From an uncultured bacterium (lineage in GTDB: Bacteria > Bipolaricaulota > Bipolaricaulia > UBA7950 > UBA9294): a stretch of DNA of 64,000 bases. The stretch covers positions 124,001 through 188,000 of the forward strand of contig CAIOGO010000015.1 of assembly GCA_903857865.1 (NCBI GenBank), written 5' to 3'. Below the pieces are notes generated by a model. The model was not told where the DNA came from, searched no databases, and saw nothing but the letters and a program-made list of their open reading frames with translations. Below, piece after piece: positions 1-64,000 of this stretch; within the stretch, counting starts at the first letter, position 1; every line of letters begins with the position of its first letter. Made by a program: the position numbers and the translations under genes.

Positions 1-39
1 GACGGGTTCGTCGGCATGTCGGTCTGGACCTACGCGTGA
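1..39 (+). CDS. C-terminal end of an upstream gene (partial)
   Basis: An open frame runs from the first base of the window to a TGA at 37-39 and encodes DGFVGMSVWTYA. Only 12 residues are visible, so neither family nor function can be assigned. High-GC codon use and the sense orientation of the next gene make a real gene end likely. The 172 bases from here to the next start hold only that gene's promoter and ribosome-binding site. Confidence 0.35.
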   Translation, partial: DGFVGMSVWTYA

Positions 40-151
40 CGGCCGAGTCTCAGAGGGGCAGGCAACGCCGATCGGGATTGAAGAGTGCAGAGTCGGGCGG
101 GCGGGGCGGCACATGGTGGCGGTGAGCCGCATTACGGTCAGGTGTCCGTCG

Positions 152-180
152 CTGACCGGCCGGCAAGGATCCGGTACCAT
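152..180 (+). promoter_or_regulatory. putative sigma70 promoter of the PLP decarboxylase gene
   Basis: CTGACC at 152-157 and TACCAT at 175-180 are separated by 17 nt. An AGGAGAGGAG ribosome-binding site and the ATG at 212 follow. The -10 is a fair match and the -35 is weak. Confidence 0.4.
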
Positions 181-211
181 CGCTCGGCAGGAGAGGAGAT
201 CAGAGCGAGCA

Positions 212-1663
212 ATGACCGAACACCTAGACCCGCTACTTGGGCGTCACCACGACCTCATCGAGGCGGCCGTCGACCGCTACGGCCTTCCGCTTCACGTCTT
301 CTTCGTCGAGGAGATGAAGCAGAACGCCAAGGGGTACGACAAGGTGCTCGCTCGTCTCTACCCCAAAGCCCTCGTCCTCTTCGCCGTGAAGTCGAATCCA
401 TGCCGCGGAGCCGTTCGCGCCGCCGCGCGGCTCGGCCTTGGCGCCGACACGGCATCGGAGCACGAGCTTCGCGCGGCTCTCGAGGAGGGCATTCCGCCCG
501 AACGCATCGTCTGCAATGGGAACGCCAAGACGTCGCAGTACATCGAGGCGATCGTGCAGTGCGGAGCCCTGTGCGCGGTCGACAATGAAGACGAGCTCGA
601 CGAGTTGTCGCGCACCGCGGCGCGGCGTGGCGCCCGGGTCCCGACTCTGGTGCGCTTCCGCGGCATGCCGCTCTCCGGGTTCACCGCCGACGACCAGACG
701 ACGGCGGCTGACTGGACGAAGTTCGGGTTCCCTATCGACGAGGCCGACGAGGTCTTCGCGCGCGTCACGGCAGCGCCGGGAGTGCACTTCGTCGGGACCT
801 CGGCGCACATCGGGACGCAAGTCGCGGACCCCATCGCCTACGAGCGGCTGGCCGTCCACTCCGTCGCGTTGGCGCAACGCGCCCGCGAGCTTGGCTCTCC
901 CGTCTCCGCAATGGATCTCGGTGGTGGCTACCCCGTTTCGTTCGTGTCGGGAGGGGACTGGCTTGCGTTTCAGACGCGCCTCTTGATGCGCCTCCGGGAG
1001 TCGTCTCATGAGGGCGATTCCGTCACGTGGATTGACCTTCCGATGGGGTACGCCGGAGCCGACCTCTGCGACGACCCTCCACGCTGGACGGGGAAGGCGT
1101 ACTGGTCGGCGTTCCCTGCCTCGAAGATGCTCGAGCACGTGCTCGTCTACCGGCATGCGGACGGGCGTACGACGATCGAACATCTCGTCGACCTAGGGTC
1201 GCCGACGCTCATCGTCGAGCCGGGGCGCAGCGTGATGGCCACGGCCGGCGTTACGCTCGCCGAAGTTCGCGGAACGAAGAGCGTTCTCGGGAACCGCGTC
1301 GTGTCCCTCGACCTGGGGATTACGAACCATGGGACCAACCTGATCACGCCCGACATCTTCCTCGCGGCCGTCCTGCCGCGCCGGGCGGATGACGAGCCGG
1401 TCGACGCGTTCCTCGCGGGACGTCTCTGCTTCTCCGGCGACATGGTGAGCAAAGTGAAGGTGCGCCTGAATCGTGCCCCCCGCGTGGGGGAGCGCGTCGT
1501 CCTGTACTCGACCGGCGCGTACAGCGCCGACCACTTCGCCTCGAACAGCTGCGGGTTCCCCTTGCCCTGCAAGGTGGCCATCGACGGACACGGGAGGCTC
1601 GAGGTGTGGCGCCGTCCGGAGACATACGAGGATGTCTTCGGCGCGATCGACGGCTCGCCATGA
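212..1663 (+). CDS. PLP-dependent decarboxylase, diaminopimelate/ornithine decarboxylase fold
   Basis: This 483-residue protein has the alanine-racemase (fold type III) architecture. The PLP lysine lies in FAVKSNP (K60), the active-site histidine in SAHIGTQV (H199), the phosphate-binding glycines in DLGGGYP (235-241) and EPGRS (336-340). A C-terminal LCFSGD (C406) and GAY correspond to the CESGD and GAY motifs of diaminopimelate decarboxylase. An insertion of about 50 residues after residue 250 makes it longer than typical LysA (about 420). Substrate is therefore uncertain: DAP, another amino acid, or a modified one. The start at 212 is chosen for the AGGAGAGGAG site 12 nt upstream; an upstream GTG at 113 lacks one. 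The CapA-like gene follows 107 nt downstream in the same direction and may be co-transcribed. Confidence 0.8.
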   Translation: MTEHLDPLLGRHHDLIEAAVDRYGLPLHVFFVEEMKQNAKGYDKVLARLYPKALVLFAVKSNPCRGAVRAAARLGLGADTASEHELRAALEEGIPPERIVCNGNAKTSQYIEAIVQCGALCAVDNEDELDELSRTAARRGARVPTLVRFRGMPLSGFTADDQTTAADWTKFGFPIDEADEVFARVTAAPGVHFVGTSAHIGTQVADPIAYERLAVHSVALAQRARELGSPVSAMDLGGGYPVSFVSGGDWLAFQTRLLMRLRESSHEGDSVTWIDLPMGYAGADLCDDPPRWTGKAYWSAFPASKMLEHVLVYRHADGRTTIEHLVDLGSPTLIVEPGRSVMATAGVTLAEVRGTKSVLGNRVVSLDLGITNHGTNLITPDIFLAAVLPRRADDEPVDAFLAGRLCFSGDMVSKVKVRLNRAPRVGERVVLYSTGAYSADHFASNSCGFPLPCKVAIDGHGRLEVWRRPETYEDVFGAIDGSP

Positions 1664-1770
1664 GGCTCCGGCCCGCCAGAGCGCCATCGGACGGCCGGTG
1701 CTCCTGGTGTCCCAAGGCAGTACCGGGCTGGCTTCGCCGGACGGCGGCGGTCACCGGAGGCCCGTAGGCG

Positions 1771-2847
1771 ATGAACCCCTCCCGTCGCATCCGGCAGCTG
1801 CTCGGAGTCCCGTACCCGTGGAGGACGGCTCTCGCGTGGTACTGGGACTACCTGCACCCCTCTGTACGTCGCAGTTCGCCTTTCGACTTGCTGGGCCAGA
1901 GATCTTCTATCGCGGCGGACTGCATCGGGCAGACCGCGTCCCTCGTCTTTCTCGGCGACATCATGCCGATCGACTCTGACCTGGACCTGCACGTCGACTC
2001 GGCGCTTCGCGCCAGGATCTCCTCGGCGGATCTCGTCATGGTGAACTGTGAAGCCCCACTCGGCGGGCAGATGCGGTGTCGCGGAACGCGCTATTTGGCC
2101 GACAGCCGTCGCTTCGGGGACCTTCTGTCGGAACTGGGCATCCGGACGGAACGGGTCCTCGTGTCGGTCGCCAACAACCACGCCGAGGACCATGGCGCAG
2201 GGGAGCTTCTCGCCACCGTCGAACGTCTGGAAGGGCGCGGGTGCCGCGTCGTGGGCGTCCGGCGCGGTGCGGGCGACGAGATCGCCTTTCCCGTCGATGT
2301 CGCCGGCCTTCGCGTTGGGGTTTCGGCGTGGACTCAGTGGCGTAACCGGCCGGGTTCGATGTCAGGTGCACGTCCTTGGACGTCTGGGGACGTCTCCGCC
2401 GTCGAGTGGGCGGAAGTCCGCAGCGAGCTCGGGCTCGATCTCCTCGTTGGCTTTCCCCACTGGGATCTCGAGTTCCGCCACTTTCCGCAGCCTGAGACGA
2501 GGGCCTTCGCGTCGCGGTTGGCCAAGGGCGGATTCGACCTCGTCGTCGGCCATCACCCTCACGTCGTCCAGCCCATGGAGTGCATAGACGACGCGCTTGT
2601 TCTCTACAGCTGCGGAAACGCCGTCCCGAACTCGTTCTGTGCCGCGTCTTGGCCTGCGGGCCTTGGCGTACTGCTTGAAGTCACGCTCTGCGGCGGGGAT
2701 CTCCCGGCCCGGCTCGGCGCGTACCGTGTCGAGCCGTTCCTGTTCGAACGCGTTGGGCGACGCGCCGACATCCGAGCTCTTGGGCCGGCTCCCCAGTCGT
2801 TGCGGCGTGCACGGAACCGGTTCGACCTCCTATTCCCGGAGGCCTGA
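1771..2847 (+). CDS. CapA-family metallophosphoesterase-like protein
   Basis: This 358-residue protein has the metallophosphoesterase motifs of the PGA_cap/CapA family: GDIMP (62-66), NCEAPL, ANNHAEDHG, GHHPHVVQP and YSCGN, in the usual order. CapA/PgsA proteins take part in poly-gamma-glutamate capsule synthesis or export, but many homologues have unknown roles and no capB/capC genes lie nearby. There is no clear signal peptide or N-terminal anchor, which is unlike classical membrane-anchored CapA and suggests a cytoplasmic enzyme. The ATG is preceded by CGGAGG about 10 nt upstream. Its stop abuts the region leading into the CofE-like gene. Family confidence is high; the substrate is unknown. 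Confidence 0.8.
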   Translation: MNPSRRIRQLLGVPYPWRTALAWYWDYLHPSVRRSSPFDLLGQRSSIAADCIGQTASLVFLGDIMPIDSDLDLHVDSALRARISSADLVMVNCEAPLGGQMRCRGTRYLADSRRFGDLLSELGIRTERVLVSVANNHAEDHGAGELLATVERLEGRGCRVVGVRRGAGDEIAFPVDVAGLRVGVSAWTQWRNRPGSMSGARPWTSGDVSAVEWAEVRSELGLDLLVGFPHWDLEFRHFPQPETRAFASRLAKGGFDLVVGHHPHVVQPMECIDDALVLYSCGNAVPNSFCAASWPAGLGVLLEVTLCGGDLPARLGAYRVEPFLFERVGRRADIRALGPAPQSLRRARNRFDLLFPEA

Positions 2848-2963
2848 GTGTGTGTCAGCGCCATCAGCGTCGCGCCCTCCGCGGGACGGCCCGGGCGTGA
2901 CCCTGGCGGAAAGGGACGCCTTCTCTCGGTATCATCGACTCTCCGGTCACTCAGGAGAGGAGG

Positions 2964-3026
2964 ATGGGCAACCGCCCGGCGCGTGGAGACCCTCAAAGAG
3001 CTTCAGCCAGAAACCGCGAATCCTAG
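2964..3026 (+). CDS. possible 20-codon leader ORF upstream of the cofE-like gene
   Basis: An ATG at 2964 directly follows a very strong AGGAGAGGAGG ribosome-binding region and opens a 20-codon frame ending in TAG at 3024-3026, one base before the ATG of the CofE-like gene. A possible -10 (TATCAT, 2930-2935) lies upstream. The peptide is basic (many Arg) and matches no family I know. It may serve translational coupling or be a chance frame; only the ribosome-binding site supports translation. Confidence 0.3.
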   Translation: MGNRPARGDPQRASARNRES

Positions 3027-3027
3027 G

Positions 3028-3987
3028 ATGTTTCACGTCTACGGCCTGACGGTCGCCCGCCCGTTGATTCCGGAGGACGCACAGACGACGAGCCTTGCCG
3101 CCGTCCTCGCTGACGCGATGGCGCGCGCGCATGTGACGCCTGAGGCGGGCGACATCGTGGCGGTGTCCTCCAAGGTGGTTGCCCTGTTCGAGGGGCGTAC
3201 GGTCAAGCTTGACGACGTCCGCCCCTCCCTGAGAGCCCGCATTCTCGCCAAGCTCTTCTCCAAAGATCCACGCAAGTTCGAGCTTATGCTCCAAGATGGC
3301 CCTACCCTCGCCCTCATTCCCCTTCGCTATCTTTCCCGGCGGCGCGCTAGTGTCGCCATCACCGAGGATCTGGCGGCTGAAGGCCTTCCCACTCGCGAGG
3401 GCGAAGGCCGGATCGAGCGGTTCGAGTTCTACCACGCCATGCACGCGACCTTCCTCAACGAAGCGGGCATCGACATCATGAACTCGCCCGACGGGTACGT
3501 GACTCGGCTGCCCGTCGACCCCTGCGCCAGCGCGCGCGGATTGCGCGAGGACCTCGAGCGCCTGACCGGAGTGAATCTCCCGATCATCGTGACCGACACC
3601 TATTCGCCGGTCGGACGGCTCGGTACGCTGGATCTCGCGATCGGGTACTCGGGGCTCGATCCCGTAGAACGCAAGCTGTTCGTGCGCGACTTGTTCGGCG
3701 ATCTGCGGCCGGGTGACGCCAATCTCGTCGTCGACTCGATTGCAGCGATGGCGGGAGCCATCATGGGCCAAACGACCGAGATGACACCCGCAGCGCTCCT
3801 CCGCGGGATTGCTCATCGGCCGGAGCGGACGGGCACCGCTCGGTCGGGGATGGCGCAGCTCGCCTATCCGCGGGGAACGGCGGTCCTTGCGGTGTTGCTC
3901 ACGGCCCTCTCGACGCTGCTCTATCAGATGGCCTACCTGCTCACGTGGCCGCTCAAGAGGTGGAGCCGCGGCCCTAGATCGCCGTAA
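3028..3987 (+). CDS. F420-0:gamma-glutamyl ligase (CofE)-like protein
   Basis: This 319-residue protein matches the CofE/FbiB-N family: an N-terminal proline-rich strand, GDIVAVSSKVVA early, a central segment with AGIDIMNSPDGYV, and VTDTYSPVGRLGTLDLAIG, resembling the metal/nucleotide-binding part of F420-0:L-glutamate ligase. CofE adds gamma-glutamates to coenzyme F420-0 with GTP, but no other F420 genes are visible, so this could be one of the CofE-like ligases of unknown substrate. A C-terminal hydrophobic stretch (about residues 285-310) suggests a membrane anchor, which is unusual for CofE. The ATG at 3028 lacks its own strong ribosome-binding site; it may depend on the preceding short ORF. 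In-frame GTG codons at 2983 and 2848 are alternative starts. Confidence 0.65.
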   Translation: MFHVYGLTVARPLIPEDAQTTSLAAVLADAMARAHVTPEAGDIVAVSSKVVALFEGRTVKLDDVRPSLRARILAKLFSKDPRKFELMLQDGPTLALIPLRYLSRRRASVAITEDLAAEGLPTREGEGRIERFEFYHAMHATFLNEAGIDIMNSPDGYVTRLPVDPCASARGLREDLERLTGVNLPIIVTDTYSPVGRLGTLDLAIGYSGLDPVERKLFVRDLFGDLRPGDANLVVDSIAAMAGAIMGQTTEMTPAALLRGIAHRPERTGTARSGMAQLAYPRGTAVLAVLLTALSTLLYQMAYLLTWPLKRWSRGPRSP

Positions 3988-4017
3988 GGGTTGTCTCTGT
4001 CTCTCTCTCGTTGCCGG

Positions 4018-4773
4018 CTACTTCCATCGCGTGACGATCGACTCGCGGGCGAAGAGGCGGACGGCCGCGCGCAGCAGAAGACCGTCGGCGGCGAGAAGTA
4101 CTAGCGATAGGAAGAGCGTTCGCAGTGGGGTGAACGCGACGAGGCCGGTGACCTGCACGGCGATGAGTGCGAAGATTGGGAAGATGATCACGACGGCCAG
4201 GTTCTGCGCCGCCTTGGCGTCGGAGGCGCGCGACGAGCCGATGACGCCGATGACGAAGCTCATGAGGGACACGGCCGGCATGAGCAGGAACATCGACAGG
4301 AAGAACGTTGGCGTGAACAGGGTCCGCAGCAAGGGTCCCCAGCCGAGGCCGAATCCGACGGCCGCGAACAGCACAGCGCTGGCCCACGCTACGAGGAGTG
4401 CTGGCACCGCGCCGGCCACGATCTTGCCGACGAGCAGCTCCCACGTGCGCACGGGCGTCGCGAGGAGAGGTTCAAGCGTTCGGGTCACCTTTTCCTCGAC
4501 GATACTCAGCGTGGCAAACACGTTCGCGATCATCGCTGGAATCAGGAGGACGAAGAACGGGAACTGTTTCAGGATGAGAAGGCGAAGCGTGTCGGCGTCG
4601 CCCGCTCCCGCTCCGAGAATCGCCGGATTGACGAAGCGCGGCACGATCCACGAGAGGAAGACGGCCTGGCCGACCAGAAGCGCGGGGATCACGGCGAGGA
4701 AGAGGAGGCTCGACGGCGTAGCTGCGATGCCGGCCCACTCCATGTGCACAACGTTCCAGATCCGTCGTCTCAC
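4018..4773 (-). CDS. ABC-2 type transporter permease
   Basis: This 251-residue integral membrane protein has about six hydrophobic segments and the ABC-2 permease layout, including the loop EEKVTRTLEPLLATPVRTWE that typifies these exporters between TM2 and TM3. It overlaps the preceding ATPase gene by 4 nt, so the two are translationally coupled and surely form one transporter. The fusion-free pair with a soluble ATPase resembles sodium/drug/antibiotic exporters (NatAB-like). The substrate cannot be predicted from sequence. Confidence 0.85.
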   Translation of the reverse strand: MRRRIWNVVHMEWAGIAATPSSLLFLAVIPALLVGQAVFLSWIVPRFVNPAILGAGAGDADTLRLLILKQFPFFVLLIPAMIANVFATLSIVEEKVTRTLEPLLATPVRTWELLVGKIVAGAVPALLVAWASAVLFAAVGFGLGWGPLLRTLFTPTFFLSMFLLMPAVSLMSFVIGVIGSSRASDAKAAQNLAVVIIFPIFALIAVQVTGLVAFTPLRTLFLSLVLLAADGLLLRAAVRLFARESIVTRWK

Positions 4774-5702
4774 TCCGTCGCCTCCTCGATCAGGCTGAGG
4801 TACACGTCCTCGAGCGAGCGCTCGACCTCACGCACCTCAAGGATTTGGCCGCCCATCTCGACGATGCGCGTCACGAGGCGCGGGCGATCTCGGTCCGGGT
4901 CGGCGAGGCGCACGTCGAGGGCGCCGTCCGTCCCACGTTCCACGCTTCGCACGAAGGGCTCGGCGCGCAGTGCGGCGAGCCAGTCCTCGGTCATGGAGGC
5001 GAGGCGGACTCGCAGGCGTCGCTCGAACTGCCGGTCGCGCAAGGCGCCCGGCGTGTCGATGGCCACCAGTCGCGTGCGGAAGACGGCGATGCGATCGCAG
5101 AGCTCTTCGGCCTCAGTGAGGTTGTGCGTCGACAAGAGGATCGTGCGGCCTTCCTTCTTCAGGGAGACGATGAGCTCGCGCAGGTTTCGCGCCGCCTCGG
5201 GATCGAGGCCGGCGGTGGGCTCGTCGAGGAAGAGGATGCGCGGTTCGTGTAGAAGGACGCGGGCGAGAGCCAGGCGCTGCTTCATGCCCTTCGAGAAGGT
5301 GCCGACCTTGTCACCGCCGCGGCCGGCAAGGCCCATCTGTTCGATCCCGTTCCGCGCCGCGGCGTGGGCGTCAACCCCGCCGTAGAAGGCGGCGAAGTAG
5401 GTGAGATTCCGCTCCGCCGACAGCCGCTCGTAGAAGCCCGGCGACTCGGTGAGGAAGCCGATCGACTCGTGCACCCTCTCCGGCTCCTTCGCGGGATCGA
5501 GGCCGTCTACCAGGGCGGTTCCCGACGTGGGGGCGAGGATGCCCGCCAGCATCCGGAGCGTCGTCGTCTTGCCGGCACCATTCGGCCCGAGCAGCCCGAC
5601 GATCTCACCGGCCGGCACGGCGAGGGTCAGTTCCTCCACGGCGATGCGTTCACCGAATCGCTTGGAGAGCCCGTCAGTTGAGATCACTTCGGGATCTCTC
5701 AT
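4770..5702 (-). CDS. ABC transporter ATP-binding protein (DrrA/NatA type)
   Basis: This 310-residue ATPase has Walker A GPNGAGKTT (39-47), signature FSKGMKQR, Walker B ILFLDEPTAGLD and the His switch STHN, all intact. The C-terminal roughly 80 residues form the extra domain common in exporters of the DrrA/CcmA/NatA class. Start ATG at 5702 follows a GAG-containing site. It lies 7 nt after the stop of the nucleotidyltransferase gene and overlaps the permease by 4 nt, giving a three-gene leftward unit. Confidence 0.9.
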   Translation of the reverse strand: MRDPEVISTDGLSKRFGERIAVEELTLAVPAGEIVGLLGPNGAGKTTTLRMLAGILAPTSGTALVDGLDPAKEPERVHESIGFLTESPGFYERLSAERNLTYFAAFYGGVDAHAAARNGIEQMGLAGRGGDKVGTFSKGMKQRLALARVLLHEPRILFLDEPTAGLDPEAARNLRELIVSLKKEGRTILLSTHNLTEAEELCDRIAVFRTRLVAIDTPGALRDRQFERRLRVRLASMTEDWLAALRAEPFVRSVERGTDGALDVRLADPDRDRPRLVTRIVEMGGQILEVREVERSLEDVYLSLIEEATE

Positions 5703-5709
5703 CGATCCG

Positions 5710-6627
5710 TCACGCTCCCCAGATAGGGCTTGGGTAGTCCCCCGCGTTGACCCTATCGCGAATCCGTTCGCGGACCCAAACGAGGTCCTCGCGGTGCGTC
5801 ACGCCGAGCCATGTGGCCGCGGTGCGGAGGACGCGCACTGCGACCTCCTGCGTCGCAAGCAGAGTCCCGATTGCGGTGGGCAGGCGGAACTCCTCCGTGT
5901 CGCTCGGAGACGAGGCGAGAAAGCTGCGGAACTCACGTTCGAGGAGTGGGGAGAGACTCGGGTCCAGTCCCCAGAAGTTCATCGACGTGCAAGCGTCGCG
6001 CGACACGGCGTGCCAAGCTCCGGCGTTGTCTTGATACCCAATGTCGGAGCCGCGCTGCGCAACGCCATGGCGCTCGATGATCGATGCGAGGTATCCATTC
6101 CGATTGACCTCGCACACACCCCGGGACACGGAGCCGTGTTCCGTCAACGTCGCGTCAAGCGCGTAGCCGACAAGCGCATTCCGCTCGGATGTTGCGTCGT
6201 CACTCGAGATGAGGAAGCGCGCCAGCGTCTCGAACGCCTCGGCACCATAGAAGTCATCAGCGTTGACGACGGCGAACGGCCCGGGCACCGCGTCGCGGCA
6301 GGCGAGCACGGCCTGCCCCGTTCCCCAGGGGCGCACGCGGCTCGAAGGCACGGAGAAACCAGCAGGGACGTCATCCAAGCGCTGAAGCACGTAGGCGACG
6401 TCACAGCGGCTGGCCAGCGGCGCTTCGAGCCGTCGGCGCAGAACGGCCTCGACTTCGTCGCGTACCACGAAGACGACGCGGGAGAACCCGGCGGCGAGGG
6501 CATCGTAGACGGAGTAGTCGAGAATGATCTCGCCGTTCGGTCCGACCGCTTCAATCTGCTTCGGGCCCCCGAAGCGGCTCCCCATTCCCGCCGCGAGAAC
6601 GACCAGTGTCATCGCCTGCCTTGCCAT
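5710..6627 (-). CDS. nucleotidyltransferase family protein (sugar-nucleotide type)
   Basis: This protein of about 305 residues has the N-terminal GT-A-like nucleotidyltransferase signature LAAGMGSRFGGPKQ and an acidic metal site VNADDFYG, with PWGTGQAVL between them. These enzymes transfer NMP from an NTP to a sugar or polyol phosphate. The C-terminal region (SMNFWGLDPSL) resembles hypothetical NTP transferases rather than GalU or RmlA, so the acceptor is unknown. The ATG at 6627 is preferred because GAGGT lies 10 nt upstream; an in-frame GTG at 6636 and an ATG 15 nt further in are alternatives. A possible -10 (TAGACT) lies just upstream. It appears to head the unit with the ABC exporter. Confidence 0.75.
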   Translation of the reverse strand: MARQAMTLVVLAAGMGSRFGGPKQIEAVGPNGEIILDYSVYDALAAGFSRVVFVVRDEVEAVLRRRLEAPLASRCDVAYVLQRLDDVPAGFSVPSSRVRPWGTGQAVLACRDAVPGPFAVVNADDFYGAEAFETLARFLISSDDATSERNALVGYALDATLTEHGSVSRGVCEVNRNGYLASIIERHGVAQRGSDIGYQDNAGAWHAVSRDACTSMNFWGLDPSLSPLLEREFRSFLASSPSDTEEFRLPTAIGTLLATQEVAVRVLRTAATWLGVTHREDLVWVRERIRDRVNAGDYPSPIWGA

Positions 6628-6665
6628 GTCACGCACCTCGTTCGGAGTCTACGAGAACCTGCGCC

Positions 6666-7898
6666 CTAGGTCGAACCGCCGTCGACGACGGGAGACCGGG
6701 CCGCGGGCTTCGCCGCGCTGGGCGCGCCGCGCCCGGGGAACGGGAAGCGTTCTCCGACTACGAGAAAGAACCCAGCCCCGGAGACGCCGGCCATGGTCAG
6801 GAACATTCCGCGGAAACCCACGAGCGGCACGATGGCACCGGCAAGCAGCGGCCCGAGCAAGCCGCCGAACCCGCGCGCCATTTCGAACAGCCCAAGCATG
6901 GTGCCTTGACGCTCGACCGGGACGCGGTCTCCGATGTGCGCCGTGGAGCCGATGTAGAGAGAGCTGAACGCCAATCCTTGGACCGTGTAGCTCAGCGCCA
7001 TCATGGCGACGCTGCCCGAGAGAGCCAACAGACAGGGAATCAGCGCGGACAGCCCGAACCCAAGGAGGAATACCTTCCGTCGGCCGATGCGGTCGGCCAC
7101 CCACCCGAATCCCACGAGCGCCAACACCTGCGTGAGCGTGTTGAGCGAACTCACGGAGCCCATCATGATCGGCGAGATGCGGAGTCCGTCCATGTACACG
7201 TAGAGGAGCGCGAACGCTCCGTTCGTTCCGAATTGCCGAAGGATCGTGCCGATGTAGAGCCTTGTCAGTCCCGCCTCGCGTAGCGCTCTCCAGGCGAGTT
7301 GGCGCGGGTGTGCGACGGGTTTCGGCTCTCGCGGGAGACGGAGGAGTAGGGTGGCGCCCACCATGGGCAGGAGCGCCATCACGAGGAATCCGTTTCGGTA
7401 GCCAAGCTTCTCGAGGAGGACGCCGGCGCCGAGAGCGCCTAGAGCGAAGCCGAGCGACCGCGCGGAGGAGTTGTACGACATGCCTCGTGCTCGGGTGGTG
7501 GCGGCGCTGGCCGCCGAAATCATGACCAGGCTCATCGAGGCGAAGCCGACGTCCATGAACGCGCGAGCGAACGAGGTCGCGACGATCACCCCATTGCCTG
7601 GAAGAGGGATCAGCACGGCGATGGCCCCGGCCACGCCCAAAGCGGTCAGGATGAGGAATCCCCGACGACCGGCGCGATCGGACAGCCTGCCCCAGAAGTA
7701 GCTCCCGACGAGCACGCCGACCGACCCCAGGCTCGACGCGACGCTGATGAGGAACGTGGTTGCGCCGCGCTCCTTGAGGAAGAGTTGGACGAGCAGCCCG
7801 AGCCCGCCGCTCGCGACGGCGACCAACACGGCCGACGCAGCAAGAGGCAGAGTGACTCGGCCGGACGCACGAACGGGCACTTCTCCCAGAGCGTTCAC
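6666..7898 (-). CDS. major facilitator superfamily transporter
   Basis: A 410-residue polytopic protein with about 12 hydrophobic segments in two halves. The inter-TM2/3 loop SYFWGRLSDRAGRRGF and its repeat in the second half, GFGWVADRIGRRKVF, are the classic MFS motif A. It is most like drug/sugar effluxers of unknown substrate. GTG at 7898 is chosen because the hydrophobic domain begins soon after it. An in-frame ATG at 8000 would add 34 basic residues lacking similarity to MFS N-termini. The ribosome-binding site is poor for either. It runs divergently from the amidotransferase remnant at 8078. Confidence 0.8.
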   Translation of the reverse strand: MNALGEVPVRASGRVTLPLAASAVLVAVASGGLGLLVQLFLKERGATTFLISVASSLGSVGVLVGSYFWGRLSDRAGRRGFLILTALGVAGAIAVLIPLPGNGVIVATSFARAFMDVGFASMSLVMISAASAATTRARGMSYNSSARSLGFALGALGAGVLLEKLGYRNGFLVMALLPMVGATLLLRLPREPKPVAHPRQLAWRALREAGLTRLYIGTILRQFGTNGAFALLYVYMDGLRISPIMMGSVSSLNTLTQVLALVGFGWVADRIGRRKVFLLGFGLSALIPCLLALSGSVAMMALSYTVQGLAFSSLYIGSTAHIGDRVPVERQGTMLGLFEMARGFGGLLGPLLAGAIVPLVGFRGMFLTMAGVSGAGFFLVVGERFPFPGRGAPSAAKPAARSPVVDGGST

Positions 7899-8065
7899 GG
7901 CGCGAGGGTACGCCGTTCCCGCCTCCGTCGCCAGAACGCGGCGATGTCCAGACGCCCGTCGCCTCCGCCCAGCGAAGGTGATGCTCGTTACGTTTCGCAC
8001 GAAACCGTCTGAAGCTCATAGGTGCTCCCAGAGATGGCTCGTCGGAGCCGCCGAGTTGCGGTCGG

Positions 8066-8071
8066 TATACT
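8066..8071 (+). promoter_or_regulatory. -10 element placed for a leaderless transcript
   Basis: TATACT lies exactly 6 nt before the ATG at 8078 and there is no ribosome-binding site. Transcription starting 7 nt after the hexamer would begin on the start codon itself. No good -35 is present at 16-18 nt. Confidence 0.4.
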
Positions 8072-8077
8072 CAGCCC

Positions 8078-8771
8078 ATGCCCGCTCGCGTGCTTCTGCT
8101 CGACAACACGCTGCACCCTCGCCTCTTTATCCTGGCGCGACGTTGGGCAAGGCATCTTCAAGGACCCGCCGTCGACACAGTGCGCGTCCCGTCGGCGCGG
8201 GCGCTTCCGCGGGTGGAGAGGTATACGCACCTGATCCTCACAGGGTCCGAGGCCTCTATGCTCAAGCCGCCGCCGTGGGTCGACGGCGAAGCGGAGCTCG
8301 TGCGACGCGCCGCCGCGTCCGGCGTGCGAGTCTTGGGTTCACGCTTCGGTCATCAGATGCTCGTGCGGGCTCTGTCGGGGCCGGGGTATGTTGAGCGTGC
8401 CGTGAACACCGAAGTGGGCTGGACGCCGCTCGAGTTCGTCGTCGGCAGCGAACTCTTGCGCGGGGTCCCGAACCGTTGGACCTTGTTCTCGTTCCACTTC
8501 GGCGAGGTTAGCGGCGCTCCCGCGCCGTGGCCCATCTTCGCGCGGTCGCGCGACGCAGATTGGGTACGGCGACCAGCCGATCTGGGGCATTCAGGCGCAC
8601 TCTGAGATCTCGCGCCGCACAGCGGAGTTGGCGACCCGCGCCTACCTCCTCCTCGCCCGCCATCGGGGCGGCGTGCCGCGTGCGACCCCGCGTCGTCCGC
8701 CGGCCGACGATCAGGTCTTCTTCGTTCTCGTTGGCCGCTTCGTGGGCGGCGACGCGTCGTGGAGCGGCTGA
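8078..8771 (+). pseudogene. class I glutamine amidotransferase, frameshifted and lacking its nucleophile
   Basis: From ATG 8078 the frame encodes a GATase1 domain (LTGSEAS oxyanion region, GHQML, then a HFGEVSG hinge). At about 8553-8560 the reading frame breaks: the annotated frame ends at 8605. The +1 frame continues with GYGDQPIWGIQAHSEIS, the catalytic His-Glu motif, and runs to a TGA at 8769-8771. Independently, the nucleophile elbow that should read GxCxGHQ is GSRFGHQ, with CGC (Arg) where TGC (Cys) is expected. Two separate lesions argue for a decaying gene more than a single sequencing error, though an intact non-catalytic homologue with one assembly error cannot be excluded. The restored C-terminus overlaps the 3' end of the convergent glycosylase gene by about 60 nt. 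Confidence 0.65.
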
Positions 8772-9565
8772 CAGGTCGGGCAGACGAAGGTTGCCGTAGT
8801 TCCCGTCTTGATCTTCTCGATCGCCGCGCCGCATGTCGGACATGGTTTCCCTTCGCGATAGCCGACGAGCAGATCGGCGGCTGCGAACCCGCCGCCCTTG
8901 CCGTCGAGGCCGACCTCGTAGAAGGCCGCTCCCTTGTCGATGCTGCGTTGCAGTTCGGTGTGGATCGCCTGATGAAGCTGCTCGACGTCCTTCTTGGACA
9001 TGGAGGGTATCGTTCGCAACGGATGGAGTCCTGCGCGGAACAGGATGTCGTGGATGTAGGCGTTGCCGATGCCGGCGAGACGGGACTGATCGAGGAGGAG
9101 CGCCTTGATCCCGCCGCGGCGCCCGGAGAGAAGCTCCTCGAACTGGGGGAGCGAGACGTCGAGCGCGTCCGGCCCAAGGCTGGCCGACATCTCGTGGTCG
9201 GTCAGCTTCCCCGGCGCAGCGTAGTGCGCATAACCGAACCACCAGAAGTTCACGGCGAGCGATTGCCCCTTGTCGAGATCGAACCGCACGCGCCACTTCG
9301 CCGGCAGTTTGCTCGTCGGTACGAGGAGGATCTCGCCTCCCATGCCGAGATTGAGGAGTAGGTGGCCGTTTGACGTCTCGACGAAGAGCCACTTGCCGCG
9401 ATGCGTCACGCCGTGGATCTTCGAGCCCACAAGGCCGCCCCTGAACTCCTCGACAGAGACGTCCAGGCACTTCGGCTGCAGGACCTCGATCCCGCGGATC
9501 GGGCGGCCCGCCAACCGTGCGTTCATCTCGCGCGCCCGACAGATGATCTCCGGCAACTCAGGCAT
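8711..9565 (-). CDS. formamidopyrimidine-DNA glycosylase/endonuclease VIII family
   Basis: This 284-residue base-excision-repair glycosylase has the catalytic N-terminus MPELPE, the beta-turn lysine in HRGKWLF, the helix-two-turn-helix segment with SRLAGIGNAYIHDILF and a C-terminal zinc finger (CPTCG ... CPTCQ). It would remove oxidised bases through the N-terminal proline and cleave the abasic site by beta,delta-elimination. The finger reads GTTATFVCP where Fpg normally has an arginine before the last Cys pair (R258 in E. coli), so phosphate contact may differ. It could be an Fpg-like or Nei-like subgroup. The start is the conserved MPE. Confidence 0.85.
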   Translation of the reverse strand: MPELPEIICRAREMNARLAGRPIRGIEVLQPKCLDVSVEEFRGGLVGSKIHGVTHRGKWLFVETSNGHLLLNLGMGGEILLVPTSKLPAKWRVRFDLDKGQSLAVNFWWFGYAHYAAPGKLTDHEMSASLGPDALDVSLPQFEELLSGRRGGIKALLLDQSRLAGIGNAYIHDILFRAGLHPLRTIPSMSKKDVEQLHQAIHTELQRSIDKGAAFYEVGLDGKGGGFAAADLLVGYREGKPCPTCGAAIEKIKTGTTATFVCPTCQPLHDASPPTKRPTRTKKT

Positions 9566-9696
9566 CGCTGCCCCCTTGGCAAATCGGGATGGGCCATCGT
9601 AACACGGCGGCGTTGCGGCTGCGTCTCACGCGGCGGTTCGTGCGAGAGGCGGTCAGCCCGGGAGGGACGAGGCGTCACAACGGCGCGCCAAGAGTC

Positions 9697-9718
9697 GCCC
9701 GGGGCTTCCGCCCCGGGC
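9697..9718. terminator. perfect hairpin between two leftward genes
   Basis: GCCCGGGGC, a TTCC loop and GCCCCGGGC form a perfect 9-bp stem. It lies 37 nt past the stop of the leftward membrane-protein gene and upstream of the glycosylase. There is no T-tract on either strand, so it is terminator-like rather than a textbook intrinsic terminator. The rest of the 189-nt gap shows nothing else. Confidence 0.45.
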
Positions 9719-9754
9719 GGCGTCGCTGGACGTATCAGCTGAGTTCGAACTTCC

Positions 9755-10129
9755 CTACTCCGGTGCTCCCTGCGGCCGCGAGGACGAACGCCAGTTGGCG
9801 ATTGTGTAGGCGACGATGACCACGCCGATCCCAAGGAATAGGGTCGGGAAGAAAGGAAGATCGACCGGAGGCATCCCGAACCACTGGCGTAGGATGAAGA
9901 TCGTGGCTCCACCAGCGGCGGCAATGGAGCCGAGGACCACAGTGAACCGGTTCACCGGGATCCTCGAAAGGCCGCGTGCCAAGTTAAGCGCCAGGAGAAT
10001 GGCGCCAATCCCGAACAGATCAGCTCCAGCGGGCAGGCCGCGAACAAGACTCGCGATCCCGAGCCAGAGAAACAGCGCGCCCCAGCCAAGGGCTTCGTAG
10101 AGCCCGCCCCGTCGTTCGATGTCCTTCAT
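9755..10129 (-). CDS. small membrane protein, four predicted TM segments
   Basis: A 124-residue hydrophobic protein with four membrane segments (about residues 12-30, 35-55, 60-78 and 90-110) joined by short charged loops. The layout resembles the LiaI/LiaF-like TM region found in envelope-stress proteins, but I cannot name the family. Start ATG 10129 has an ideal AAGGAGGAAC site. It lies directly downstream of the marR gene in the same direction, with a 17-bp palindrome between them, so it is probably a MarR target. Confidence 0.65.
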   Translation of the reverse strand: MKDIERRGGLYEALGWGALFLWLGIASLVRGLPAGADLFGIGAILLALNLARGLSRIPVNRFTVVLGSIAAAGGATIFILRQWFGMPPVDLPFFPTLFLGIGVVIVAYTIANWRSSSRPQGAPE

Positions 10130-10160
10130 CGTTCCTCCTTCGATTCCTTCGTGTTTCGTG

Positions 10161-10177
10161 ACTACAACGTTTGTAGT
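10161..10177. promoter_or_regulatory. 17-bp palindromic operator candidate
   Basis: ACTACAA, CGT and TTGTAGT form a perfect 7+3+7 inverted repeat 32 nt before the membrane-protein start and 41 nt after the marR stop. Its size and symmetry fit a winged-helix dimer such as the adjacent MarR protein. A related imperfect TTGTA-TTC-TGCAA lies over the marR -10. Confidence 0.5.
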
Positions 10178-10217
10178 GCCGAAATACATGCACAGCAGAA
10201 GCCACCTTCCGCTCACG

Positions 10218-10718
10218 CTAGGGAGTGCAGCCGGCGCACCCGCCGGCGTCAAGTGACTCGCGCAGACAGGCGTTCACCAACTCGAGCGCTCCGATCGTCG
10301 CGGCCTGCTGTGCCGCGGGGATGTCTGCGAAGGCGCCGAGAAAGCATGACGCGGTCGCTTGTTCGAGTTCGAGCCGCAAGGCTTGCCCCTTCGGAGTCAG
10401 CGCGACGCACACTGCGCGGCGGTCCTCGGGAGTGGCCTGTCGCCGGACGAGTTGCTTTCGGACAAGCTGGTCGACCATGCGTGTCGCGGTGCTAGGAGCG
10501 ACGCCGAGCGCTTCGCCGAGCGCACCCATGCCCACCTCGCCGTCCCGCGGCAAGATCATGATGGTGTAGCCCTGCGACACGGTGACGTCGAGCTCGGAGA
10601 GGCACGTCGCATCCATGCTCTCAAGCAGCCTGCCGAGCTCGCACACGAGGTCCTGGATTCGCGCGACGCGTGCCGCGGAGCTCGCACTGGGGCCTTGGGT
10701 CGACGATGTCTTTGTCAT
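10218..10718 (-). CDS. MarR family transcriptional regulator
   Basis: A 166-residue winged-helix regulator. The recognition region GALGEALGVAPSTATRMVDQL and wing QATPEDRRAVCVALTPKGQ are typical of MarR. The C-terminus is Cys-containing (GGCAGC), which could give redox or metal sensing. It likely represses its own promoter and the downstream membrane-protein gene. The ATG at 10718 is preferred over a TTG at 10727; neither has a good ribosome-binding site. Confidence 0.85.
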   Translation of the reverse strand: MTKTSSTQGPSASSAARVARIQDLVCELGRLLESMDATCLSELDVTVSQGYTIMILPRDGEVGMGALGEALGVAPSTATRMVDQLVRKQLVRRQATPEDRRAVCVALTPKGQALRLELEQATASCFLGAFADIPAAQQAATIGALELVNACLRESLDAGGCAGCTP

Positions 10719-10731
10719 GGGCAACAATTGC

Positions 10732-10761
10732 AGAATACAACAACACGTCCACCTCTGTCAA
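10732..10761 (-). promoter_or_regulatory. sigma70 promoter of marR
   Basis: On the minus strand TTGACA (10761-10756), an 18-nt spacer and TATTCT (10737-10732) sit 13 nt before the marR ATG. TTGTATTCTGCAA, an imperfect inverted repeat resembling half of the downstream operator, overlaps the -10, consistent with autoregulation. Confidence 0.6.
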
Positions 10762-10828
10762 GCTCTAGTCGTGGGCCGGGTGCTGCAGACGACAAGACAC
10801 TGTCGGAGGCCACGCGCGTCGCGTCTTG

Positions 10829-11632
10829 CTAGGTCGGACCGTCGTTCACCGAAGTCCGTGGATCCTGGCGATAGTAGCGGGCGAGTTCGTCGAACAAGGC
10901 GGGCAGGTGCTGCTGCATGTGATGCGGACACTGGAAGAAGCACTCGGTGGCGACGGCGAAGAACTCGGCCGGGCTCGTTGCGGCGTAGGGATCGAGGTCG
11001 GTCGGCAGTTCGTCGCGCAGGCGGCCGCGCAGCGTGGCGTACTCGTCTCCCAGCACACGCGACCACGCGCTGTACATCGAGCGCAGAGGAAGAAGCGGAG
11101 CGCCGTCGAAGCCGCCGGACTCTGCGTCGAGTTGGTGCGCGAACTCGTGGAACACCACGTTGCGGCAGCTGTCGGGATCGCCGGCTCCGCGAAGCGCGGC
11201 GTCCCAAGACAGGACGAGCGCGCCTCGCGCTCCCGTCTCGCCGAGACGAACCTGGCGACCCTCGCTGACCAGACCGATCTCGTTGCGCGCGGCGTGGCGC
11301 GCGACATACTCGGACGGATAGACGATGATCGAGATGAGCCCTGGGTAGACGTCGGTCTCGCGGTGGAGAAGGAGGAGACACGCCTGGGCGGCGATCGTTA
11401 CGCGGATCTCGTCCGAGATGTTGAGCCCCGCCGCGCCCTCGAAGCGCTTCTCGGCGAGGAAGACCTGGATGTGTCCCTTGAGTTCGTCTTGGTCGGCCGC
11501 GCCCAGCTTCGCGAACCGTGGGGAGGTGCGGAGAAGGATGTCCAACCACTCTCGCGAGAAGGGACGTCTCCGGATCCGCTCTCGCCGCCACGTCTTCCAT
11601 GCGCCAGCCATGCGGGAAAGGTAGCGGAACAC
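10829..11632 (-). CDS. mtfA: MtfA-like zinc peptidase
   Basis: This 267-residue protein has the gluzincin motif HEFAHQLD and, about 70 residues later, SPAEFFAVATECFF, which supplies the third zinc ligand. Both are diagnostic of MtfA (formerly YeeI). E. coli MtfA is a cytoplasmic aminopeptidase that binds the glucose repressor Mlc; no Mlc or PTS genes are visible here, so only the peptidase role is supported. Start GTG 11632 or ATG 11611 both have weak sites. It is followed on the same strand by nothing obviously related. Confidence 0.8.
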   Translation of the reverse strand: MFRYLSRMAGAWKTWRRERIRRRPFSREWLDILLRTSPRFAKLGAADQDELKGHIQVFLAEKRFEGAAGLNISDEIRVTIAAQACLLLLHRETDVYPGLISIIVYPSEYVARHAARNEIGLVSEGRQVRLGETGARGALVLSWDAALRGAGDPDSCRNVVFHEFAHQLDAESGGFDGAPLLPLRSMYSAWSRVLGDEYATLRGRLRDELPTDLDPYAATSPAEFFAVATECFFQCPHHMQQHLPALFDELARYYRQDPRTSVNDGPT

Positions 11633-11673
11633 AGCGGCCCCGCCAAGCGCGTCTGCAAACCAAGAGCGGGCTG

Positions 11674-12264
11674 CTAGGCGCCGGCCAGACGAGCTGCAAG
11701 CGCGCGACCGGACTCGTAGCCGGTTCCGATCCGCTTGCCGACTCCGTAGTAGCCGTTGTCGAGCGCGTACAGAATGGGGTGCAACTCGGTCAGCGGGGCG
11801 ACGCTCGGCTTGTCGTCTTCCGTCGTGACGAAGCGCTCGTCGACGTGCGTTTGGACCACGTCGGCAATGAAGATGCGGCGGTGCTCTACTTCAGTGACCG
11901 AGCGGACGCGGCACTCGAGATTGATAGGGCAGTCGACGGCCAGCGGCGCGCCCGTCAACTCGCCCGGCACGGACGGGAGGAGGGCCGCCTTGTCGTGGTC
12001 TTTGCCGGAGAGGATTCCGAAGCAGTCGACGAGTGGCAGCATCGACTCCGTAGGAACGTTGATGCTGAACGCGCCGCGCGCGAGGACGCCCCGCGTCGTG
12101 TGGTGCGCGGCGCTGAGCGAGACGACGACCAGCGCCGGACGAAGGCCGAGCACCGCGCAGTCGCCAACGGTGGCGAAATTGGGGCGGCCGTCGACGTCGG
12201 CGCCGACCAGCACGATGGGAATCGGGACGAGGTAGGGAATGGGGCCAATCGTCACCTTGTTCAC
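11674..12264 (-). CDS. flavin reductase family (FMN-binding split barrel) protein
   Basis: A 196-residue protein of the flavin-reductase-like split-barrel family: it opens with IGPIPYLVPIPIVLVG, followed by NFATVGDCAVLGLRPALVVVSL and the conserved FSINVPTE. These proteins bind FMN and reduce flavin or act as flavoproteins of unknown substrate. GTG 12264 is chosen because AGAGGT lies 5 nt upstream; an ATG at 12300 has none. It is divergent from glnS. A second, less similar flavin reductase occurs at 59313. Confidence 0.75.
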   Translation of the reverse strand: MNKVTIGPIPYLVPIPIVLVGADVDGRPNFATVGDCAVLGLRPALVVVSLSAAHHTTRGVLARGAFSINVPTESMLPLVDCFGILSGKDHDKAALLPSVPGELTGAPLAVDCPINLECRVRSVTEVEHRRIFIADVVQTHVDERFVTTEDDKPSVAPLTELHPILYALDNGYYGVGKRIGTGYESGRALAARLAGA

Positions 12265-12422
12265 TCGGCACCTCTCTATGTCAAAGCACGCGGAGCGCAT
12301 CGTCGTTCGTCTCCGTCTCTTCTTCGTCGCGTCCTAGGCATCGACGGGATCGCGCGGTAGACTCTCGCCCTGTGCCCATCCGAAGCGACGGGCAAGCATC
12401 CATCGATCAGGAGGTCGGTGCC

Positions 12423-12434
12423 ATGGGGCAGTAG
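12423..12434 (+). promoter_or_regulatory. three-codon upstream ORF (Met-Gly-Gln-stop) before glnS
   Basis: An ideal AGGAGG site (12410-12415) leads to ATG GGG CAG TAG, out of frame with glnS, which begins at GTG 12452, 17 nt further on. GlnRS itself has only a weak AGAAGG site. The only non-initiator residues are Gly and Gln, the latter being the product of the downstream enzyme. A possible -10 (TAGACT) lies at 12358-12363. It may be a regulatory leader or chance. Confidence 0.35.
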
Positions 12435-12451
12435 AAGGCAGTCGCGACAGT

Positions 12452-14143
12452 GTGAGTTCGGACTTCATCCGCGAGATGATCGCTGCGGACGTTGCGGTTG
12501 GGAAGAACGGCGGCCGAGTGCACACGCGTTTCCCGCCGGAGCCGAACGGATACATCCACATCGGCCATGCGAAGGCGTTCCTGTTGAGTTATGGCGTCGC
12601 CCAGGAGCATGGGGGTCGGTTCAACCTTCGGTTCGACGACACGAACCCAACGAAGGAGGAACAGGAATTCGTCGACGGGATCATCGAGGACATGCGATGG
12701 CTCGGCGTCGATTGGGAGGATCGCCTTTTCTTCGCTTCCGACTACTTCGAGCAGCTCTATGAATGGGCCGAGGTTCTGATCCGCGCGGGGAAGGCCTACG
12801 TCTGCGATCTCTCGGCGGACGAGATCAGCGCGTACCGCGGGACGGCGGTCGAGCGAGGCGGCCAGGTCGTGACGCCTCCAGGCATGGACAGCCCGTATCG
12901 CAAGCGGCCGGTCGCCGAGAGCCTTGACCTCTTCCGCCGCATGCGCGAGGGTGAGTTCCCAGACGGCTCGCGGACGTTGCGCGCGAAGATCGACATGGCG
13001 CATCCGAACTTGAACATGCGTGACCCGGTGATGTACCGGATTCTCCGCGCGACCCATCATCGGAGCGGCGACGCGTGGTGCATCTACCCGACCTACGACT
13101 GGACCCATGGTCAGTCCGACGCGATCGAAGGGATCACGCACTCCCTGTGCGATCTCTCGTTCGAGAACCATCGACCTCTCTACGATTGGTTCCTCGACAA
13201 CCTTCCGGTGCCGTATCGGCCACGCCAGATCGAATTCAGTCGCCTCAACATCACGCACATGGTGATGAGTAAGCGGAAGCTGCGCCGACTCGTCGAGGAA
13301 GGTCACGTGCGCGGATGGGACGATCCGCGGATGCCGACTCTGCGAGGGCTACGGCGGCGGGGCTACACGCCGGAAGCGCTGCGGGCGTTCGTCCGAGGCG
13401 TTGGGGTGACGAAGTCCGAAGGCATGGTCGATCTTGCGTACCTCGAGCACTGTCTACGCCAGGACCAGAATGTGCGAGCGCCTCGGGTCATGGCCGTCCT
13501 CGATCCGGTTCGTGTCGTCATCACCAACTACCCCGAGGGCGAGGTGGAGTGGCTCGATGCGGTGAACAACCCGGAGGACCCTGCGGCCGGAACGCGCGTG
13601 GTTCCCTTCTCGCGGGAGCTGTGGATCGAGCGGGAGGACTTCATGGAAGACCCACCGAGCAAGTTCTTCCGCCTGGCTCCTGGACGCGAAGTGCGATTGC
13701 GCTACGCGTACTACGTTCGCTGTGAGGGCGTGGTGAAGGATGCGAATGGCGATGTGGTCGAAGTTCACTGCACGTACGATTCGGCGACTCGAGGCGGAGA
13801 CGCGGCGGACGGGCGCAAGGTGAAGGCCACGCTGCACTGGGTGTCCGCGCCGCATGCGCTGGACGCCGAAGCCCGCCTCTACGACGTCCTGTTCAGACGC
13901 GAGCGGCCGGAGGCGGTCGACGAAGGCGACGATTGGCTGTCGGGGCTCAATCCAGACTCGCTCGTGACGGCAGCTGGATGCAAGCTCGAGCCATCGCTTG
14001 CCGCGGCCAACCCGGGCGAGCGTTTCCAGTTCGAGCGGAAGGGGTACTTTGCCTGCGACCCGGACTCGAGGCTCGGGCGGCTCGTGTTCAATCGGACGGC
14101 AACTCTCCGCGATACCTGGGCCAAGGTTCGGGCGGGTGAGTAG
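12452..14143 (+). CDS. glnS: glutaminyl-tRNA synthetase
   Basis: This 563-residue class I synthetase charges tRNA-Gln directly. The HIGH motif lies in [15 protein letters not shown] (36-39), the KMSKS-equivalent is VMSKRKL (about 271-277), and [15 protein letters not shown] and [11 protein letters not shown] are GlnRS hallmarks distinguishing it from GluRS. The C-terminal part (residues about 340-560) carries the two anticodon-binding beta-barrels. Length matches E. coli GlnRS (554). A real GlnRS implies the genome may not rely only on the GatCAB amidation route. The start is GTG, giving [10 protein letters not shown], which aligns with the usual NFIR(Q/E)II start. Confidence 0.95.
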
Positions 14144-14162
14144 AAGGGACGCGACAGTCTGT

Positions 14163-14186
14163 GGGGGCCGCGCTCGCGTGGCCCCT
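14163..14186 (+). terminator. terminator-like hairpin after glnS
   Basis: A stem of about 9 bp with one G-T pair (GGGGCCGCG against CGTGGCCCC) lies 20 nt after the glnS stop. No clear T-run follows. The rest of the 175-nt gap to the next start shows nothing recognisable beyond the ribosome-binding site at 14302-14309. Confidence 0.4.
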
Positions 14187-14318
14187 CGAGGACTCGATGC
14201 GCGCGGCCTCGGCGGGCGCCGAGTTGGCGACCAGGACGCCGACCGACGTTGACCGGGTTCACCGGCGCGTGCCGCGTTCGGTCATCCGCCCGGAGCTTCT
14301 CGAGGAGGGCAAGTCACA

Positions 14319-14882
14319 TTGACGATGCACGGGATTCTGTCGGATCGGGAGATTGCGACCCTATGCGAGATGGAGCATCCCATGCTTTCGCCATTTGTCT
14401 CCCGGCAAGAGGGGAAGCCTTCGTATGGATTGGGCAGCTTCGGATACGACCTGCAACTGGGGCGGCGCATCCTCGTTCCGCTCGGAGGCGTGGACGTCGT
14501 ACTTGATCCGGTCCAGTTCCCGAAGGGGTACTTCCGTACCCTGGACGTGGAGGGCACCTTTGACCTGCCTCCGAACTCCCAGGTTCTCGCCGAGTCCGTC
14601 GAGCGATTCCAGATGCCGGATGACGTGTGCGGCGTCTGCTGGGGCAAGAGTTCGTATGCCCGCTGCGGTCTGCTCGTCAACGTGACGCCCATCGAGCCGG
14701 GGTGGCGCGGCATCCTGACGATCGCGCTCGCCAACGTCTCGCCGCATCCGATCCGGCTCCACATCGGCCAGGGCATCGCTCAAGTCGTCTTCTTCCGCGG
14801 AGCGCGTCCCCGGCGCACCTACGGGGAGAAAGAGGCGGGCGGCGGCTACCAAGACCAGCCCGGGGTCATGCTGCCTCGATAG
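14319..14882 (+). CDS. dcd: dCTP deaminase
   Basis: This 187-residue enzyme converts dCTP to dUTP for thymidylate synthesis. It carries the diagnostic KSSYARCGLLVNVTPIEPGW, with the basic/Ser substrate loop at 110-115 and catalytic Glu126, and the C-terminal QGIAQVVFFRGARPRRTY that closes over the nucleotide. Length is typical (about 190). A bifunctional dCTP deaminase/dUTPase is possible; I cannot tell from motifs. TTG 14319 is chosen because GAGGAGGG lies 9 nt upstream; ATG 14325 is the alternative. Confidence 0.9.
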   Translation: MTMHGILSDREIATLCEMEHPMLSPFVSRQEGKPSYGLGSFGYDLQLGRRILVPLGGVDVVLDPVQFPKGYFRTLDVEGTFDLPPNSQVLAESVERFQMPDDVCGVCWGKSSYARCGLLVNVTPIEPGWRGILTIALANVSPHPIRLHIGQGIAQVVFFRGARPRRTYGEKEAGGGYQDQPGVMLPR

Positions 14883-14961
14883 TGACGGGACTCACGCCGG
14901 CGCTGGCGGGCGCGGATCTTGAGGCACGCGCGCGTTGCGAGCAAGGGCAGCGAGCGGGTCG

Positions 14962-14967
14962 TATACT
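14962..14967 (+). promoter_or_regulatory. -10 element upstream of the PDZ-protein gene
   Basis: TATACT lies 62 nt upstream of the ATG at 15030. The nearest -35-like TTGCGA is 21 nt away, too far to be convincing. The leader then has a normal AGAAGGGGG ribosome-binding site. Confidence 0.3.
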
Positions 14968-15029
14968 CTGGCGTCTTGTTCGCACGCTCTTCAGGTCTGT
15001 CCGTGAGTACGGACGGAGAAGGGGGAACC

Positions 15030-16019
15030 ATGCCTCGCCACAAGCTGATCGTGGCCCTCGCCGTGGGGCTCTTTGTCTTCTCGTCTTTCCTCGGGTGCGC
15101 GGCGGGAATGAGCACTCGCTACCTGGACGTCGGCATCGAAGTCTTTCACTCTCTCGGCTTTCTTGGGATGGGATGGTACGAGCCGCTCGACGTGCGCTTC
15201 CTCTCGATGGACATCGAGAAGCTGTCCGCGGACGACGCGGCGAGCGTGACCCGCGCGACCGCTGGGTGTGTTGGGACGGCTTCGATTCCTGCCGAGTGCG
15301 TCGCGCTGTCTGGGGTGGACTACGTCTTCGCGCGCCGATTCACGGCGGAGCCGGTTCTTGGCGCGGCGTATCGTGTCGTGTTGACGAACAAGACCGACGC
15401 GCCGCTCGGGGTGGTCCTCGTGATCGACGGGTTGAACACCAACGGTGGGCTGGCTGCCCTGGGGACGGCCGAGGATCGCAAGTGGGTTCTGTCGCCGCGT
15501 CAGACGGTGCGGATCTCGGGGTGGCAGGTGAGTACGGACGAAGCGCTCGCGTTCCGCTTCGAGACGCCCAGCCACTCTCAGGCTGCGGATGCAGCGGAAC
15601 GAGGGACGATCCGCGCCGACGTGTACCTGCCAGACGCCGTGTCGGCAGCCTCGTCTCGCGGCACCGGCGCCGGGAGCGTGATCGGCCAGCCGACCGTTCT
15701 CGTCCCGTTCGCCTCGGTGACGAGTCTTCCGCTTGACATCGTCGACGTCAACTACGCGCGGACGTCGGTCTCGCTCGGCATCCTGTGCGGTGAAACCGGG
15801 GGAGTCGGCGTTCGCATCACCCAGGTCGTCGTAGGGACGGTTGCCGAGCTGCGAGGTCTGCGGGCGGGAGACGTGATCACCTACATCAACGCTGTGCCGG
15901 TGAACACGTGCGCGGAGCTGGCGGCCTACCTTGCAACGAGGAAGCCGGGCGACCGCGTCGTGGTCAAGGTGCACCGCGAGGATCGCGACTTCCTCCTGAC
16001 GCTGGAGATCGAGGAGTAG
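15030..16019 (+). CDS. exported PDZ-domain protein
   Basis: A 329-residue protein with an N-terminal signal segment (residues about 5-24) ending FSSFLGC, a marginal lipobox. Middle residues 25-250 are beta-rich and unlike anything I recognise. The C-terminal 85 residues form a PDZ domain: GVGVRITQVVVGTVAELRG, LRAGDVITYINAVPV and a closing VKVHRE strand. No protease catalytic motif is present, so it is likely an adaptor or sensor of peptide C-termini outside the membrane. AGAAGGGGG supports ATG 15030. It converges with the giant caspase gene. Confidence 0.7.
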   Translation: MPRHKLIVALAVGLFVFSSFLGCAAGMSTRYLDVGIEVFHSLGFLGMGWYEPLDVRFLSMDIEKLSADDAASVTRATAGCVGTASIPAECVALSGVDYVFARRFTAEPVLGAAYRVVLTNKTDAPLGVVLVIDGLNTNGGLAALGTAEDRKWVLSPRQTVRISGWQVSTDEALAFRFETPSHSQAADAAERGTIRADVYLPDAVSAASSRGTGAGSVIGQPTVLVPFASVTSLPLDIVDVNYARTSVSLGILCGETGGVGVRITQVVVGTVAELRGLRAGDVITYINAVPVNTCAELAAYLATRKPGDRVVVKVHREDRDFLLTLEIEE

Positions 16020-16026
16020 GTGGCCA

Positions 16027-16050
16027 TCATGCTCCGCTACCGGAGCATGA
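16027..16050. terminator. bidirectional hairpin between convergent genes
   Basis: TCATGCTCCG, a CTAC loop and CGGAGCATGA form a perfect 10-bp stem 7 nt after the PDZ gene stop. The caspase gene ends 57 nt further on the other strand. No T-tract, but the position suits termination from either side. Confidence 0.45.
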
Positions 16051-16106
16051 CGGCTAGGGGCGAGCGTGTCAGAGAGGTTGGCTCGCCTGGCGGCTCACGG
16101 AGCCGG

Positions 16107-19100
16107 CTAGTCGGACGGCAGGGGCCGCAAGGCGCTTCCCACGGTGGGGGCGCCACCTTGAACCAGCCGGCACGCAGCGAGGCCGCTCTCGATGAGCTCG
16201 ACCACCTCGAGTTGTGTTGAGACCGCGTCGGGCGACGGCTCTGCGGGAACCTCGAACCGATCGCCCGGACCCACCCCGTTCTCGCGGCCGAGGGAGATCA
16301 CGATCCTGTCAGACGGCGCGTCCACGACGACGATGGTGCCCGGCGGCCCGACGAGAACCGTGTGCACTACCGACCCTGCGGTTCCCGATCGGTCAGTCAC
16401 GCGAAGCTCGGCCGAGTACTCGCCGGGCTTTTCATAGGTGTGCACGGGTGCCAGCTCGTCGGACGTCGTCCCGTCGCCGAAGGCCCACCGCCAAGAGCGC
16501 AGGGCGCGATCCCCGGTGGACTGATCGGAGAACGTCACCGGGCCGCCGGCGTACGCGGATCCTGGACGGTAGCCGAAGTCGGCGGTTGGGGGTCGCCCTG
16601 CTTCGGCAAGGAGGACGCGGACCTCGCCCTCTCCCAACAACTGCGGTTGCTGCAGTGCGTTCCGCTCGAGCTTCGCACGCTCGGGCACGGCGCGCGCGAC
16701 GTACTCGTAGAGTTCCCACGCTGTGACGCGGCCATCCCCGGTGGCGTCGGCGGCGCCGCGCAGACCTTCCAAGAGGTAGTAGCTGAAGATGCCGTGCTTG
16801 AGCTCGTCGGATTCGAACGCGTCTTGCGATTCCGAAGAAGCGGAGAAGACGAGGCGACCCTCGACGGAGAAATCGGAGAACAGATCTTGCTTGTCGGCAA
16901 CGGGGCGGGCCGAGGACGGGAGGCTGCGGGACAGTCCCCCGGAGTAGCATCCGTCGAAGAACACGACGACGTGTTGAGACTCGATGCGATCGAGAGCCTC
17001 CCCGAACTCGTCGTCGCGCAGAGCGGTGTCCTCTTTGGCCGCCTCGACCGTGTCCCAGAGGACGAAGAACTCGTCGACGCCGTCGCGCTCGTCGCCGTCG
17101 TCGTCGGCTCCCTGGAATCCGTGACCGGAAAAGTGGATCAGCACAAGATCGTCGGGCCTGGCAACGCGCCGTAGCCACCCGAGAGCTTCGCGCACGTTGA
17201 CCAAAGTGGCGCGGCGTGCGGCGAGCCCGCCGAGGTCGTCTTGGGGACCGTCGCGGTCGAGGAGAAGTCGGATGTGGTCTGGTTCGACGCCGGCGTCAAG
17301 CAGCCAGCGCGCCATGGCCGACGCGTCCGCCGCGGCATACTGCAGATCCTTCACCTCGGCGTAGTCGGAGATGCCGATCAGAACAGCCCAGACGTCGCCT
17401 ACATCCACGATCTGTGGGACAGCGGAAACGTCGAGGGGCTGCGTCGTGGTGGACGCCAGTCCGGCGTCGTCCACGACGCGCAGCGCAACGTTGTAGCGTC
17501 CGACGCGTTCATAGCGATGGATAGGGCTTTGCTCGTGACTTGTCGCGCCGTCTCCGAAGTCCCATTCCCACAATCGGATCACGCCATCTGTGTCCGTCGA
17601 GCGGTCGGTGAAGTAGACGGGATCGCGGACCGCCGGCGTGGGCGGTGCGTATGCATACGCGGCCCTTGGAGGCTCGCTCTTGTCGACGACGACGACGTGC
17701 ATCACGGCGTCTGCGCGGCCCGAGTTGTCGATGACGCGAAGCGTGACGGGGTGAGATCCTGGGGCGAAAGGGCCGACGGTCGCCGTGGGCTCGGCAGACG
17801 TGACGTCGAACGATCCGTCCGCCCCCACATCCCACGCGAACTCGACGACGGTACCGTCCGGGTCGGACGCATCGCCGGCATCCAGGCGCACGAGGTCCCC
17901 CTCGCGGAGCGGACGAGGCAGCCTCACGCCGCTCGCGGAGACGGGATAGGCCGAGAACGCGGCGACCGGGGTGGTGTCGGGGGGCCAGATCCGGAGACTG
18001 GATGTCAACGCCGAGATGGCGCCGTCGTCATCCGACACCGTCAGGACGACGGCGTAGGTTCCTGGATTTGCGTACACGTGGTCCGTCACGCGGCCCTCGG
18101 CGGCCGAGCCATCGCCGAAATCCCACCAGATCTCGCGGATCTCCCCATCGGGGTCCGAGGACTCGTCGGCGAGGAAGCGCAGCGGCTTGCCCGCCTCGGG
18201 GTCCGGAGGCGTCGTGCGGAACGCGGGGATCGGCGGTTCGTTCGGTGCACGTCGGAAGAGGCTGTTGAGAGTCAGTTCGAGGCCGAGGCGGAACCGGGCT
18301 CCTCCCGAGTCCAGCGCAAGCCCGGCTCGAACGCGTGCAGCCGTTCCACCGAACGTGACGGAGAGGTCGCCGTCCATCAGCGCCGCCGCCACAAGCCGCG
18401 CGCGAACCTCAACGCGTGCCGCTGCGTCGCCCACGGAGACGACGAGCGCCCACGCGTCGGTCTCGGGTTCGAATGCCAGATGGGCCTGCCACTTCTCAGC
18501 ATCTTTCGTCCATTGGGTCTCGAGTGTTGCCTCCACGTCGGGCAAGAGCGCGATCGTCCCCTCGATGGACAGGTTCCCGCCGGCGAGCGCGGCCTGCGTC
18601 GACACCTTGGCGAGGAGAGAGCGAAGAGAGAGGTTGGCCGTACCGGCCGAGACGCTAACAACGAATGGGCCGCTCAGGCCCGCTGTCAGATCGGCCGTCC
18701 AATTTCCGCCGGGCCATGCGAAAGAGACGCGACCGCCGGCGACGAGCCCGGAGCCTCCGATCTGTCCTTCGGCCCACGCGGAGGCCCAGGATCTCGAGCC
18801 GTCGAGCGTGCCATCCGCGCCGTAGGCGAGCGAGGCTCGGTCCTTGCCGGACTCCGCATCCAGCCAACTCAGGCTTCCCTCCGCGTGAGCTGTGGCCTGC
18901 ATTCCCCAGGTCCCGAGGAGGGATGCTGTCAGATCGAGGCGTGCCGAGTCGTCGAGCCAGCGGCAGCCGAAAGCCAGGCTCTGCAGCTCAGCGGGAAAGG
19001 CCCCCACGCGCACGCTCGATGTCCACGTCGCGCCGAGCCAGCCGTCCGACACCTCCGGGGCCAGCTCAACGGAGAAGGTGGTCAGAGAGGTGGCGTCTGC

Positions 19101-20423
19101 GCCCGCGCCGATGCTCGTCCATGCAGGTCCGGCGCCGAGGCACGGGGAATCCGGGAGGAGAGCGAGGTTGTCGCGGGCCAGGTTGGCGAACTGGGGCGAC
19201 TCGGCGATGTCGGTCGGCGGTCGCAGGGTTCCGACGTAGTCCTTCCCGTTGTCCCACACGGCGTTGTAGCCAAGATCGGCGCCCGCGGGCGGGCTCTGGG
19301 ACGCATCGACGCGCACGCCGGCGCCCTGATTGTAGGCGAGGATCGTCTGCCGGACACTGGGATGGCCGGAGCGCACGAAGACGCCATCTTCGCCGTTCTC
19401 GACGAGCGTCGACAGCAGCAAGCTTGCCGTGCCGGACGTGTCGAACAGGACGCCGTTCTGGCCTGCGGCGATCACCTCGGCGTGGTCCGCTGTCAGGGTG
19501 GCCGCTTCGGAGAGCGCGAGGCCGTCCCCGTTGACGTCGACGACTCGCAACTCCGTGGCCCCGAGGCGTGCGCTGCCCGACGCGTCGACGCCCACTCCCC
19601 CGTTGCGGACGAGAACCCGCGTGAGGCTGGCGCCGGTGGTCCCCGCTATCCGCAGGCCGCCGGCGTGGTTGTCGCGAAGTTCGACGTCGACGAGAAGAAT
19701 CCGGGCCTCACCGAGGGCGAGGACTCCCCACTCCGACTGGGGGCCGATCGTGGAGTGGTCGACGTCAAGGTCAGCGTCACCCTCGACCGTCACGCCGCAG
19801 CGCCCGTTGTCGGCCACCAAAGTCCCGGAGACGCGCGCGGCGGACGAAGCTCCGAGGACGAGGCCGGAGCCGCTGTTCGCATCAATGACGCAGTCTGTCA
19901 GGAGGACTCGCGCGGCGTCGTGGACGAACACCCCGTGACCGACGTTTCCCGTGACTTGCACGCGTTCGAGCGTCAGCGTTGAGGTCGAGTCGGCAACCTC
20001 CACGCCCGAGCCCTGCCCTCCCGTGAGGGTGCAGTCGATCAGCGCGGCGGCGGCCGAGTCGGCCAGCACCACCGGGCCGGGGAGCACCGATGCGAGGCGT
20101 TCCACGGTGACCTTCTCCAGCGATCCACTGCTCATCTGGTGCGCGCGCACGACTTCGTCGAAGCCATAGGCGTAGCGGATGATCGTGCTGGACGCGCCGG
20201 CTCCAACGACGCGGACTCCGTCCTTCAGGGTGACGTGCTCTTCGTAGACGCCGGACGAAACGTAGATCACGTCACCGTAGCTCGACGCATTGATGGCGCC
20301 CTGAATCGAGCGGAAGCCGCCTGTGCCATCCTGAGCGACAACCCACTGAGCCGCCGCGGCGGCGGACGCACAGACCCCGAGGAGGATCCATCCAAGAACA
20401 CCGCATCGCCAGGCCTTCCGCAT
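16107..20423 (-). CDS. giant secreted beta-helix / PKD / caspase-like protease
   Basis: This 1438-residue protein has a signal peptide (about 1-25, ending SAAAAAQ) and a right-handed parallel beta-helix (about 26-420, repeated GxGVxV rungs). It then has a beta-rich region (440-735) and three PKD domains with WDFGDG-type motifs near residues 767, 864 and 955. A peptidase C14 domain follows (1010-1260) with the catalytic His in HFSGHG (about 1100) and Cys in FFDGCYSGG (about 1158). After it come an EF-hand-like DATGDGRVTAWE, a fourth PKD (about 1308) and a short C-terminal domain. Both catalytic residues are intact. ATG 20423 is chosen for the signal peptide; it has no ribosome-binding site but a leaderless-type promoter. 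It probably acts outside the cell or on the surface. Family is sure for each domain; function of the fusion is unknown. Confidence 0.85.
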   Translation of the reverse strand: MRKAWRCGVLGWILLGVCASAAAAAQWVVAQDGTGGFRSIQGAINASSYGDVIYVSSGVYEEHVTLKDGVRVVGAGASSTIIRYAYGFDEVVRAHQMSSGSLEKVTVERLASVLPGPVVLADSAAAALIDCTLTGGQGSGVEVADSTSTLTLERVQVTGNVGHGVFVHDAARVLLTDCVIDANSGSGLVLGASSAARVSGTLVADNGRCGVTVEGDADLDVDHSTIGPQSEWGVLALGEARILLVDVELRDNHAGGLRIAGTTGASLTRVLVRNGGVGVDASGSARLGATELRVVDVNGDGLALSEAATLTADHAEVIAAGQNGVLFDTSGTASLLLSTLVENGEDGVFVRSGHPSVRQTILAYNQGAGVRVDASQSPPAGADLGYNAVWDNGKDYVGTLRPPTDIAESPQFANLARDNLALLPDSPCLGAGPAWTSIGAGADATSLTTFSVELAPEVSDGWLGATWTSSVRVGAFPAELQSLAFGCRWLDDSARLDLTASLLGTWGMQATAHAEGSLSWLDAESGKDRASLAYGADGTLDGSRSWASAWAEGQIGGSGLVAGGRVSFAWPGGNWTADLTAGLSGPFVVSVSAGTANLSLRSLLAKVSTQAALAGGNLSIEGTIALLPDVEATLETQWTKDAEKWQAHLAFEPETDAWALVVSVGDAAARVEVRARLVAAALMDGDLSVTFGGTAARVRAGLALDSGGARFRLGLELTLNSLFRRAPNEPPIPAFRTTPPDPEAGKPLRFLADESSDPDGEIREIWWDFGDGSAAEGRVTDHVYANPGTYAVVLTVSDDDGAISALTSSLRIWPPDTTPVAAFSAYPVSASGVRLPRPLREGDLVRLDAGDASDPDGTVVEFAWDVGADGSFDVTSAEPTATVGPFAPGSHPVTLRVIDNSGRADAVMHVVVVDKSEPPRAAYAYAPPTPAVRDPVYFTDRSTDTDGVIRLWEWDFGDGATSHEQSPIHRYERVGRYNVALRVVDDAGLASTTTQPLDVSAVPQIVDVGDVWAVLIGISDYAEVKDLQYAAADASAMARWLLDAGVEPDHIRLLLDRDGPQDDLGGLAARRATLVNVREALGWLRRVARPDDLVLIHFSGHGFQGADDDGDERDGVDEFFVLWDTVEAAKEDTALRDDEFGEALDRIESQHVVVFFDGCYSGGLSRSLPSSARPVADKQDLFSDFSVEGRLVFSASSESQDAFESDELKHGIFSYYLLEGLRGAADATGDGRVTAWELYEYVARAVPERAKLERNALQQPQLLGEGEVRVLLAEAGRPPTADFGYRPGSAYAGGPVTFSDQSTGDRALRSWRWAFGDGTTSDELAPVHTYEKPGEYSAELRVTDRSGTAGSVVHTVLVGPPGTIVVVDAPSDRIVISLGRENGVGPGDRFEVPAEPSPDAVSTQLEVVELIESGLAACRLVQGGAPTVGSALRPLPSD

Positions 20424-20429
20424 GCGGGG

Positions 20430-20458
20430 ATTGTAGTGGCGCCTCCGCCGACCACCAA
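20430..20458 (-). promoter_or_regulatory. leaderless-type promoter of the giant caspase gene
   Basis: On the minus strand TTGGTG (20458-20453), a 17-nt spacer and TACAAT (20435-20430) end 6 nt before the ATG at 20423. Transcription would start on or next to the initiation codon, and no ribosome-binding site is present. Confidence 0.6.
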
Positions 20459-20509
20459 CCACGACCCGTCGGCTCCCGGCGCGTGCTATGATCGGGGCAA
20501 GGAGGAATC

Positions 20510-21079
20510 ATGCGAGCCTTCTTCTGTTTGCCGCTTGACGCGGACGTGCGCGCCGGCATCGCGCGCACGGCGGAGCGGATCCGCCGCGAGGCCAGAATGT
20601 CCGCATCGTGGGTCGAGCCGGACAACTACCACATCACGCTGCGATTCCTTGGAGACATCGATCCCTCCTCGACGGTCCGGCTCAAGCGCCTTGCGACGGA
20701 AGCCGCCGGGGAGTGCGGCGCGTTCTCGATTGCGCTCCGCGAGGTTGGGGCGTTCCCATCGATCGATCGGGCGCGGGTGCTGTGGGTGGGCGGCCAGGCG
20801 CCGGAGGGGTTTCGCGCTCTGGTAGAGTCACTCAACAAGAGCCTTGCCGACCTCGGATTCCCGGACGAGCCAAAGCCCGCGGCGGCTCATGCGACGATCG
20901 CGCGGCTCAAAGGGGCGCCTGACCGCGGACTCGTCCGGATTGTCGAGGCGATGGGCGCTCTTGCGCTGCGGGACTCTACGCCGGACCACGTCCTGCTCAT
21001 GCAGAGCGAACTGACGCCGCGCGGCGCCCGGTACACGCCTCTCTTCTCGGTGCAGATCCCGGGGCAGACGGAGGCCTGA
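20510..21079 (+). CDS. thpR: RNA 2',3'-cyclic 3'-phosphodiesterase (2H family)
   Basis: This 189-residue protein carries the two HxTx motifs of 2H phosphoesterases, NYHITLRFLG (H41) and AHATIARLKG (H127), at the spacing typical of ThpR/LigT. ThpR opens 2',3'-cyclic phosphates to 2'-phosphates on RNA and was first named 2'-5' RNA ligase. A -10 (TATGAT, 20487-20492) and an AAGGAGGAA site precede ATG 20510. It heads an operon with archease (3 nt downstream) and RtcB (9 nt further), linking RNA end processing and ligation. Confidence 0.9.
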   Translation: MRAFFCLPLDADVRAGIARTAERIRREARMSASWVEPDNYHITLRFLGDIDPSSTVRLKRLATEAAGECGAFSIALREVGAFPSIDRARVLWVGGQAPEGFRALVESLNKSLADLGFPDEPKPAAAHATIARLKGAPDRGLVRIVEAMGALALRDSTPDHVLLMQSELTPRGARYTPLFSVQIPGQTEA

Positions 21080-21082
21080 GGG

Positions 21083-21505
21083 ATGGGATTCACGTATCTT
21101 GACCACACGGCCGACATCGCCGTTCGCGCGTGGGGAGGAACGGTCGGCGAGGCGTTCGCCGAGGCCGCCCGCGCTCTGATCGGCGCGATGGTCAGCCTCG
21201 AATGGGTTCGGCCCATGACGTCGCGAGCGTTCGCGCTTCGGGGAAGCTCGCTCGAGCTCCTGTTGGTGGACTGGCTGGCCGCTTTGGTGGCCGAGAAGGA
21301 TGTCTCCGGACTTGTCTTTGCGCGCTTCGACGTCGACATTGTGGAGGACGGCCCCGAGGTGGCGCTGCGGGCCAGCGCTTGGGGTGAGCCTCTCGATCCC
21401 GCCCGCCACGAGCCGAGGTTGGAGGTGAAGGGGATCAGTCTCCTTGGCCTTCGCGTCCGAGTCGATGGCGAGACGTGGTTCGCTGAGTACGTGGCCGATG
21501 TCTGA
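21083..21505 (+). CDS. archease
   Basis: This 140-residue protein begins with the archease signature YLDHTADIAVRAWG, whose Asp/His residues bind metal, and ends with the conserved LEVKGISLLGLRV strand and a C-terminal acidic residue. Archease activates RtcB by promoting guanylylation and multiple turnover. Its position between thpR and rtcB, 3 and 9 nt apart, supports that role directly. Confidence 0.9.
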   Translation: MGFTYLDHTADIAVRAWGGTVGEAFAEAARALIGAMVSLEWVRPMTSRAFALRGSSLELLLVDWLAALVAEKDVSGLVFARFDVDIVEDGPEVALRASAWGEPLDPARHEPRLEVKGISLLGLRVRVDGETWFAEYVADV

Positions 21506-21514
21506 GGTGAGCGC

Positions 21515-22975
21515 ATGGACGAATTCGATCGACTGGAGCAGGTGGGCGAAGTCGAGTGGGTGCTTGCGCCGTACGATTGCATGATCGTGCCGGGAAGGAT
21601 CTACGCGGACCGGGAGACGATCGAGCAACTGCGCCGGGAGGAGGGCGACGGAGCCCAATGGAGCGCGATCCGACAGGTCAAGCACGTCGCATCCATGCCA
21701 GGGATTGTATCCGCGGCGCTGGCCTTGCCGGACGTGCATCCGGGGTACGGCTTCCCGATCGGTGGGGTGGGAGCGTTTGGCATCGACGACGGAGTCGCCG
21801 TGGTCGGAGGGGTGGGGTTTGACATCAACTGCGGCGTGCGCCTGCTGCGCACTCCGTTGCAGCGGAGCGAAGTCGCTTCGGACATCGATCGTATCGGCGA
21901 AGACCTCTTCCGTACCGTCCCCGCGGGCCTGGGAGCAGGCGGCAGTCTGCGCCTCTCGATCCGGGAGATCGACCGTGTCCTCGAGGAGGGGGCGACCTAC
22001 GTCGTGCGGGAGGGGTTCGGCGTGGCCGACGACCTCCAGTTCACCGAAGAAGGCGGGCGCATGAGCGGCGCGGACCCCGACGCAGTGAGTTCGCTCGCCA
22101 AGCAGCGGGAGTTCCAGCAGGTCGGGACGCTGGGCTCGGGCAACCACTACCTCGAGCTGCAGTACGTGGAACACGTGCTCGATGCGGCGGCGGCCGCCGC
22201 CTACGGGCTGAGCGAAGGCCAGGTCGTCGTCGCCGTCCACACGGGGTCGCGCGCCCTGGGCCACCAGATTGGCCAGGACTACCTGAAGGAGCTCGGTGCT
22301 GCGTGCACGAGATACGCGATAGCGATTCCGGATCAGGAGATGGTGTGCGCGCCGATCAAGAGCCCGGAAGGCCGGCGGTACCTTGCTGCCATCGCCGGCG
22401 GCGCGAATGGCGCCTTTGCCAACCGACAGATGATTACCCACCTTGTGCGGGTCTCGCTCGCCCGCACCTGCGGCCTGGATCCTAGCGCGGTCAGCACGGT
22501 CTACGACATCGGACACAACAACGCGAAGGTCGAGGAGCACGAGATCGATGGGGAGGTGCGCCAGGTCCTCGTCCACCGGAAGGGGGCCACTCGCGCGTTT
22601 GGCCCGGGCCGGCCGGAGACACCGGCGGCGTATCGCAGCGTGGGGCATCCGATCTTCGTCGGGGGGACGATGGGCACGGCCTCGTACGTGATGCGCGGAA
22701 CCGAACTAGGGATGAAGAAGACGTTTGGGAGCGGCATCCACGGCGCGGGTCGTGCGTTGTCGCGGAAGAAGGCGGCGAAGAAGTTCTGGGGAGAAGACGT
22801 GGTCTCGGCGTTGCGGAAGGCGGGGATTCGCATCTTCGCGCACGATCCGCGCGGCGTCGCCGAGGAAGCGCCGGGCGCATACAAGGACGTTGAGCGCGTC
22901 GTGGGCGCAGCGCAGGCTGCGGGACTGAACCACGCTGTCGTTCGCCTGCGACCGATGGCCGTGATCAAGGGCTAG
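21515..22975 (+). CDS. rtcB: RNA-splicing ligase RtcB
   Basis: This 486-residue GTP-dependent ligase joins 2',3'-cyclic phosphate or 3'-phosphate RNA to 5'-OH ends. Conserved features are all present: GGVGFDINCGVRL (metal ligands D103, C106), GSGNHYLE (about 207), HTGSR, GGANGAFANRQ, YDIGHNNAK and the guanylylated His in GSGIHGAGR (about 409). Length is that of full RtcB (about 480). It is the last gene of the RNA-repair operon and converges with the yvcK-like gene, 5 nt apart. Confidence 0.95.
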   Translation: MDEFDRLEQVGEVEWVLAPYDCMIVPGRIYADRETIEQLRREEGDGAQWSAIRQVKHVASMPGIVSAALALPDVHPGYGFPIGGVGAFGIDDGVAVVGGVGFDINCGVRLLRTPLQRSEVASDIDRIGEDLFRTVPAGLGAGGSLRLSIREIDRVLEEGATYVVREGFGVADDLQFTEEGGRMSGADPDAVSSLAKQREFQQVGTLGSGNHYLELQYVEHVLDAAAAAAYGLSEGQVVVAVHTGSRALGHQIGQDYLKELGAACTRYAIAIPDQEMVCAPIKSPEGRRYLAAIAGGANGAFANRQMITHLVRVSLARTCGLDPSAVSTVYDIGHNNAKVEEHEIDGEVRQVLVHRKGATRAFGPGRPETPAAYRSVGHPIFVGGTMGTASYVMRGTELGMKKTFGSGIHGAGRALSRKKAAKKFWGEDVVSALRKAGIRIFAHDPRGVAEEAPGAYKDVERVVGAAQAAGLNHAVVRLRPMAVIKG

Positions 22976-22980
22976 CGTTC

Positions 22981-24303
22981 CTAGTCGTCGCCCGGCTCTT
23001 CGACTCCGAAGCGGCGGACGAACGTCCGCGTGTGGCGAACCAGGGCTCGCGTCAGCTTGTCCGGATCGTGCTTGACGGTCGTCTTCCCCGCTAGATCGGC
23101 GATCCCGATCAGATCCTCTCGAACGACGGTCAGGCCGTAGTCGTTGGGCGTCGGTAGGTCGTCCGCGACGGGCTCCGCGGCCTCGCTGCGATACCCGGCG
23201 AGAAGAGGCTCTGCGGGCTCTGCGCAGTTGACAAAGAGCAGGTCGAATCCGCCCACGTGGATGTAGTCGTTGAGGGCGCGCAGATGATCAGAGAGTGTGA
23301 ACCCCTGCGTCTCGCCCGGTTGCGTCATCAGGTTGGCGACAAGTGCTTTCTCCGCACTCGCCTTCTCGATCGCCTCGGCGATGGAGTCGACGAGCAGGTT
23401 GGGAACAAGGCTTGTGAATAGGCTGCCGGGTCCGAGAACGATCAGATCCGCCTCGGCGATCGCCTCGAGGACACGCTCGTACGCCGGGACGGGCGAGGTG
23501 GAGAGCGACACTCGCGCAATCCGCCGTCCGGCCTGCACGATGCGAGTCTCGCCCTCGACCACTTCGCCGTCCGCGAACCGGGCGACGAGGTGCGTCTTGG
23601 TCAATGTAGCCGGCAACACGCGGCCACGAACGTTGAGGAAGTGACTCATGGCCTCGATCGCTCGATCGAACCCGCCGGTCGCTTGCTCGAGCCCAACGAG
23701 GACAAGGTTGCCGAGGGAATGGCCGGCCAACTCCGGCGGCGACTGGAAGCGATGCTGGAAGTAGTCGGAGAGCCGAGACTCGTCCTCGGCCAGGGCGAGT
23801 AGGCAATTGCGCACGTCGCCGGGCGGCAGGACATCGAACTCGTCGCGCAGCCGTCCCGAGCTCCCTCCGTCGTCGGTTACCGTCACGATGGCAGTGATGT
23901 TCGCGGTGACCTGCTTGAGACCGCGCAGCAGAGTGGACAGCCCCGTTCCGCCGCCGATCGCCACGACGCGAGGCGCGCGTTCGAGCACGCGCGTGCGATA
24001 GACGGCGGCCGCCATCTTCTCGTGCGAGGCCGGGGCGACGCCGCGGGCGACGGAACGCACGAGGCGCAGGATGGCGTAGAGAAAGGCGGCGACGCTGGTG
24101 AGAAGAGCGCCTGTCGCCAATCCATAGCGGGTCGTCTGCGTCAGAGGGAAGGAACGGTAGAGAAACCTCATCAGGTCGATGCCGAAGGCGTATAGGACGG
24201 CGAGCGTGAGGACACCCATCGAGAGGAAGGCGAGCGCCAGCCACCGTTTGACGCGCATTCCCGGGTACAACCAGCGAAGCGTGCCGCGCGGTCGCCACGT
24301 CAT
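22981..24303 (-). CDS. YvcK/CofD-like protein (gluconeogenesis factor)
   Basis: This 440-residue protein has two N-terminal membrane segments (about residues 20-40 and 52-75) followed by the CofD/YvcK domain: AIGGGTGLSTLLRGLK, VTVTDDGGSSGRLR, PPGDVRNCL and LGPGSLFTSL. YvcK proteins bind UDP-sugars and support cell-wall synthesis on gluconeogenic carbon; CofD makes F420-0. The TM-bearing form and company of ftsB and dnaE favour the YvcK role. ATG 24303 overlaps the dnaE stop by 4 nt. Confidence 0.85.
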   Translation of the reverse strand: MTWRPRGTLRWLYPGMRVKRWLALAFLSMGVLTLAVLYAFGIDLMRFLYRSFPLTQTTRYGLATGALLTSVAAFLYAILRLVRSVARGVAPASHEKMAAAVYRTRVLERAPRVVAIGGGTGLSTLLRGLKQVTANITAIVTVTDDGGSSGRLRDEFDVLPPGDVRNCLLALAEDESRLSDYFQHRFQSPPELAGHSLGNLVLVGLEQATGGFDRAIEAMSHFLNVRGRVLPATLTKTHLVARFADGEVVEGETRIVQAGRRIARVSLSTSPVPAYERVLEAIAEADLIVLGPGSLFTSLVPNLLVDSIAEAIEKASAEKALVANLMTQPGETQGFTLSDHLRALNDYIHVGGFDLLFVNCAEPAEPLLAGYRSEAAEPVADDLPTPNDYGLTVVREDLIGIADLAGKTTVKHDPDKLTRALVRHTRTFVRRFGVEEPGDD

Positions 24304-27300
24304 CGGTCGTCCCTGTCCGTGAGCGCGACCTCCATCACTCCCGCGAGGGCGCCGAGGGAGGCTCGGAGACCGGGATTCGGGGCCACGGTGAACCCGGCGC
24401 CTGCCGACACGATGACGGCGCCGGCGCCGGCCGGGTCGGAGAGGCACAGGCGGACCGGAGTCGGTCCCGGGTGGCGCTGAAGAAGGGCGACGAGTTGTTC
24501 GAGTGCGAGGGAGTCGAGGGTATCGCTGTTGAGAACAAGCGTCATGCAGACCGAACTGCGGCGTGCCGCCTCCTCGAGGGGGAACACCTCCTCCAGGACC
24601 ACGTTCGCCTCTCCGTTCCTTCTCCCTACCTGAACGCGCGCTGCGATCAAGCTGTCCTCGCAGAGGAGCGCCGCCGCGGACTCGAGAGTCCGCGGGAAGA
24701 CGGTGGCTTCGATCTGGCTCGCGCCGTCCTCGAGGACGAGGAAGGCCATCTGGCCGCCCCGGCGCGTATCGATGCGTCGCAACGACTTTACACGCCCTCC
24801 GACGAGGGCGAACTCTCCCTCGGCCAACTCCGCCAGCCGGCGGAGAGGAACGCAGTAGGTGGCGAGGGTTTCTGCATGCTCGTCGAGCGGGTGCGCCGTG
24901 ATGTATAGGCCGAGCAACTCCTTCTCGAATGCGAGAAGGTCGGGCCGGGCGAACTCGTCTTCGCGCACGGCGGGGTCGGGGTCCGCGTCGGAGAGGTCGG
25001 CGAACATCGAACGCTGACCGGTCAGGCGCTCGCGCCGCGACAGTTGCATGAGTTCCATGCCCTCGGGCAGATGACGCAAGAGACCACGGCGAGAGGCTCC
25101 GAATCGATCGAAGGCTCCGACCTTGACGAGAGCCTCAAGCGCCTCGCGGTCTAGCCCTTCGTGCTCGACGCGTCGGCACATGTCGAAGAACGAAGCGAAC
25201 GATCCGGAGGTACGCGCGGACAGGACCGCCTGGATGGCGTTGGCCCCAACGTACTTGATCGCCCCGAGCCCGAAGCGGACGACGCCCTCGCGCACGGGAG
25301 CGAAGGCGCTGGAACTCTCGTTGATATCGGGAGGGAGCACCGCGATGCCTAGTTCACGGCACTCGCCGATGTACTCTGCAACCTTGTCGGTGTCTTCCTG
25401 GACGCTCGTGAGCAGGCTGGCCATGAAGTGGGTTGGGAAGTGCGTCTTGAGGTACGCGGTCCAGTACGAGACGAAGGCGTAGGCCGTTGAGTGGGACTGG
25501 TTGAAGCCGTAGCGCGAGAACTTCTCCATGTCGTCGAACGTCGTCACGGCGAGGTCCTTGGTGAGTCCGTTGGCCACGCAGCCTTGAGTGAATTTCTCCC
25601 GCAGGCTTGCCATGATGTCCTTGTTCTTCTTCCCCATCGCCTTTCGCATCGTGTCGGCTTCCGCGAGCGTAAAGCCGGCGAGCTTCTGTGTCATCAGCAT
25701 GAGCTGGTCTTGGTAGATGGGGAGGCCGAATGTGCCCTCGAGAACCTCGCGGATGCTCGGATGGGCGTACGCAACGGTGCGGCGGCCGTGGCGACGCTCG
25801 ACGTACTCGTCCGTCATGCCGCTCTCGAGGGGGCCGGGTCGGTAGAGCGCGAGGAGGGCGATGAGATCCTCGAAGCGATTGGGCTGGACGCGGCGGATCA
25901 GCCCCGTCATTCCCGAGCCCTCGAGCTGGAAGATCCCGCCCGTCTTGCCCGCCCGCAACAGGGCGAACGTCGCGTCGTCATCCAGGGGAATGGACTCCGT
26001 CTTCAGGTCCACGTGGGCATGCGTCGACAACAACGCCAGGGTGTCCTCGATCAGCGTCAGGTTGCGCAACCCGAGGAAATCGATCTTGAGAAGGCCGATG
26101 GCTTCCACGTCCGTCATGTCGAACTGCGTGACGAACTCCCCCTCGCCGACGCGGAGGAGGGGAACATGCTCGGCCAGGGCGTCGGGCGCGATGACGACGC
26201 CGGCGGCGTGGGTGGAGATGTTGCGCGTGAGGTCCTCGAGGCGCAGGCCGATGTCGACGATCCGCCGCACGTCGGGGTTCTCCTCGACCAGCGTCCGTAG
26301 TTCGGCCACGCTGTCGACGGCCGCCTTGAGTTTCGACCCGAACGGGATGAGCTTGGCGATCCGATCGGTCTCGCCGTAAGGGAGACCGAGCACGCGTCCG
26401 ACGTCGCGCACGACACTGCGGGCGGCCATTCGATCGTACGTCGCGATCTGCGCGATGCGCTCCCACCATCGCTCGCCGCCGTACTTCGAGCGGACGTAGT
26501 CGATGACGCGTTCGCGTCCGCGGATGCAGAAGTCGATGTCGAAGTCCGGCATGCTGACGCGGTCCGGGTTGAGGAAGCGCTCGAAGATGAGGTGGTAGCG
26601 GAGCGGGTCGACGGCCGTGATCTCGAGCGCGTACGAGACGAGGCTGCCCGCCGCCGACCCTCGCCCCGGCCCCACGGCAATCCCGCTCTCGTGCGCATAG
26701 CGCACGAAGTCCCACACGATGAGGAAGTAGGTGCTGTAGACCATCTTGGCGATGACGGCGAGCTCGTAGTCGAGACGCTCCTTGACCTCTGGAGTGATCT
26801 CCCCATAGCGCTTGGCCGCGCCCGCGGTGGCTAGCTCCCGCAGGTACTCGTCCGAGCTGGTAATGCCCGGCGGAAGCGGGAACGGAGGGATGAGGATTCG
26901 ATCGAAATCCAACGCCACCTGACAACGCTCGGCAATAGCACGCGTGTTGTCAATCGCGTCCGGGGTGTCCGCGAACAGAGCCTCCATCTCCTCACCGGTC
27001 CGGAAGTGGTAGCCGTCGCCGTCGAAGGAGCGGTGTTCGGGGTCCGCTAGGGTGCGATTGGCGCGGATGTTGATCAGCACTTCGTGGGCCAGCTTGTCGT
27101 CCGGATCGAGGTAGTGGACGTCGCTCGTGGCGACGAGCGGAAGGCTCAGTTTGCGGGCCAGCGCAACCAGCCGACGGCGCAGTTGCGCGTCGCGTTCTGT
27201 GCCGTGGTGTTGGATCTCGATGAAGAACCGGTCAGGGCCGAACATCCTGGAGAACTGGCCGGCGACGCGCTCGGCCTCCGCGTCCCGTCCGGCCTGCAAC

Positions 27301-27740
27301 AGGCGCGGGATCTCGCCGGATTCGCAGGCGGAAAGGGCGATCAACCCCTCGGAGCAGCGCGCCAGGAGCTCCTTGTCCGCGCGCGGACGATAATAGAAGC
27401 CCTCCGTGTGGGCCGCGCTCACAACCTGGAGGAGGTTTCGGTATCCAGCTTCGTTCTCGGCGAGGAGGACAAGGTGGTAGTACCGGTTTCCTTCGCTTGC
27501 AGAACGATCGCGTCGGTCCCCCGGAGCGACGTAGATCTCGCAGCCGAGGATGGGATGGACGCCGCGGCTCTGCGCCTCGCGGTAGAACTTAACGATGCCG
27601 CTCATCACCCCGTGGTCGGTCAGTGCGAGGGAAGTCATCCCGCAGCGCGCCGCGCGATCCAGGAGGTCGGGAAGGCGACACGACGAGTCGAGGATGCTGT
27701 ACTCCGAATGGACGTGGAGGTGAACGAAACGCGCGGTCAC
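24300..27740 (-). CDS. dnaE: DNA polymerase III alpha subunit
   Basis: This 1146-residue replicative polymerase begins with the PHP domain (FVHLHVHSEYSILDSS, H7/H9), has catalytic aspartates in MPDFDIDFC (about residue 400), the finger segment GLPIYQDQLM and KAMGKKNKDIM, and a C-terminal OB fold (ALVGGRVKSLRRI). Size and order match DnaE1. GTG 27740 overlaps the ftsB-like stop by 4 nt (GTGA) and has GGAG 8 nt upstream. Sitting in a unit with eno, ftsB-like and yvcK ties replication to central metabolism and division at the transcript level. Confidence 0.95.
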   Translation of the reverse strand: MTARFVHLHVHSEYSILDSSCRLPDLLDRAARCGMTSLALTDHGVMSGIVKFYREAQSRGVHPILGCEIYVAPGDRRDRSASEGNRYYHLVLLAENEAGYRNLLQVVSAAHTEGFYYRPRADKELLARCSEGLIALSACESGEIPRLLQAGRDAEAERVAGQFSRMFGPDRFFIEIQHHGTERDAQLRRRLVALARKLSLPLVATSDVHYLDPDDKLAHEVLINIRANRTLADPEHRSFDGDGYHFRTGEEMEALFADTPDAIDNTRAIAERCQVALDFDRILIPPFPLPPGITSSDEYLRELATAGAAKRYGEITPEVKERLDYELAVIAKMVYSTYFLIVWDFVRYAHESGIAVGPGRGSAAGSLVSYALEITAVDPLRYHLIFERFLNPDRVSMPDFDIDFCIRGRERVIDYVRSKYGGERWWERIAQIATYDRMAARSVVRDVGRVLGLPYGETDRIAKLIPFGSKLKAAVDSVAELRTLVEENPDVRRIVDIGLRLEDLTRNISTHAAGVVIAPDALAEHVPLLRVGEGEFVTQFDMTDVEAIGLLKIDFLGLRNLTLIEDTLALLSTHAHVDLKTESIPLDDDATFALLRAGKTGGIFQLEGSGMTGLIRRVQPNRFEDLIALLALYRPGPLESGMTDEYVERRHGRRTVAYAHPSIREVLEGTFGLPIYQDQLMLMTQKLAGFTLAEADTMRKAMGKKNKDIMASLREKFTQGCVANGLTKDLAVTTFDDMEKFSRYGFNQSHSTAYAFVSYWTAYLKTHFPTHFMASLLTSVQEDTDKVAEYIGECRELGIAVLPPDINESSSAFAPVREGVVRFGLGAIKYVGANAIQAVLSARTSGSFASFFDMCRRVEHEGLDREALEALVKVGAFDRFGASRRGLLRHLPEGMELMQLSRRERLTGQRSMFADLSDADPDPAVREDEFARPDLLAFEKELLGLYITAHPLDEHAETLATYCVPLRRLAELAEGEFALVGGRVKSLRRIDTRRGGQMAFLVLEDGASQIEATVFPRTLESAAALLCEDSLIAARVQVGRRNGEANVVLEEVFPLEEAARRSSVCMTLVLNSDTLDSLALEQLVALLQRHPGPTPVRLCLSDPAGAGAVIVSAGAGFTVAPNPGLRASLGALAGVMEVALTDRDDR

Positions 27741-28066
27741 GGCGAGTTCTCCTCCACGAAGAAAACCTTCTCCTCTCCCGATCTTATGAGCCCGAGGCGT
27801 CTCCGAGCTTCGTCCTCCAGTGTCTTGGGATCGGATGTCGATGCAACGTCGACGCGCAGCTCCTTCTGACGTGCCGCAGCTTGCCCCTGCTGGGCCTGGA
27901 GGCTGGCGAGCTCGCGGCGTAGGCCGCCGATGGCCAGCTGTCGGCTCAGGAAGACCGCGGCGATCGTCAGCAACACGAGGACGATCGATCCCCCCACGAC
28001 CAGTCGGCGGCGACGATCCGTTGCGATACGCTGGAGCAGGCTCTTCGCCTTCACCCATCCCCTCAT
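27737..28066 (-). CDS. FtsB/DivIC-like septum formation initiator
   Basis: A 109-residue bitopic protein: basic N-terminus, one TM helix (about residues 22-42), then a coiled coil (LRRELASLQAQQGQAAARQ) and the short DEARRRLGLIRSGEEKVFFV that marks the FtsB/DivIC family. These bridge FtsL and FtsQ in the divisome. GGAGG 6 nt before ATG 28066 sets the start. It lies 35 nt after eno and overlaps dnaE, the eno-ftsB order seen in many bacteria. Confidence 0.85.
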   Translation of the reverse strand: MRGWVKAKSLLQRIATDRRRRLVVGGSIVLVLLTIAAVFLSRQLAIGGLRRELASLQAQQGQAAARQKELRVDVASTSDPKTLEDEARRRLGLIRSGEEKVFFVEENSP

Positions 28067-28101
28067 CTTGGCCTCCGCCGGCCATTCCCCGAAACCGGCG
28101 T

Positions 28102-32119
<4,018 letters not shown>

Positions 32120-32147
32120 AGTGACGCGCGACGCCCTGAGTCGGGTC

Positions 32148-33299
32148 CTAGGACGACAAGAGAACCGGCATGCAGACGTAGAGGAAGCCCTGGTCCGCTG
32201 GCGCGATCGGATCGGCCGCCGGCTCAATCAGTCCGGCCTTACGGCCGTCGGCGAGCCAGATGGTGACGGTGTCCGAGGCGAGGCGCTTGAGGACGTCGAT
32301 GACGTACTCGGCGCGGAACGAGATCTCGATCGGCTTCGTTGGCGCCTTCTTCAGACGGACGCGCTCTTCGGCCTCGCCCTTGTCCTTGGACGAGGAACGG
32401 ATCCGAACCGCCGTCTCGTCCGTGCCGCCAAGAATCGTGATCGCACCGGAATCCTCGGCCGCCGTGATCTGGATGCGCTGCAAGGCCTCAAGCAGCGCGC
32501 GGCGCTCGAACGTCAGGGCGATCGGGTTGTCTCGTGGGATGACCCGTTCGAAGTCGGGGAATTCCTCGCCGATCGTCCGCGCCATGAACGTGACGGCGCC
32601 GGCGTGGAAGAAGAGCTGCCCTTCGCCGCGGCGGATGTCGAGGGTCGGAGAGTCGACCTGGGCGAGAACGCGGTCCAAATCGATGAGGACGCCTGCCTCA
32701 ATCAGGTACTCCCCCTCTTCCTGGCACTCCGTGACGTCGATCGTCTTCACGGCGAGGCGATACCCATTCGTCGCCACCATGCGCAACTGGTTCGCCTTCA
32801 GAACGAGGTCGACGCCGGTCAGGCTCATTCGCGTCGTTTCGCCGGCCTTCAGCGCGGCGAAGGCCGTGTGCTCAAGCCCATGGTGGAAGTCGGCCACGTT
32901 GATCGTGGCGATCTTCGCGGAGGGGAGCGCCGCGATCTCCGGGTAGTCCTCGACCGGCAGGGTCGGCAAGTCGAACGACGTTTCGCCGCAGCGCAGGGCC
33001 ACTGTAGTGCCGCTCGCCTCGTCGGTACGGAAGGTAATCCTGTCATCCGCCGGGAGGTGCGACGCAATCTGGTTCAGGATGGCACCATTCAGTACGGCGG
33101 CCTCGTCGCCTCCCTTGTTCTCGATCGGGATCTCGCAACGGACGGCGCGCTCGAGGTCGGTCGCCTGCAGAGACAGATGCGACCCGGTGATCTCCATCTT
33201 GAGGCCCGCTAGAATGGGCATGCTGCTTCGCGTGCCGAGGGCGACACTCGCGAGTTTCACCCCAAACACCAAGTCACTCTTCGCGCAGACAAAGTCCAT
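32148..33299 (-). CDS. dnaN: DNA polymerase III beta subunit (sliding clamp)
   Basis: This 383-residue protein shows three clamp domains: N-terminal SVALGTRSSMPILAGLKME, central MVATNGYRLAVK, and the C-terminal YVCMPVLLSS, which matches the conserved MPMR-type tail that lines the clamp groove. GGGAGGT sets ATG 33299; a TTGCCC-18-TATCAT promoter can be drawn upstream. It is not next to dnaA or gyrB here, unlike the common origin arrangement. Confidence 0.93.
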   Translation of the reverse strand: MDFVCAKSDLVFGVKLASVALGTRSSMPILAGLKMEITGSHLSLQATDLERAVRCEIPIENKGGDEAAVLNGAILNQIASHLPADDRITFRTDEASGTTVALRCGETSFDLPTLPVEDYPEIAALPSAKIATINVADFHHGLEHTAFAALKAGETTRMSLTGVDLVLKANQLRMVATNGYRLAVKTIDVTECQEEGEYLIEAGVLIDLDRVLAQVDSPTLDIRRGEGQLFFHAGAVTFMARTIGEEFPDFERVIPRDNPIALTFERRALLEALQRIQITAAEDSGAITILGGTDETAVRIRSSSKDKGEAEERVRLKKAPTKPIEISFRAEYVIDVLKRLASDTVTIWLADGRKAGLIEPAADPIAPADQGFLYVCMPVLLSS

Positions 33300-33367
33300 C
33301 CGCGACCTCCCTTGTCGTTTGCCGACTCGACGGCATGATACTCGATCGATTTGGATGGGGGCAAAAG

Positions 33368-33979
33368 CTAGAGGCTGAGTCTGTGCGCTACGTCATCGGC
33401 CATCGCTTCGACGGGCAGCGTGCCGTCGAGGCGATGGACCCGCGGATCCCCGTCGGTAAGCTCGAGGAACCCATGCCGCACGCGCTCGTAGAAGTCGATC
33501 GTCTCGGCCTCGATGCGGTCGCCGCGCCCGCGCTTGCGGCCGAGGACAATGGCCACCGGGGCATCGATCAGGAACGTGACATCCGCCTGTCGCCCGCGCG
33601 TCGAGTCGTCGTTCAGCCGCCGGATGAGATCGAGATCGAGTCCTCTCCCGTACCCCTGGTAGGCAAGGCTCGACAGGCGATAGCGGCTCGACACGACAGT
33701 CTTTCCGGCCTCGAGCGACGGGAGGAGAACCTCCCGGACGTGCTGGGCGCGGCTCGTCATGAAGAGCAGAAGCTCGGACAGCGGCGTCAGGGTCTCGCGG
33801 TAGTTGGGCGAAAGCAGTATGCGCCGAATGCTCATCCCAATTTCGGTCCCACCAGGTTCGCCGGTCAGGAGAACATCGCGACCGGCTCGTCGCAATCGGT
33901 CCCCGAGCAGCTTCACCTGGGTCGACTTCCCCGTGAAGTCGAGGCCCTCAAAGACAATCAGCTTTCCGGAGAGGTCGAT
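33368..33979 (-). CDS. tmk: thymidylate kinase, apparent ATC start
   Basis: This 203-residue enzyme phosphorylates dTMP to dTDP. It has P-loop FEGLDFTGKSTQ, the DR-equivalent SSRYRLSSLAYQG and an Arg-rich lid (GRKRGRGDR). No ATG, GTG or TTG exists in frame near the expected N-terminus: the best candidate is ATC at 33979, preceded by GGGAGGT and giving IDLSGKLIVFEG, the correct length for Tmk. A CTG at 33961 is the alternative. The gene overlaps the 3' end of lspA by 22 nt, so it may be read by coupling. Confidence 0.88.
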   Translation of the reverse strand: MDLSGKLIVFEGLDFTGKSTQVKLLGDRLRRAGRDVLLTGEPGGTEIGMSIRRILLSPNYRETLTPLSELLLFMTSRAQHVREVLLPSLEAGKTVVSSRYRLSSLAYQGYGRGLDLDLIRRLNDDSTRGRQADVTFLIDAPVAIVLGRKRGRGDRIEAETIDFYERVRHGFLELTDGDPRVHRLDGTLPVEAMADDVAHRLSL

Positions 33980-34425
33980 GGGCGTCCACCTCCCACGAGG
34001 GCGTAGAGGACAATCAGGATCGCGCCAACCGTGACGCAAGAATCGGCGACGTTGAACACCGGGAACCCGACGATCTCGAAGAAGTCGACCACGTAGCCGA
34101 CGCTGAGACGGTCGATGAGGTTCCCCACGGCGCCGACGAAGACAAGGACGAGCGCGAGGCGCAGAACAGGGCGGCGGCCACGCAACACGATGAAGGCGAC
34201 GACGGCGGCGACCGCGATAGCGAACGACACGATGACGAAGATGAGGGGATTCCCCGCGAGGACCCCGAAGGCTCCGCCGGTGTTGTGTACGCGCGTCAAG
34301 CGGATCGCGTTGCCGATCAGGGGGTGCGGGTCGCCGAGCACGAGCGTGCGCGCGGCCCACGCCTTGGTGATGCGATCCAGCACAAGGAGGACTCCTGCGA
34401 GAGCGACGAATGCGACACCAAGCAT
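33958..34425 (-). CDS. lspA: lipoprotein signal peptidase
   Basis: This 155-residue membrane peptidase has four TM segments and the family blocks HNTGGAFG, GAVGNLIDRL and VFNVADSCVTVG; the aspartates in the last two form the catalytic dyad. It removes signal peptides from diacylglyceryl-prolipoproteins. Start ATG 34425 has no clear ribosome-binding site and sits 9 nt from a -10 element. It overlaps tmk. Confidence 0.93.
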   Translation of the reverse strand: MLGVAFVALAGVLLVLDRITKAWAARTLVLGDPHPLIGNAIRLTRVHNTGGAFGVLAGNPLIFVIVSFAIAVAAVVAFIVLRGRRPVLRLALVLVFVGAVGNLIDRLSVGYVVDFFEIVGFPVFNVADSCVTVGAILIVLYALVGGGRPSTSPES

Positions 34426-34434
34426 GGTCCGGCG

Positions 34435-34463
34435 AGCGTATCCCAGGGGAGAGCGTGCGTCAA
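34435..34463 (-). promoter_or_regulatory. sigma70 promoter of lspA-tmk
   Basis: On the minus strand TTGACG (34463-34458), 17 nt and TACGCT (34440-34435) end 9 nt before the lspA ATG. A transcript would have a leader of at most 2-3 nt. Confidence 0.65.
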
Positions 34464-34483
34464 GACAGGATCAGCGTCGCGCG

Positions 34484-34512
34484 TTGACGGGCCGCCGCCG
34501 GGCGAGTACGGT
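34484..34512 (+). promoter_or_regulatory. sigma70 promoter of the FAH-family gene
   Basis: TTGACG (34484-34489), 17 nt and TACGGT (34507-34512), then a GAGGAGGA ribosome-binding site and ATG 34534. It is back to back with the lspA promoter, with the two -35 boxes 20 bp apart. Confidence 0.65.
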
Positions 34513-34533
34513 TGGAGCCGTCGAGGAGGACGC

Positions 34534-35259
34534 ATGAGACGGGTGAGATTCCGACTGCCGGGCAGGGACGAAGTGCGAGAAGGGATTCTGGAGCGCGACG
34601 TGGTGCGGTCAGGCGGGCAGCGCTACTCACTCGAGTCGATCAGGCTGGCGGCGCCGTGCACGCCATCGAAGCTCGTCTGCGTAGGACGCAACTACGCCGC
34701 GCACGCCGCCGAGCTGGGCAACGAAGTGCCGGAGCGTCCGCTCCTCTTTTTCAAACCCTCCTCAGCGGTCATCGGCCCCGACGAGCCGATCGTCCTGCCG
34801 GCGAGTGACGACGTGCACTACGAGGCGGAGCTGGCCGTCATCATCGGCCGGCACTGTCGGAGCGTTCCGGCGGCGCGCGCGAACGACGTCATCCTTGGCT
34901 ACACCTGCCTCAACGACGTATCGGACCGGGTCGCGCAGAAGTGGGAGAAGAACTGGGTGCGCGCGAAGGGGTTCGACACGTCGGCTCCTCTCGGTCCGAT
35001 CCTTGTGACGCCGGACGAAGTGGAGGAACCGTTCCACGTCCAGTTGCGATTGAATGGGGACGTGAAGCAGGACGGGTGGACGAGCGCGTTCATCTTCTCG
35101 ATCCCCTGCCTCATCGAGGAGATCACGTCCTTCATGACGCTCGAGCCGGGCGACGTCATCGCTACCGGCACGCCCGCGGGGGTCGGGCGGCTGTCACGTG
35201 GCGACGTCGTCGAGGTCGTCATCGATGGCATTGGCACATTGCGCAACCCTGTTCGATAG
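34534..35259 (+). CDS. fumarylacetoacetate hydrolase family protein
   Basis: A 241-residue FAH-fold protein. It shows VGRNYAAHAAELGNEVP, the metal-binding Glu pair in VHYEAELAVIIG, and the C-terminal FMTLEPGDVIATGTPAGVG. Members include 2-hydroxyhepta-2,4-diene-1,7-dioate isomerases, acylpyruvases and oxaloacetate decarboxylases; the broad YcgM-like group is the closest by feel. A lone gene with its own promoter gives no pathway clue. Confidence 0.9.
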   Translation: MRRVRFRLPGRDEVREGILERDVVRSGGQRYSLESIRLAAPCTPSKLVCVGRNYAAHAAELGNEVPERPLLFFKPSSAVIGPDEPIVLPASDDVHYEAELAVIIGRHCRSVPAARANDVILGYTCLNDVSDRVAQKWEKNWVRAKGFDTSAPLGPILVTPDEVEEPFHVQLRLNGDVKQDGWTSAFIFSIPCLIEEITSFMTLEPGDVIATGTPAGVGRLSRGDVVEVVIDGIGTLRNPVR

Positions 35260-35292
35260 TCGAAGCGGAGCTGTGACTGCGTCTTCGCCGAC

Positions 35293-35321
35293 TTGGCGCG
35301 TCGCCGTACCCCGTGTATGGT
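35293..35321 (+). promoter_or_regulatory. promoter of the Cys-rich protein gene
   Basis: TTGGCG (35293-35298), 17 nt and TATGGT (35316-35321). The expected transcription start near 35328 makes the ATG at 35368 with GGAGGAGGT the likely start; the in-frame ATG at 35332 would lose its upstream ribosome-binding site. Confidence 0.55.
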
Positions 35322-35367
35322 AGGAGGAGAGATGTCTCCGCTACTCGGCGGAGGAGGTGGCTGCCAC

Positions 35368-36768
35368 ATGAAACGCAAGACGCAAGTGCTCCTGGTATCG
35401 GTGTTTCTTGTGATGGCGCTTGTTGCGACGAGCGAGTGGCTTGCGCAGAGAAGCGCCGTGGAGACGGAAGTCGCGTGGAGCCCACTCTACGAGCGACGGG
35501 TGTCGGATGCGTTGGTTCCCATGACGTCGCAGATCGTCTACGCCGGGCTACAGTCGGCGGCCGCGCCGTGTCCTACTGCGGCCAACTGCAACGAGACGTG
35601 GGACTGTACTGCGACTCGGGATTGCCAGCCGACGGCCGATTGCGAGGACACCTTCGACTGCGAGCCAACCTCCGCCGATACGTGCCGAGGCACGTGGACG
35701 TGCGAGGGGTGGCCGACGTGCGCCGGGGCTTCCACCTGCAACGAACCCGACTGCACGCCAAGCACGCTGGACAGCGGGATCTGCGAGGGACCGACCGTGG
35801 ACGGACCCACCTGCGTCGGGCCTCGAACGTGCGACGTCGTGATCTGCGACTGGCCGACGTACGACGGGCGCACGTGCACACGGCCAACGTGCGACGGTCC
35901 AACCTGTGCGGGCGATACGTGCGATGGGCCAACGTGCTTCTTGACGCAGTGCGACGCTCTTGACTACGGGGACGCCCCCGAAATCCCAGGGACCGTTCTC
36001 CAATACGCGACAAGAAGAGAGTCGGACGGGGCACGACACGTGATCGATGGCATCTTCTACCTCGGCGGGAGGCTCGATGCTGAACCGGACGGCCAACCGA
36101 CGGAGCTCGCCGTCGGCGACGACGAGAAGGTCTACAGTTCAGAGGACGATGAAGATGGGATTTGGTTTCCCACGACTTTCAACGCTGGCCGTCCGGCCGT
36201 CGTAGTGGCTAGTGCCTCGAAGGCGGGAAAGCTATTCGCGTGGATGGACTACGACATGAGCGGAACCTGGCGGGAGAAGGGAGATGCAGTCTTCCCCGAC
36301 GGCGCGCCCCTCGCACCAGGCTATAACTGGGTCGTAGTCGCGGTTCCAGACAGTGCCACAACGGCTGGCTTCACCTTCGCGCGGTTTCGGTTCGTCGAGT
36401 CGGGGATTCTCTCACCCATCGGGGAAGCGCAGAACGGCGAAGTGGAGGACTACCGCGTGCCACTCTGCGCGACGCTCCGTGCGTGGGTGATGACGGACGA
36501 GGTGCTGTGCGCCCCCGGGGATCCCCTGGAGATCAGTTTCTACGTCAACGAGACATCTCAGGTCACGTTGGTTCGTCATCGCTCGGACGGAACGGCCGAC
36601 GTCCTCTGGGCGAGCACAGTCGAGGTCGGGCGGCACCACTACCCGGACGTTGGCGGGGTTCTCACGGCCGCGCTCCCGGAGGGCACGAGCACGGTGGAGA
36701 TGATCGTGACCTCACTGCAATCTGGAAACACGGTGTGGCTGACGACGCCGTACCAGGTGTCGCGGTAG
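35368..36768 (+). CDS. exported Cys-rich repeat protein with GEVED domain
   Basis: A 466-residue secreted protein. Residues 1-25 are a signal peptide or anchor. Residues about 68-200 contain roughly 30 cysteines in short degenerate repeats (TCDGPTC, TCEGWPTC, DCTATRDC types, mostly Cys every 5-7 residues). A GEVED-type domain follows, from DYGDAPEIPGT to NGEVEDYRV, and then a C-terminal beta domain of about 100 residues with two cysteines. Repeated DNA underlies the Cys-rich part. No sorting motif or second TM is visible at the C-terminus. It is followed 32 nt later by two giant membrane proteins in the same direction, suggesting a shared surface role. Function unknown. Confidence 0.75.
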   Translation: MKRKTQVLLVSVFLVMALVATSEWLAQRSAVETEVAWSPLYERRVSDALVPMTSQIVYAGLQSAAAPCPTAANCNETWDCTATRDCQPTADCEDTFDCEPTSADTCRGTWTCEGWPTCAGASTCNEPDCTPSTLDSGICEGPTVDGPTCVGPRTCDVVICDWPTYDGRTCTRPTCDGPTCAGDTCDGPTCFLTQCDALDYGDAPEIPGTVLQYATRRESDGARHVIDGIFYLGGRLDAEPDGQPTELAVGDDEKVYSSEDDEDGIWFPTTFNAGRPAVVVASASKAGKLFAWMDYDMSGTWREKGDAVFPDGAPLAPGYNWVVVAVPDSATTAGFTFARFRFVESGILSPIGEAQNGEVEDYRVPLCATLRAWVMTDEVLCAPGDPLEISFYVNETSQVTLVRHRSDGTADVLWASTVEVGRHHYPDVGGVLTAALPEGTSTVEMIVTSLQSGNTVWLTTPYQVSR

Positions 36769-36800
36769 GCGGTGGGAGCCTGAGCTGTCTGGCCCAACCC

Positions 36801-39155
36801 ATGACCCGTGCGAACGAGAGAGCGAACCATCGACAGTTCCTCGTTTCGTTTCTCGCCCTCGTGGCTGTCGGGTTCCTGTCGCGCGACATCGTCCCGCTCC
36901 CGTCGGAGATCTCGCGATTTGCGATCGCGGCGTGGATCGCAGCGCTTGCGATCGCCTGGGCACCGCACCGACACTGGACGCAACGCTCGGCGTGTGGCGT
37001 TGCTCTCGCCGCGGCCGGCGTGATCGGGGTCATCGCGAGTCCGTGGTTGGCGCTTCGCCTCACCAGCCTCGGGCTGTGGGTCGCCGGGGTGGGGTTGGAG
37101 CTTCAGGATGACGAGGAGCGACGGTCGCTCGCTGGCCCGATGTGCGCGACCCTAGTGCTCGCGATCCTCGATCTCGCGCCGACGGCCCGACTCGTCCTTG
37201 CGAACGCGTCGAGCTGGCTGTCCGGTGAGCTCCTGGCTCCCTTCGGGGGCGGAAGCTTCAGTGGACCGTCAGGGGGACTCGTCGCGTTCCTTGTCCTTCT
37301 GACCTGCCTTGGCGGAACGTCGCGGCGCGCCGCGAGTCTCGGGCAGAAGCTGGCCGTCGCCCTGGCGCTCGTTGTCCTCTTCCTCGGACACCTGGGAGTG
37401 GAAAGGCACCTCGTCGCGGGCGGCGTTCGCGCCGCGTGGAGCGGCGCTACGTTCCTCCTTGGCGCTCTTGTCGTGGCCGCCTACCTTGCGCTTCCCGCCA
37501 GGGGTAGCCCAGCGGGGGAGCCAGGCCGCGGAGGCGGCGCGCTCCTCGCCGGGCTGGCCGCCGCATGTATCCTTCTACCCGTCTCGCTTGCGACCGTCGA
37601 CGGCCTACGTGACGCGGCGCAACCCTCGAAGCGCATTCTCCTGGTGGACGTCGCCATGCTCGCTGACTACCGAACCCCGGCCGACAAGCCCCCTGGGCAG
37701 GCGTTCACAGGGGCGTCGTTCGGGCTCTTGCCGCTCTACCTTCGCGCGTACGGACACGATTGCACCCTTGCCGCAGGGTTTGACGTTGACCTTTGGACAA
37801 AAGCCGATGTTGTGATCGTGATCAACCCCGGGCGCGCGTTCACGTCCGAGGAACGGGAGATCCTCCTCGACTTCGTCCGCAAGGGAGGAGGATTCCTCGC
37901 CCTTGCCGACCACACCGACATCGGCGGGATCATGGAGTCGTTCAATGGTCTCTTGGCATCAACCGGGCTGAGGGTGCATTTCGATTCCGCGGTCTCCGCG
38001 CGCCACGAGTGGCGCGGCTCGCTCATCCTCCCGTACCCGGAATCCGTGATCTTCAGCGACGCGGACGTCCCGGTGAGCATCGGCGCATCCGTGTCGGGGA
38101 GCCCGTGGGCCGCGGTTCGCCCCCTCCTACTCGGAACGGACGCCTTCTCCGACCCGGGAGATCGTTCGAACGAGGAAGGACTCCTCGGCAACCTGGAGTT
38201 TGACCCGGGGGAGGATTACGGCGACATCCTCCTGGGCGTCGAGCGGGACCTCGGTCGGGGGCGAATCGCCTTGCTTGGCGATACGTCGGTCTTCCAAAAC
38301 CTCGCGCTCGCGTCGTCATCCGGCTATGTGGATCGACTTGTCCGGCACCTCGGAAGCGGGGCACGGACTCCCCCAGCGCTCGCTCTCGCGTCGGCGATCC
38401 TCGGGGTCGCCCTGCTTCTCGCGACCGCACGCCGGTCCCGCACGGCATACGGCCTCCTTCTCGTAGCTGTCTGCGTCGCAGCGGGGTTGGCGGCGGCGGA
38501 CCTTCTCCTCTTGCGTGCCGGCGACGTGGAGTTGCCGCGCGGAGGACCGATCGGCGTGATCGACGTCGCGCACGCCAACCTGATCGATCGCCAGGCGCTC
38601 AGTCCTGAAGGGATCGACGCTCTCGCCGTGGCCGTCGCGCGATCCGGAATCCTGCCGATCGTATGGGATCGTGCGCCGGCGTCCCCCTCCTTGGGGGAGG
38701 GAGAGACTTGGATCAGCGTCGCGGCAACGAGGCGATACTCGTCGAAAGAGGTCGAGGGGTTGCACGAGGCGGTCGAGCGAGGTGCGACGATCGTCATCGG
38801 AACTCGTTGGCCGTACTCGGCCGCCGCCGCGCCGTTCCTCGCCTCCCTTGGGCTCGCGGTTTCGAACGTACCCCTCGGTGCGGTGCGCCCGGAAGTCGAC
38901 GGGCTCTCGGATGCGCCCGAGTTCTCCTCCGCGTGGGCCCTCAGGGTGGGCGACGCGTGGACAACTCTCGGCCGCGCCGATCTCGGCGACGAGTCGTTCG
39001 TCGTCGCAGTGGAGCGCGGGTTCGGCTTGGGGAGAATCGCCGTCGTCGCAGATACCCGCGTCTTCACGACCGAAGCACTCGAGGGAAGAGGGTACGCATT
39101 CGTCGAGAACCTGCGGTTCCTCGAGCGGTTGCTCAGCGGGGAGGCGACCCCGTGA
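36801..39155 (+). CDS. polytopic membrane protein with two GATase-like (DUF4350-like) domains, copy 1
   Basis: 784 residues: about seven TM helices (residues 10-250), a first GATase1-like domain (RILLVDVAMLADY ... VVIVINPGRAFTSEEREILL, KGGGFLALADHTD), two more TM helices (about 510-560), and a second shorter domain (GPIGVIDVAHANL ... GATIVIGTRWPYS) at the C-terminus. The repeated V-hydrophobic-DHTD/GTRW pattern resembles the DUF4350/GldG-type extracytoplasmic domain, which lacks a catalytic Cys. The ribosome-binding site before ATG 36801 is weak; coupling to the upstream gene is possible. It overlaps its paralogue by 4 nt. Role unknown; perhaps assembly or anchoring of surface material. Confidence 0.7.
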   Translation: MTRANERANHRQFLVSFLALVAVGFLSRDIVPLPSEISRFAIAAWIAALAIAWAPHRHWTQRSACGVALAAAGVIGVIASPWLALRLTSLGLWVAGVGLELQDDEERRSLAGPMCATLVLAILDLAPTARLVLANASSWLSGELLAPFGGGSFSGPSGGLVAFLVLLTCLGGTSRRAASLGQKLAVALALVVLFLGHLGVERHLVAGGVRAAWSGATFLLGALVVAAYLALPARGSPAGEPGRGGGALLAGLAAACILLPVSLATVDGLRDAAQPSKRILLVDVAMLADYRTPADKPPGQAFTGASFGLLPLYLRAYGHDCTLAAGFDVDLWTKADVVIVINPGRAFTSEEREILLDFVRKGGGFLALADHTDIGGIMESFNGLLASTGLRVHFDSAVSARHEWRGSLILPYPESVIFSDADVPVSIGASVSGSPWAAVRPLLLGTDAFSDPGDRSNEEGLLGNLEFDPGEDYGDILLGVERDLGRGRIALLGDTSVFQNLALASSSGYVDRLVRHLGSGARTPPALALASAILGVALLLATARRSRTAYGLLLVAVCVAAGLAAADLLLLRAGDVELPRGGPIGVIDVAHANLIDRQALSPEGIDALAVAVARSGILPIVWDRAPASPSLGEGETWISVAATRRYSSKEVEGLHEAVERGATIVIGTRWPYSAAAAPFLASLGLAVSNVPLGAVRPEVDGLSDAPEFSSAWALRVGDAWTTLGRADLGDESFVVAVERGFGLGRIAVVADTRVFTTEALEGRGYAFVENLRFLERLLSGEATP

Positions 39156-41614
39156 GACTTCGAGCCGCTTTGTGGTGGGCGAGTCTGGCGTTCGGCGTGG
39201 CCGGCGCCTGTCTATGGGTGCGGTTGTACGCGGAGATCCCCTTCCTGGCAGGGGCCTTCTGCGTCGCCGTTGCAGGCGCGCTCGCCGGATGGGGATCGTC
39301 GATGTCAGGCACTGCTGAAGCGTCGGCGAGCCGGTGGCGGCTCGGCGGTGTCGCGGTCGCCTGCATCGCCTGCCTTCCGTTTATCTCGGCGGAGTTGCGG
39401 ATCGCCGCCGGCGTCGTGGCGATCGGAGCGGCGATCGCGATGCTCCGGGCGAAGGGGGCACGGAGGATCGGGGGCGGGATCGCCGCCTCTGGACTCCTGT
39501 CGCTGCTCCTCGTCGGAGCCACTGGCCTCTTCGTGCGGTTCGCGGCTTCGGCCCACGAAGCGGCGCCGCTCCGAATCCTCGAAACCTGGATGGCGAAACT
39601 GCTCGGGATGGGAACGGCGACCGTCGGAAGGGAGATCATCCTGCCCGCGGGATCGAGGTTCGTTCCGGCCGTGCCGAGTTGGGATCAGTTCGGGCTCCTC
39701 TACGGCGTCCTGATCGTCGTCAGCGTCGTCGGCTTCGCGGCGTTGACGCAAGGGTCCCGCGGTCTCGCTCGCGTCGCCGTTCGGTCGATCGCGCTCACGA
39801 TCGCCTACCTCGGGGCGCGGCACTTCGTGCTCCTTCTCGTCGCTCTTGAAATGGCGCGCCCAAGCGTCTTTTGGGTTCCTTCGGTCGTGCTCCCCACGCT
39901 TGTGCCCCTCTTCCTCCTTCTTGTGCGAGTCGCAGGCGTCCGCGCGGAGTGGAACGCGACGCCACTTCTTCAAGGCGGCGACCTCTCGCCGCGGCGCGCC
40001 GCCGTGGCGACGACCGCGGTGGTTGTCGGGACGTTGCTCGTCTCGCTCGCCTTCCTCCTCGCCCCGGCTGGCGCGCGCTCGGACGGACGCGTACTGTTCG
40101 ACGAGGCGCATGGAGAGTGGGAAAGCACGTCTCGCGCGATGGACACAGAATGGTACGGACTGGCCTCGACGTACAACTACGACTCACTCTACCGATGGCT
40201 CGACGACTACTACGAGGTCGGACGCGTGACGGGGCGCATCGACTGTGCTGACTTGCAGCGCGGCGACACTCTCATCCTCAAGACTCCGTCCATCCCGTAC
40301 ACGCCCAACGAAGTGGACGCAATCACCGCTCACGTACGGCGGGGAGGAGGGCTCCTCGTCATCGGCGACCACACCAACGTGTTCGGCACGACGAGCGTCC
40401 TCAACCCGGTCTTGGCGCCGTTTGGCCTCCGGTTGGGGTACGACGCGACGTACCGTCTTCGTGATGGTGGGTTCACCGTCTACGAGTCCCGCGGAACCGC
40501 CGACCCGATTCTCCAACACATCGCACAATTCGACTTCCTGACATCGTGCTCGCTGTACGGGGGGGCATTCACCCTTCCCGTCATCTACGATGCTCGAATT
40601 CTCGCCAACGTGGCCGACTACTCGACCCCCAACTTCTTCCCGGAGAGCCGCGTCGCCTTGACCTCGACTTTTGGAGCCTTCCTCCAGGCTGGGGCAGTCG
40701 AAGCGGGTCGCGGCCGCGTCGTCGCGTTCACCGACAGCACGTGCTTCTCCAACTTCAGCCTGCACATGGACGGATACACGGGGTTCCTGCTGGGTACGAT
40801 CGAGTACCTGCGCCGCGAGAACCCGCTCCCGGGCTGGCGGCCGATGGCCACCGCACTGGGGGGCATTGCCGCCGCAGGCGGTCTTGCCATCTGGGCGGCA
40901 AGTAGGCGGCGCTCGGCCGTGATTGTCGGGCTCGTCAGCGTCCTTGTCGGATGCGGAGCGGCGGCGGGTGTGACCGCGGCGCTGCACCGCGCCGCGTATC
41001 CGGTCCCGTCCCCGCGGAAGGATGTCCCGTACGTGTACTTCGACCTCTCGGAGAGCCGCGCTAGAATCGAGGCGCAGCCCTCGGTCACGGGTCCGCTGAG
41101 CTCGCGAGCGGCGTTCAATACGTTCTTCACGTGGACGCAGCGGGCCGGCCTCGTCCCCACGCTCGTGAAAGGAGAAGCGAGGGCTCTCGCTGAAGGGAGG
41201 CCGTATGTGATCCTCAACCCGACCGGGCCGCCGGGCTCGTCGCGGGAGCGACTTGTGGACTACGTGCGAAACAAGGGCGGCAGCCTCGTTCTCATGGGGG
41301 ATCCCGTCCGGGACGAGGAAGCGCTTGAAGGGTATTGCGCGCTGTTCGGTCTCACGCTCGTGCCGAATCAGAGCCAGAGCCTCATCCTTTCCACGGGCGA
41401 AGTCTCCAGCAGCAAGATCAGCCCAGCGCAGACGGTCTATACGTCCGTCGCTCGGATCGGCGCTGGGCGGGTCGTCGTCGTGTCGGACTCGGTGGCGTTC
41501 TCCGACCTCTCACTGGGCGGAGGGTTCACCGTCCCCTCCACGGTTCAGCGGCGGTTGTACGACCTCGAGTTCTGGCTCTTTGGCACCCTCTTGGCGAGTG
41601 AGCGGCGCGACTGA
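39152..41614 (+). CDS. polytopic membrane protein with two GATase-like (DUF4350-like) domains, copy 2
   Basis: 820 residues with the same plan as the preceding protein: an N-terminal block of about eight TM helices (1-310), a large extracytoplasmic domain (RVLFDEAHGEWES ... VDAITAHVRRGGGLLVIGDHTN, then FTDSTCFSNFS), two TM helices (about 565-610) and a C-terminal domain (VPYVYFDLSESRA ... YVRNKGGSLVLMGDPV). Matching GGG-LLVIGDHT and KGGGFLALADHT segments show the two genes are paralogues that have diverged strongly. GTG 39152 has GGGGAGG upstream and overlaps the first gene's TGA (GTGA). No catalytic residues recognised. Confidence 0.7.
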   Translation: MRLRAALWWASLAFGVAGACLWVRLYAEIPFLAGAFCVAVAGALAGWGSSMSGTAEASASRWRLGGVAVACIACLPFISAELRIAAGVVAIGAAIAMLRAKGARRIGGGIAASGLLSLLLVGATGLFVRFAASAHEAAPLRILETWMAKLLGMGTATVGREIILPAGSRFVPAVPSWDQFGLLYGVLIVVSVVGFAALTQGSRGLARVAVRSIALTIAYLGARHFVLLLVALEMARPSVFWVPSVVLPTLVPLFLLLVRVAGVRAEWNATPLLQGGDLSPRRAAVATTAVVVGTLLVSLAFLLAPAGARSDGRVLFDEAHGEWESTSRAMDTEWYGLASTYNYDSLYRWLDDYYEVGRVTGRIDCADLQRGDTLILKTPSIPYTPNEVDAITAHVRRGGGLLVIGDHTNVFGTTSVLNPVLAPFGLRLGYDATYRLRDGGFTVYESRGTADPILQHIAQFDFLTSCSLYGGAFTLPVIYDARILANVADYSTPNFFPESRVALTSTFGAFLQAGAVEAGRGRVVAFTDSTCFSNFSLHMDGYTGFLLGTIEYLRRENPLPGWRPMATALGGIAAAGGLAIWAASRRRSAVIVGLVSVLVGCGAAAGVTAALHRAAYPVPSPRKDVPYVYFDLSESRARIEAQPSVTGPLSSRAAFNTFFTWTQRAGLVPTLVKGEARALAEGRPYVILNPTGPPGSSRERLVDYVRNKGGSLVLMGDPVRDEEALEGYCALFGLTLVPNQSQSLILSTGEVSSSKISPAQTVYTSVARIGAGRVVVVSDSVAFSDLSLGGGFTVPSTVQRRLYDLEFWLFGTLLASERRD

Positions 41615-41804
41615 ACAGGTGAGACTCGTCAGGACATCGGCCTCGGCTTCACCGCTCCGGTGTCGCAGATGCCATCCCGCTTTTGCACCGGATCGGTTGT
41701 GCGGCGAACGTTGTGCAGCGCTGGGGAAGCTGCTGAGAGTGCACGATTGACTCGGGGCGCAGAAGCCTCGCAGGGATCGTCGGCTTGCGCTGGGACAGCA
41801 ACTC

Positions 41805-42602
41805 CTAGTGCCCTGAAGCGTCCTCGGCCGGCGCGACGCGGCCCGTGCCATCGATTCGTTGACGGACGCACGGGTCTCCAACGAACTCAATCCTTCCAAA
41901 GCCATCGATGCGAGCTTCGAGGGACTCCTCCGCCCACGTCGTGACCTTGCCGACACCGTCGATCGAAACGTCGGCGACGCGCGCCTGCATCTTGTGGGCA
42001 TCGACGGTGCCAGCTCCGTCGATCTCGATCGAGAGAGAGTCCGTGGTGCCTTTGGCGACGACTCTCCCTTGCCCATCGATGGAGACTTGCGTCTCGTGGC
42101 ACACGAGACGGTCCACCTCGATTGTCCCGGCTCCGTCGATCTCGAATCGGGCGTCGTGCGCCGCCGCGGAGGCGATCGACAAGCGGCCGCTGCCGTCGAT
42201 TTCGAGACCGAGATGCTGCACGTCGACTACACCGATGTCGATGTGCCCCGCGCCGTCGATGCTGGCGTCGAGAGACTCCGACTTCACGTGCGGCGCGTCG
42301 ATCGACCCGGTCCCGTCGATCGCCAGGCCGCAGATCTTGGGCATCGTGATCTCGTAGCGGATCGATCGGTCTTGGAGATGGATCGGGAACACCCGCTCCT
42401 GCAGGCGAAGCGTGAGAGTTCGCTCCTCGACGCGCGTCTCGATCTTGCTCTGGAGATCCTCAGGTGCCTCCACCACGAGGCGTTCCACGTTACCCTGCGT
42501 TACGTCCACGTGGCCGATTCCGTCGAGGATGACTCGCTCAAACGGCTCGACCGAGCGTTCCTCGCGGACACAGGTTCCCAGGTCACTCGTCTCGACAACC
42601 AT
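41805..42602 (-). CDS. GIN-domain (DUF2807) protein
   Basis: A 265-residue protein made of repeated beta-strand units of the form xIDGxGxI/V (IDGTGSID, IDGAGHID, IDGSGRLS, IDGAGTIE, IDGQGRVV, IDGAGTVD, IDGVGKVT, IDGFGRIE, IDGTGRVA), typical of the DUF2807/head-GIN right-handed beta-helix. The N-terminal FERVILDGIGHVDVTQG is the family entry motif. No signal peptide is seen, which is unusual since most are exported. It stands alone, with 190 and 263 nt gaps on either side in which I see nothing. Confidence 0.75.
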   Translation of the reverse strand: MVVETSDLGTCVREERSVEPFERVILDGIGHVDVTQGNVERLVVEAPEDLQSKIETRVEERTLTLRLQERVFPIHLQDRSIRYEITMPKICGLAIDGTGSIDAPHVKSESLDASIDGAGHIDIGVVDVQHLGLEIDGSGRLSIASAAAHDARFEIDGAGTIEVDRLVCHETQVSIDGQGRVVAKGTTDSLSIEIDGAGTVDAHKMQARVADVSIDGVGKVTTWAEESLEARIDGFGRIEFVGDPCVRQRIDGTGRVAPAEDASGH

Positions 42603-42865
42603 GACTCCTCCCTTTCATCGGGCGCCGGTCCAGGGCTTTCCCCGGTCGCCCCGCCACCGAACCTTTGCTTGACTATGAGTAGCCGTCTCAATGCGATCCG
42701 GTTCAAGGCGCCGCGCTCGCTTGGGACACGGGAGGCGCTGGATTGGCCAAGGGCAACTCCGCTACGGGATCACGCGTCTCCGCCTGGTGTAGGCAGGTGA
42801 GCTCCGCGCCACGCGCACGCTGCGGTTGAGGCCGGGCCGATGTGCGGATACCGTGCTTCCTGACG

Positions 42866-43540
42866 ATGATGACTCATACCGAGCCAAGGATTCTCTTGAT
42901 CTTCGACCTCGACGGTACCCTCTATCGAACAGACTCCTCATTCTTGCGCACCATGCGCCGCGTCTACGAGGAGTCCTCCGTGTCCTATCCGGGCGACGCT
43001 CCGATTCTCGGGATGGTGGGAGAGACGTTCGACGTGTTCCTCACCTGGCTGGTTGCGCAGGGCTTTCCCGACGACTGCGACGCCTTGAGCGCCCTCATTG
43101 GGCGGTACGAACTCGATGCCATCCGCGAGCACGGCGTTCTCTTCGACGGCGTGGCCGAGACACTGCGCTCTCTGGCCGCCTGCGGCTGCGTCATCACCCT
43201 CTGCACGAACGGAGACCTCCGCTATGCGACCGCGGTGCTCGATGCGTGCGGGATCCGCTCCCTGTTCGCGCGCCTCCAGACACTGGACGACGGCCGAACG
43301 AAGACCTCGATGATCGCCGAACTGCTCGCCGCCTATCCTCGTCTGCGCCCGATCGTCGTGGGTGATCGTCGCCACGATCTGGAGGCTGCGAGGGCAAACC
43401 GATGTCTGATGGTTGGCGCCGCCTACGGCTACGCGCGAGACGGAGAACTGGATTCGGCTGACGTCATCATCCGGTCATTCCCCGAACTGCTCGACGTCGT
43501 GGCGTCGCGTTGCCGGGGATCGAAGCCTGCGTCAGGCTAG
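42866..43540 (+). CDS. HAD-superfamily hydrolase
   Basis: A 224-residue HAD phosphatase with all four motifs: IFDLDGTLY (nucleophile Asp), LCTNGD (Thr), a Lys in GRTKTSM, and VVGDRRHDLEAAR (Asp pair). A helical cap between motifs 1 and 2 makes it subclass I, like phosphoglycolate phosphatase or beta-phosphoglucomutase. Substrate unknown. ATG 42866 or 42869 are the likely starts; an in-frame GTG at 42842 would add eight residues. No strong ribosome-binding site. Confidence 0.8.
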   Translation: MMTHTEPRILLIFDLDGTLYRTDSSFLRTMRRVYEESSVSYPGDAPILGMVGETFDVFLTWLVAQGFPDDCDALSALIGRYELDAIREHGVLFDGVAETLRSLAACGCVITLCTNGDLRYATAVLDACGIRSLFARLQTLDDGRTKTSMIAELLAAYPRLRPIVVGDRRHDLEAARANRCLMVGAAYGYARDGELDSADVIIRSFPELLDVVASRCRGSKPASG

Positions 43541-43556
43541 GCCTGCGTCGGGCTAG
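43525..43556. repeat. 16-bp tandem duplication at the junction of convergent genes
   Basis: GCCTGCGTCAGGCTAG and GCCTGCGTCGGGCTAG lie head to tail with one mismatch. The first copy holds the HAD stop codon; the CTAG of the second supplies the stop codon of the opposite-strand gene. Confidence 0.7.
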
Positions 43557-44113
43557 ATGTCCGAGGGTTTGCAGAGGATCTCTCGAATGCGCAGGTCGAA
43601 GAACCGATTCATGTGCGCCGGCCGCAGGACGACGGCCGTGTCAGCGCCGTGGCCGGTGCCCGCGACGCAGATGATGTCACGATCCGTTGGGATGAGCCCC
43701 GCGTCGGCCGCCATCACTGCGATTTCGACGCAGACCTTCATTCCCTGGCCGAAGAGGCGCAGCGTGTGCGCGATGAGCTCGACCGGCGTCGTGCCTCCGA
43801 ACTGAGCCGAGATCGACCGACCGATGCCCGAGAGAGCGTGCGTAGCGATAAGAATCGGGACGTCGGCAGCCCGCAGAGCCGCTTCGTATTCCGGCACGAG
43901 GTCGAGTTCGTCGCCGTTGCCGAACCCCGCGTGGTGGGTGACGCAGACGAGCTTGACGTTTCGGCCGGCGAGCGCATCGAGGAAACGTACGCCGGTCTCG
44001 CCGGTGCTCGTCGCAACCACGACGCAGTGGATTCCGCCCAGAGGAAGGCGGCGCTGCACGACGTCGATCACAAGGGCCATTGCGTCACCGCGATTTAATC
44101 CTGACGTGGCCAT
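43553..44113 (-). CDS. stand-alone pyruvate-kinase alpha/beta-domain protein
   Basis: A 186-residue protein equivalent to the C-terminal PK_C domain of pyruvate kinase without the catalytic barrel: IHCVVVATSTGETGVRF, KLVCVTHHAGFGNGDELD, and the closing AGTGHGADTAVVLRPA. Free-standing PK_C proteins are known in bacteria and archaea without clear function; a ligand-sensing role is a guess. AAGGAGG sets ATG 44113. It follows the amino-acid ABC genes on the same strand, 36 nt after the last permease, and may be their last cistron. Confidence 0.75.
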   Translation of the reverse strand: MATSGLNRGDAMALVIDVVQRRLPLGGIHCVVVATSTGETGVRFLDALAGRNVKLVCVTHHAGFGNGDELDLVPEYEAALRAADVPILIATHALSGIGRSISAQFGGTTPVELIAHTLRLFGQGMKVCVEIAVMAADAGLIPTDRDIICVAGTGHGADTAVVLRPAHMNRFFDLRIREILCKPSDI

Positions 44114-44149
44114 GCCGCCTCCTTGTTTCACGGGGTGACATCCGCGTCG

Positions 44150-44842
44150 CTACCGACCGCGCTCCTCGATCGAGAGGCCAGGAATCCTCAACCTCATTTC
44201 GGCGTAGGCAAGCATCCGCGACAACAGGATGACCATGACCAGGTACATGACGCCGGCGATGATGTAGGACTCGAATACCCGCCCGGTCTTGGAGGCCACC
44301 TTCATGCTCGCGTACGACAGTTCCTCCAGGCCGATGAAGTAGACGGTCGAGGAGTAGAGAAGCGTATAGATGAGTTCGTTCGACCACGACGGGAGGACGA
44401 TGCGCAACGCCTGTGGGAGGATAACAGAACGGACGGCTTGCATCTTCGTCATCCCCATCGAGCGAGCCGCCTGCATTTGTCCTGAGCTGATCGCCTGGAT
44501 TGCACCGCGGATGTACTCGGCTTGGTAGGCGGCGCTGTTCAGAGCCATCGCGAGACAACCCGCCGCCAACGAACTCAGCGGCTTCAGGCCCATGGCTTTG
44601 AAGTACGGCGGAAGGCCGAAGTAGATGACGAGCACCTGGATGACGAGCGGCGTGCCGCGCATGAACTGGATGTAGACATTGGCAATGCCGCTCAAGACTC
44701 GGTTCGCGTAGACCCGCGTCAACGCTAGGAAGAGGCCCAGGACGAGCCCGGCGCCGATGCCAACGGCCGTGAGTTCGAGCGTGACGCCAACGGCTCCGAG
44801 GAAGCGCGGCATCACCGTCCCGGTGAACTCAAAGAAGCTCAT
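44150..44842 (-). CDS. polar amino-acid ABC transporter permease (HisM/GlnP type)
   Basis: 230 residues with about five TM helices and the coupling motif of amino-acid permeases, [17 protein letters not shown] and [27 protein letters not shown] in order. ATG 44842 overlaps the ATPase stop by 4 nt. With the second permease, ATPase and binding protein it forms a complete importer. Confidence 0.92.
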
Positions 44843-45624
44843 TGCCCGTCCGTCTCCCCATACAGCTCGGTGATCTTGCGCAGGAACTGTCCCGTGCGTT
44901 CGCAACGGGGGCAGGTGAACAACTCAGCCGGCGTTCCCTCTTCCAGGATGCCGCCACCCTCCATGAAGATGATCCTGTCGGCAACGGCGCGGGCGAATCC
45001 CATCTCATGCGACACGACGATCATCGTCATGCCGCCACGAGCCAACTGGATCATGACTTCCAGCACCTCGCCAATCAGTTCCGGGTCGAGCGCTGAGGTC
45101 GGCTCATCGAACAGGATGAGCTTCGGATCCATCGCCAGGGCTCGGGCGATGGAGACACGTTGCTTCTGTCCACCGGAGAGTTCCGCCGGATACGAACACG
45201 CCTTTTCGGCAAGGCCGACGCGCGCCAGTTCCTCGCTTGCGCGTGCCAGAGCGGCTTCCTTCGGCATCTTCCTGACCTTGATGAGCCCGAGACTGACGTT
45301 CTGAAGCGCGTTGAGGTGGCTAAACAAGTTGAAGTCCTGGAACACGAAGCCAATCTGCGCCCGAACGTGGTTGATGTTCGTTCGGGCGTGAGTAATCTCG
45401 ACATCCTCCAGCCACACACGGCCCTTGTCCGGCACAGAGAGCTGGTTGATGCAACGGAGGAGCGTGCTCTTGCCTGTTCCCGACGGGCCGATGACGACCT
45501 TCGTCTCCCCGCGGCGAAGCTCGAACGAGACGCCCTTGAGGACTTCATCCTTTCCATATCGCTTGTGTAGGTCCTCGACGCGAAGAACGACGTCGCCGAG
45601 GCGGGATTCACTCTCTGCGGGCAT
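44839..45624 (-). CDS. polar amino-acid ABC transporter ATP-binding protein
   Basis: 261-residue GlnQ/HisP-type ATPase: Walker [11 protein letters not shown]-loop [10 protein letters not shown], signature LSGGQKQRV, Walker [13 protein letters not shown], switch VSHEMGFAR. The short C-terminal tail has CPRC (a possible metal site), not general in the family. It overlaps the upstream permease stop as TGATG and the downstream permease as ATGA. Confidence 0.95.
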
Positions 45625-46334
45625 CAGCGTTCCACCTTTCCTTTCATCTCGAACCCCGGGATGCTCAGCCGGCGCTCGAGCAGCGCGAGCAGTCCGTTTC
45701 CCCCGTAGGTGAGCGCCAGGTAGAAGAGCCCGAGGATGATGAGGTACGGAAGGATCAGTTGGGTTCCGATAGGACGGCGCATGGAGAGGGGCGCCAACTT
45801 CATCAGCGCCTGACGCGTCAGGTCGATGAGCCCGCCGATGACGCAGATGAACGCCGTATCCTTGACCACACTCGAGTACTCATTCGCCCACGGCGGAATC
45901 GCCAGGCGGAACGCTTGAGGAACGATGACGCTGCGAATGGCTTGGATTCTGCTCATTCCAAGCGAGCGCGCAGCCATCATCTGCCCGGGTGGCACGGCCT
46001 GGATGGCGCCGCGGAAGATCTGCGATTGGTACGCGGCCGACCGCATCCCAAGAGCCAACGCCGCGACAACAATGCCCGGCACAGGCACGCCGAGCGCCGG
46101 GGTGATGCCGTTCCAGAAGAGGAGGATGACGACGAGGGGAGGAATGCCCCGGAACAACTGCTCATATCCGACACAGAGAGCGCGGAGCGGACGCCGTCCG
46201 TACGCCTGCGCGAACGCGAGGACAGTACCCAACGTCAATCCCACAATGAGCAAGAGACCGAGGACCTCGAGCGTAACCGGCAGCGCATCGAAAAGCGGTC
46301 GCACATTCTGCCAGAGAATCTCAGTGGCGGTCAA
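45624..46334 (-). CDS. polar amino-acid ABC transporter permease, second subunit
   Basis: 236 residues with about five TM helices and the EAA-type loop SAAYQSQIFRGAIQAVPPGQMMAARSLG. It is paralogous to the other permease, so the channel is a heterodimer. TTG 46334 is the start, with GGGGGAGGG 4 nt upstream; the next in-frame ATG would truncate TM1. Confidence 0.9.
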   Translation of the reverse strand: MTATEILWQNVRPLFDALPVTLEVLGLLLIVGLTLGTVLAFAQAYGRRPLRALCVGYEQLFRGIPPLVVILLFWNGITPALGVPVPGIVVAALALGMRSAAYQSQIFRGAIQAVPPGQMMAARSLGMSRIQAIRSVIVPQAFRLAIPPWANEYSSVVKDTAFICVIGGLIDLTRQALMKLAPLSMRRPIGTQLILPYLIILGLFYLALTYGGNGLLALLERRLSIPGFEMKGKVER

Positions 46335-46366
46335 CGCACCCTCCCCCTGCGAGGGATTGCCTCAGA

Positions 46367-46396
46367 GAGGGCACGAGGCATGCGCCTCGTGCCCTC
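46367..46396 (-). terminator. 13-bp intercistronic hairpin
   Basis: GAGGGCACGAGGC, an ATGC loop and GCCTCGTGCCCTC form a perfect 13-bp stem between the binding-protein gene and the first permease. No T-run follows, so partial termination or 3'-end protection is more likely than full termination, as in other ABC importer operons where binding protein is needed in excess. Confidence 0.6.
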
Positions 46397-46420
46397 CTCA
46401 GACTTCCGACTAGAAGTGCT

Positions 46421-47278
46421 CTACGGGGCTGTTGCGCCGGCGGCCAAAGCGTGTGCGAAGCCGGTAACGTCCTTCGCCGCCAGGAATGGAGCTGCAGCGA
46501 CCCATGCCGCCTCGATCTTCGTCAACTCCGCGCCGCCCATATAGGCGGTGATCAGATCGGCCCACGCGGTCGACGCTTTGAGCTGTTGGAGCCCGGCGTT
46601 GATCTTCGGGAGGAGTCTGTTCGGATCGCCATTCGTGACGAAGAACCCAAACTGCTCGCCGGTTTCGATGACTCCGACGATGGAGAGCCGAGCGTCCGCG
46701 GCCACGCTGGCGCGAGACGCGGGTTCATCCTGAACCACAGCGTCCACGTTCCCGTTGACAAGGTCGAGCACGGCAAGCGGATAGAGCGTGTACTCGACGA
46801 GCTTGACGTTCACGCCTTTGTCGATGAGCTGTTCCTGCACCCACTTTGCTCCCGTGGTCCCGACTTGGGCGCCGATCTTCATCCCGGCGCTGAGTGCGCT
46901 GGCGATGTTCAAGTCGGAGTCCGCCATTACGATGACGGCCTGGTTCGACGTCCAGTAGGGCGCCGAGAAGTCCACTACCGCCTCGCGCTCCGCTGTGATC
47001 GTGGCTCCAGACGCACCGATGTCTACGCGCCCGTTCCCGACATCGATGAAGATGATGTCCCAGCTGTAGCTGACAATCTCGACATCGTACCCCTCGAGAA
47101 TAGCGATGAGCCGCATCACATCGAGGTCGAATCCGATGAGCTGTCCGCCGCCCGCCTGCCACTCGAACGGAGGCCACGTCGTGTCCGACGCCACCTTATA
47201 CGTCGCGGCGGCCGCGGACACCATGCAAAGCCCGACGACAGCCAACAGACACCCTAGTACCAGGAGATTTTTCTTCAT
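46421..47278 (-). CDS. extracellular amino-acid-binding protein of ABC importer
   Basis: 285 residues: signal peptide (1-25, ending SAAAATY), then a family 3 solute-binding fold beginning YKVASDTTWPPFEW and LIGFDLDVMRLIA, with VDIGASGATITAERE and VDAVVQDEPAS. These match the ligand-binding hinge of polar amino-acid receptors. No lipobox is clear, so it is either periplasmic or held by its uncleaved signal. AAGGAGG sets ATG 47278. It is the first gene of the importer operon. Confidence 0.92.
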   Translation of the reverse strand: MKKNLLVLGCLLAVVGLCMVSAAAATYKVASDTTWPPFEWQAGGGQLIGFDLDVMRLIAILEGYDVEIVSYSWDIIFIDVGNGRVDIGASGATITAEREAVVDFSAPYWTSNQAVIVMADSDLNIASALSAGMKIGAQVGTTGAKWVQEQLIDKGVNVKLVEYTLYPLAVLDLVNGNVDAVVQDEPASRASVAADARLSIVGVIETGEQFGFFVTNGDPNRLLPKINAGLQQLKASTAWADLITAYMGGAELTKIEAAWVAAAPFLAAKDVTGFAHALAAGATAP

Positions 47279-47303
47279 CCTGCTACACCTCCTTGCTGGA
47301 ACA

Positions 47304-47332
47304 ACGTAACGGGAAAGCGCCGCGCGAGTCAA
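47304..47332 (-). promoter_or_regulatory. promoter of the amino-acid importer operon
   Basis: Minus strand TTGACT (47332-47327), 17 nt, TTACGT (47309-47304), 25 nt before the binding-protein ATG. The -10 is poor, so a regulator or weak basal activity is possible. Confidence 0.45.
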
Positions 47333-47410
47333 TGGGGTGCGAGCTGCGGAACTCGGAGAGAGAAGACCTGACGGCTGGATTCAGTTCGGATGGCGATGGC
47401 TAGTGAGTCC

Positions 47411-47980
47411 TCAACGCGAGCGGGCGCCGGCGAGCCACCGTGCGGTCTCGCGCGGGCAGCGGAGCCGGACGACGACGAGGTGCTTGTTCTCCGGACGCGC
47501 GAGGAGTTCGGAGTACTCGCGATGTCGGCGGCGATGGGTCTTGATCGCCCAAAGGAGAATGGATTCCCGCGACAGGAGGGACATGCGCAGGCTCTCCCGG
47601 TTCCCGTGCCAAAGCTCCTCACGCGTGAAGGCACGGCGCAGCGTGCGCCGCACGAGGCGCGTGAAGACGCGCGGGAATGAGTAGTCGAGCCAGACGACGG
47701 TGTCCGCACGAGCCCAGACAATGTCGCGTGTCTTACTGTAGTTGCCGTCGATCACCCAGCGTTCCCTGGCGGCCGCGTTCGCGACGTCGGCGCGGAAGAC
47801 GTCGTCGGGCCGCATCGTCCAGTCCGGCCCCCACGACAGCGCGTCAAGCTCGACATCGACGAATCCCAGGCGCTCGGCCAAGGCTCGCGCGACGGTCGTC
47901 TTCCCCGCTCCGCACGTGCCGACGACGTTGATCCGACTTCCGACTTCCTTCGGCGCCCGCTCCGCATCCACTGATCCCAC
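47411..47980 (-). CDS. P-loop nucleotide kinase-like protein (FlaR/adenylate-kinase-like)
   Basis: 189 residues. P-loop VVGTCGAGKTTVARALA at about 19-35 and Walker-B-like DTVVWLDYSFPRV, with an Arg-rich lid (TRLVRRTLRRAF) and WVIDGNYSKTRD resembling DNA-topology-modulation protein FlaR and shikimate/adenylate kinase relatives. Substrate unknown. ATG 47980 has no strong ribosome-binding site. It runs leftward behind the lipoprotein gene and ends 78 nt before the importer promoter. Confidence 0.7.
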   Translation of the reverse strand: MGSVDAERAPKEVGSRINVVGTCGAGKTTVARALAERLGFVDVELDALSWGPDWTMRPDDVFRADVANAAARERWVIDGNYSKTRDIVWARADTVVWLDYSFPRVFTRLVRRTLRRAFTREELWHGNRESLRMSLLSRESILLWAIKTHRRRHREYSELLARPENKHLVVVRLRCPRETARWLAGARSR

Positions 47981-48004
47981 CTCGAGGCGTTCCCCGAAAA
48001 CGAT

Positions 48005-48037
48005 GCGGCCGCGTCTCGAAATCCGCGGCCGCGTCTC
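48005..48037. repeat. 13-bp direct repeat
   Basis: GCGGCCGCGTCTC occurs twice, 20 bp apart, in the 141-nt gap after the DUF4097 gene. A short CCTCT-TTTC-AGAGG hairpin and a TTCCGT-CTGTA-ACGGAA hairpin (48086-48102) follow and could terminate the leftward ABC operon. Confidence 0.5.
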
Positions 48038-48121
48038 CTCTTTTCAGAGGCTAACCAGCGCCCCCATTCTGCCGGATCCTAGGGATTCCGTCTGTAACGG
48101 AAGTCACCTCCGCCCTCCGGA

Positions 48122-49030
48122 TTAGGGTTGCCCCGCGATGTGGACGGCGCCGTTGCTCGTTCGGATCATAACCTTCGCCGTGGCCGGCGGATTGAGCGCA
48201 GCAAGCCACTCCTTGCCCTGCGTGTCGCCGACGAGCGGCAAGGTGGACGAGATCGTGCCGGCCGACGTCTCGGCTTGGAACTCGATCGACGCGTTCACCG
48301 AGACTGCGATGTCGATGCGGCCGTTGCTCGTATGCAGGCTGTTGGCATCGCCGACCGCTGTTCCGCTGAAGCCGATGCGCCCGTTCGAGGTCGAGGCGTC
48401 AAAGGCGGCGCTGACGTCGACCATGCTGATCTCGCCGTTCGACGTCTCGAGATCAAGGACGCCCTGGACCCGTTCCACCGAGATGCGGCCGTTGCTCGTT
48501 CCCGCGCGAAGCTCGCCGACAACGTCCGCGATGGCGATCTCGCCGTTCGAGGTCTCGAGATCGAATCGCCCTTGGACGGAGGAAACCGAGACGGCGCCGT
48601 TGCTCGTTTGGGCGCCGACGTCGACGATGGCCGGCGTAGTCACGTCGAACGCGACGCCGGCATAGCGGCGTACGTCGGGCGCCTGCTCGCTCGCGCGGTA
48701 GGCGAGGACAATTCGTGAGCCTTGCTGTTCCATGTGAATCGTCATGGCGGCGACGCGCGCGTTCGCCTCGGTCTGGTTGCCGCCGCGGGCGCGGAGCGTG
48801 GCAGTGACGCGCACGTCCGTCTGTCCCGGAACGCCGCGGACGCTGACGGCTCCGTTCGAGCTCGCAACCTCGAGCATCGGAATGCTCGACGCTGGGAATG
48901 CGGCCGTCTCCGCCCTCGTCGCCTCGAAGCGCGCGCTCACGACATCTTCAAGATCGCAGGCCGAGGCGCCAACCAGCGCGGCGCCGAGAACGACCAAGAC
49001 AACGAATCGTATGCCGGCCCTTCCTCCCAT
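48122..49030 (-). CDS. DUF4097 beta-repeat lipoprotein
   Basis: 302 residues. A signal peptide ends GASAC with Asp at +2, a plausible though imperfect lipobox. The rest is a beta-helix of repeated TSNGxIxI units (ASSNGAVSV, TSNGAVSV, TSNGEIAI, TSNGRISV, TSNGEISM, TSNGRIGF, TSNGRIDI), the DUF4097 signature. GGAGG 8 nt before ATG 49030. It is the last gene of the GntR-ABC operon; lipoproteins of this kind often sit with such exporters. Function unknown. Confidence 0.8.
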   Translation of the reverse strand: MGGRAGIRFVVLVVLGAALVGASACDLEDVVSARFEATRAETAAFPASSIPMLEVASSNGAVSVRGVPGQTDVRVTATLRARGGNQTEANARVAAMTIHMEQQGSRIVLAYRASEQAPDVRRYAGVAFDVTTPAIVDVGAQTSNGAVSVSSVQGRFDLETSNGEIAIADVVGELRAGTSNGRISVERVQGVLDLETSNGEISMVDVSAAFDASTSNGRIGFSGTAVGDANSLHTSNGRIDIAVSVNASIEFQAETSAGTISSTLPLVGDTQGKEWLAALNPPATAKVMIRTSNGAVHIAGQP

Positions 49031-49071
49031 CTTCCCAACCTCCGGTTCTCTTCCCAAAGAACTCCTCTCCA

Positions 49072-49233
49072 TCAGAGAGTGCCCCCGACGACTTGCCAGA
49101 CGAGCACAGCCGAGAAGAATACCCCGACGCCGCGTGACGTCCAGCTTGTTGTCCCCGTCCACAAGCGAAATGCCCAGAACCCGACGAGGGCGAGGAACAC
49201 GATCCGGACGACGATCAAGAATGCTTGCGTCAT
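49072..49233 (-). CDS. 53-residue membrane protein
   Basis: A small protein with one long or two short hydrophobic segments (FLIVVRIVFLALVGFWAF and VGVFFSAVLVWQVV) and a Trp-rich middle (RLWTGTTSW). GGGAGGT lies 6 nt before ATG 49233, and the ATG overlaps the permease stop as ATGA, so translation is well supported. No family recognised. A subunit or regulator of the adjacent exporter is likely from position alone. Confidence 0.65.
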   Translation of the reverse strand: MTQAFLIVVRIVFLALVGFWAFRLWTGTTSWTSRGVGVFFSAVLVWQVVGGTL

Positions 49234-49997
49234 GCTTCCACCTCCCGCCAGATGCGGCTGGCGATGACGAGCAGGACAAGGGTCAGCGCTAGCATGATCC
49301 ACAGCGGCTCTTGCGGCAAGGTGGCCACTGGCTCGAGCTGCGCCTCCACTGTCGTCTGCAGCACTGCCGTTTGGACGCCTTCCAGTAGCCGCCAACCCGG
49401 GAGCGTGTAGGACACACGCACGATCCCTTCGATCAGCCAGCGAAGCACGAACAGCGTCCCGAGGATCATGACGGTGCCCGGGACCCAGCCTGGTCCCGAC
49501 ACCCGGTAGGCGCTGGTGAACACCATGAGCAAGAGGGTCCACGCCAAGAGCGGCAACACAGTGACGCCGAGGACGTAGAGGGGGATCGCCAGGGTCAGCT
49601 GCGCGATGCTCCCCGCATCGAGTGGAACGGCGGACATCCACAGGGTCCAGCAGGCGAGTCCGCCGATCATCACGTAGTACAAGACGGCCGTCGCAAGGGC
49701 GAACGTGTACCGCGCCGCGATATGAGCATGGCCTGACGGCGGCGACAAGAGGAGAACCTGGTACTGCCCGCCCCTTGTCTCACCGCGGAGGCGGCCGATC
49801 ATGAGCGCAAGGACGACCGCGCCGCCGACGGCGGCCATCGCCACAAGCATGCCGCGAATGCCTAGTTGTTCTGCCAGCTCGATGCGACGAACCTGGAATA
49901 GCCCCCAGGCCCAAAACGCAAGCGATCCGATGAGCGCAATGGCCCAGGCCCCGCTGCGACGGTACTCCAGCCAGAAGAGTGTCCTGAATCCCTTCAC
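49230..49997 (-). CDS. ABC-2 permease of GntR-controlled exporter
   Basis: 255 residues, six hydrophobic segments, of the YtrC/D-like ABC-2 type. Start GTG 49997 overlaps the ATPase stop (GTGA) and has GGGAGGT upstream. The first 20 residues are basic and hydrophobic. Paired with the ATPase before it, it should export an unknown substrate, perhaps an antibiotic or a wall precursor, as in YtrA-regulated systems. Confidence 0.85.
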   Translation of the reverse strand: MKGFRTLFWLEYRRSGAWAIALIGSLAFWAWGLFQVRRIELAEQLGIRGMLVAMAAVGGAVVLALMIGRLRGETRGGQYQVLLLSPPSGHAHIAARYTFALATAVLYYVMIGGLACWTLWMSAVPLDAGSIAQLTLAIPLYVLGVTVLPLLAWTLLLMVFTSAYRVSGPGWVPGTVMILGTLFVLRWLIEGIVRVSYTLPGWRLLEGVQTAVLQTTVEAQLEPVATLPQEPLWIMLALTLVLLVIASRIWREVEA

Positions 49998-50674
49998 CCG
50001 AGCACCTCCCGGAACGCCTGCACGACACTGCGTCCCTGATTCCGAAGCTCCTCCGCCCGCGCATCGAGAGCGAGACGGCCCTCGCGCAAGTAGAGGACGC
50101 GTTCGAACAACCCCTCCGCTTCGGCGACCTCGTGAGTCGAGAGGAGGATCGTCTCGTCCGTATGCCACTCCCGGACGATGGACTGCAGGATCTTCTCACG
50201 CGACAGAAGGTCGATCCCGGCGAGCGGCTCATCGAGCAGGTAGAGCTTCGCGTCGCGCGCGAGCGCCATCGCGAGACGGAGCCGGCCTCGCTCGCCCTTC
50301 GACATGGCCTTCGTCTTTCGCTTGGGCACGGCGAGGCTGTCGAGAAGGGCGCGGTAACGGCCGACGTCGAAGTCGTCGTACAGGCCCTGCATGAAAGTCT
50401 CCGCGTCGGCGGGCGTCATCCACGTCCATAAGGAGTCATTCTCGCCAAGGTACACGAGCTTCGCGCGCTTCTCTCGTGGCGGCCCGTCGAACAGCGTCAC
50501 CTTCCCCGCAGTCGGGAAGAGGAGGCCGGCGAGAAGCTTCAGAAGGGTTGACTTCCCGGACCCATTCAGCCCCAGGACGCCGACGACCTGCCCGGCGGGG
50601 AAGTCGATCGTGACGTTACTCAGGCCGTCCGTTCGGCCGTATCGTTTCGTCACATCGCTAAGACTCGCCAGCAT
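49994..50674 (-). CDS. ABC transporter ATP-binding protein of GntR-controlled exporter
   Basis: 226 residues: Walker A GLNGSGKST, signature region MSKGERGRLRLAMALA, Walker B LYLLDEPLAGID, switch STHEVAEAE. The signature is SKGER rather than LSGGQ, a common variant in YtrB-like exporters. It overlaps the 3' end of the GntR gene by 17 nt. Confidence 0.9.
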   Translation of the reverse strand: MLASLSDVTKRYGRTDGLSNVTIDFPAGQVVGVLGLNGSGKSTLLKLLAGLLFPTAGKVTLFDGPPREKRAKLVYLGENDSLWTWMTPADAETFMQGLYDDFDVGRYRALLDSLAVPKRKTKAMSKGERGRLRLAMALARDAKLYLLDEPLAGIDLLSREKILQSIVREWHTDETILLSTHEVAEAEGLFERVLYLREGRLALDARAEELRNQGRSVVQAFREVLG

Positions 50675-51041
50675 CCAGCACCTCCTTCAAGACCCCGAGC
50701 GCCTCGCCCTTCGAGATGCCGAGAGCCGTGACCTCGGCGGAGAACGCGGTCGCCGCCGCTCGCAACAGGTCGTGGCGCAGCGCAGCCACAGGCGCATCCT
50801 TGCGCACGAATGTCCCAAGTCCCCGTTTGGTTTCGATCACTGCCATCCTTTCCAGCTCAGCGAACGCGTGCACGATCGTGTTGGGGTTGACGCCCAACTC
50901 CGCGGCCAGGTCGCGCGCGCTGGGGAGTCTTTGCCCTGGGGCAAGATCCCCTCGCGCAAGCATTCGGCGCACGCCGGAAGCGATCTGGACGAAGATCGGC
51001 CCCGCGTTCATGTCGAGCTGCCAAGCGCTCTTGGTTGTCAT
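50658..51041 (-). CDS. GntR-family repressor (YtrA subfamily)
   Basis: 127 residues: an N-terminal winged helix (QRLPSARDLAAELGVNPNTIVHAFAELERM, wing RGLGTFV) and a short C-terminal two-helix dimerisation part (about 50 residues), the YtrA size and layout. It presumably represses its own operon. The start ATG 51041 is 8 nt from the -10 and lacks a ribosome-binding site, while an operator palindrome overlaps the promoter. An in-frame start at 51077 is unlikely, since it would lie upstream of the promoter. Confidence 0.9.
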   Translation of the reverse strand: MTTKSAWQLDMNAGPIFVQIASGVRRMLARGDLAPGQRLPSARDLAAELGVNPNTIVHAFAELERMAVIETKRGLGTFVRKDAPVAALRHDLLRAAATAFSAEVTALGISKGEALGVLKEVLDAGES

Positions 51042-51044
51042 AGT

Positions 51045-51078
51045 GTCGGAGTATACTAGTACACACCGACAAGTCAAG
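51045..51078 (-). promoter_or_regulatory. promoter and 26-bp operator of the GntR-ABC operon
   Basis: Minus strand TTGACT (51077-51072), 16 nt, TATACT (51055-51050). A near-perfect 26-bp palindrome at 51045-51070 (22 of 26 positions symmetric, core GTATACTAGTACAC) covers the -10. The ATG follows the -10 by 8 nt, so the transcript is nearly or fully leaderless. Confidence 0.7.
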
Positions 51079-51210
51079 GCATCGGCGCTTAGCGAGGTAA
51101 GTTAGGTGCTGTCGCGCAAGGCTGAGCGAGATTGGAATGGCGACAGGGTCTACTGGGGAAACCCAGTTCGTGTTCCCGTGAAGCGATACGGCGGTATCAT
51201 CACTAGAGAG

Positions 51211-51891
51211 ATGTCGATCATCCGTGCAGGGTACTCGGGCGACCATCGTGATGTTGCCATCATTTCTGATCGTCATGGTCAGCCGAACACTGCTGGCACA
51301 CTGCATGGCTTAGGTCCTAATGAAGACCTCTACAAGACGCTTCGCCTTGGGCCTGAGGTTGCCGTTGGGATGGCAGGAGATGGTCGTCTGTGCAACCTCA
51401 TTCTGGCAGCCGCGCTGGGCCTCCCAGAATCACAGGAACCAAGTTTCCTCTCTTCACTCGTAGCTGGCGAGGAACGACTATCCTCGTCGTTTCTTGATGT
51501 TGTTCATGCGTTCGAGTGTGCTGCGCCAGCAGTGATAGCCGAGAGACGTCCGCCTTTCCAGATAGACGCAACGATGATAATCGTTGGGAGGCTAGAGGGT
51601 CGTCCGGTCATTGGTGAACTGAACAGGCGCACCAGGTGGCGTGTCCTCTACGCATCGGAGCGATCGTCATACTGCATTCCAGAAGAGATGTCCGATGATG
51701 ACCTGCTGTTCTACGAGAGCTATGTGACGAGACCCGGCCTGAACTACATTGCGTCGTTGAAAGCAGCTGTCGGGTTCTGTGCAGACCGCTATGAGTCTGT
51801 CAATCATCGCTACGTGCTTCGGCGTCTGAAGAATGGATTCCGACGCGAGGAAGGCGACGTACGACAAGACGCTTCTCTGGCCAGCAACTAG
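51211..51891 (+). CDS. possible proteasome-type Ntn-hydrolase
   Basis: 226 residues with lower GC than neighbours. After Met, the sequence SIIRAGYSGDHRDVAIISDR resembles the N-terminal strand pair of proteasome beta subunits (hydrophobic strand, then a D-R/H turn at the position of Asp17). EDLYKTLRLGPEVAVGMAGDGR resembles the DxxKI-IxDHI-xAGxxAD segment that holds catalytic Lys33, and a later DATMIIVGRLEGRPVIGEL resembles the next core strand. Thr1 would be replaced by Ser (or start differently). This is motif-level similarity only. ATG 51211 has a weak site; an in-frame GTG at 51106 would bury the N-terminus. Otherwise a hypothetical protein. Confidence 0.5.
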   Translation: MSIIRAGYSGDHRDVAIISDRHGQPNTAGTLHGLGPNEDLYKTLRLGPEVAVGMAGDGRLCNLILAAALGLPESQEPSFLSSLVAGEERLSSSFLDVVHAFECAAPAVIAERRPPFQIDATMIIVGRLEGRPVIGELNRRTRWRVLYASERSSYCIPEEMSDDDLLFYESYVTRPGLNYIASLKAAVGFCADRYESVNHRYVLRRLKNGFRREEGDVRQDASLASN

Positions 51892-52024
51892 CTAGTACCA
51901 GATCCATTGCTTGCCGATGATAGGGTAGTGTAGCGCCGGAATGCTCCTTGCTTCAATTCGGCGAACTCGCCTCCACCTCCGGGGTTTTGCGTTCCGTCGG
52001 CGACTGATGGCAGAATTGCCCACC

Positions 52025-52786
52025 ATGAAACTGTCGAACGTCATCTACTGCGGCGATAACCTTGAGTGGATGCGCAAGATGCCAGACGAGTTCGTTGACC
52101 TCGTCTATGCAGACCCTCCGTTCTTCTCGAACAAGCACTACGAGGTCATCTGGCACGATGGAGCAGAGATCAGGTCGTTCGAGGATCGGTGGCAGGGCGG
52201 CGTCCACCACTACATCGAGTGGATGCGGATGCGGTGCGAGTTGATGCACCGTCTGTTGAAGCCGCATGGCGTTCTGTACCTGCATTGCGACTGGCACGCA
52301 AGCCACTACCTCAAAGTCATGCTCGATGATCTCTTTGGCCAGAGCAGTTTCCTGAACGAGATCGTCTGGTGGTACGAGAACAAGCCGCAGGATGCGAGGA
52401 AGAAGATCCTGCCGAGAGACTACGACACGATTCTTGTCTACGCCAAGACTTACGGAGGCCAATTCTACGCGCCGCAGTATGTTCCGACGGTTCGGCCCAG
52501 AAAGCAGAACAAGGTCATCAAAGTGGACGGGCGGAGGGTGTCGGCACGTGACGAGAACGGGAACGTTATCTATGAGTTCCGCGACAAGAAGATGCTAGGG
52601 AGCGTTTGGCCCATACCGTACTTGAATCCCGTTGCGAAGGAGCGGCTTGGTTACCCAACACAGAAGCCGCGTGCCTTACTTCGCCGGATAATTGAGACGA
52701 GCAGCGCAAAGGGCGCGCTTGTTCTTGATCCATTCTGCGGTTGTGGCACGTCAATCATTGCTGCGCAGGAACTCGGCAGGGAGTGA
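52025..52786 (+). CDS. DNA methyltransferase (beta-type N6/N4), cut by an in-frame TGA
   Basis: 254 residues from ATG 52025 (in-frame ATG 52007 and an earlier start at 51941 are possible). Catalytic motif IV is ADPPF and comes first; AdoMet motif I, LVLDPFCGCGTS, comes near the C-terminus, the permuted beta order. The central WWYENKPQDARKKILPRDYDTILVY is the target-recognition region. The frame ends at a TGA (52784-52786) just where the family has the conserved Trp of GRxWIGIDIS, then continues in the same frame as IGIDVSPTACKLM into the nuclease-like domain. The methyltransferase motifs are all present, but the last strand is missing. Confidence 0.8.
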   Translation: MKLSNVIYCGDNLEWMRKMPDEFVDLVYADPPFFSNKHYEVIWHDGAEIRSFEDRWQGGVHHYIEWMRMRCELMHRLLKPHGVLYLHCDWHASHYLKVMLDDLFGQSSFLNEIVWWYENKPQDARKKILPRDYDTILVYAKTYGGQFYAPQYVPTVRPRKQNKVIKVDGRRVSARDENGNVIYEFRDKKMLGSVWPIPYLNPVAKERLGYPTQKPRALLRRIIETSSAKGALVLDPFCGCGTSIIAAQELGRE

Positions 52787-52822
52787 ATCGGCATTGACGT
52801 ATCGCCGACGGCCTGCAAACTG

Positions 52823-53269
52823 ATGAAACGCGAGGTGGAAAAGATCGGCGCGAAGGGTGTGCGGATGGATGGACTGCCGATGAGCCTTGATGAGCTAAAG
52901 AAGCTAACGCCGATTGAGTTCCAGAATTGGATTCTCGGGGCGATGGACGGGACCGTCAGCAAGAAGCCGGTTCACGATATGGGGATTGATGGACTCACGT
53001 TCATGGAGCGCGTCCCCGTTCAGGTCAAACAGCAAGAGCACGTTGGGCGTCCTCGGGTGGATGACTTCGAGACGGCCGTTAGGCGCTACTACTCAGACGC
53101 GCTCAAGGCATCAGTGGAGCGCGGCGAGGAGTCCTTCGTCATGCGCGGTATCATCGTCGCATTCAGCTTCTCCAGTGGCGCATATGAAGAGGTCGCTCGC
53201 GTCAAGTCGGAAGGGATCGAAATCGAGCTGCTCAAGGTCGAGGATGTCGTAAGCCACCTCTCCGGCTAA
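52823..53269 (+). CDS. PD-(D/E)XK restriction-endonuclease-like domain, split from methyltransferase
   Basis: 148 residues from ATG 52823. After a helical LTPIEFQNWI (a family entry motif) come DMGIDGLTF and VPVQVKQ, the D...(E/Q)xK core of Mrr-like restriction nucleases, and a closing GIIVAFSFSSGAYEEVARVK strand-helix. Comparable bacterial proteins carry this domain fused C-terminally to the same methyltransferase; here it is in the same frame, separated from it by a TGA. The frame between the TGA and this ATG encodes 12 further family residues, so the ATG start is likely not original. Either split gene, readthrough, or pseudogene. Confidence 0.7.
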   Translation: MKREVEKIGAKGVRMDGLPMSLDELKKLTPIEFQNWILGAMDGTVSKKPVHDMGIDGLTFMERVPVQVKQQEHVGRPRVDDFETAVRRYYSDALKASVERGEESFVMRGIIVAFSFSSGAYEEVARVKSEGIEIELLKVEDVVSHLSG

Positions 53270-53275
53270 CTCCCC

Positions 53276-53321
53276 GAGCATCCGGCCAACACAAGATCCA
53301 TCATCCGCCCCTTCTCTCGGC
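53276..53321. repeat. 46-bp repeat, copy A (IS1595-type end debris)
   Basis: Matches 54780-54825 at 39 of 46 positions in the same orientation. On the minus strand it encodes AERRGG-stop, equivalent to the AERRDG-stop tail of the transposase fragment next to copy B, so it is the terminal scar of a lost element. Confidence 0.65.
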
Positions 53322-53397
53322 AGTGCGGGTTGTTGACTACTTCAGCGGTTCTGTGTCGAGAAGAGGGGAGGTCGGGTACATGAAAGCGCGTAGTCGT

Positions 53398-53748
53398 CTA
53401 CTGTGGCGTCTGTGGAAACTCTTCCATCGTCACGAAGTAGTCGGAATACGAGTAGAGATACAGCCTGCCACAGTGCGGGCACTGCTGAAATGCTGGTACG
53501 AGGTTGACCGACGGCGATGCAGGGGCCTTGGCTCCGTGGAGAGCAGCGATAGCACCTAGTATGACCGACATCTTGCTCGTCATGGCATCAACTGCGTGCA
53601 CGGCTGTCTCCTCCGAGATCCCGGCTGGCAACTCCGTGAGAAGAGCCTTTCCTTCGCTGCTGGCGAGGAAGTCTCTGTTGCAGTCACGGTTACGACACCG
53701 TAGTCCGACCCATACGTGCTTGGCAGTCCCGATCTTCCGTTGACCCAT
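53398..53748 (-). CDS. zinc-ribbon hypothetical protein
   Basis: 116 residues. Two Cys pairs, LRCRNRDCN near the N-terminus and QCPHCGRLY near the C-terminus, make a split zinc ribbon around a helical middle (VHAVDAMTSKMSVILGAI). Start ATG 53748 follows AGGAGGtacatc, an ideal site. No family recognised. It lies between the restriction-like pair and the NYN gene, opposite in direction, in the low-GC island. Confidence 0.6.
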   Translation of the reverse strand: MGQRKIGTAKHVWVGLRCRNRDCNRDFLASSEGKALLTELPAGISEETAVHAVDAMTSKMSVILGAIAALHGAKAPASPSVNLVPAFQQCPHCGRLYLYSYSDYFVTMEEFPQTPQ

Positions 53749-53972
53749 GATGTACCTCCTGAATGCGGAGGATAGCGGAGAAGTGACGCTGTTGGCAATC
53801 GCGGCGGGAGGGGTGAGTTAAGATGATGACACGAACGCCTCCCTCGATAATCGCCGCTGTAGTCACGGCGCCCGAGAGCGTGGCAGTAGATTGATGTGAG
53901 CCGCGGTTCACCGTAGTCGCTGCATTGTGGATTGCAGTGCCGTAGTTCTGCTGGCTTTAGGACATCCGCTAC
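53749..53972. other. intergenic, nothing recognised
   Basis: 224 nt between the zinc-ribbon gene start and the NYN promoter. Short hydrophobic frames exist on the minus strand without ribosome-binding sites. I see no gene, repeat or hairpin worth naming. Confidence 0.4.
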
Positions 53973-54000
53973 TTGACAGGTACCGGGATTGTGCTACACT
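53973..54000 (+). promoter_or_regulatory. consensus sigma70 promoter of the NYN gene
   Basis: TTGACA (53973-53978), 16 nt and TACACT (53995-54000): the best promoter in the window. The transcript would start near 54007 and carry a 109-nt leader. Confidence 0.75.
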
Positions 54001-54006
54001 TCGACC

Positions 54007-54067
54007 ATTGAAGCCCTCGGGCGGTATGCCCTATGCCCCGGGTGAGAGCCGCCTGAAATGATAGTCC
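54007..54067 (+). promoter_or_regulatory. structured 5' leader of the NYN gene
   Basis: About 60 nt with a repeated TATGCCC, a GGCGG/CCGCC pairing across the middle and a GCCC-TC-GGGC hairpin. It is followed directly by a terminator-like hairpin. The order (aptamer-like region, hairpin, ribosome-binding site) resembles an attenuator or riboswitch. I compared it mentally with the common riboswitch consensus sequences and found no match. Confidence 0.4.
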
Positions 54068-54093
54068 CAGGGGGGCCTCCCAAGGCCCCCCTG
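54068..54093 (+). terminator. attenuator-like hairpin in the NYN leader
   Basis: CAGGGGGGCC, loop TCCCAA, GGCCCCCCTG: a perfect 10-bp GC-rich stem, 22 nt before the GTG start. No long T-run follows (only AATGTCTT), so it could equally affect translation. Confidence 0.5.
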
Positions 54094-54115
54094 AATGTCT
54101 TGACCGGAGGTCGGC

Positions 54116-54751
54116 GTGACAGAGACTCCTGTAGTTCAGACTCAGCGCCTCCGGGTGTTTCTCGACTACTGGAACTTCCAACTCACCTTGAACGAGCGAT
54201 CGGCCGCACAGTTGCGGCTCGATTGGATCGTTCTACCAGTCTGGATCGCGAACCGTGCTGACGAAGTGATTGTGGCGACCGGGGAATCTCCGGGCAGGTA
54301 CGTGGGCGGCATTGTGTATGCCTCGTATGATTCCTGGAACCCAAGAGACGGGAGCCTGAAGTCCTGGCTTGAGAATGTCGTGTCCCGCGCGCCGGGGATG
54401 AAAGTTGTAACGAAAGAACGCAAGCCCAAGAGCCCGCCAAGATGCCCTGCTTGCCATGCAGAAATCGCTGTATGCCCACACTGCGCGGAACCGATACGGC
54501 GAATGGGAGAGAAAGGCATCGACACGGGACTTGTCACAGACCTCTTAAGGCACGCATGGGAAGACACATATGACACGGCGGTCCTGGTGTCGGCCGATGC
54601 GGACTTCATCCCCGCGGTTGAATTCGTCCAGGAGAAAGGCAAACGTGTCATCCACGCTGGTTTCCCGCCAGATGGCATGGAGCTACGCAAGGCGTGTTGG
54701 GCGTCTGTGGATCTCGGATCTCTGATCGACAAGATGCCGCTTAGACCGTGA
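54116..54751 (+). CDS. NYN-domain (PIN-like) nuclease with inserted zinc ribbon
   Basis: 211 residues. The NYN acidic residues lie in VFLDYWNF (Asp about 16), GIDTGLVTDLL and LVSADADFIPAV, the usual metal site of LabA/DUF88-type RNases. A zinc ribbon, CPACHAEIAVCPHC, is inserted before the third motif. The predicted role is RNA cleavage. GTG 54116 has GGAGG 5 nt upstream. It has a strong promoter and structured leader, and sits between two scars of an IS1595-type element. Confidence 0.8.
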   Translation: MTETPVVQTQRLRVFLDYWNFQLTLNERSAAQLRLDWIVLPVWIANRADEVIVATGESPGRYVGGIVYASYDSWNPRDGSLKSWLENVVSRAPGMKVVTKERKPKSPPRCPACHAEIAVCPHCAEPIRRMGEKGIDTGLVTDLLRHAWEDTYDTAVLVSADADFIPAVEFVQEKGKRVIHAGFPPDGMELRKACWASVDLGSLIDKMPLRP

Positions 54752-54779
54752 GCCTGGATGTCTAGGTTCATAGTTGACC

Positions 54780-54825
54780 TAGCATCCAGCAAGAACTAGA
54801 TCCATCATCCGTCCCTTCTCTCGGC
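54780..54825. repeat. 46-bp repeat, copy B
   Basis: See 53276-53321 for copy A. This copy overlaps the last codons of the transposase fragment on the minus strand. The two copies are in the same orientation, 1.5 kb apart, and flank the zinc-ribbon and NYN genes. Confidence 0.65.
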
Positions 54826-55065
54826 GATGGGAGTATCGGACGCAAACTCGTCCAAGTAGTCCTGTAGCAGCTTCGCGCTGACATGATGGTACATCCCGGT
54901 GAGGCCGCGCTTGAAAGGACTCCAGGCGTTCTCGACGTAGTTCGTGTTGACGTCCCCGTCGGTGTACTCGCGCGCGTGGACGACCTGGAACTGCGCCCCA
55001 TACCTCCACAGGCGGTTGAAGGACCACGAGGCATCCGTGTAGATCCTACGCACCGTTCCGAAGTT
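54805..55065 (-). pseudogene. IS1595-family (ISXO2-like) transposase, C-terminal fragment
   Basis: About 86 residues of the DDE transposase C-terminus: YTDASWSFNRL, VVHAREYTDGDVNTNYVEN (the DVxTNxxEGxW motif of the family) and KRGLTGMYHHVS-LLQDYLDEF. No N-terminal half precedes it; at 55065 it meets unrelated sequence leading to the GNAT gene. The family motif has NAW where GFW/FW is usual. No complete element or inverted repeats were found. Confidence 0.75.
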
Positions 55066-55213
55066 GGCTCGGCATACGCGAAGCGCCGGGCGCCCCCCAC
55101 GCGTCCGGGATGCCGTGGCTGTGCGTCGCCTCACGACGGGAGGGCTTCCATGGGTTGCTCGTTCCCTCCATGGCGGCGAACATGGACGGCACCGAATCAC
55201 GAAAGGACGATCC

Positions 55214-55762
55214 ATGACCACCCCTTCTTTCGAGACCGAGCGACTCCGCCTGCGGCCGTTCCGCGACGAGGACGCCGTCGCGTTGCACCGCATCGTGAGT
55301 GCAGAGGGCATGTTGAAGTACTTCCCCGGGCCGCCGATCCCGTCTCTCGAGAAAAGTGAGCGACTCGTTCGCCATCAGATCGAGCAGTGGACCACGGTGG
55401 GCTACGCCTGGTGGGCGGTCGAACTCAAGGCGACCGGGCAGCTCGTCGGGTGGAACGGCCTGCAGTTCCTCCCGGACACGAAGGAGACCGAGATCGGTTT
55501 CCTGACCGACAAAGCGCTCTGGGGGCAGGGCCTGACCACAGAGGGCGGGCGCATCGGACTCCGGTATGGGTTCCGCGGACTGGGCCTGTCCGAGATCATC
55601 GCACTCGCTCATCCCGAGAACGGCGCCTCGCGCCGCGTCATCGAGAAGCTCGGAATGCAGTTCGATCGGGTGACGGAGTACTTCGGAATGCAGCTGGCTC
55701 GCTACACGCTGAGCGCCGCCGGGCATGAGCGCGGGGCGGCGGAGACATCCCGTCGAGCATAG
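55214..55762 (+). CDS. GNAT-family N-acetyltransferase (RimJ/RimL-like)
   Basis: 182 residues of the RimJ/RimL type: FETERLRLRPFRDEDA, IGFLTDKALWGQGLTTEGG (acetyl-CoA loop, R/Q-x-x-G-x-G/A equivalent) and HPENGASRRVIEKLGM. It would acetylate a small molecule or protein N-terminus. AAAGGA precedes ATG 55214. GC content is back to background. Confidence 0.88.
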   Translation: MTTPSFETERLRLRPFRDEDAVALHRIVSAEGMLKYFPGPPIPSLEKSERLVRHQIEQWTTVGYAWWAVELKATGQLVGWNGLQFLPDTKETEIGFLTDKALWGQGLTTEGGRIGLRYGFRGLGLSEIIALAHPENGASRRVIEKLGMQFDRVTEYFGMQLARYTLSAAGHERGAAETSRRA

Positions 55763-55827
55763 GGTGGAAGCCGAAGGGATCTCATGTACGGTCGTACCGG
55801 ATTCCCTAGTCGCTGTCTGGCTCGGCG

Positions 55828-55875
55828 TTGACAAACGCTTTGTTCATGCATAGACTGTGTTCACGTAACGTGAAC
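55828..55875 (+). promoter_or_regulatory. promoter with operator of the AbiEi-like gene
   Basis: TTGACA (55828-55833), 17 nt, TAGACT (55851-55856). A perfect palindrome GTTCACGT-A-ACGTGAAC (55859-55875) covers the expected start of transcription, 8 nt before the ATG at 55884. This is the layout of negative autoregulation. Confidence 0.75.
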
Positions 55876-55883
55876 GGCACACC

Positions 55884-56954
55884 ATGGTGAACATCGACAG
55901 GCACGACGACCTTCTGAACGAGAGCATGGCGCTCCTCCGAGGCCTCCTCGGGAGAGGAGTCTCGCTCGGCAAATTGAAGAAGAAGCTTGGCGCCGGGGGA
56001 CCGGACGCCGTGTATCGCCTTACGCTCCCCGATCGCCGGGAGGTCGAGTTCTTCGTCTCCGCGTGGCCGACCCTTCGGCCTTCTCTTCTGGCCACGATCG
56101 AGAGCGAAATCGAGCGCTGGAAGTCGGAGCACGATTGCGGGACTGTGCTGATTGCATCGTCCTACGTTTCCGAGTCTCTTGCCCTCAAGCTCCGGAAGCG
56201 ACGCGTGTGGTTCGCAGACTCGGCCGGGAACGCCTACGTCGAGGTGCCCGGAGCGCTGTTCGTCTACTCGGTTGGCAAGAAGCCCGTCGCGGTGCGCGCC
56301 GCGAAAGCGCACTGGATGAGCGAACAGGGCGCCAAGGTGCTCTACGAGCTGCTCGCGTGCGGCCCGCTCGTCGAGGCGACGTATCGTGACGTCGAAGAGA
56401 GCACGGGGGTCTCGCTCGGAATGATCTCGAAGCTCGTGTCCGAGTGGGTCAAAGACGGAATCCTCGAACGACGGGGACGGGGAACCTACGAGATCGTCCA
56501 CGGGGCTCGCCTGCTCGATATGTGGGTCAGGGCGTACGCCGACACGCTGCAGCCGAAGATCACCCTTGGTCGGTATCGAGCCGCAGGGCGATCGAGCTTC
56601 GCCGCCATGATCGAAGCGGCCGAAGAGGAGATGGACCTCGGCCACATTACGGTGGGCGGGGAGTACGCGGCAGATCTCCTGACCGGCGCGGCGAAGGCGC
56701 AGTCCATGCGCTTGTACGTCCCCGAGGAGGAGCGGGGCCGCGTCCAGCGTGCGTTCCAGCTCGCGCCGTCTCCTGATGGAAACGTGGAGATGTGTGAGGC
56801 GTTTGCCGGCGATATCGGCCGCCCGGCCGGCGGAATGGAACTCCGCGTTGCCCATCCGGCGCTTGTCGTCGCCGAACTCCTCGCGAGCAACGATGCGCGG
56901 CTGGGGAAGACGGCGGCCGAGATCCGACGAAGGCACCTCGCGTGGGTTCGCTAG
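55884..56954 (+). CDS. AbiEi-like transcriptional regulator (type IV antitoxin family)
   Basis: 356 residues. A DUF-like N-terminal segment (LPDRREVEFFVSAWPTLRP, IASSYVSESLALKLRKRRVWFADSAGN) precedes a winged helix (TYRDVEESTGVSLGMISKLVSEWVKDG, wing RGRGTYEIV) and a C-terminal domain of about 150 residues. This matches AbiEi/COG4861-type regulators that act as antitoxins of AbiEii nucleotidyltransferases. No AbiEii gene is seen downstream: the next gene encodes DUF3795. The toxin may be lost, distant, or never present. Confidence 0.7.
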   Translation: MVNIDRHDDLLNESMALLRGLLGRGVSLGKLKKKLGAGGPDAVYRLTLPDRREVEFFVSAWPTLRPSLLATIESEIERWKSEHDCGTVLIASSYVSESLALKLRKRRVWFADSAGNAYVEVPGALFVYSVGKKPVAVRAAKAHWMSEQGAKVLYELLACGPLVEATYRDVEESTGVSLGMISKLVSEWVKDGILERRGRGTYEIVHGARLLDMWVRAYADTLQPKITLGRYRAAGRSSFAAMIEAAEEEMDLGHITVGGEYAADLLTGAAKAQSMRLYVPEEERGRVQRAFQLAPSPDGNVEMCEAFAGDIGRPAGGMELRVAHPALVVAELLASNDARLGKTAAEIRRRHLAWVR

Positions 56955-57121
56955 TTCACTCCAGCCTTCTCAGGGCCTGACTTTGCGCCCGGGCGATGCC
57001 TTCGGCGGTCCAAGCCAAACGCAGGCTGCGCTCGAGGGACTGTCGGCATTCTGGTTGACGTGCGTAGCCTGTGCCCCTACTCTCGGACCTTCATCTCATG
57101 AGGGATTGGAATGAGGAGACC

Positions 57122-57499
57122 ATGGACGAGCGGATCGTCGCGACCTGCGGGATCGTCTGTTCGGAGTGCGACGCGTACAAGGCGACGCAGTCGAACGATC
57201 GAGAGGCGCTGGAGAAGATGGCCGTGGAGGCGGGCAAGCAACTTGGCGTCGAGATGACGGCCGACGACACGATGTGCGACGGCTGTCTCGGCTCCTCCGG
57301 GCGTCAGATAAGCTACTGCGCGGTGTGCGCGATCCGCGCTTGCGGGATCGAGAACCTCGTCGAGAACTGCGCTCACTGCGAGGACTACGCCTGCGAGAGG
57401 ATCGAAGCGTTCGCCAAGCCCGGGTCGGCGCATCGCCGGACGCTCGACGCCATCCGAGCCGAACTGGAGTGTGGCGAGGTGGAGCCGCCTCAGAGCTGA
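57122..57499 (+). CDS. DUF3795 protein
   Basis: 125 residues with eleven cysteines: CGIVCSECDAY at the N-terminus, CDGC, YCAVCAIRAC and NCAHCEDYAC. This Cys pattern is the DUF3795 signature and suggests binding of several metals or Fe-S clusters. AGGAG sets ATG 57122. Function unknown. A terminator hairpin overlaps its stop codon. Confidence 0.85.
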   Translation: MDERIVATCGIVCSECDAYKATQSNDREALEKMAVEAGKQLGVEMTADDTMCDGCLGSSGRQISYCAVCAIRACGIENLVENCAHCEDYACERIEAFAKPGSAHRRTLDAIRAELECGEVEPPQS

Positions 57500-57507
57500 G
57501 GCGGCTC
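57482..57507 (+). terminator. terminator hairpin overlapping the DUF3795 stop
   Basis: GAGCCGCCTCA, GAGC loop, TGAGGCGGCTC: a perfect 11-bp stem with the stop codon TGA in its right arm. The remaining 219 nt to the next start hold nothing recognised. Confidence 0.6.
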
Positions 57508-57726
57508 GCAAGCCCAAGCAGTACGTGCATCTTCCCTGGAAGCCTACGTGGCCTGTGTCCTCATGGGGCCACGGCGGCAGGTCGATCTCTCAGTGCCGTG
57601 ATTCCCGTCGCTGCGAGGCATCGGGCCGGACCGACTTGCGGGTGTCCGGTTGACCGGCCGTCGCTCTTGGCGCGATGATCCCGGCGGACGAACCGCATGG
57701 GGCGGAGTCCTCGGAGAGGAGCGCGC

Positions 57727-59316
57727 ATGAACTGGAAGCCCGTGCTTGTCGGAATCGTCGTCGCCGCCTTGCTGTGGAGCGCGGGGCTATGGGCTCCGGA
57801 GGAACCACGGCTGGAGCTGACCCTCCTCCACACGAACGACATTCACAGCCACTATGGGTCTTTCGCACGAAGCAACCAGCCAAGCCAGGGCGGCGCTCCG
57901 CGGCTGGCCACACTCATCCGGGACGCGCGAAAGGATGCCGAGCACAGCCTGCTTCTCGACGCCGGCGACCAGTTCCAGGGCAGTCTCCTATTCACGGTGG
58001 GCGGTGTGGAGGTTGTGGCCGAGGTCATGAACGCGCTCGGCTACGACGCGATGGCGATTGGCAACCACGAGTTCGATCTTGGCCCCGCGGCACTGGCGAG
58101 GTTCATTGATGCCGCGACGTTCCCCGTCGTCTCGGCAAACGTTGACGCCTCGAATGATCTAGACCTGGACGGCAGGATCCGCCCGTTCGACGTCTTCCTC
58201 TTCGGCGGCGAGATCGTCGGCGTCTTCGGACTGACGACCGAGACGACGGCGACAGCGTCGAGTCCAGGCGAGGCGGTTGCGTTCGAGCCGGCCGTTCGCC
58301 GCGCTCGCTCGATCGTGGCGATGCTCGAACGGCAAGGAGTGAACAAGATCGTTGCCGTCACGCACCTTGGCTTCGCGCGCGATCTCGAACTGGCAGCGGC
58401 CGTCGATGGCATTGACGTCATCGTTGGTGGACACAGCCACACCCAACTCGGCGCCGGCGACCTGCCGTACCCGACGCTCGTCACGTCGTCGGGAGGCGAT
58501 CCGGTCGTCGTCGTCACGGCCGGAGAGTGGGGCGAGGCCCTGGGACGCCTCGATGTTGTCTTCGACGCGAGAGGCGTGGTGGTCGAGGCCACGGGGGAAC
58601 TGATCCCCACCGCGGCCTCGGTCCCGGAGGACGAGATTGTCGTTGCGCTTCTCGCCCCGTATGCCGCCGAAGCCGAGGCCCTCCTTCGCGACCCGGTCGG
58701 GACGAGCGAGGTCGATCTGGATGGAGACCGCGCCCGCGTGCGCAGCGAGGAGACGAACCTTGGCGATGCAATCGCCGACGCCATGCTGTGGAAGACGTCG
58801 TCGCAGGGGGCGCGCGTTGCGTTGCACAACGGCGGCGGCGTACGCGCATCCGTTCCCCGGGGTCCCGTGACCATGGGCCAGATCCTCGAGGTCCTCCCGT
58901 TCGGGAACGAGATCAGCCTCGTCACCCTCACGGGTCGCCAGCTGCTCGATGCGCTCGAGAATGGCGTGGGCCAGGTGGAGGCTGGCGCCGGCCGCTTCCC
59001 GCAGGTCTCAGGCCTTCGATTCTCGTTCGACCCGGCCGCGACGGCGGGCGCACGAGTCCGACTCGTTGAGGTCTGGGATCCGAAAGCAGGCGCCTACCGC
59101 GCGCTCTTGCCCGAGGAGACTCTCATCGTGGCCACGAACGACTTTCTCGCCGGAGGTGGCGATGGCTACACGGCCTTCGCCGGGGGGGCGGATCGCTACG
59201 ACACGGGGTGGCTCTTGTCCGACGCCCTTGCGGAGTACATTCGAGAGCAATCCCCGTTGCGCGTCGAAGTGGACGGACGAATTCGAGCTGTCGGCTCCGG
59301 GCCAGCGGAGGGCTAG
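57727..59316 (+). CDS. 5'-nucleotidase/UshA-family phosphatase
   Basis: 529 residues. A signal anchor (residues 5-22) is followed by a metallophosphoesterase domain, LLHTNDIHSH, DAGDQFQGSLLF, GNHEFDLG, THLGFARD and GGHSHT (all metal ligands present), and by the 5'-nucleotidase C domain with HNGGGVRASVPRG and TNDFLAGGGDGYTAF that binds the base. It should dephosphorylate nucleotides outside the membrane and supply nucleosides and phosphate. GGAGAGGAG precedes ATG 57727. It ends 4 nt inside the convergent flavin reductase gene. Confidence 0.92.
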   Translation: MNWKPVLVGIVVAALLWSAGLWAPEEPRLELTLLHTNDIHSHYGSFARSNQPSQGGAPRLATLIRDARKDAEHSLLLDAGDQFQGSLLFTVGGVEVVAEVMNALGYDAMAIGNHEFDLGPAALARFIDAATFPVVSANVDASNDLDLDGRIRPFDVFLFGGEIVGVFGLTTETTATASSPGEAVAFEPAVRRARSIVAMLERQGVNKIVAVTHLGFARDLELAAAVDGIDVIVGGHSHTQLGAGDLPYPTLVTSSGGDPVVVVTAGEWGEALGRLDVVFDARGVVVEATGELIPTAASVPEDEIVVALLAPYAAEAEALLRDPVGTSEVDLDGDRARVRSEETNLGDAIADAMLWKTSSQGARVALHNGGGVRASVPRGPVTMGQILEVLPFGNEISLVTLTGRQLLDALENGVGQVEAGAGRFPQVSGLRFSFDPAATAGARVRLVEVWDPKAGAYRALLPEETLIVATNDFLAGGGDGYTAFAGGADRYDTGWLLSDALAEYIREQSPLRVEVDGRIRAVGSGPAEG

Positions 59317-59843
59317 TCCGCTTGGCCGCGAGTTGTGTAGGAAGCAAGGATCTCGCCGAAGAACACGCCGTGCGTGCTGCCTTCCTTGTAGGAAAAGCGT
59401 TCGACGATGTCGGCGTCAGCGAAGTGCGCAACGGCCTGCTGGGTGCGCGCTAGGACGCGACACTCGTAGTGCGCGAGGCACTCCCCAACGATGGGAGTCT
59501 CTACGTGCTGCGCCGGCGCCGCCGTGAGGCCTGCGGCGTGGAACTTGTCGAGGCTGCGCCCGGACTTGGTTCCGCAGAGCGCGAGCTCATCCTTCAGGGT
59601 TCCGGGCGCCGGAACGCTCACCGTGAAACTCGATGCCGCTCGCAGGCACTCATGCGTGTAGCGGCTTTGCCGCACGAGGACTGAGAACACGGGACGACTC
59701 CACACGATGCCGATCTGTCCCCATCCGATCGTCATCGGGTTCGGCTTCCCGTGCGGGTCCAGCACGACGAGAAACGCACCGCCACTCGACAGGGCGCCCC
59801 AAAGAAGGTCCGTTTGATTCCTCCACGCGAAGTCGTGGCGCAT
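59313..59843 (-). CDS. flavin reductase family protein
   Basis: 176 residues of the FMN-binding split barrel: KPNPMTIGWGQIGIVWSRPVF, then TVSVPAPGTLKDELALCGTKSG, GLTAAPAQHV and a C-terminal FADADIVERFSYKEG. This is a different branch from the copy at 11674. AAGGAG precedes ATG 59843. It lies just downstream of a small membrane-protein gene (9 nt gap) on the same strand. Confidence 0.85.
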   Translation of the reverse strand: MRHDFAWRNQTDLLWGALSSGGAFLVVLDPHGKPNPMTIGWGQIGIVWSRPVFSVLVRQSRYTHECLRAASSFTVSVPAPGTLKDELALCGTKSGRSLDKFHAAGLTAAPAQHVETPIVGECLAHYECRVLARTQQAVAHFADADIVERFSYKEGSTHGVFFGEILASYTTRGQAD

Positions 59844-59852
59844 AGCTCTCCT

Positions 59853-60206
59853 TCAGACGTACAAGTAGTAGCAGACGTGCCACGCCGTGTTGACGACGAA
59901 CATGGCTGCAATCGAGATATCGAACGCGGCGGCGATGCCCCGTCCCTTGATCAAGATGTAGAACGGGACGACCAGAGCGACGAGGCGCAGGAGGATGAGG
60001 AAAGCAAGCTGCATTGCGTCGCTCTGGAACCACGGCAGGAAGACGAGAGTCTGGATCGCGTGCCCCATGCAGGCCATGACGACGAAGACCCAGGGATTGA
60101 GGTTGTGCGCTCGCGCCAGCTCCCACGGGCGTCGGGCCAAGCGCCAGGCCCACAAGCCATAGTCCGCCGCGCTCCGCGGCACAGCGATGGTCAGTTCACG
60201 TCTCAT
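59853..60206 (-). CDS. membrane protein, three TM segments
   Basis: 117 residues: a basic N-terminal helix, then hydrophobic stretches at about 42-58, 67-85 and 95-113 with aromatic ends (WHVCYYLYV). No family recognised; perhaps DUF5658-like. It probably shares a transcript with the flavin reductase. The ribosome-binding site is poor. Confidence 0.55.
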   Translation of the reverse strand: MRRELTIAVPRSAADYGLWAWRLARRPWELARAHNLNPWVFVVMACMGHAIQTLVFLPWFQSDAMQLAFLILLRLVALVVPFYILIKGRGIAAAFDISIAAMFVVNTAWHVCYYLYV

Positions 60207-60347
60207 GGGAGGCTGAAATCGCCGACTCCTTGATTCGAAGAGGATCGTACAACGGTCTCACGCGCGGCCCGAAGACCCATGTCCCGCACGCGCGGCGCAA
60301 GAGTACTCGGCCGCTGTGAACAGGGTGTGTGGGCGAGCAGCGGCGGG

Positions 60348-61634
60348 CTACGGCGCGAATGCGCGGTCCAGGTCTCGCAAGGCACCCGACTCGCCGGCCG
60401 CAGACACTCGGCACCAAGTGGGGACGGAGTGGAGCGCGAAGTCGCGTTTCAGCAAGGCATCTCCGTTTCCCGTGACGTGCAGCAGAGTCGGATCCGCGGG
60501 GTGGATCCACGACCGCGCCACGCCTTGGCCAAGGGCGGCGAGCGCGGCGCCGGACTCCGGCCCGATCGGCACCCCCTCGCACGCCTCAAACAGCCTCTGC
60601 GCCGCGTGGACTTCGGCGTTCGTCACCGCGTACGTGTGGCCCGCGGTTGCCTCAAGCGCGTCGCGCACCCCGCCGCCCACATCATAGGGAGGCGTGCGAT
60701 TGGCGAGCACCGGCGCCGAGATGGCCGCGATTCTCTCCAGTTGGCCGGCGACGTTTCGATCGGGCTCGATCGGACGCTGCGACGTCCACGCGTCGTGGAT
60801 CGGCGTGAACGGGACGTTCTGCGCCAGGTGGAGTTGGGGCAGCGGGCCCTCGAAACCGCTCGCTCGCAGTCGCATGCCTGCTTCCCACGCGGCGATCCCG
60901 CCGGTGCCGCTGCCAACGGCTTGAATGTAGTGGCGGGGCAGTCGTTGCTGGACACGCGCGTACTCGAGGACGGCCGTTCCCATGCCGTCGCGACGCGCGA
61001 CGTTCCTCGCGCCGCCTTCCGAGTGGAGGCCGTAGCGCTCCGCCATGAGGCCCGCGAGTCGGATCGCGGCGGCGTAGTCGCCGCTGTCGGCAAGCACGAT
61101 CAGCCGGACGGAGTCGGAGGGCGGGATCGGCATCCACACCGAGGAGGCCGCTGTCTCCGGGACGACGATGGTCGTCGCGAATCCCAGGGTGGTCCCGGCG
61201 TAGGCGAAGGCCCGCGCCGTACTTCCCGCCGAGGCCAAGACGACGCGGTCGCACCCGTGCTCGCGCAAGTAGAGGAGTGTGGGCAGCGCCTCGAAGTCCT
61301 TGAATGTCCCCGTGGCGTTGCACGCCCCAATCTCCGGCGCGTACCCGCTGAATGCGACCGACAGGTCCGCCACGCCGAGGGCGGCAGCCAACCGTTCGCT
61401 GCGAAACACCGTGGGGCCGACCGGCGTCGCGGTCGTTGCCGCGGAAGGAAGCCACGCCGCGAAGCGGAAGATGTCGCCGCGATCCTGAGTGACGAAGCGG
61501 CGCTGTGCGTACTCCGTGCGTGGAAGGGCGCTAGGGCAGTTCGGGCAACGCGGGTCGAGCGGGCGAAGCACCGCGCCGCACGTCGCGCAGACGACGCGAA
61601 CCCTCGGAACGTTCAGCCCATCGTGTTCGGACAT
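60348..61634 (-). CDS. threonine-synthase-like PLP enzyme with N-terminal zinc ribbon
   Basis: 428 residues from ATG 61634. It starts with a zinc ribbon (CATCG ... CPNC), then a fold-II PLP domain: PLP lysine in GTFKDFEALPT, phosphate loop SAGSTARAFAYAG, and GSGTGG. The architecture recalls threonine synthase and cysteate synthase, both beta-family enzymes with such N-termini; which reaction is unclear. It runs divergently from the YedY-like gene with an 85-nt gap. No ribosome-binding site is visible at ATG 61634, so the start is uncertain. Confidence 0.75.
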   Translation of the reverse strand: MSEHDGLNVPRVRVVCATCGAVLRPLDPRCPNCPSALPRTEYAQRRFVTQDRGDIFRFAAWLPSAATTATPVGPTVFRSERLAAALGVADLSVAFSGYAPEIGACNATGTFKDFEALPTLLYLREHGCDRVVLASAGSTARAFAYAGTTLGFATTIVVPETAASSVWMPIPPSDSVRLIVLADSGDYAAAIRLAGLMAERYGLHSEGGARNVARRDGMGTAVLEYARVQQRLPRHYIQAVGSGTGGIAAWEAGMRLRASGFEGPLPQLHLAQNVPFTPIHDAWTSQRPIEPDRNVAGQLERIAAISAPVLANRTPPYDVGGGVRDALEATAGHTYAVTNAEVHAAQRLFEACEGVPIGPESGAALAALGQGVARSWIHPADPTLLHVTGNGDALLKRDFALHSVPTWCRVSAAGESGALRDLDRAFAP

Positions 61635-61683
61635 GGGAAGAGCATCGTCGACACCGCGACGCTTGGCAACGGGCCCCGCGCCG

Positions 61684-61712
61684 TTGGCTCTCCGCCAGCC
61701 TGACCGTATCCT
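61684..61712 (+). promoter_or_regulatory. leaderless-type promoter of the YedY-like gene
   Basis: TTGGCT (61684-61689), 17 nt, TATCCT (61707-61712), then only 7 nt to the ATG at 61720 and no ribosome-binding site. Confidence 0.65.
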
Positions 61713-61719
61713 GTCCATC

Positions 61720-62292
61720 ATGGCGCAGGGAAAGCTTCCTCCGGGGCAAGAGTGGGTTGAACGTCCGATCGTCTATGACATTGCGGCCGTGCCATCGGTG
61801 GATCTGGCGACGTTTCGCCTTCGTCTTTGCGGCGCCGTCGCGGAGCCGGTGGACCTCTCCTGGGCGGCCATCGCGGCGCTGCCGCTCGAGCGCGTGGTGC
61901 GCGACTTCCACTGTGTAACCGCGTGGAGCGTGAGGTCCGTCGCCTGGGAGGGCGTCCTCACGAGCGAGCTCATCAAGCTCGTTCGGCCCGGTGCGGATGT
62001 ACGGTGGGTGCTTGCGCGGGGGCGCGACGGCTACACGACGAGCGTTCCGTACGATGGTTTCTCGCGTCCGGATAGTCTGGTGGCGGTGCGCATGAACGGA
62101 GAGATCTTGCCACGCGAGCACGGCTTCCCGCTTCGACTCGTGATTCCCTCGCTGTACGCCTGGAAGAGCGCGAAATACCTCGACGCCATCGAGTTTCGCC
62201 GCGACCTCTTACGCGGGTTCTGGGAGAACCGTGGCTACCACGATCGAGGCGATCCCTGGCTCGAGGAGCGGTTCCACGAGGGCACGTCGTGA
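61720..62292 (+). CDS. YedY/SuoX-like molybdopterin oxidoreductase domain
   Basis: 190 residues: a single sulfite-oxidase-type domain with the molybdenum-ligand cysteine in DFHCVTAWSV and the cofactor-holding segments YTTSVPYDGF and YAWKSAKYLDAIEF. It lacks a signal peptide, haem domain and TM, so it is a short cytoplasmic form whose electron partner is unknown. YedY-type enzymes reduce sulfoxides. No molybdopterin genes are seen nearby. Confidence 0.88.
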   Translation: MAQGKLPPGQEWVERPIVYDIAAVPSVDLATFRLRLCGAVAEPVDLSWAAIAALPLERVVRDFHCVTAWSVRSVAWEGVLTSELIKLVRPGADVRWVLARGRDGYTTSVPYDGFSRPDSLVAVRMNGEILPREHGFPLRLVIPSLYAWKSAKYLDAIEFRRDLLRGFWENRGYHDRGDPWLEERFHEGTS

Positions 62293-62358
62293 AGGACGCC
62301 TCGGGACAAGCCACGTGGCGAGCACAGGCATCCATCCCGTGCCGCCGAATCGGAGCGC

Positions 62359-63213
62359 CTACATCGGGCCGAAGCGTGACACGGGCCAGACTCGAAGGTA
62401 CGGCACTCCGATGATGTCCTTTTGATCGACAAATCCCCAGTACCGCGAGTCGAACGAGTCGCGCGAGTTGTCGCCGAGAACGAAGTAGAAGCCCTCGGGC
62501 ACGCGCGTCGGCTCGATGGCGAACCGGAAACGGGTGTCGCTCGAGTAGTAGAAGCGGGCGAATTGCGGCGCGTCGAGTTTCTTCCCGTCGACGTACACCG
62601 CGCCGTCGCGAATCTGGACCGTCTGGCCGCCGACGGCGATCAGGCGCTTGACGTACCGCATGCGCTGCTCGCGCGTCTCGATCCCGAGGTCGGCGAGGGT
62701 CTTGGTCGCGCTCGTCTTCTTGCCGAGGTCGTAGCGCTTGCCGTCGGCCGTCATGAGGCTGAGCGCTGCACCGTCGGCCCACGTCGCGAGACGGCCGTCG
62801 ATGTAGGCGGTGGAGTACACGGGCTCAAGGTTGAGGGACGCGAGGTGCGCTCCCGCAGGAACGGAGGCCTGCGCGGCACGCGAGTCTTCGGCCACCTTCC
62901 CAACGAAGACCTGCTCGGTGTGGCGGAAGACGATGATGTCGCCGGGCTTGGGGTGGCGGAAGTAGTAGGTGATGCGATCGACGAAGAAGGAGTCCTTCGG
63001 GTCGATCGTGGGGATCATCGACCCCGTGGGGACATGCATCCGCACCGTGACGAAGGTCATGATGACGGCGGCGAGCGCCGCGGCGACCGCAAGAACCTCA
63101 ACCCACTCGAGGACCTCACGCATAACGCGCCCCGGCTGCCATCCGAGGCGTTGAACGAGCCGAACGACGAAGGCTGGCTTCCGTTCCTTCCTCTCTCTCC
63201 GTCTCCACGACAT
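62359..63213 (-). CDS. lepB: signal peptidase I
   Basis: 284 residues: basic N-terminus, one TM (about residues 40-60), box B with the catalytic serine in VPTGSMIPTI, box D with the lysine in RYVKRLIAVGGQTV, and box E GDNSRDSFDSRYWGFV. An insertion of about 60 residues between boxes B and D holds FVGKVAEDS..., not typical of small LepB. GGAGG 5 nt before ATG 63213. It releases mature proteins such as the giant exported ones here. Confidence 0.93.
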   Translation of the reverse strand: MSWRRRERKERKPAFVVRLVQRLGWQPGRVMREVLEWVEVLAVAAALAAVIMTFVTVRMHVPTGSMIPTIDPKDSFFVDRITYYFRHPKPGDIIVFRHTEQVFVGKVAEDSRAAQASVPAGAHLASLNLEPVYSTAYIDGRLATWADGAALSLMTADGKRYDLGKKTSATKTLADLGIETREQRMRYVKRLIAVGGQTVQIRDGAVYVDGKKLDAPQFARFYYSSDTRFRFAIEPTRVPEGFYFVLGDNSRDSFDSRYWGFVDQKDIIGVPYLRVWPVSRFGPM

Positions 63214-63286
63214 CAAGTCCTCCCTCAAACGTTTCGAGCTGTCACGAGCGTAGTGATAACGAATCCTGCTCTTCTCGGCAAGGCAG

Positions 63287-63892
63287 CTAGAGGGACTCCC
63301 CCTCGCGCAGGTTGCGGAGAAGCGCCTGCGCTTGGCGGAGGCGCGCCTGGCTCTCCGGTCGATTCAACCACAGATTCGCGCCGGAAGGATGAGGAAGGGG
63401 AACTACGGTCCGGTCGCCAACATGGAACGCTTGGCCCACGCGCGCGTCGAGGGGACCGGACCCGAGGAATCGTGCGATCGCCGCGCCGCCGACGGCGAGG
63501 ACCAGTTGCGGCGCAACCAGGTCGAGCTCCCGATCGAGGAACGGGGCACACAGCCTGCGTTCTCCCGCGGTCGGGACGCGGTCACCGCGGCCTCCCTTGC
63601 CCTTTCCGGGGAAGCACTTCGTGATCGCCGTGATGTACTGCGTCGTCCGGAACCCGTCCTCTTGCCATCCCACGTCCGCCAGCCAGCGGAACAGGCGGCG
63701 GCCCGAAGGCCCGCAGAACGGGATCCCGGAAGCGGCCTCCGTAGGCCCGGGCGCTTGGCCGACGAGCATCACGTGCGCTCCCACGGTTCCGGAGAAGACC
63801 GCGCCGACGGTCACCGAGTGTCCGGCGTCAAGGCATCGCGTACAGCTCCGCATGTCTATCTGGAGCAACTCGAGGTCGTCATGGCGCGACAT
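63287..63892 (-). CDS. uracil-DNA glycosylase, Fe-S type (family 4/5)
   Basis: 201 residues. The active site reads VGQAPGPTEAASG-IPFCGPSG and LPHPSGANLW; Cys pairs CTRC near the N-terminus and C-x(n)-C later (KCFPGKGKGGRGDRVPTAGERRLC) are the 4Fe-4S ligands. It removes uracil from DNA. Family 4 is the likelier assignment, but the PHPSGAN motif is atypical. No ribosome-binding site; a -10 lies 6 nt before ATG 63892. Confidence 0.85.
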   Translation of the reverse strand: MSRHDDLELLQIDMRSCTRCLDAGHSVTVGAVFSGTVGAHVMLVGQAPGPTEAASGIPFCGPSGRRLFRWLADVGWQEDGFRTTQYITAITKCFPGKGKGGRGDRVPTAGERRLCAPFLDRELDLVAPQLVLAVGGAAIARFLGSGPLDARVGQAFHVGDRTVVPLPHPSGANLWLNRPESQARLRQAQALLRNLREGESL

Positions 63893-63898
63893 GCCCTC

Positions 63899-63904
63899 AT
63901 CGTA
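63899..63904 (-). promoter_or_regulatory. -10 element of the uracil-DNA glycosylase gene
   Basis: TACGAT on the minus strand, 6 nt before the ATG, no -35 worth naming, no ribosome-binding site: the leaderless pattern again. Confidence 0.4.
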
Positions 63905-63910
63905 CCGCCG

Positions 63911-63939
63911 TTGTCGCCTCCCGCAGTGCCCCCTATACT
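63911..63939 (+). promoter_or_regulatory. promoter of the rightmost gene
   Basis: TTGTCG (63911-63916), 17 nt, TATACT (63934-63939). It overlaps the divergent glycosylase promoter region. Confidence 0.5.
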
Positions 63940-63950
63940 CAGGCAGAGGA

Positions 63951-64000
63951 ATGTCAGGCGCTGCCCCATCGCGGCGAATGGGCGATGGGGTTGTGATTGG
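63951..64000 (+). CDS. start of an unknown gene (partial)
   Basis: ATG 63951 follows AGAGGA closely and opens a frame (MSGAAPSRRMGDGVVI) running past the window end. Only 16 complete codons are visible, so no identity is possible. A promoter at 63911-63939 supports it. Confidence 0.35.
   Translation, partial: MSGAAPSRRMGDGVVI

Follow-up and report, generated by a model that had tools for sequence, protein, structure and literature searches.

A conserved three-gene operon in Bipolaricaulota encoding a cysteine-repeat GEVED protein and two GIFT-domain membrane proteins

The three genes described here, designated P1, P2 and P3, are real genes in a tight, conserved operon. Their combination is coherent, is made of known domains and is undescribed as far as searched. 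We tentatively read the triplet, with slightly less than even confidence, as a surface-protein module in which an exported adhesin-like protein (P1) is accompanied by a dedicated two-subunit membrane scaffold (P2–P3). The genes lie in a 64,000-nucleotide window (the whole stretch of DNA that was analysed) from a 2.24-Mb draft genome of Candidatus Bipolaricaulota, designated G000. In a phylum that is uncultured and little studied, they make up a small unit of three genes that lends itself to testing. Through them, a bacterial surface protein whose Cys repeat is unusual is connected to the GIFT fold, which is familiar from eukaryotic glycosylation, ciliary transport and bacterial gliding.

Gene organization

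P1 (35368–36768), P2 (36801–39155) and P3 (39152–41614) are encoded on the plus strand, as are all features given below. Their products are 466, 784 and 820 residues long, in agreement with the coordinates and lengths of the initial annotation, although its word “giant” overstates the size of the latter two. P1 was assigned as an exported or anchored Cys-rich GEVED protein from its open reading frame, its match to PF20009 and its orthologues. P2 was assigned as a polytopic protein consisting of a transmembrane (TM) block, a GIFT-like domain, a TM hairpin and a DUF4350 domain, and P3 as a polytopic protein of the same plan. P1 and P2 are separated by 32 nt, and P2 and P3 overlap by 4 nt (GTGA), the GTG start codon of P3 overlapping the P2 stop codon; both values were also as first described. 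This close coupling is kept in two relatives, with a gap of 35 nt and an overlap of 4 nt in G076 and a gap of 28 nt and an overlap of 1 nt in G074. Good ribosome-binding sites precede P1 (GGAGGAGG) and P3 (GGAGG). None is obvious at the P2 start, which fits translation of P2 following on that of P1. Ka/Ks values of 0.18 to 0.47 for P1, P2 and P3 indicate purifying selection in all three; note that these values are rough because Ks is near saturation. The single promoter proposed at 35293–35321 was not confirmed. Its sequence, TTGGCG-17-TATGGT, agrees with the consensus at 8 of 12 positions and is missing from the promoter scan, in which a different weak site (35231–35260) is listed.

The gene order in the window is FAH - P1 - P2 - P3 - DUF2807 - HAD, and the flanking genes comprise an FAH hydrolase, lspA, tmk, dnaN, alaS, DUF2807 and HAD. 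The triplet is not accompanied by genes for an ABC ATPase, an ABC-2 permease, MoxR/vWA proteins or gliding proteins (GldA/F/G). Exopolysaccharide partner genes were not found near it, no glycosyltransferase or protein-modifying enzyme adjoins it, and a PADLOC scan returned no defence genes. The ABC genes closest to the triplet (44150–47332) resemble an amino-acid uptake system. Of the surface assembly or sensing system suggested in the initial annotation, the assembly part is supported as far as the tools reach, with the large domains of all three proteins predicted to lie outside the membrane and GldA/F/G and exopolysaccharide partners absent nearby. Evidence for sensing was not found: the triplet comes with neither a signalling domain nor a regulator.

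The Cys-rich protein P1

P1 begins with a single hydrophobic segment (35377–35448, from hydropathy) that could be a signal peptide or a signal anchor. The Cys repeat (35569–35952, delimited by Cys spacing) consists of hexads C-x-x-T-W/x-D and then pentads C-D-G-P-T, reading CNETWD CTATRD CQPTAD CEDTFD ... CTRPT CDGPT CAGDT CDGPT. The 21 cysteines of P1 are phased mostly every six and then every five residues (6,6,6,6,6,8,6,6,6... then 5,5,5,5,5), and the nine spacings of six residues were equalled in 0 of 20,000 shuffles. The hexads may resemble the beta-helix of beetle antifreeze protein, which is stapled by disulfides. In PDB sequence searches, the P1 family and its Cys repeat gave only weak matches, to the LDL receptor or thioredoxin-interacting protein (E > 0.2), and these were taken as chance or composition.

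The GEVED domain (36232–36459, residues 289–364) matched Pfam PF20009 above the cut-off (E 7e-8), and with the Cys phasing this bears out the earlier description of a Cys-repeat/GEVED protein. GEVED domains were defined in CshA-like fibrillar adhesins (PMC10952558). No other Pfam domain was found in P1, and its sequence contains no C-terminal TM segment or sorting signal and no recognised anchor. Orthologues of P1 adjoin P2–P3 in G076 (64% identity) and G074 (49%).

The membrane proteins P2 and P3

Both proteins open with a TM block, continue with a GIFT-type domain and a TM hairpin, and end in a second, DUF4350/GIFT-like domain; this layout of blocks and domains had been read from the sequence initially. 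Profile–profile alignment of P2 with P3 (E 6e-26) spans 479 columns and runs from the last TM helix of the block to the C-terminus. The term “paralogous” holds for this region; the N-terminal TM blocks showed no detectable sequence similarity. Pfam and NCBIfam scans of the TM blocks gave nothing convincing.

By curated Pfam score, and for P3 also by an IFT52/ThuA/S1P-fourth-domain fold, these proteins belong to the GIFT/DUF4350 family. PF14258 scored 64 bits for P2 and 60.3 bits for P3 (cut-off 30.4), and P3 also passed the cut-offs for IFT52_GIFT (28.1 vs 27.2) and MBTPS1_4th (34.8 vs 27). In P2, the first GIFT-like domain (37632–38345) was assigned from its match to the IFT52 structure 5fmr and its alignment to the P3 GIFT domain, and the second is a DUF4350 domain (38601–39095, residues 601–765; PF14258 E 2.8e-17). 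In P3, the first GIFT domain (40082–40819) is related to IFT52 in both sequence and fold and matches PF14258 with E 3.7e-16. The second, GIFT-like domain (41027–41596) was assigned from pLDDT values, which are 80–92 over most of residues 680–780, and from alignment with the P2 DUF4350 domain. Searches of the PDB recovered the IFT52 GIFT chain of 5fmr with E 7e-8 for the P3 family profile and 0.002 for the P2 family profile. In an AlphaFold2 model of P3, residues 311–616 superposed on 5fmr_A with Z 14.8 and rmsd 3.2 over 175 aligned residues, and gave Z 14.7 with site-one protease (8uw8_A), 13.2 with the ThuA-like 1t0b and 11–12 with GH42 enzymes. The large domains that had been called “GATase-like” are present, and their type is now sharpened to GIFT/DUF4350, with IFT52, the S1P fourth domain, ThuA and GH42 as relatives.

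DHTD (37908–37919) in P2 and DHTN (40367–40378) in P3 are shared as initially noted. The motifs GGG-hydrophobic-(G/A)DHT(N/D) and GxGR-hydrophobic-D-S/T-xxF are kept in nearly all relatives. The former stretch holds no Cys; in class I glutamine amidotransferases the catalytic Cys sits at the nucleophile elbow, which may or may not correspond to this stretch.

TM hairpins with an Arg-rich turn lie at 38364–38522 in P2 (from hydropathy) and at 40835–40996 in P3 (from the AlphaFold2 model and a topology check). The N-terminal block of P3 (39155–40057) is modelled with about 9 TM helices and an extracytoplasmic beta-hairpin before TM6, giving about 11 TM helices overall. Mean pLDDT is 62 for the whole model, 40–50 within the block at residues 53–134 and 55–82 at residues 140–260. 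Predicted inside loops bear Arg/Lys clusters at TM4–5 and at the hairpin, and some loops are neutral. If the N-terminus is inside, the 9 TM helices ahead of the first domain would bring both large domains outside, and this position is predicted for P2 and P3 alike.

Resemblance of the P3 membrane block to exosortases

The P3 TM block contains the pattern LG..T...G.eI..p, followed by a TM helix, an Arg and a further TM helix. Residues 138–260 (39563–39931) are modelled as a helix, three short strands, a 4-residue helix and three helices. For comparison, an exosortase was modelled from 20 sequences of this phylum (pLDDT 92), with the order helix-E-E-E-short helix-helix-long helix-helix. The order of elements in P3 is equal and their spacing similar; note that this likeness is one of element order in two independent models, and that pLDDT is partly low. 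P2 and P3 might be read as proteins in which GIFT domains are fused to a degenerate exosortase fold that is no longer catalytic, forming a sorting-type platform for P1 without the usual Cys transpeptidase chemistry. We consider this unlikely.

When hhalign was restricted to the P3 block, it aligned 85 columns in the exosortase register, placing Arg223 on the invariant Arg111 and Trp177 on the catalytic Cys70, and the secondary-structure-weighted probability was reached by 2–9 of 300 shuffles per null. The raw score, however, was reached by 11–35 of 300 shuffles and is not significant, full-block hhalign gave a different local alignment, and the P2 block gave nothing. None of the nine N-terminal blocks matched an exosortase family in Pfam or NCBIfam, and no exosortase structure was found in the PDB, where a structure search with the exosortase model gave no relative. 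His130 of the exosortase has no conserved partner in P3, and both catalytic Cys and His are missing from the P3 sequences. Homology as judged by hhalign, HMMER and shuffled controls is thus suggestive, not significant; given the score, the lack of a curated family match and the missing Cys and His, we treat the resemblance as a lead, not as membership. If true, it would join GIFT domains to the protein-sorting field. A true XrtH/ArtB-like exosortase, with an IPTL-CTERM-like neighbour, is encoded elsewhere in the window genome (G000:C22).

Distribution and the variable slot

Among 100 genomes of the phylum, P2–P3 were found in five, all drafts (G000, G074, G075, G076 and G030). P1 was seen in only three of these because the contigs of G075 and G030 end before its place; it is present in all three carriers whose contig continues upstream (G000, G074 and G076). 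G076 has FAH - P1 - P2 - P3 and P3 - HAD on two contigs that break within P3, and the order in G075 is P2 - P3 - HAD. The triplet occupies a variable slot flanked by housekeeping genes. In G077, which belongs to the genus of G075 and G076, about 50 nt separate FAH from HAD and the slot is empty. In G069–G071, of the window's genus, the slot is filled by genes for an LTD protein and a 295-residue secreted protein, and in G092 and G074 by one for a DJ-1/propeller protein. In G074 the neighbours of the triplet are instead lspA and FAH, which puts it across FAH from the slot, and its products have diverged to 37–50% identity, vs 70% for DnaN, which hints at a separate history there. From these empty, differently filled and shifted slots, we infer that the triplet is gained or lost whole, at no fewer than two positions. 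The initial annotation had asked whether the three genes are neighbours in relatives; they are wherever the contig allows, and the three are inherited together or lost together. No relatives were found in plasmids or viral contigs, and a scan of genome contigs, which reaches close relatives only, found only three phylum members.

Since unrelated secreted-protein genes occupy the slot in relatives (G069–G071, G092 and G074), the triplet could be an ordinary variable surface cassette in a slot that collects envelope genes, with its three products adjacent for that reason only and sharing no joint machine. This is improbable, as the order P1-P2-P3 and its close spacing are kept at two sites, down to 37–50% identity, and P2–P3 keep theirs in another family (G030).

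Proposed function

The surface-module reading that we favor draws on several lines of evidence: gene order and close spacing conserved wherever the contig allows; a cassette found complete or not at all in a slot that otherwise holds secreted-protein genes; the signal-like N-terminus and strong Cys phasing of P1; and the GIFT fold by sequence and structure, the homology of P2 and P3 and their predicted outside topology. Under this reading, P1 would be exported and then either stay attached through its N-terminal hydrophobic segment or be cleaved from it, and its Cys-repeat stretch would form a disulfide-stapled stalk bearing the GEVED domain. P2 and P3 would assemble into a polytopic heteromer of the cytoplasmic membrane, displaying four non-catalytic GIFT-type domains outside. 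These domains may dock P1, the presumed client, and/or an envelope glycan or lipid carrier, so that assembly, anchoring or modification of P1 would take place at the surface. Both the ligand and the precise step are guesses, made by analogy with Wbp1/OST48 and GldG and from the earlier prediction that DUF4350 proteins are part of an envelope secretion or remodelling complex (PMC5898192); for the GIFT domain of Wbp1, sugar binding or docking of lipid-linked oligosaccharide has been proposed (PMC7226087). P2–P3 could also act on a target other than P1.

A bolder form of this idea would make the triplet a machine of a new class for sorting or assembly in the envelope, with paired proteins of dead exosortase fold and two GIFT domains dedicated to one disulfide-laddered surface protein, in a cassette moving between variable slots; to this we give little credence. 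An accessory of GldF/GldG-like ABC export, with the TM block as an ABC-2-type permease remnant, GIFT as the GldG-like part and the ATPase encoded elsewhere, is very unlikely. GldG-type architectures do unite GIFT domains with TM helices and weak ABC_transp_aux and GldG matches exist, but GldG scored 12 bits against a cut-off of 389.85, the TM blocks have no ABC-2 Pfam match, and the operon lacks an ATPase, an ABC-2 permease and GldA/GldF partners.

Comparison with known systems

In line with the initial annotation, no named system of this composition was found, as far as searched; the building blocks are known. P1 shares the GEVED domain with CshA-type fibrillar adhesins (PMC10952558) but differs from them in having no CshA_NR2 and no C-terminal anchor, with a Cys-repeat stalk instead, and was not assigned to that class.

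Archaeal DUF4350 proteins of arCOG01314, placed in a module predicted to act in secretion or membrane remodelling, carry a signal peptide and a single TM segment at the C-terminus, and genes for a vWA protein and a MoxR-type ATPase are mostly found beside theirs (Makarova et al. 2015, PMC5898192). The triplet resembles these modules in its DUF4350 domain, envelope location and secreted-protein neighbours. P2 and P3 are, however, polytopic (about 11 TM helices in P3), and their flanks contain neither MoxR nor vWA genes, which places them outside arCOG01314 modules. With exosortases and archaeosortases, the P3 TM block shares a similar order of secondary structure; it differs in lacking a significant match and the catalytic Cys and His, and P1 has no C-terminal sorting signal.

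IFT52, Wbp1/OST48, GldG and the fourth domain of S1P share the GIFT fold with the first large domain of P3. Unlike these proteins, P2 and P3 each carry two GIFT-type domains, split by a TM hairpin and mounted on a multi-TM block, and occur as a tandem pair; unlike Wbp1/OST48 and GldG, they have no OST catalytic subunit or ABC partner adjoining. Wbp1 and GldG combine TM anchoring with an extracytoplasmic position, the same arrangement that is predicted for the GIFT domains of P2 and P3.

The interval between the housekeeping genes FAH and HAD (35259-42842 in the window; also loci L080, L081, L082, L083, L086 and L056) is a variable slot amid housekeeping genes, with secreted-protein cassettes that differ between related genomes. 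Depending on the genome, it contains the GIFT triplet, LTD together with a 295-aa protein, a DJ-1/beta-propeller protein, or nothing. Immediately downstream of the triplet, in convergent orientation, lies a DUF2807 gene (putative auto-transporter adhesin, head GIN domain; 41805-42602, minus strand). The window has this gene in common with G069-G071, which belong to its genus; none was found between P3 and HAD in G075 or G076.

GIFT-like domains were also found at the N-termini of other secreted proteins. In a 932-aa protein (L063:314-3112), a DUF4350/ABC_transp_aux domain is joined to a GH113-like glycosidase domain. In a 1128-aa protein (L061:2749-6135), an ABC_transp_aux/IFT52_GIFT domain, whose match to OST48_N is weak, is joined to carboxypeptidase-regulatory and PHP domains.

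Elsewhere in the window's genome, the region at about 8.2-10.1 kb of locus L064 (G000:C22:58000-76000) encodes an XrtH/ArtB-type exosortase and, near it, a CARDB/DUF11 protein with an IPTL-CTERM-like segment (LTEWGMIGLSVAFVIAFAW) at its C-terminal end. Exosortases of this type occur in approximately one-fifth of the phylum genomes (E < 1e-3). The L064 enzyme has the active site TACTG and scores 80 bits against XrtH (cut-off 86).

Follow-up and report, generated by a model that had tools for sequence, protein, structure and literature searches.

A TGA at a conserved tryptophan codon interrupts a fused DNA methyltransferase-nuclease gene on a laterally acquired island

The window analyzed here is a 64,000-base stretch (G000:C15:124001-188000) of a 2.24-Mb, 22-contig draft genome (G000) that is ~91% complete. 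Within it, positions 52025-53269 form one frame consisting of 253 codons, a TGA, a further 160 codons, and a terminal TAA at 53267-53269. The start at 52025 matches the GTG start of a homologue, L008, described below; the mechanical open-reading frame starts at 51941. At the stop density of the window, a 160-codon open frame would occur by chance with a probability of ~0.07, so openness by itself is weak proof of one gene, and it is homology that settles the question. The features of the locus and its surroundings are listed in Table 1.

Table 1 Features of the interrupted gene and of the island that carries it
Feature	Position	Strand	Description	Basis
Upstream part	52025-52783	+	Beta-class N6/N4 DNA methyltransferase, end of fold missing	Pfam N6_N4_Mtase and alignment
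Motif IV (DPPF)	52112-52123	+	Residues 30-33	
Target-recognition region	Between motif IV and motif I	+	In upstream part	
Motif I (DPFCGCGT)	52727-52750	+	Residues 235-242	
TGA stop	52784-52786	+	Codon 254; Trp (TGG) in relatives	
Same-frame continuation	52787-53269	+	Final methyltransferase strand and helix, then Mrr-like nuclease	
GID motif	52790-52798	+	Last methyltransferase strand	
Nuclease GIDG	52982-52993	+		
Nuclease QVK	53021-53029	+		
Downstream ATG ORF	52823-53269	+	148 aa, nuclease alone; sole ATG-initiated ORF in downstream part	
Island	51065-55199	.	~4.1 kb, 57.3% GC (flanks 64-66%)	Absent from three same-genus genomes
261-aa gene	51106-51891	+	In island	No Pfam/NCBIfam match
116-aa frame		-	Short, in island	
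Second short copy of transposase 3′ end	About 53274-53330	-	Directly after interrupted gene	Direct repeat D1, 57 nt, 81%; weak tblastn match, E 0.034
NYN-domain gene	54116-54751	+	Putative ribonuclease, in island	
IS1595-type (ISXO2-like) transposase remnant	54782-55092	-	Right side of island	Pfam DDE_Tnp_IS1595, 1.2e-14; tblastn with L008 transposase
AbiEi_2-type gene	55884-56954	+	Just right of island	Conserved in same-genus genomes, 80-87% identity

The joined frame matched, from end to end and at 61-62% identity, an uninterrupted protein encoded by L008 (JAGLXM010000310.1, Bipolaricaulota MAG RS_12_53). This is the only close full-length homologue; it was reached by two routes, as L006 and L008 are one gene, and was also reached in G030, from the same family as the window genome. 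At the position of the TGA, L008 has TGG, which differs by one base. An alignment-based scan of viral contigs gave 80 relatives, in which this codon is TGG in 77, TAT (tyrosine) in 3, and a stop in none, and nearly all of them run unbroken for at least 135 residues beyond it. With the single protein as the query, no close viral-contig relatives were found, and they were reached only with an alignment of seven sequences; the downstream part alone gave no match in plasmids, phages, or PHROGs. The tryptophan, W254, does not vary across a 50-sequence alignment and is also found in distant fused plasmid and phage proteins from Candidatus Megaera, Rhizobium, Mesorhizobium, Marinitoga phage MPV1, and Mycobacterium phage Amgine. 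The copy in Tenacibaculum phage PTm5 has phenylalanine at the tryptophan position. This PTm5 relative (L010:1302-2739) is annotated as separate ORFs, namely an endonuclease, two methyltransferase pieces, and a hypothetical protein, and the copy is possibly decayed or mis-annotated. A second strain with the locus was not found among the family and phylum genomes searched, and an exact-pattern search of viral contigs gave none either. Among the sequences compared, the TGA is private to this assembly. The sequence-only reading of this DNA, that one frame is divided by a single TGA, that this TGA replaces a conserved TGG, and that the gene encodes a methyltransferase fused to a nuclease, is borne out by the uninterrupted homologue and by the relatives, which are fused rather than always encoded as separate genes.

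Upstream of the stop, the motifs follow the beta-class order of motif IV (DPPF), target-recognition region, and motif I (FxGxG). Before the stop, the Pfam profile N6_N4_Mtase (3.8e-42) is matched over positions 1-205 of 221, and the joined reading extends the match to 1-220. An AlphaFold model built from 50 sequences (mean pLDDT 86.5), adopted since a two-sequence structure prediction was unusable (pLDDT 34), places W254 together with the GID motif (W-I-G-I-D) in a strand at residues 253-258, with a helix at 261-273 coming next. Solved beta-class methyltransferases, of which M.BceJIV, CcrM, MboIIA, and RsrI are the best matches, align to the model up to about residues 273-286. In the methyltransferase fold, the acidic residue that ends this strand binds the SAM ribose. 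The 253-residue product that ends at the stop thus lacks a complete SAM-binding fold, as the profile ends at 205 of 221 and both the strand and the helix lie at or after the stop. Judged by profile and model, the stop is inside the methyltransferase fold and not at a domain boundary, and because it removes the helix and most of the strand that carries GID, a working methyltransferase from the 253-aa product is unlikely. The same region had been taken, from sequence alone, for a complete permuted methyltransferase core ending in GRE at the stop, which could remain active as a methyltransferase alone; the first of these claims is wrong, since the Pfam match, the model, and the solved structures all extend past the TGA, and the second becomes unlikely with it. 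An in-frame stop beside a conserved motif can mimic a domain boundary even though it falls inside a fold, and caution is needed in reading such cases.

Downstream of the stop, the sequence is 66% identical to L008 by tblastn, and the conserved D...QxK is present as GIDG and QVK. The Mrr_cat profile was matched in 44 of the 50 aligned relatives (E ≤ 0.01) and in the window itself with an E value of 0.00096 and 19.7 bits, slightly below the curated cut-off of 21. The assignment of an Mrr-like nuclease to this part, made at first from the letters, is upheld by the motifs and by the relatives. The lists of solved-structure matches for the joined model were filled by the methyltransferase half. As read from the domain order, the stop would cut the nuclease off from its methyltransferase and target-recognition region.

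The interrupted gene lies on an island that is missing at the corresponding place in related genomes. G004 is collinear with the window over 43550-51064 and again from 55200 onward, and just 97 bp separate the two stretches there; G003 and G002 are also without the island interval. The 261-aa gene of the island had no match in the 10 relative genomes searched. The L008 homologue lies directly after a 5′-truncated transposase of the same IS1595 type (L008:4444-5004), the stop of which overlaps the GTG start of the gene, so that transposase remnants adjoin the gene in both genomes, although in different arrangements. No terminal inverted repeats were recognized around the gene. The interrupted gene is laterally acquired, and an IS1595-type element possibly helps to move it. 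Disrupted defence genes are common in mobile-element debris, and on a lateral island with decayed transposase pieces gene loss is to be expected. In a separate count over the window (1-64000), GATC occurred 512 times against ~205 expected from base composition, with dinucleotide content ignored.

Compared with L008, 103 of 160 residues after the TGA are identical (64%), as are 144 of 252 before it. When changes were assigned to lineages with seven compact viral relatives as the outgroup, the window and L008 had 3 each after the stop, and upstream of it 16 and 9, respectively. By these counts, the sequence after the TGA is without decay and has no excess of substitutions, and the differences by codon position after the stop (0.22, 0.23, and 0.66) point to purifying selection across most of the divergence. 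An undecayed and constrained downstream part indicates that the stop is recent, is absent in reality, or is not fully effective.

The simplest explanation, to which we give a probability of about 0.62, is that a single-chain restriction-modification gene, gained by lateral transfer, has recently suffered a nonsense change, most likely with both activities lost; a consensus or base-calling error comes next. According to this account, the intact protein would consist of an N-terminal beta-class N6/N4 methyltransferase with its own target-recognition region and a C-terminal Mrr-like (D...QxK) nuclease, and would presumably restrict DNA. The gene would have arrived on the small island by lateral acquisition, and one recent nonsense codon at the conserved tryptophan, which we infer to be truly present in the cells, would then have inactivated it by truncating the methyltransferase fold and uncoupling the nuclease, leaving truncated products that are probably inactive and both activities likely lost. 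Nonsense mutation and sequencing error had both been named in the sequence-only reading and both are retained, but the active methyltransferase expected there as the outcome of a mutation is unlikely, as the fold is cut.

Less probable, but the main rival, is an intact gene in the population, with the TGA introduced into the metagenome assembly as a miscalled base or as a minority variant. This would fit a draft assembly of many contigs, the single base that separates the TGA from the codon of the relatives, and a downstream part without any decay, which is equally expected with an intact population or a read-through stop. However, the core genes on either side of the island have open frames and run collinear with the same-genus genomes over kilobases, which argues that the assembly is not generally error-ridden, and a survey of same-frame neighbours along the contig revealed no further gene plainly split by a single stop, although this is a weak test.

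We regard as improbable a leaky UGA, at which basal misreading by tRNA-Trp would yield small amounts of the full-length enzyme in addition to an inactive 253-aa product. Such misreading would insert the conserved tryptophan itself, and the downstream part is undecayed, as a leaky stop would allow. The base after the TGA is A, and in E. coli UGAA binds RF2 rather weakly, with readthrough by near-cognate tRNA at some UGA stops (PMC5373646); moreover, no RF3 was above cut-off. Yet TGAA is an ordinary stop context here, found at 8 of the 45 long frames on the contig that end in TGA, this gene possibly among them. The tRNA-Trp, as read from its sequence, has the anticodon CCA, a five-pair anticodon stem, A9, and G24, and none of the readthrough-promoting tRNA-Trp changes named in PMC13092985 was found in it; with an ordinary stem, A9, and G24, a suppressor-type tRNA-Trp was rejected. 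No stimulatory RNA fold was found near the stop, where folding was weaker than that of shuffles (z-scores of 0.96 to 1.51). A conserved stop, which is a hallmark of programmed readthrough, occurs in 0 of the 80 viral relatives and not in L008, and the other hallmark, an RNA structure or specialized tRNA, is likewise missing. The readthrough into two products that had been put forward from sequence alone therefore finds no supporting feature in a stop absent from relatives, an ordinary tRNA-Trp, and RNA that does not fold. Somewhat less probable again is a functional role for the TGA as a tolerated throttle, whereby tRNA-Trp misreading would keep the fused enzyme, once laterally transferred, at a very low level.

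We give very little weight to a functional split, in which a methyltransferase of residues 1-253 and a nuclease begun at the ATG at 52823 would work as two proteins. This ATG is 36 nt past the stop and its ORF holds the whole set of nuclease motifs, making it a possible but unsupported candidate restart, but no Shine-Dalgarno-like ribosome-binding sequence was found upstream of it, the upstream part is without the GID strand and the next helix, and nearly all relatives were found fused. Recoding of TGA to tryptophan or selenocysteine in the source organism would suit a stop at a tryptophan position, but was rejected as extremely improbable, in agreement with the earlier expectation, since TGA terminates 52 of the 143 genes predicted on the one 195-kb contig by a simple codon-score gene finder, RF2 is above cut-off, no tRNA detected by covariance search and typed by ARAGORN has a UCA anticodon, and neither tRNA-Sec nor SelB, which together mark selenoprotein synthesis, reaches cut-off in this ~91%-complete draft, where absence is not absolute.

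With a recent nonsense change as the preferred reading, the window gene represents a single broken allele in a family of compact single-chain methyltransferase-nucleases that is widespread and little studied. The intact architecture, a beta-class methyltransferase with a C-terminal Mrr-like nuclease in ~400 aa, is common in uncultivated phages, and the family would be worth biochemical work. Fused proteins from L008, IMG/VR (L076-L081 and L085), and phages MPV1 and Amgine have the same domain order as the window gene and share with it the motifs DPPF, DPFCGCGT, WIGID, and GIDG...QxK, and the overall length is equal in L008, L076-L081, and L085. These relatives are uninterrupted, whereas the window gene has a stop in place of the conserved tryptophan. 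The methyltransferase half corresponds to PHROG 67 and to PADLOC PDLC03339. In Type IIC/IIG enzymes, a methyltransferase and a PD-(D/E)XK-type nuclease are joined in one chain, as in the relatives of the window gene, whose own chain is interrupted, and the architecture resembles Type IIC, a placement made by homology and not by function. The nearest described arrangement is that of BtgZI, with an N-terminal alpha-class methyltransferase and a C-terminal nuclease in which Q replaces E (PMC4081073), the likeness lying in the domain order and in the nuclease Q. Most Type IIC enzymes have a gamma-class methyltransferase after an N-terminal nuclease (PMC4081073), and the window gene, beta-class by motif order, differs in class from both. 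MspJI shares the C-terminal Mrr-like domain with QxK, but carries at its N-terminus an SRA-like sensor of modified bases (PMC12707154) and not a methyltransferase.
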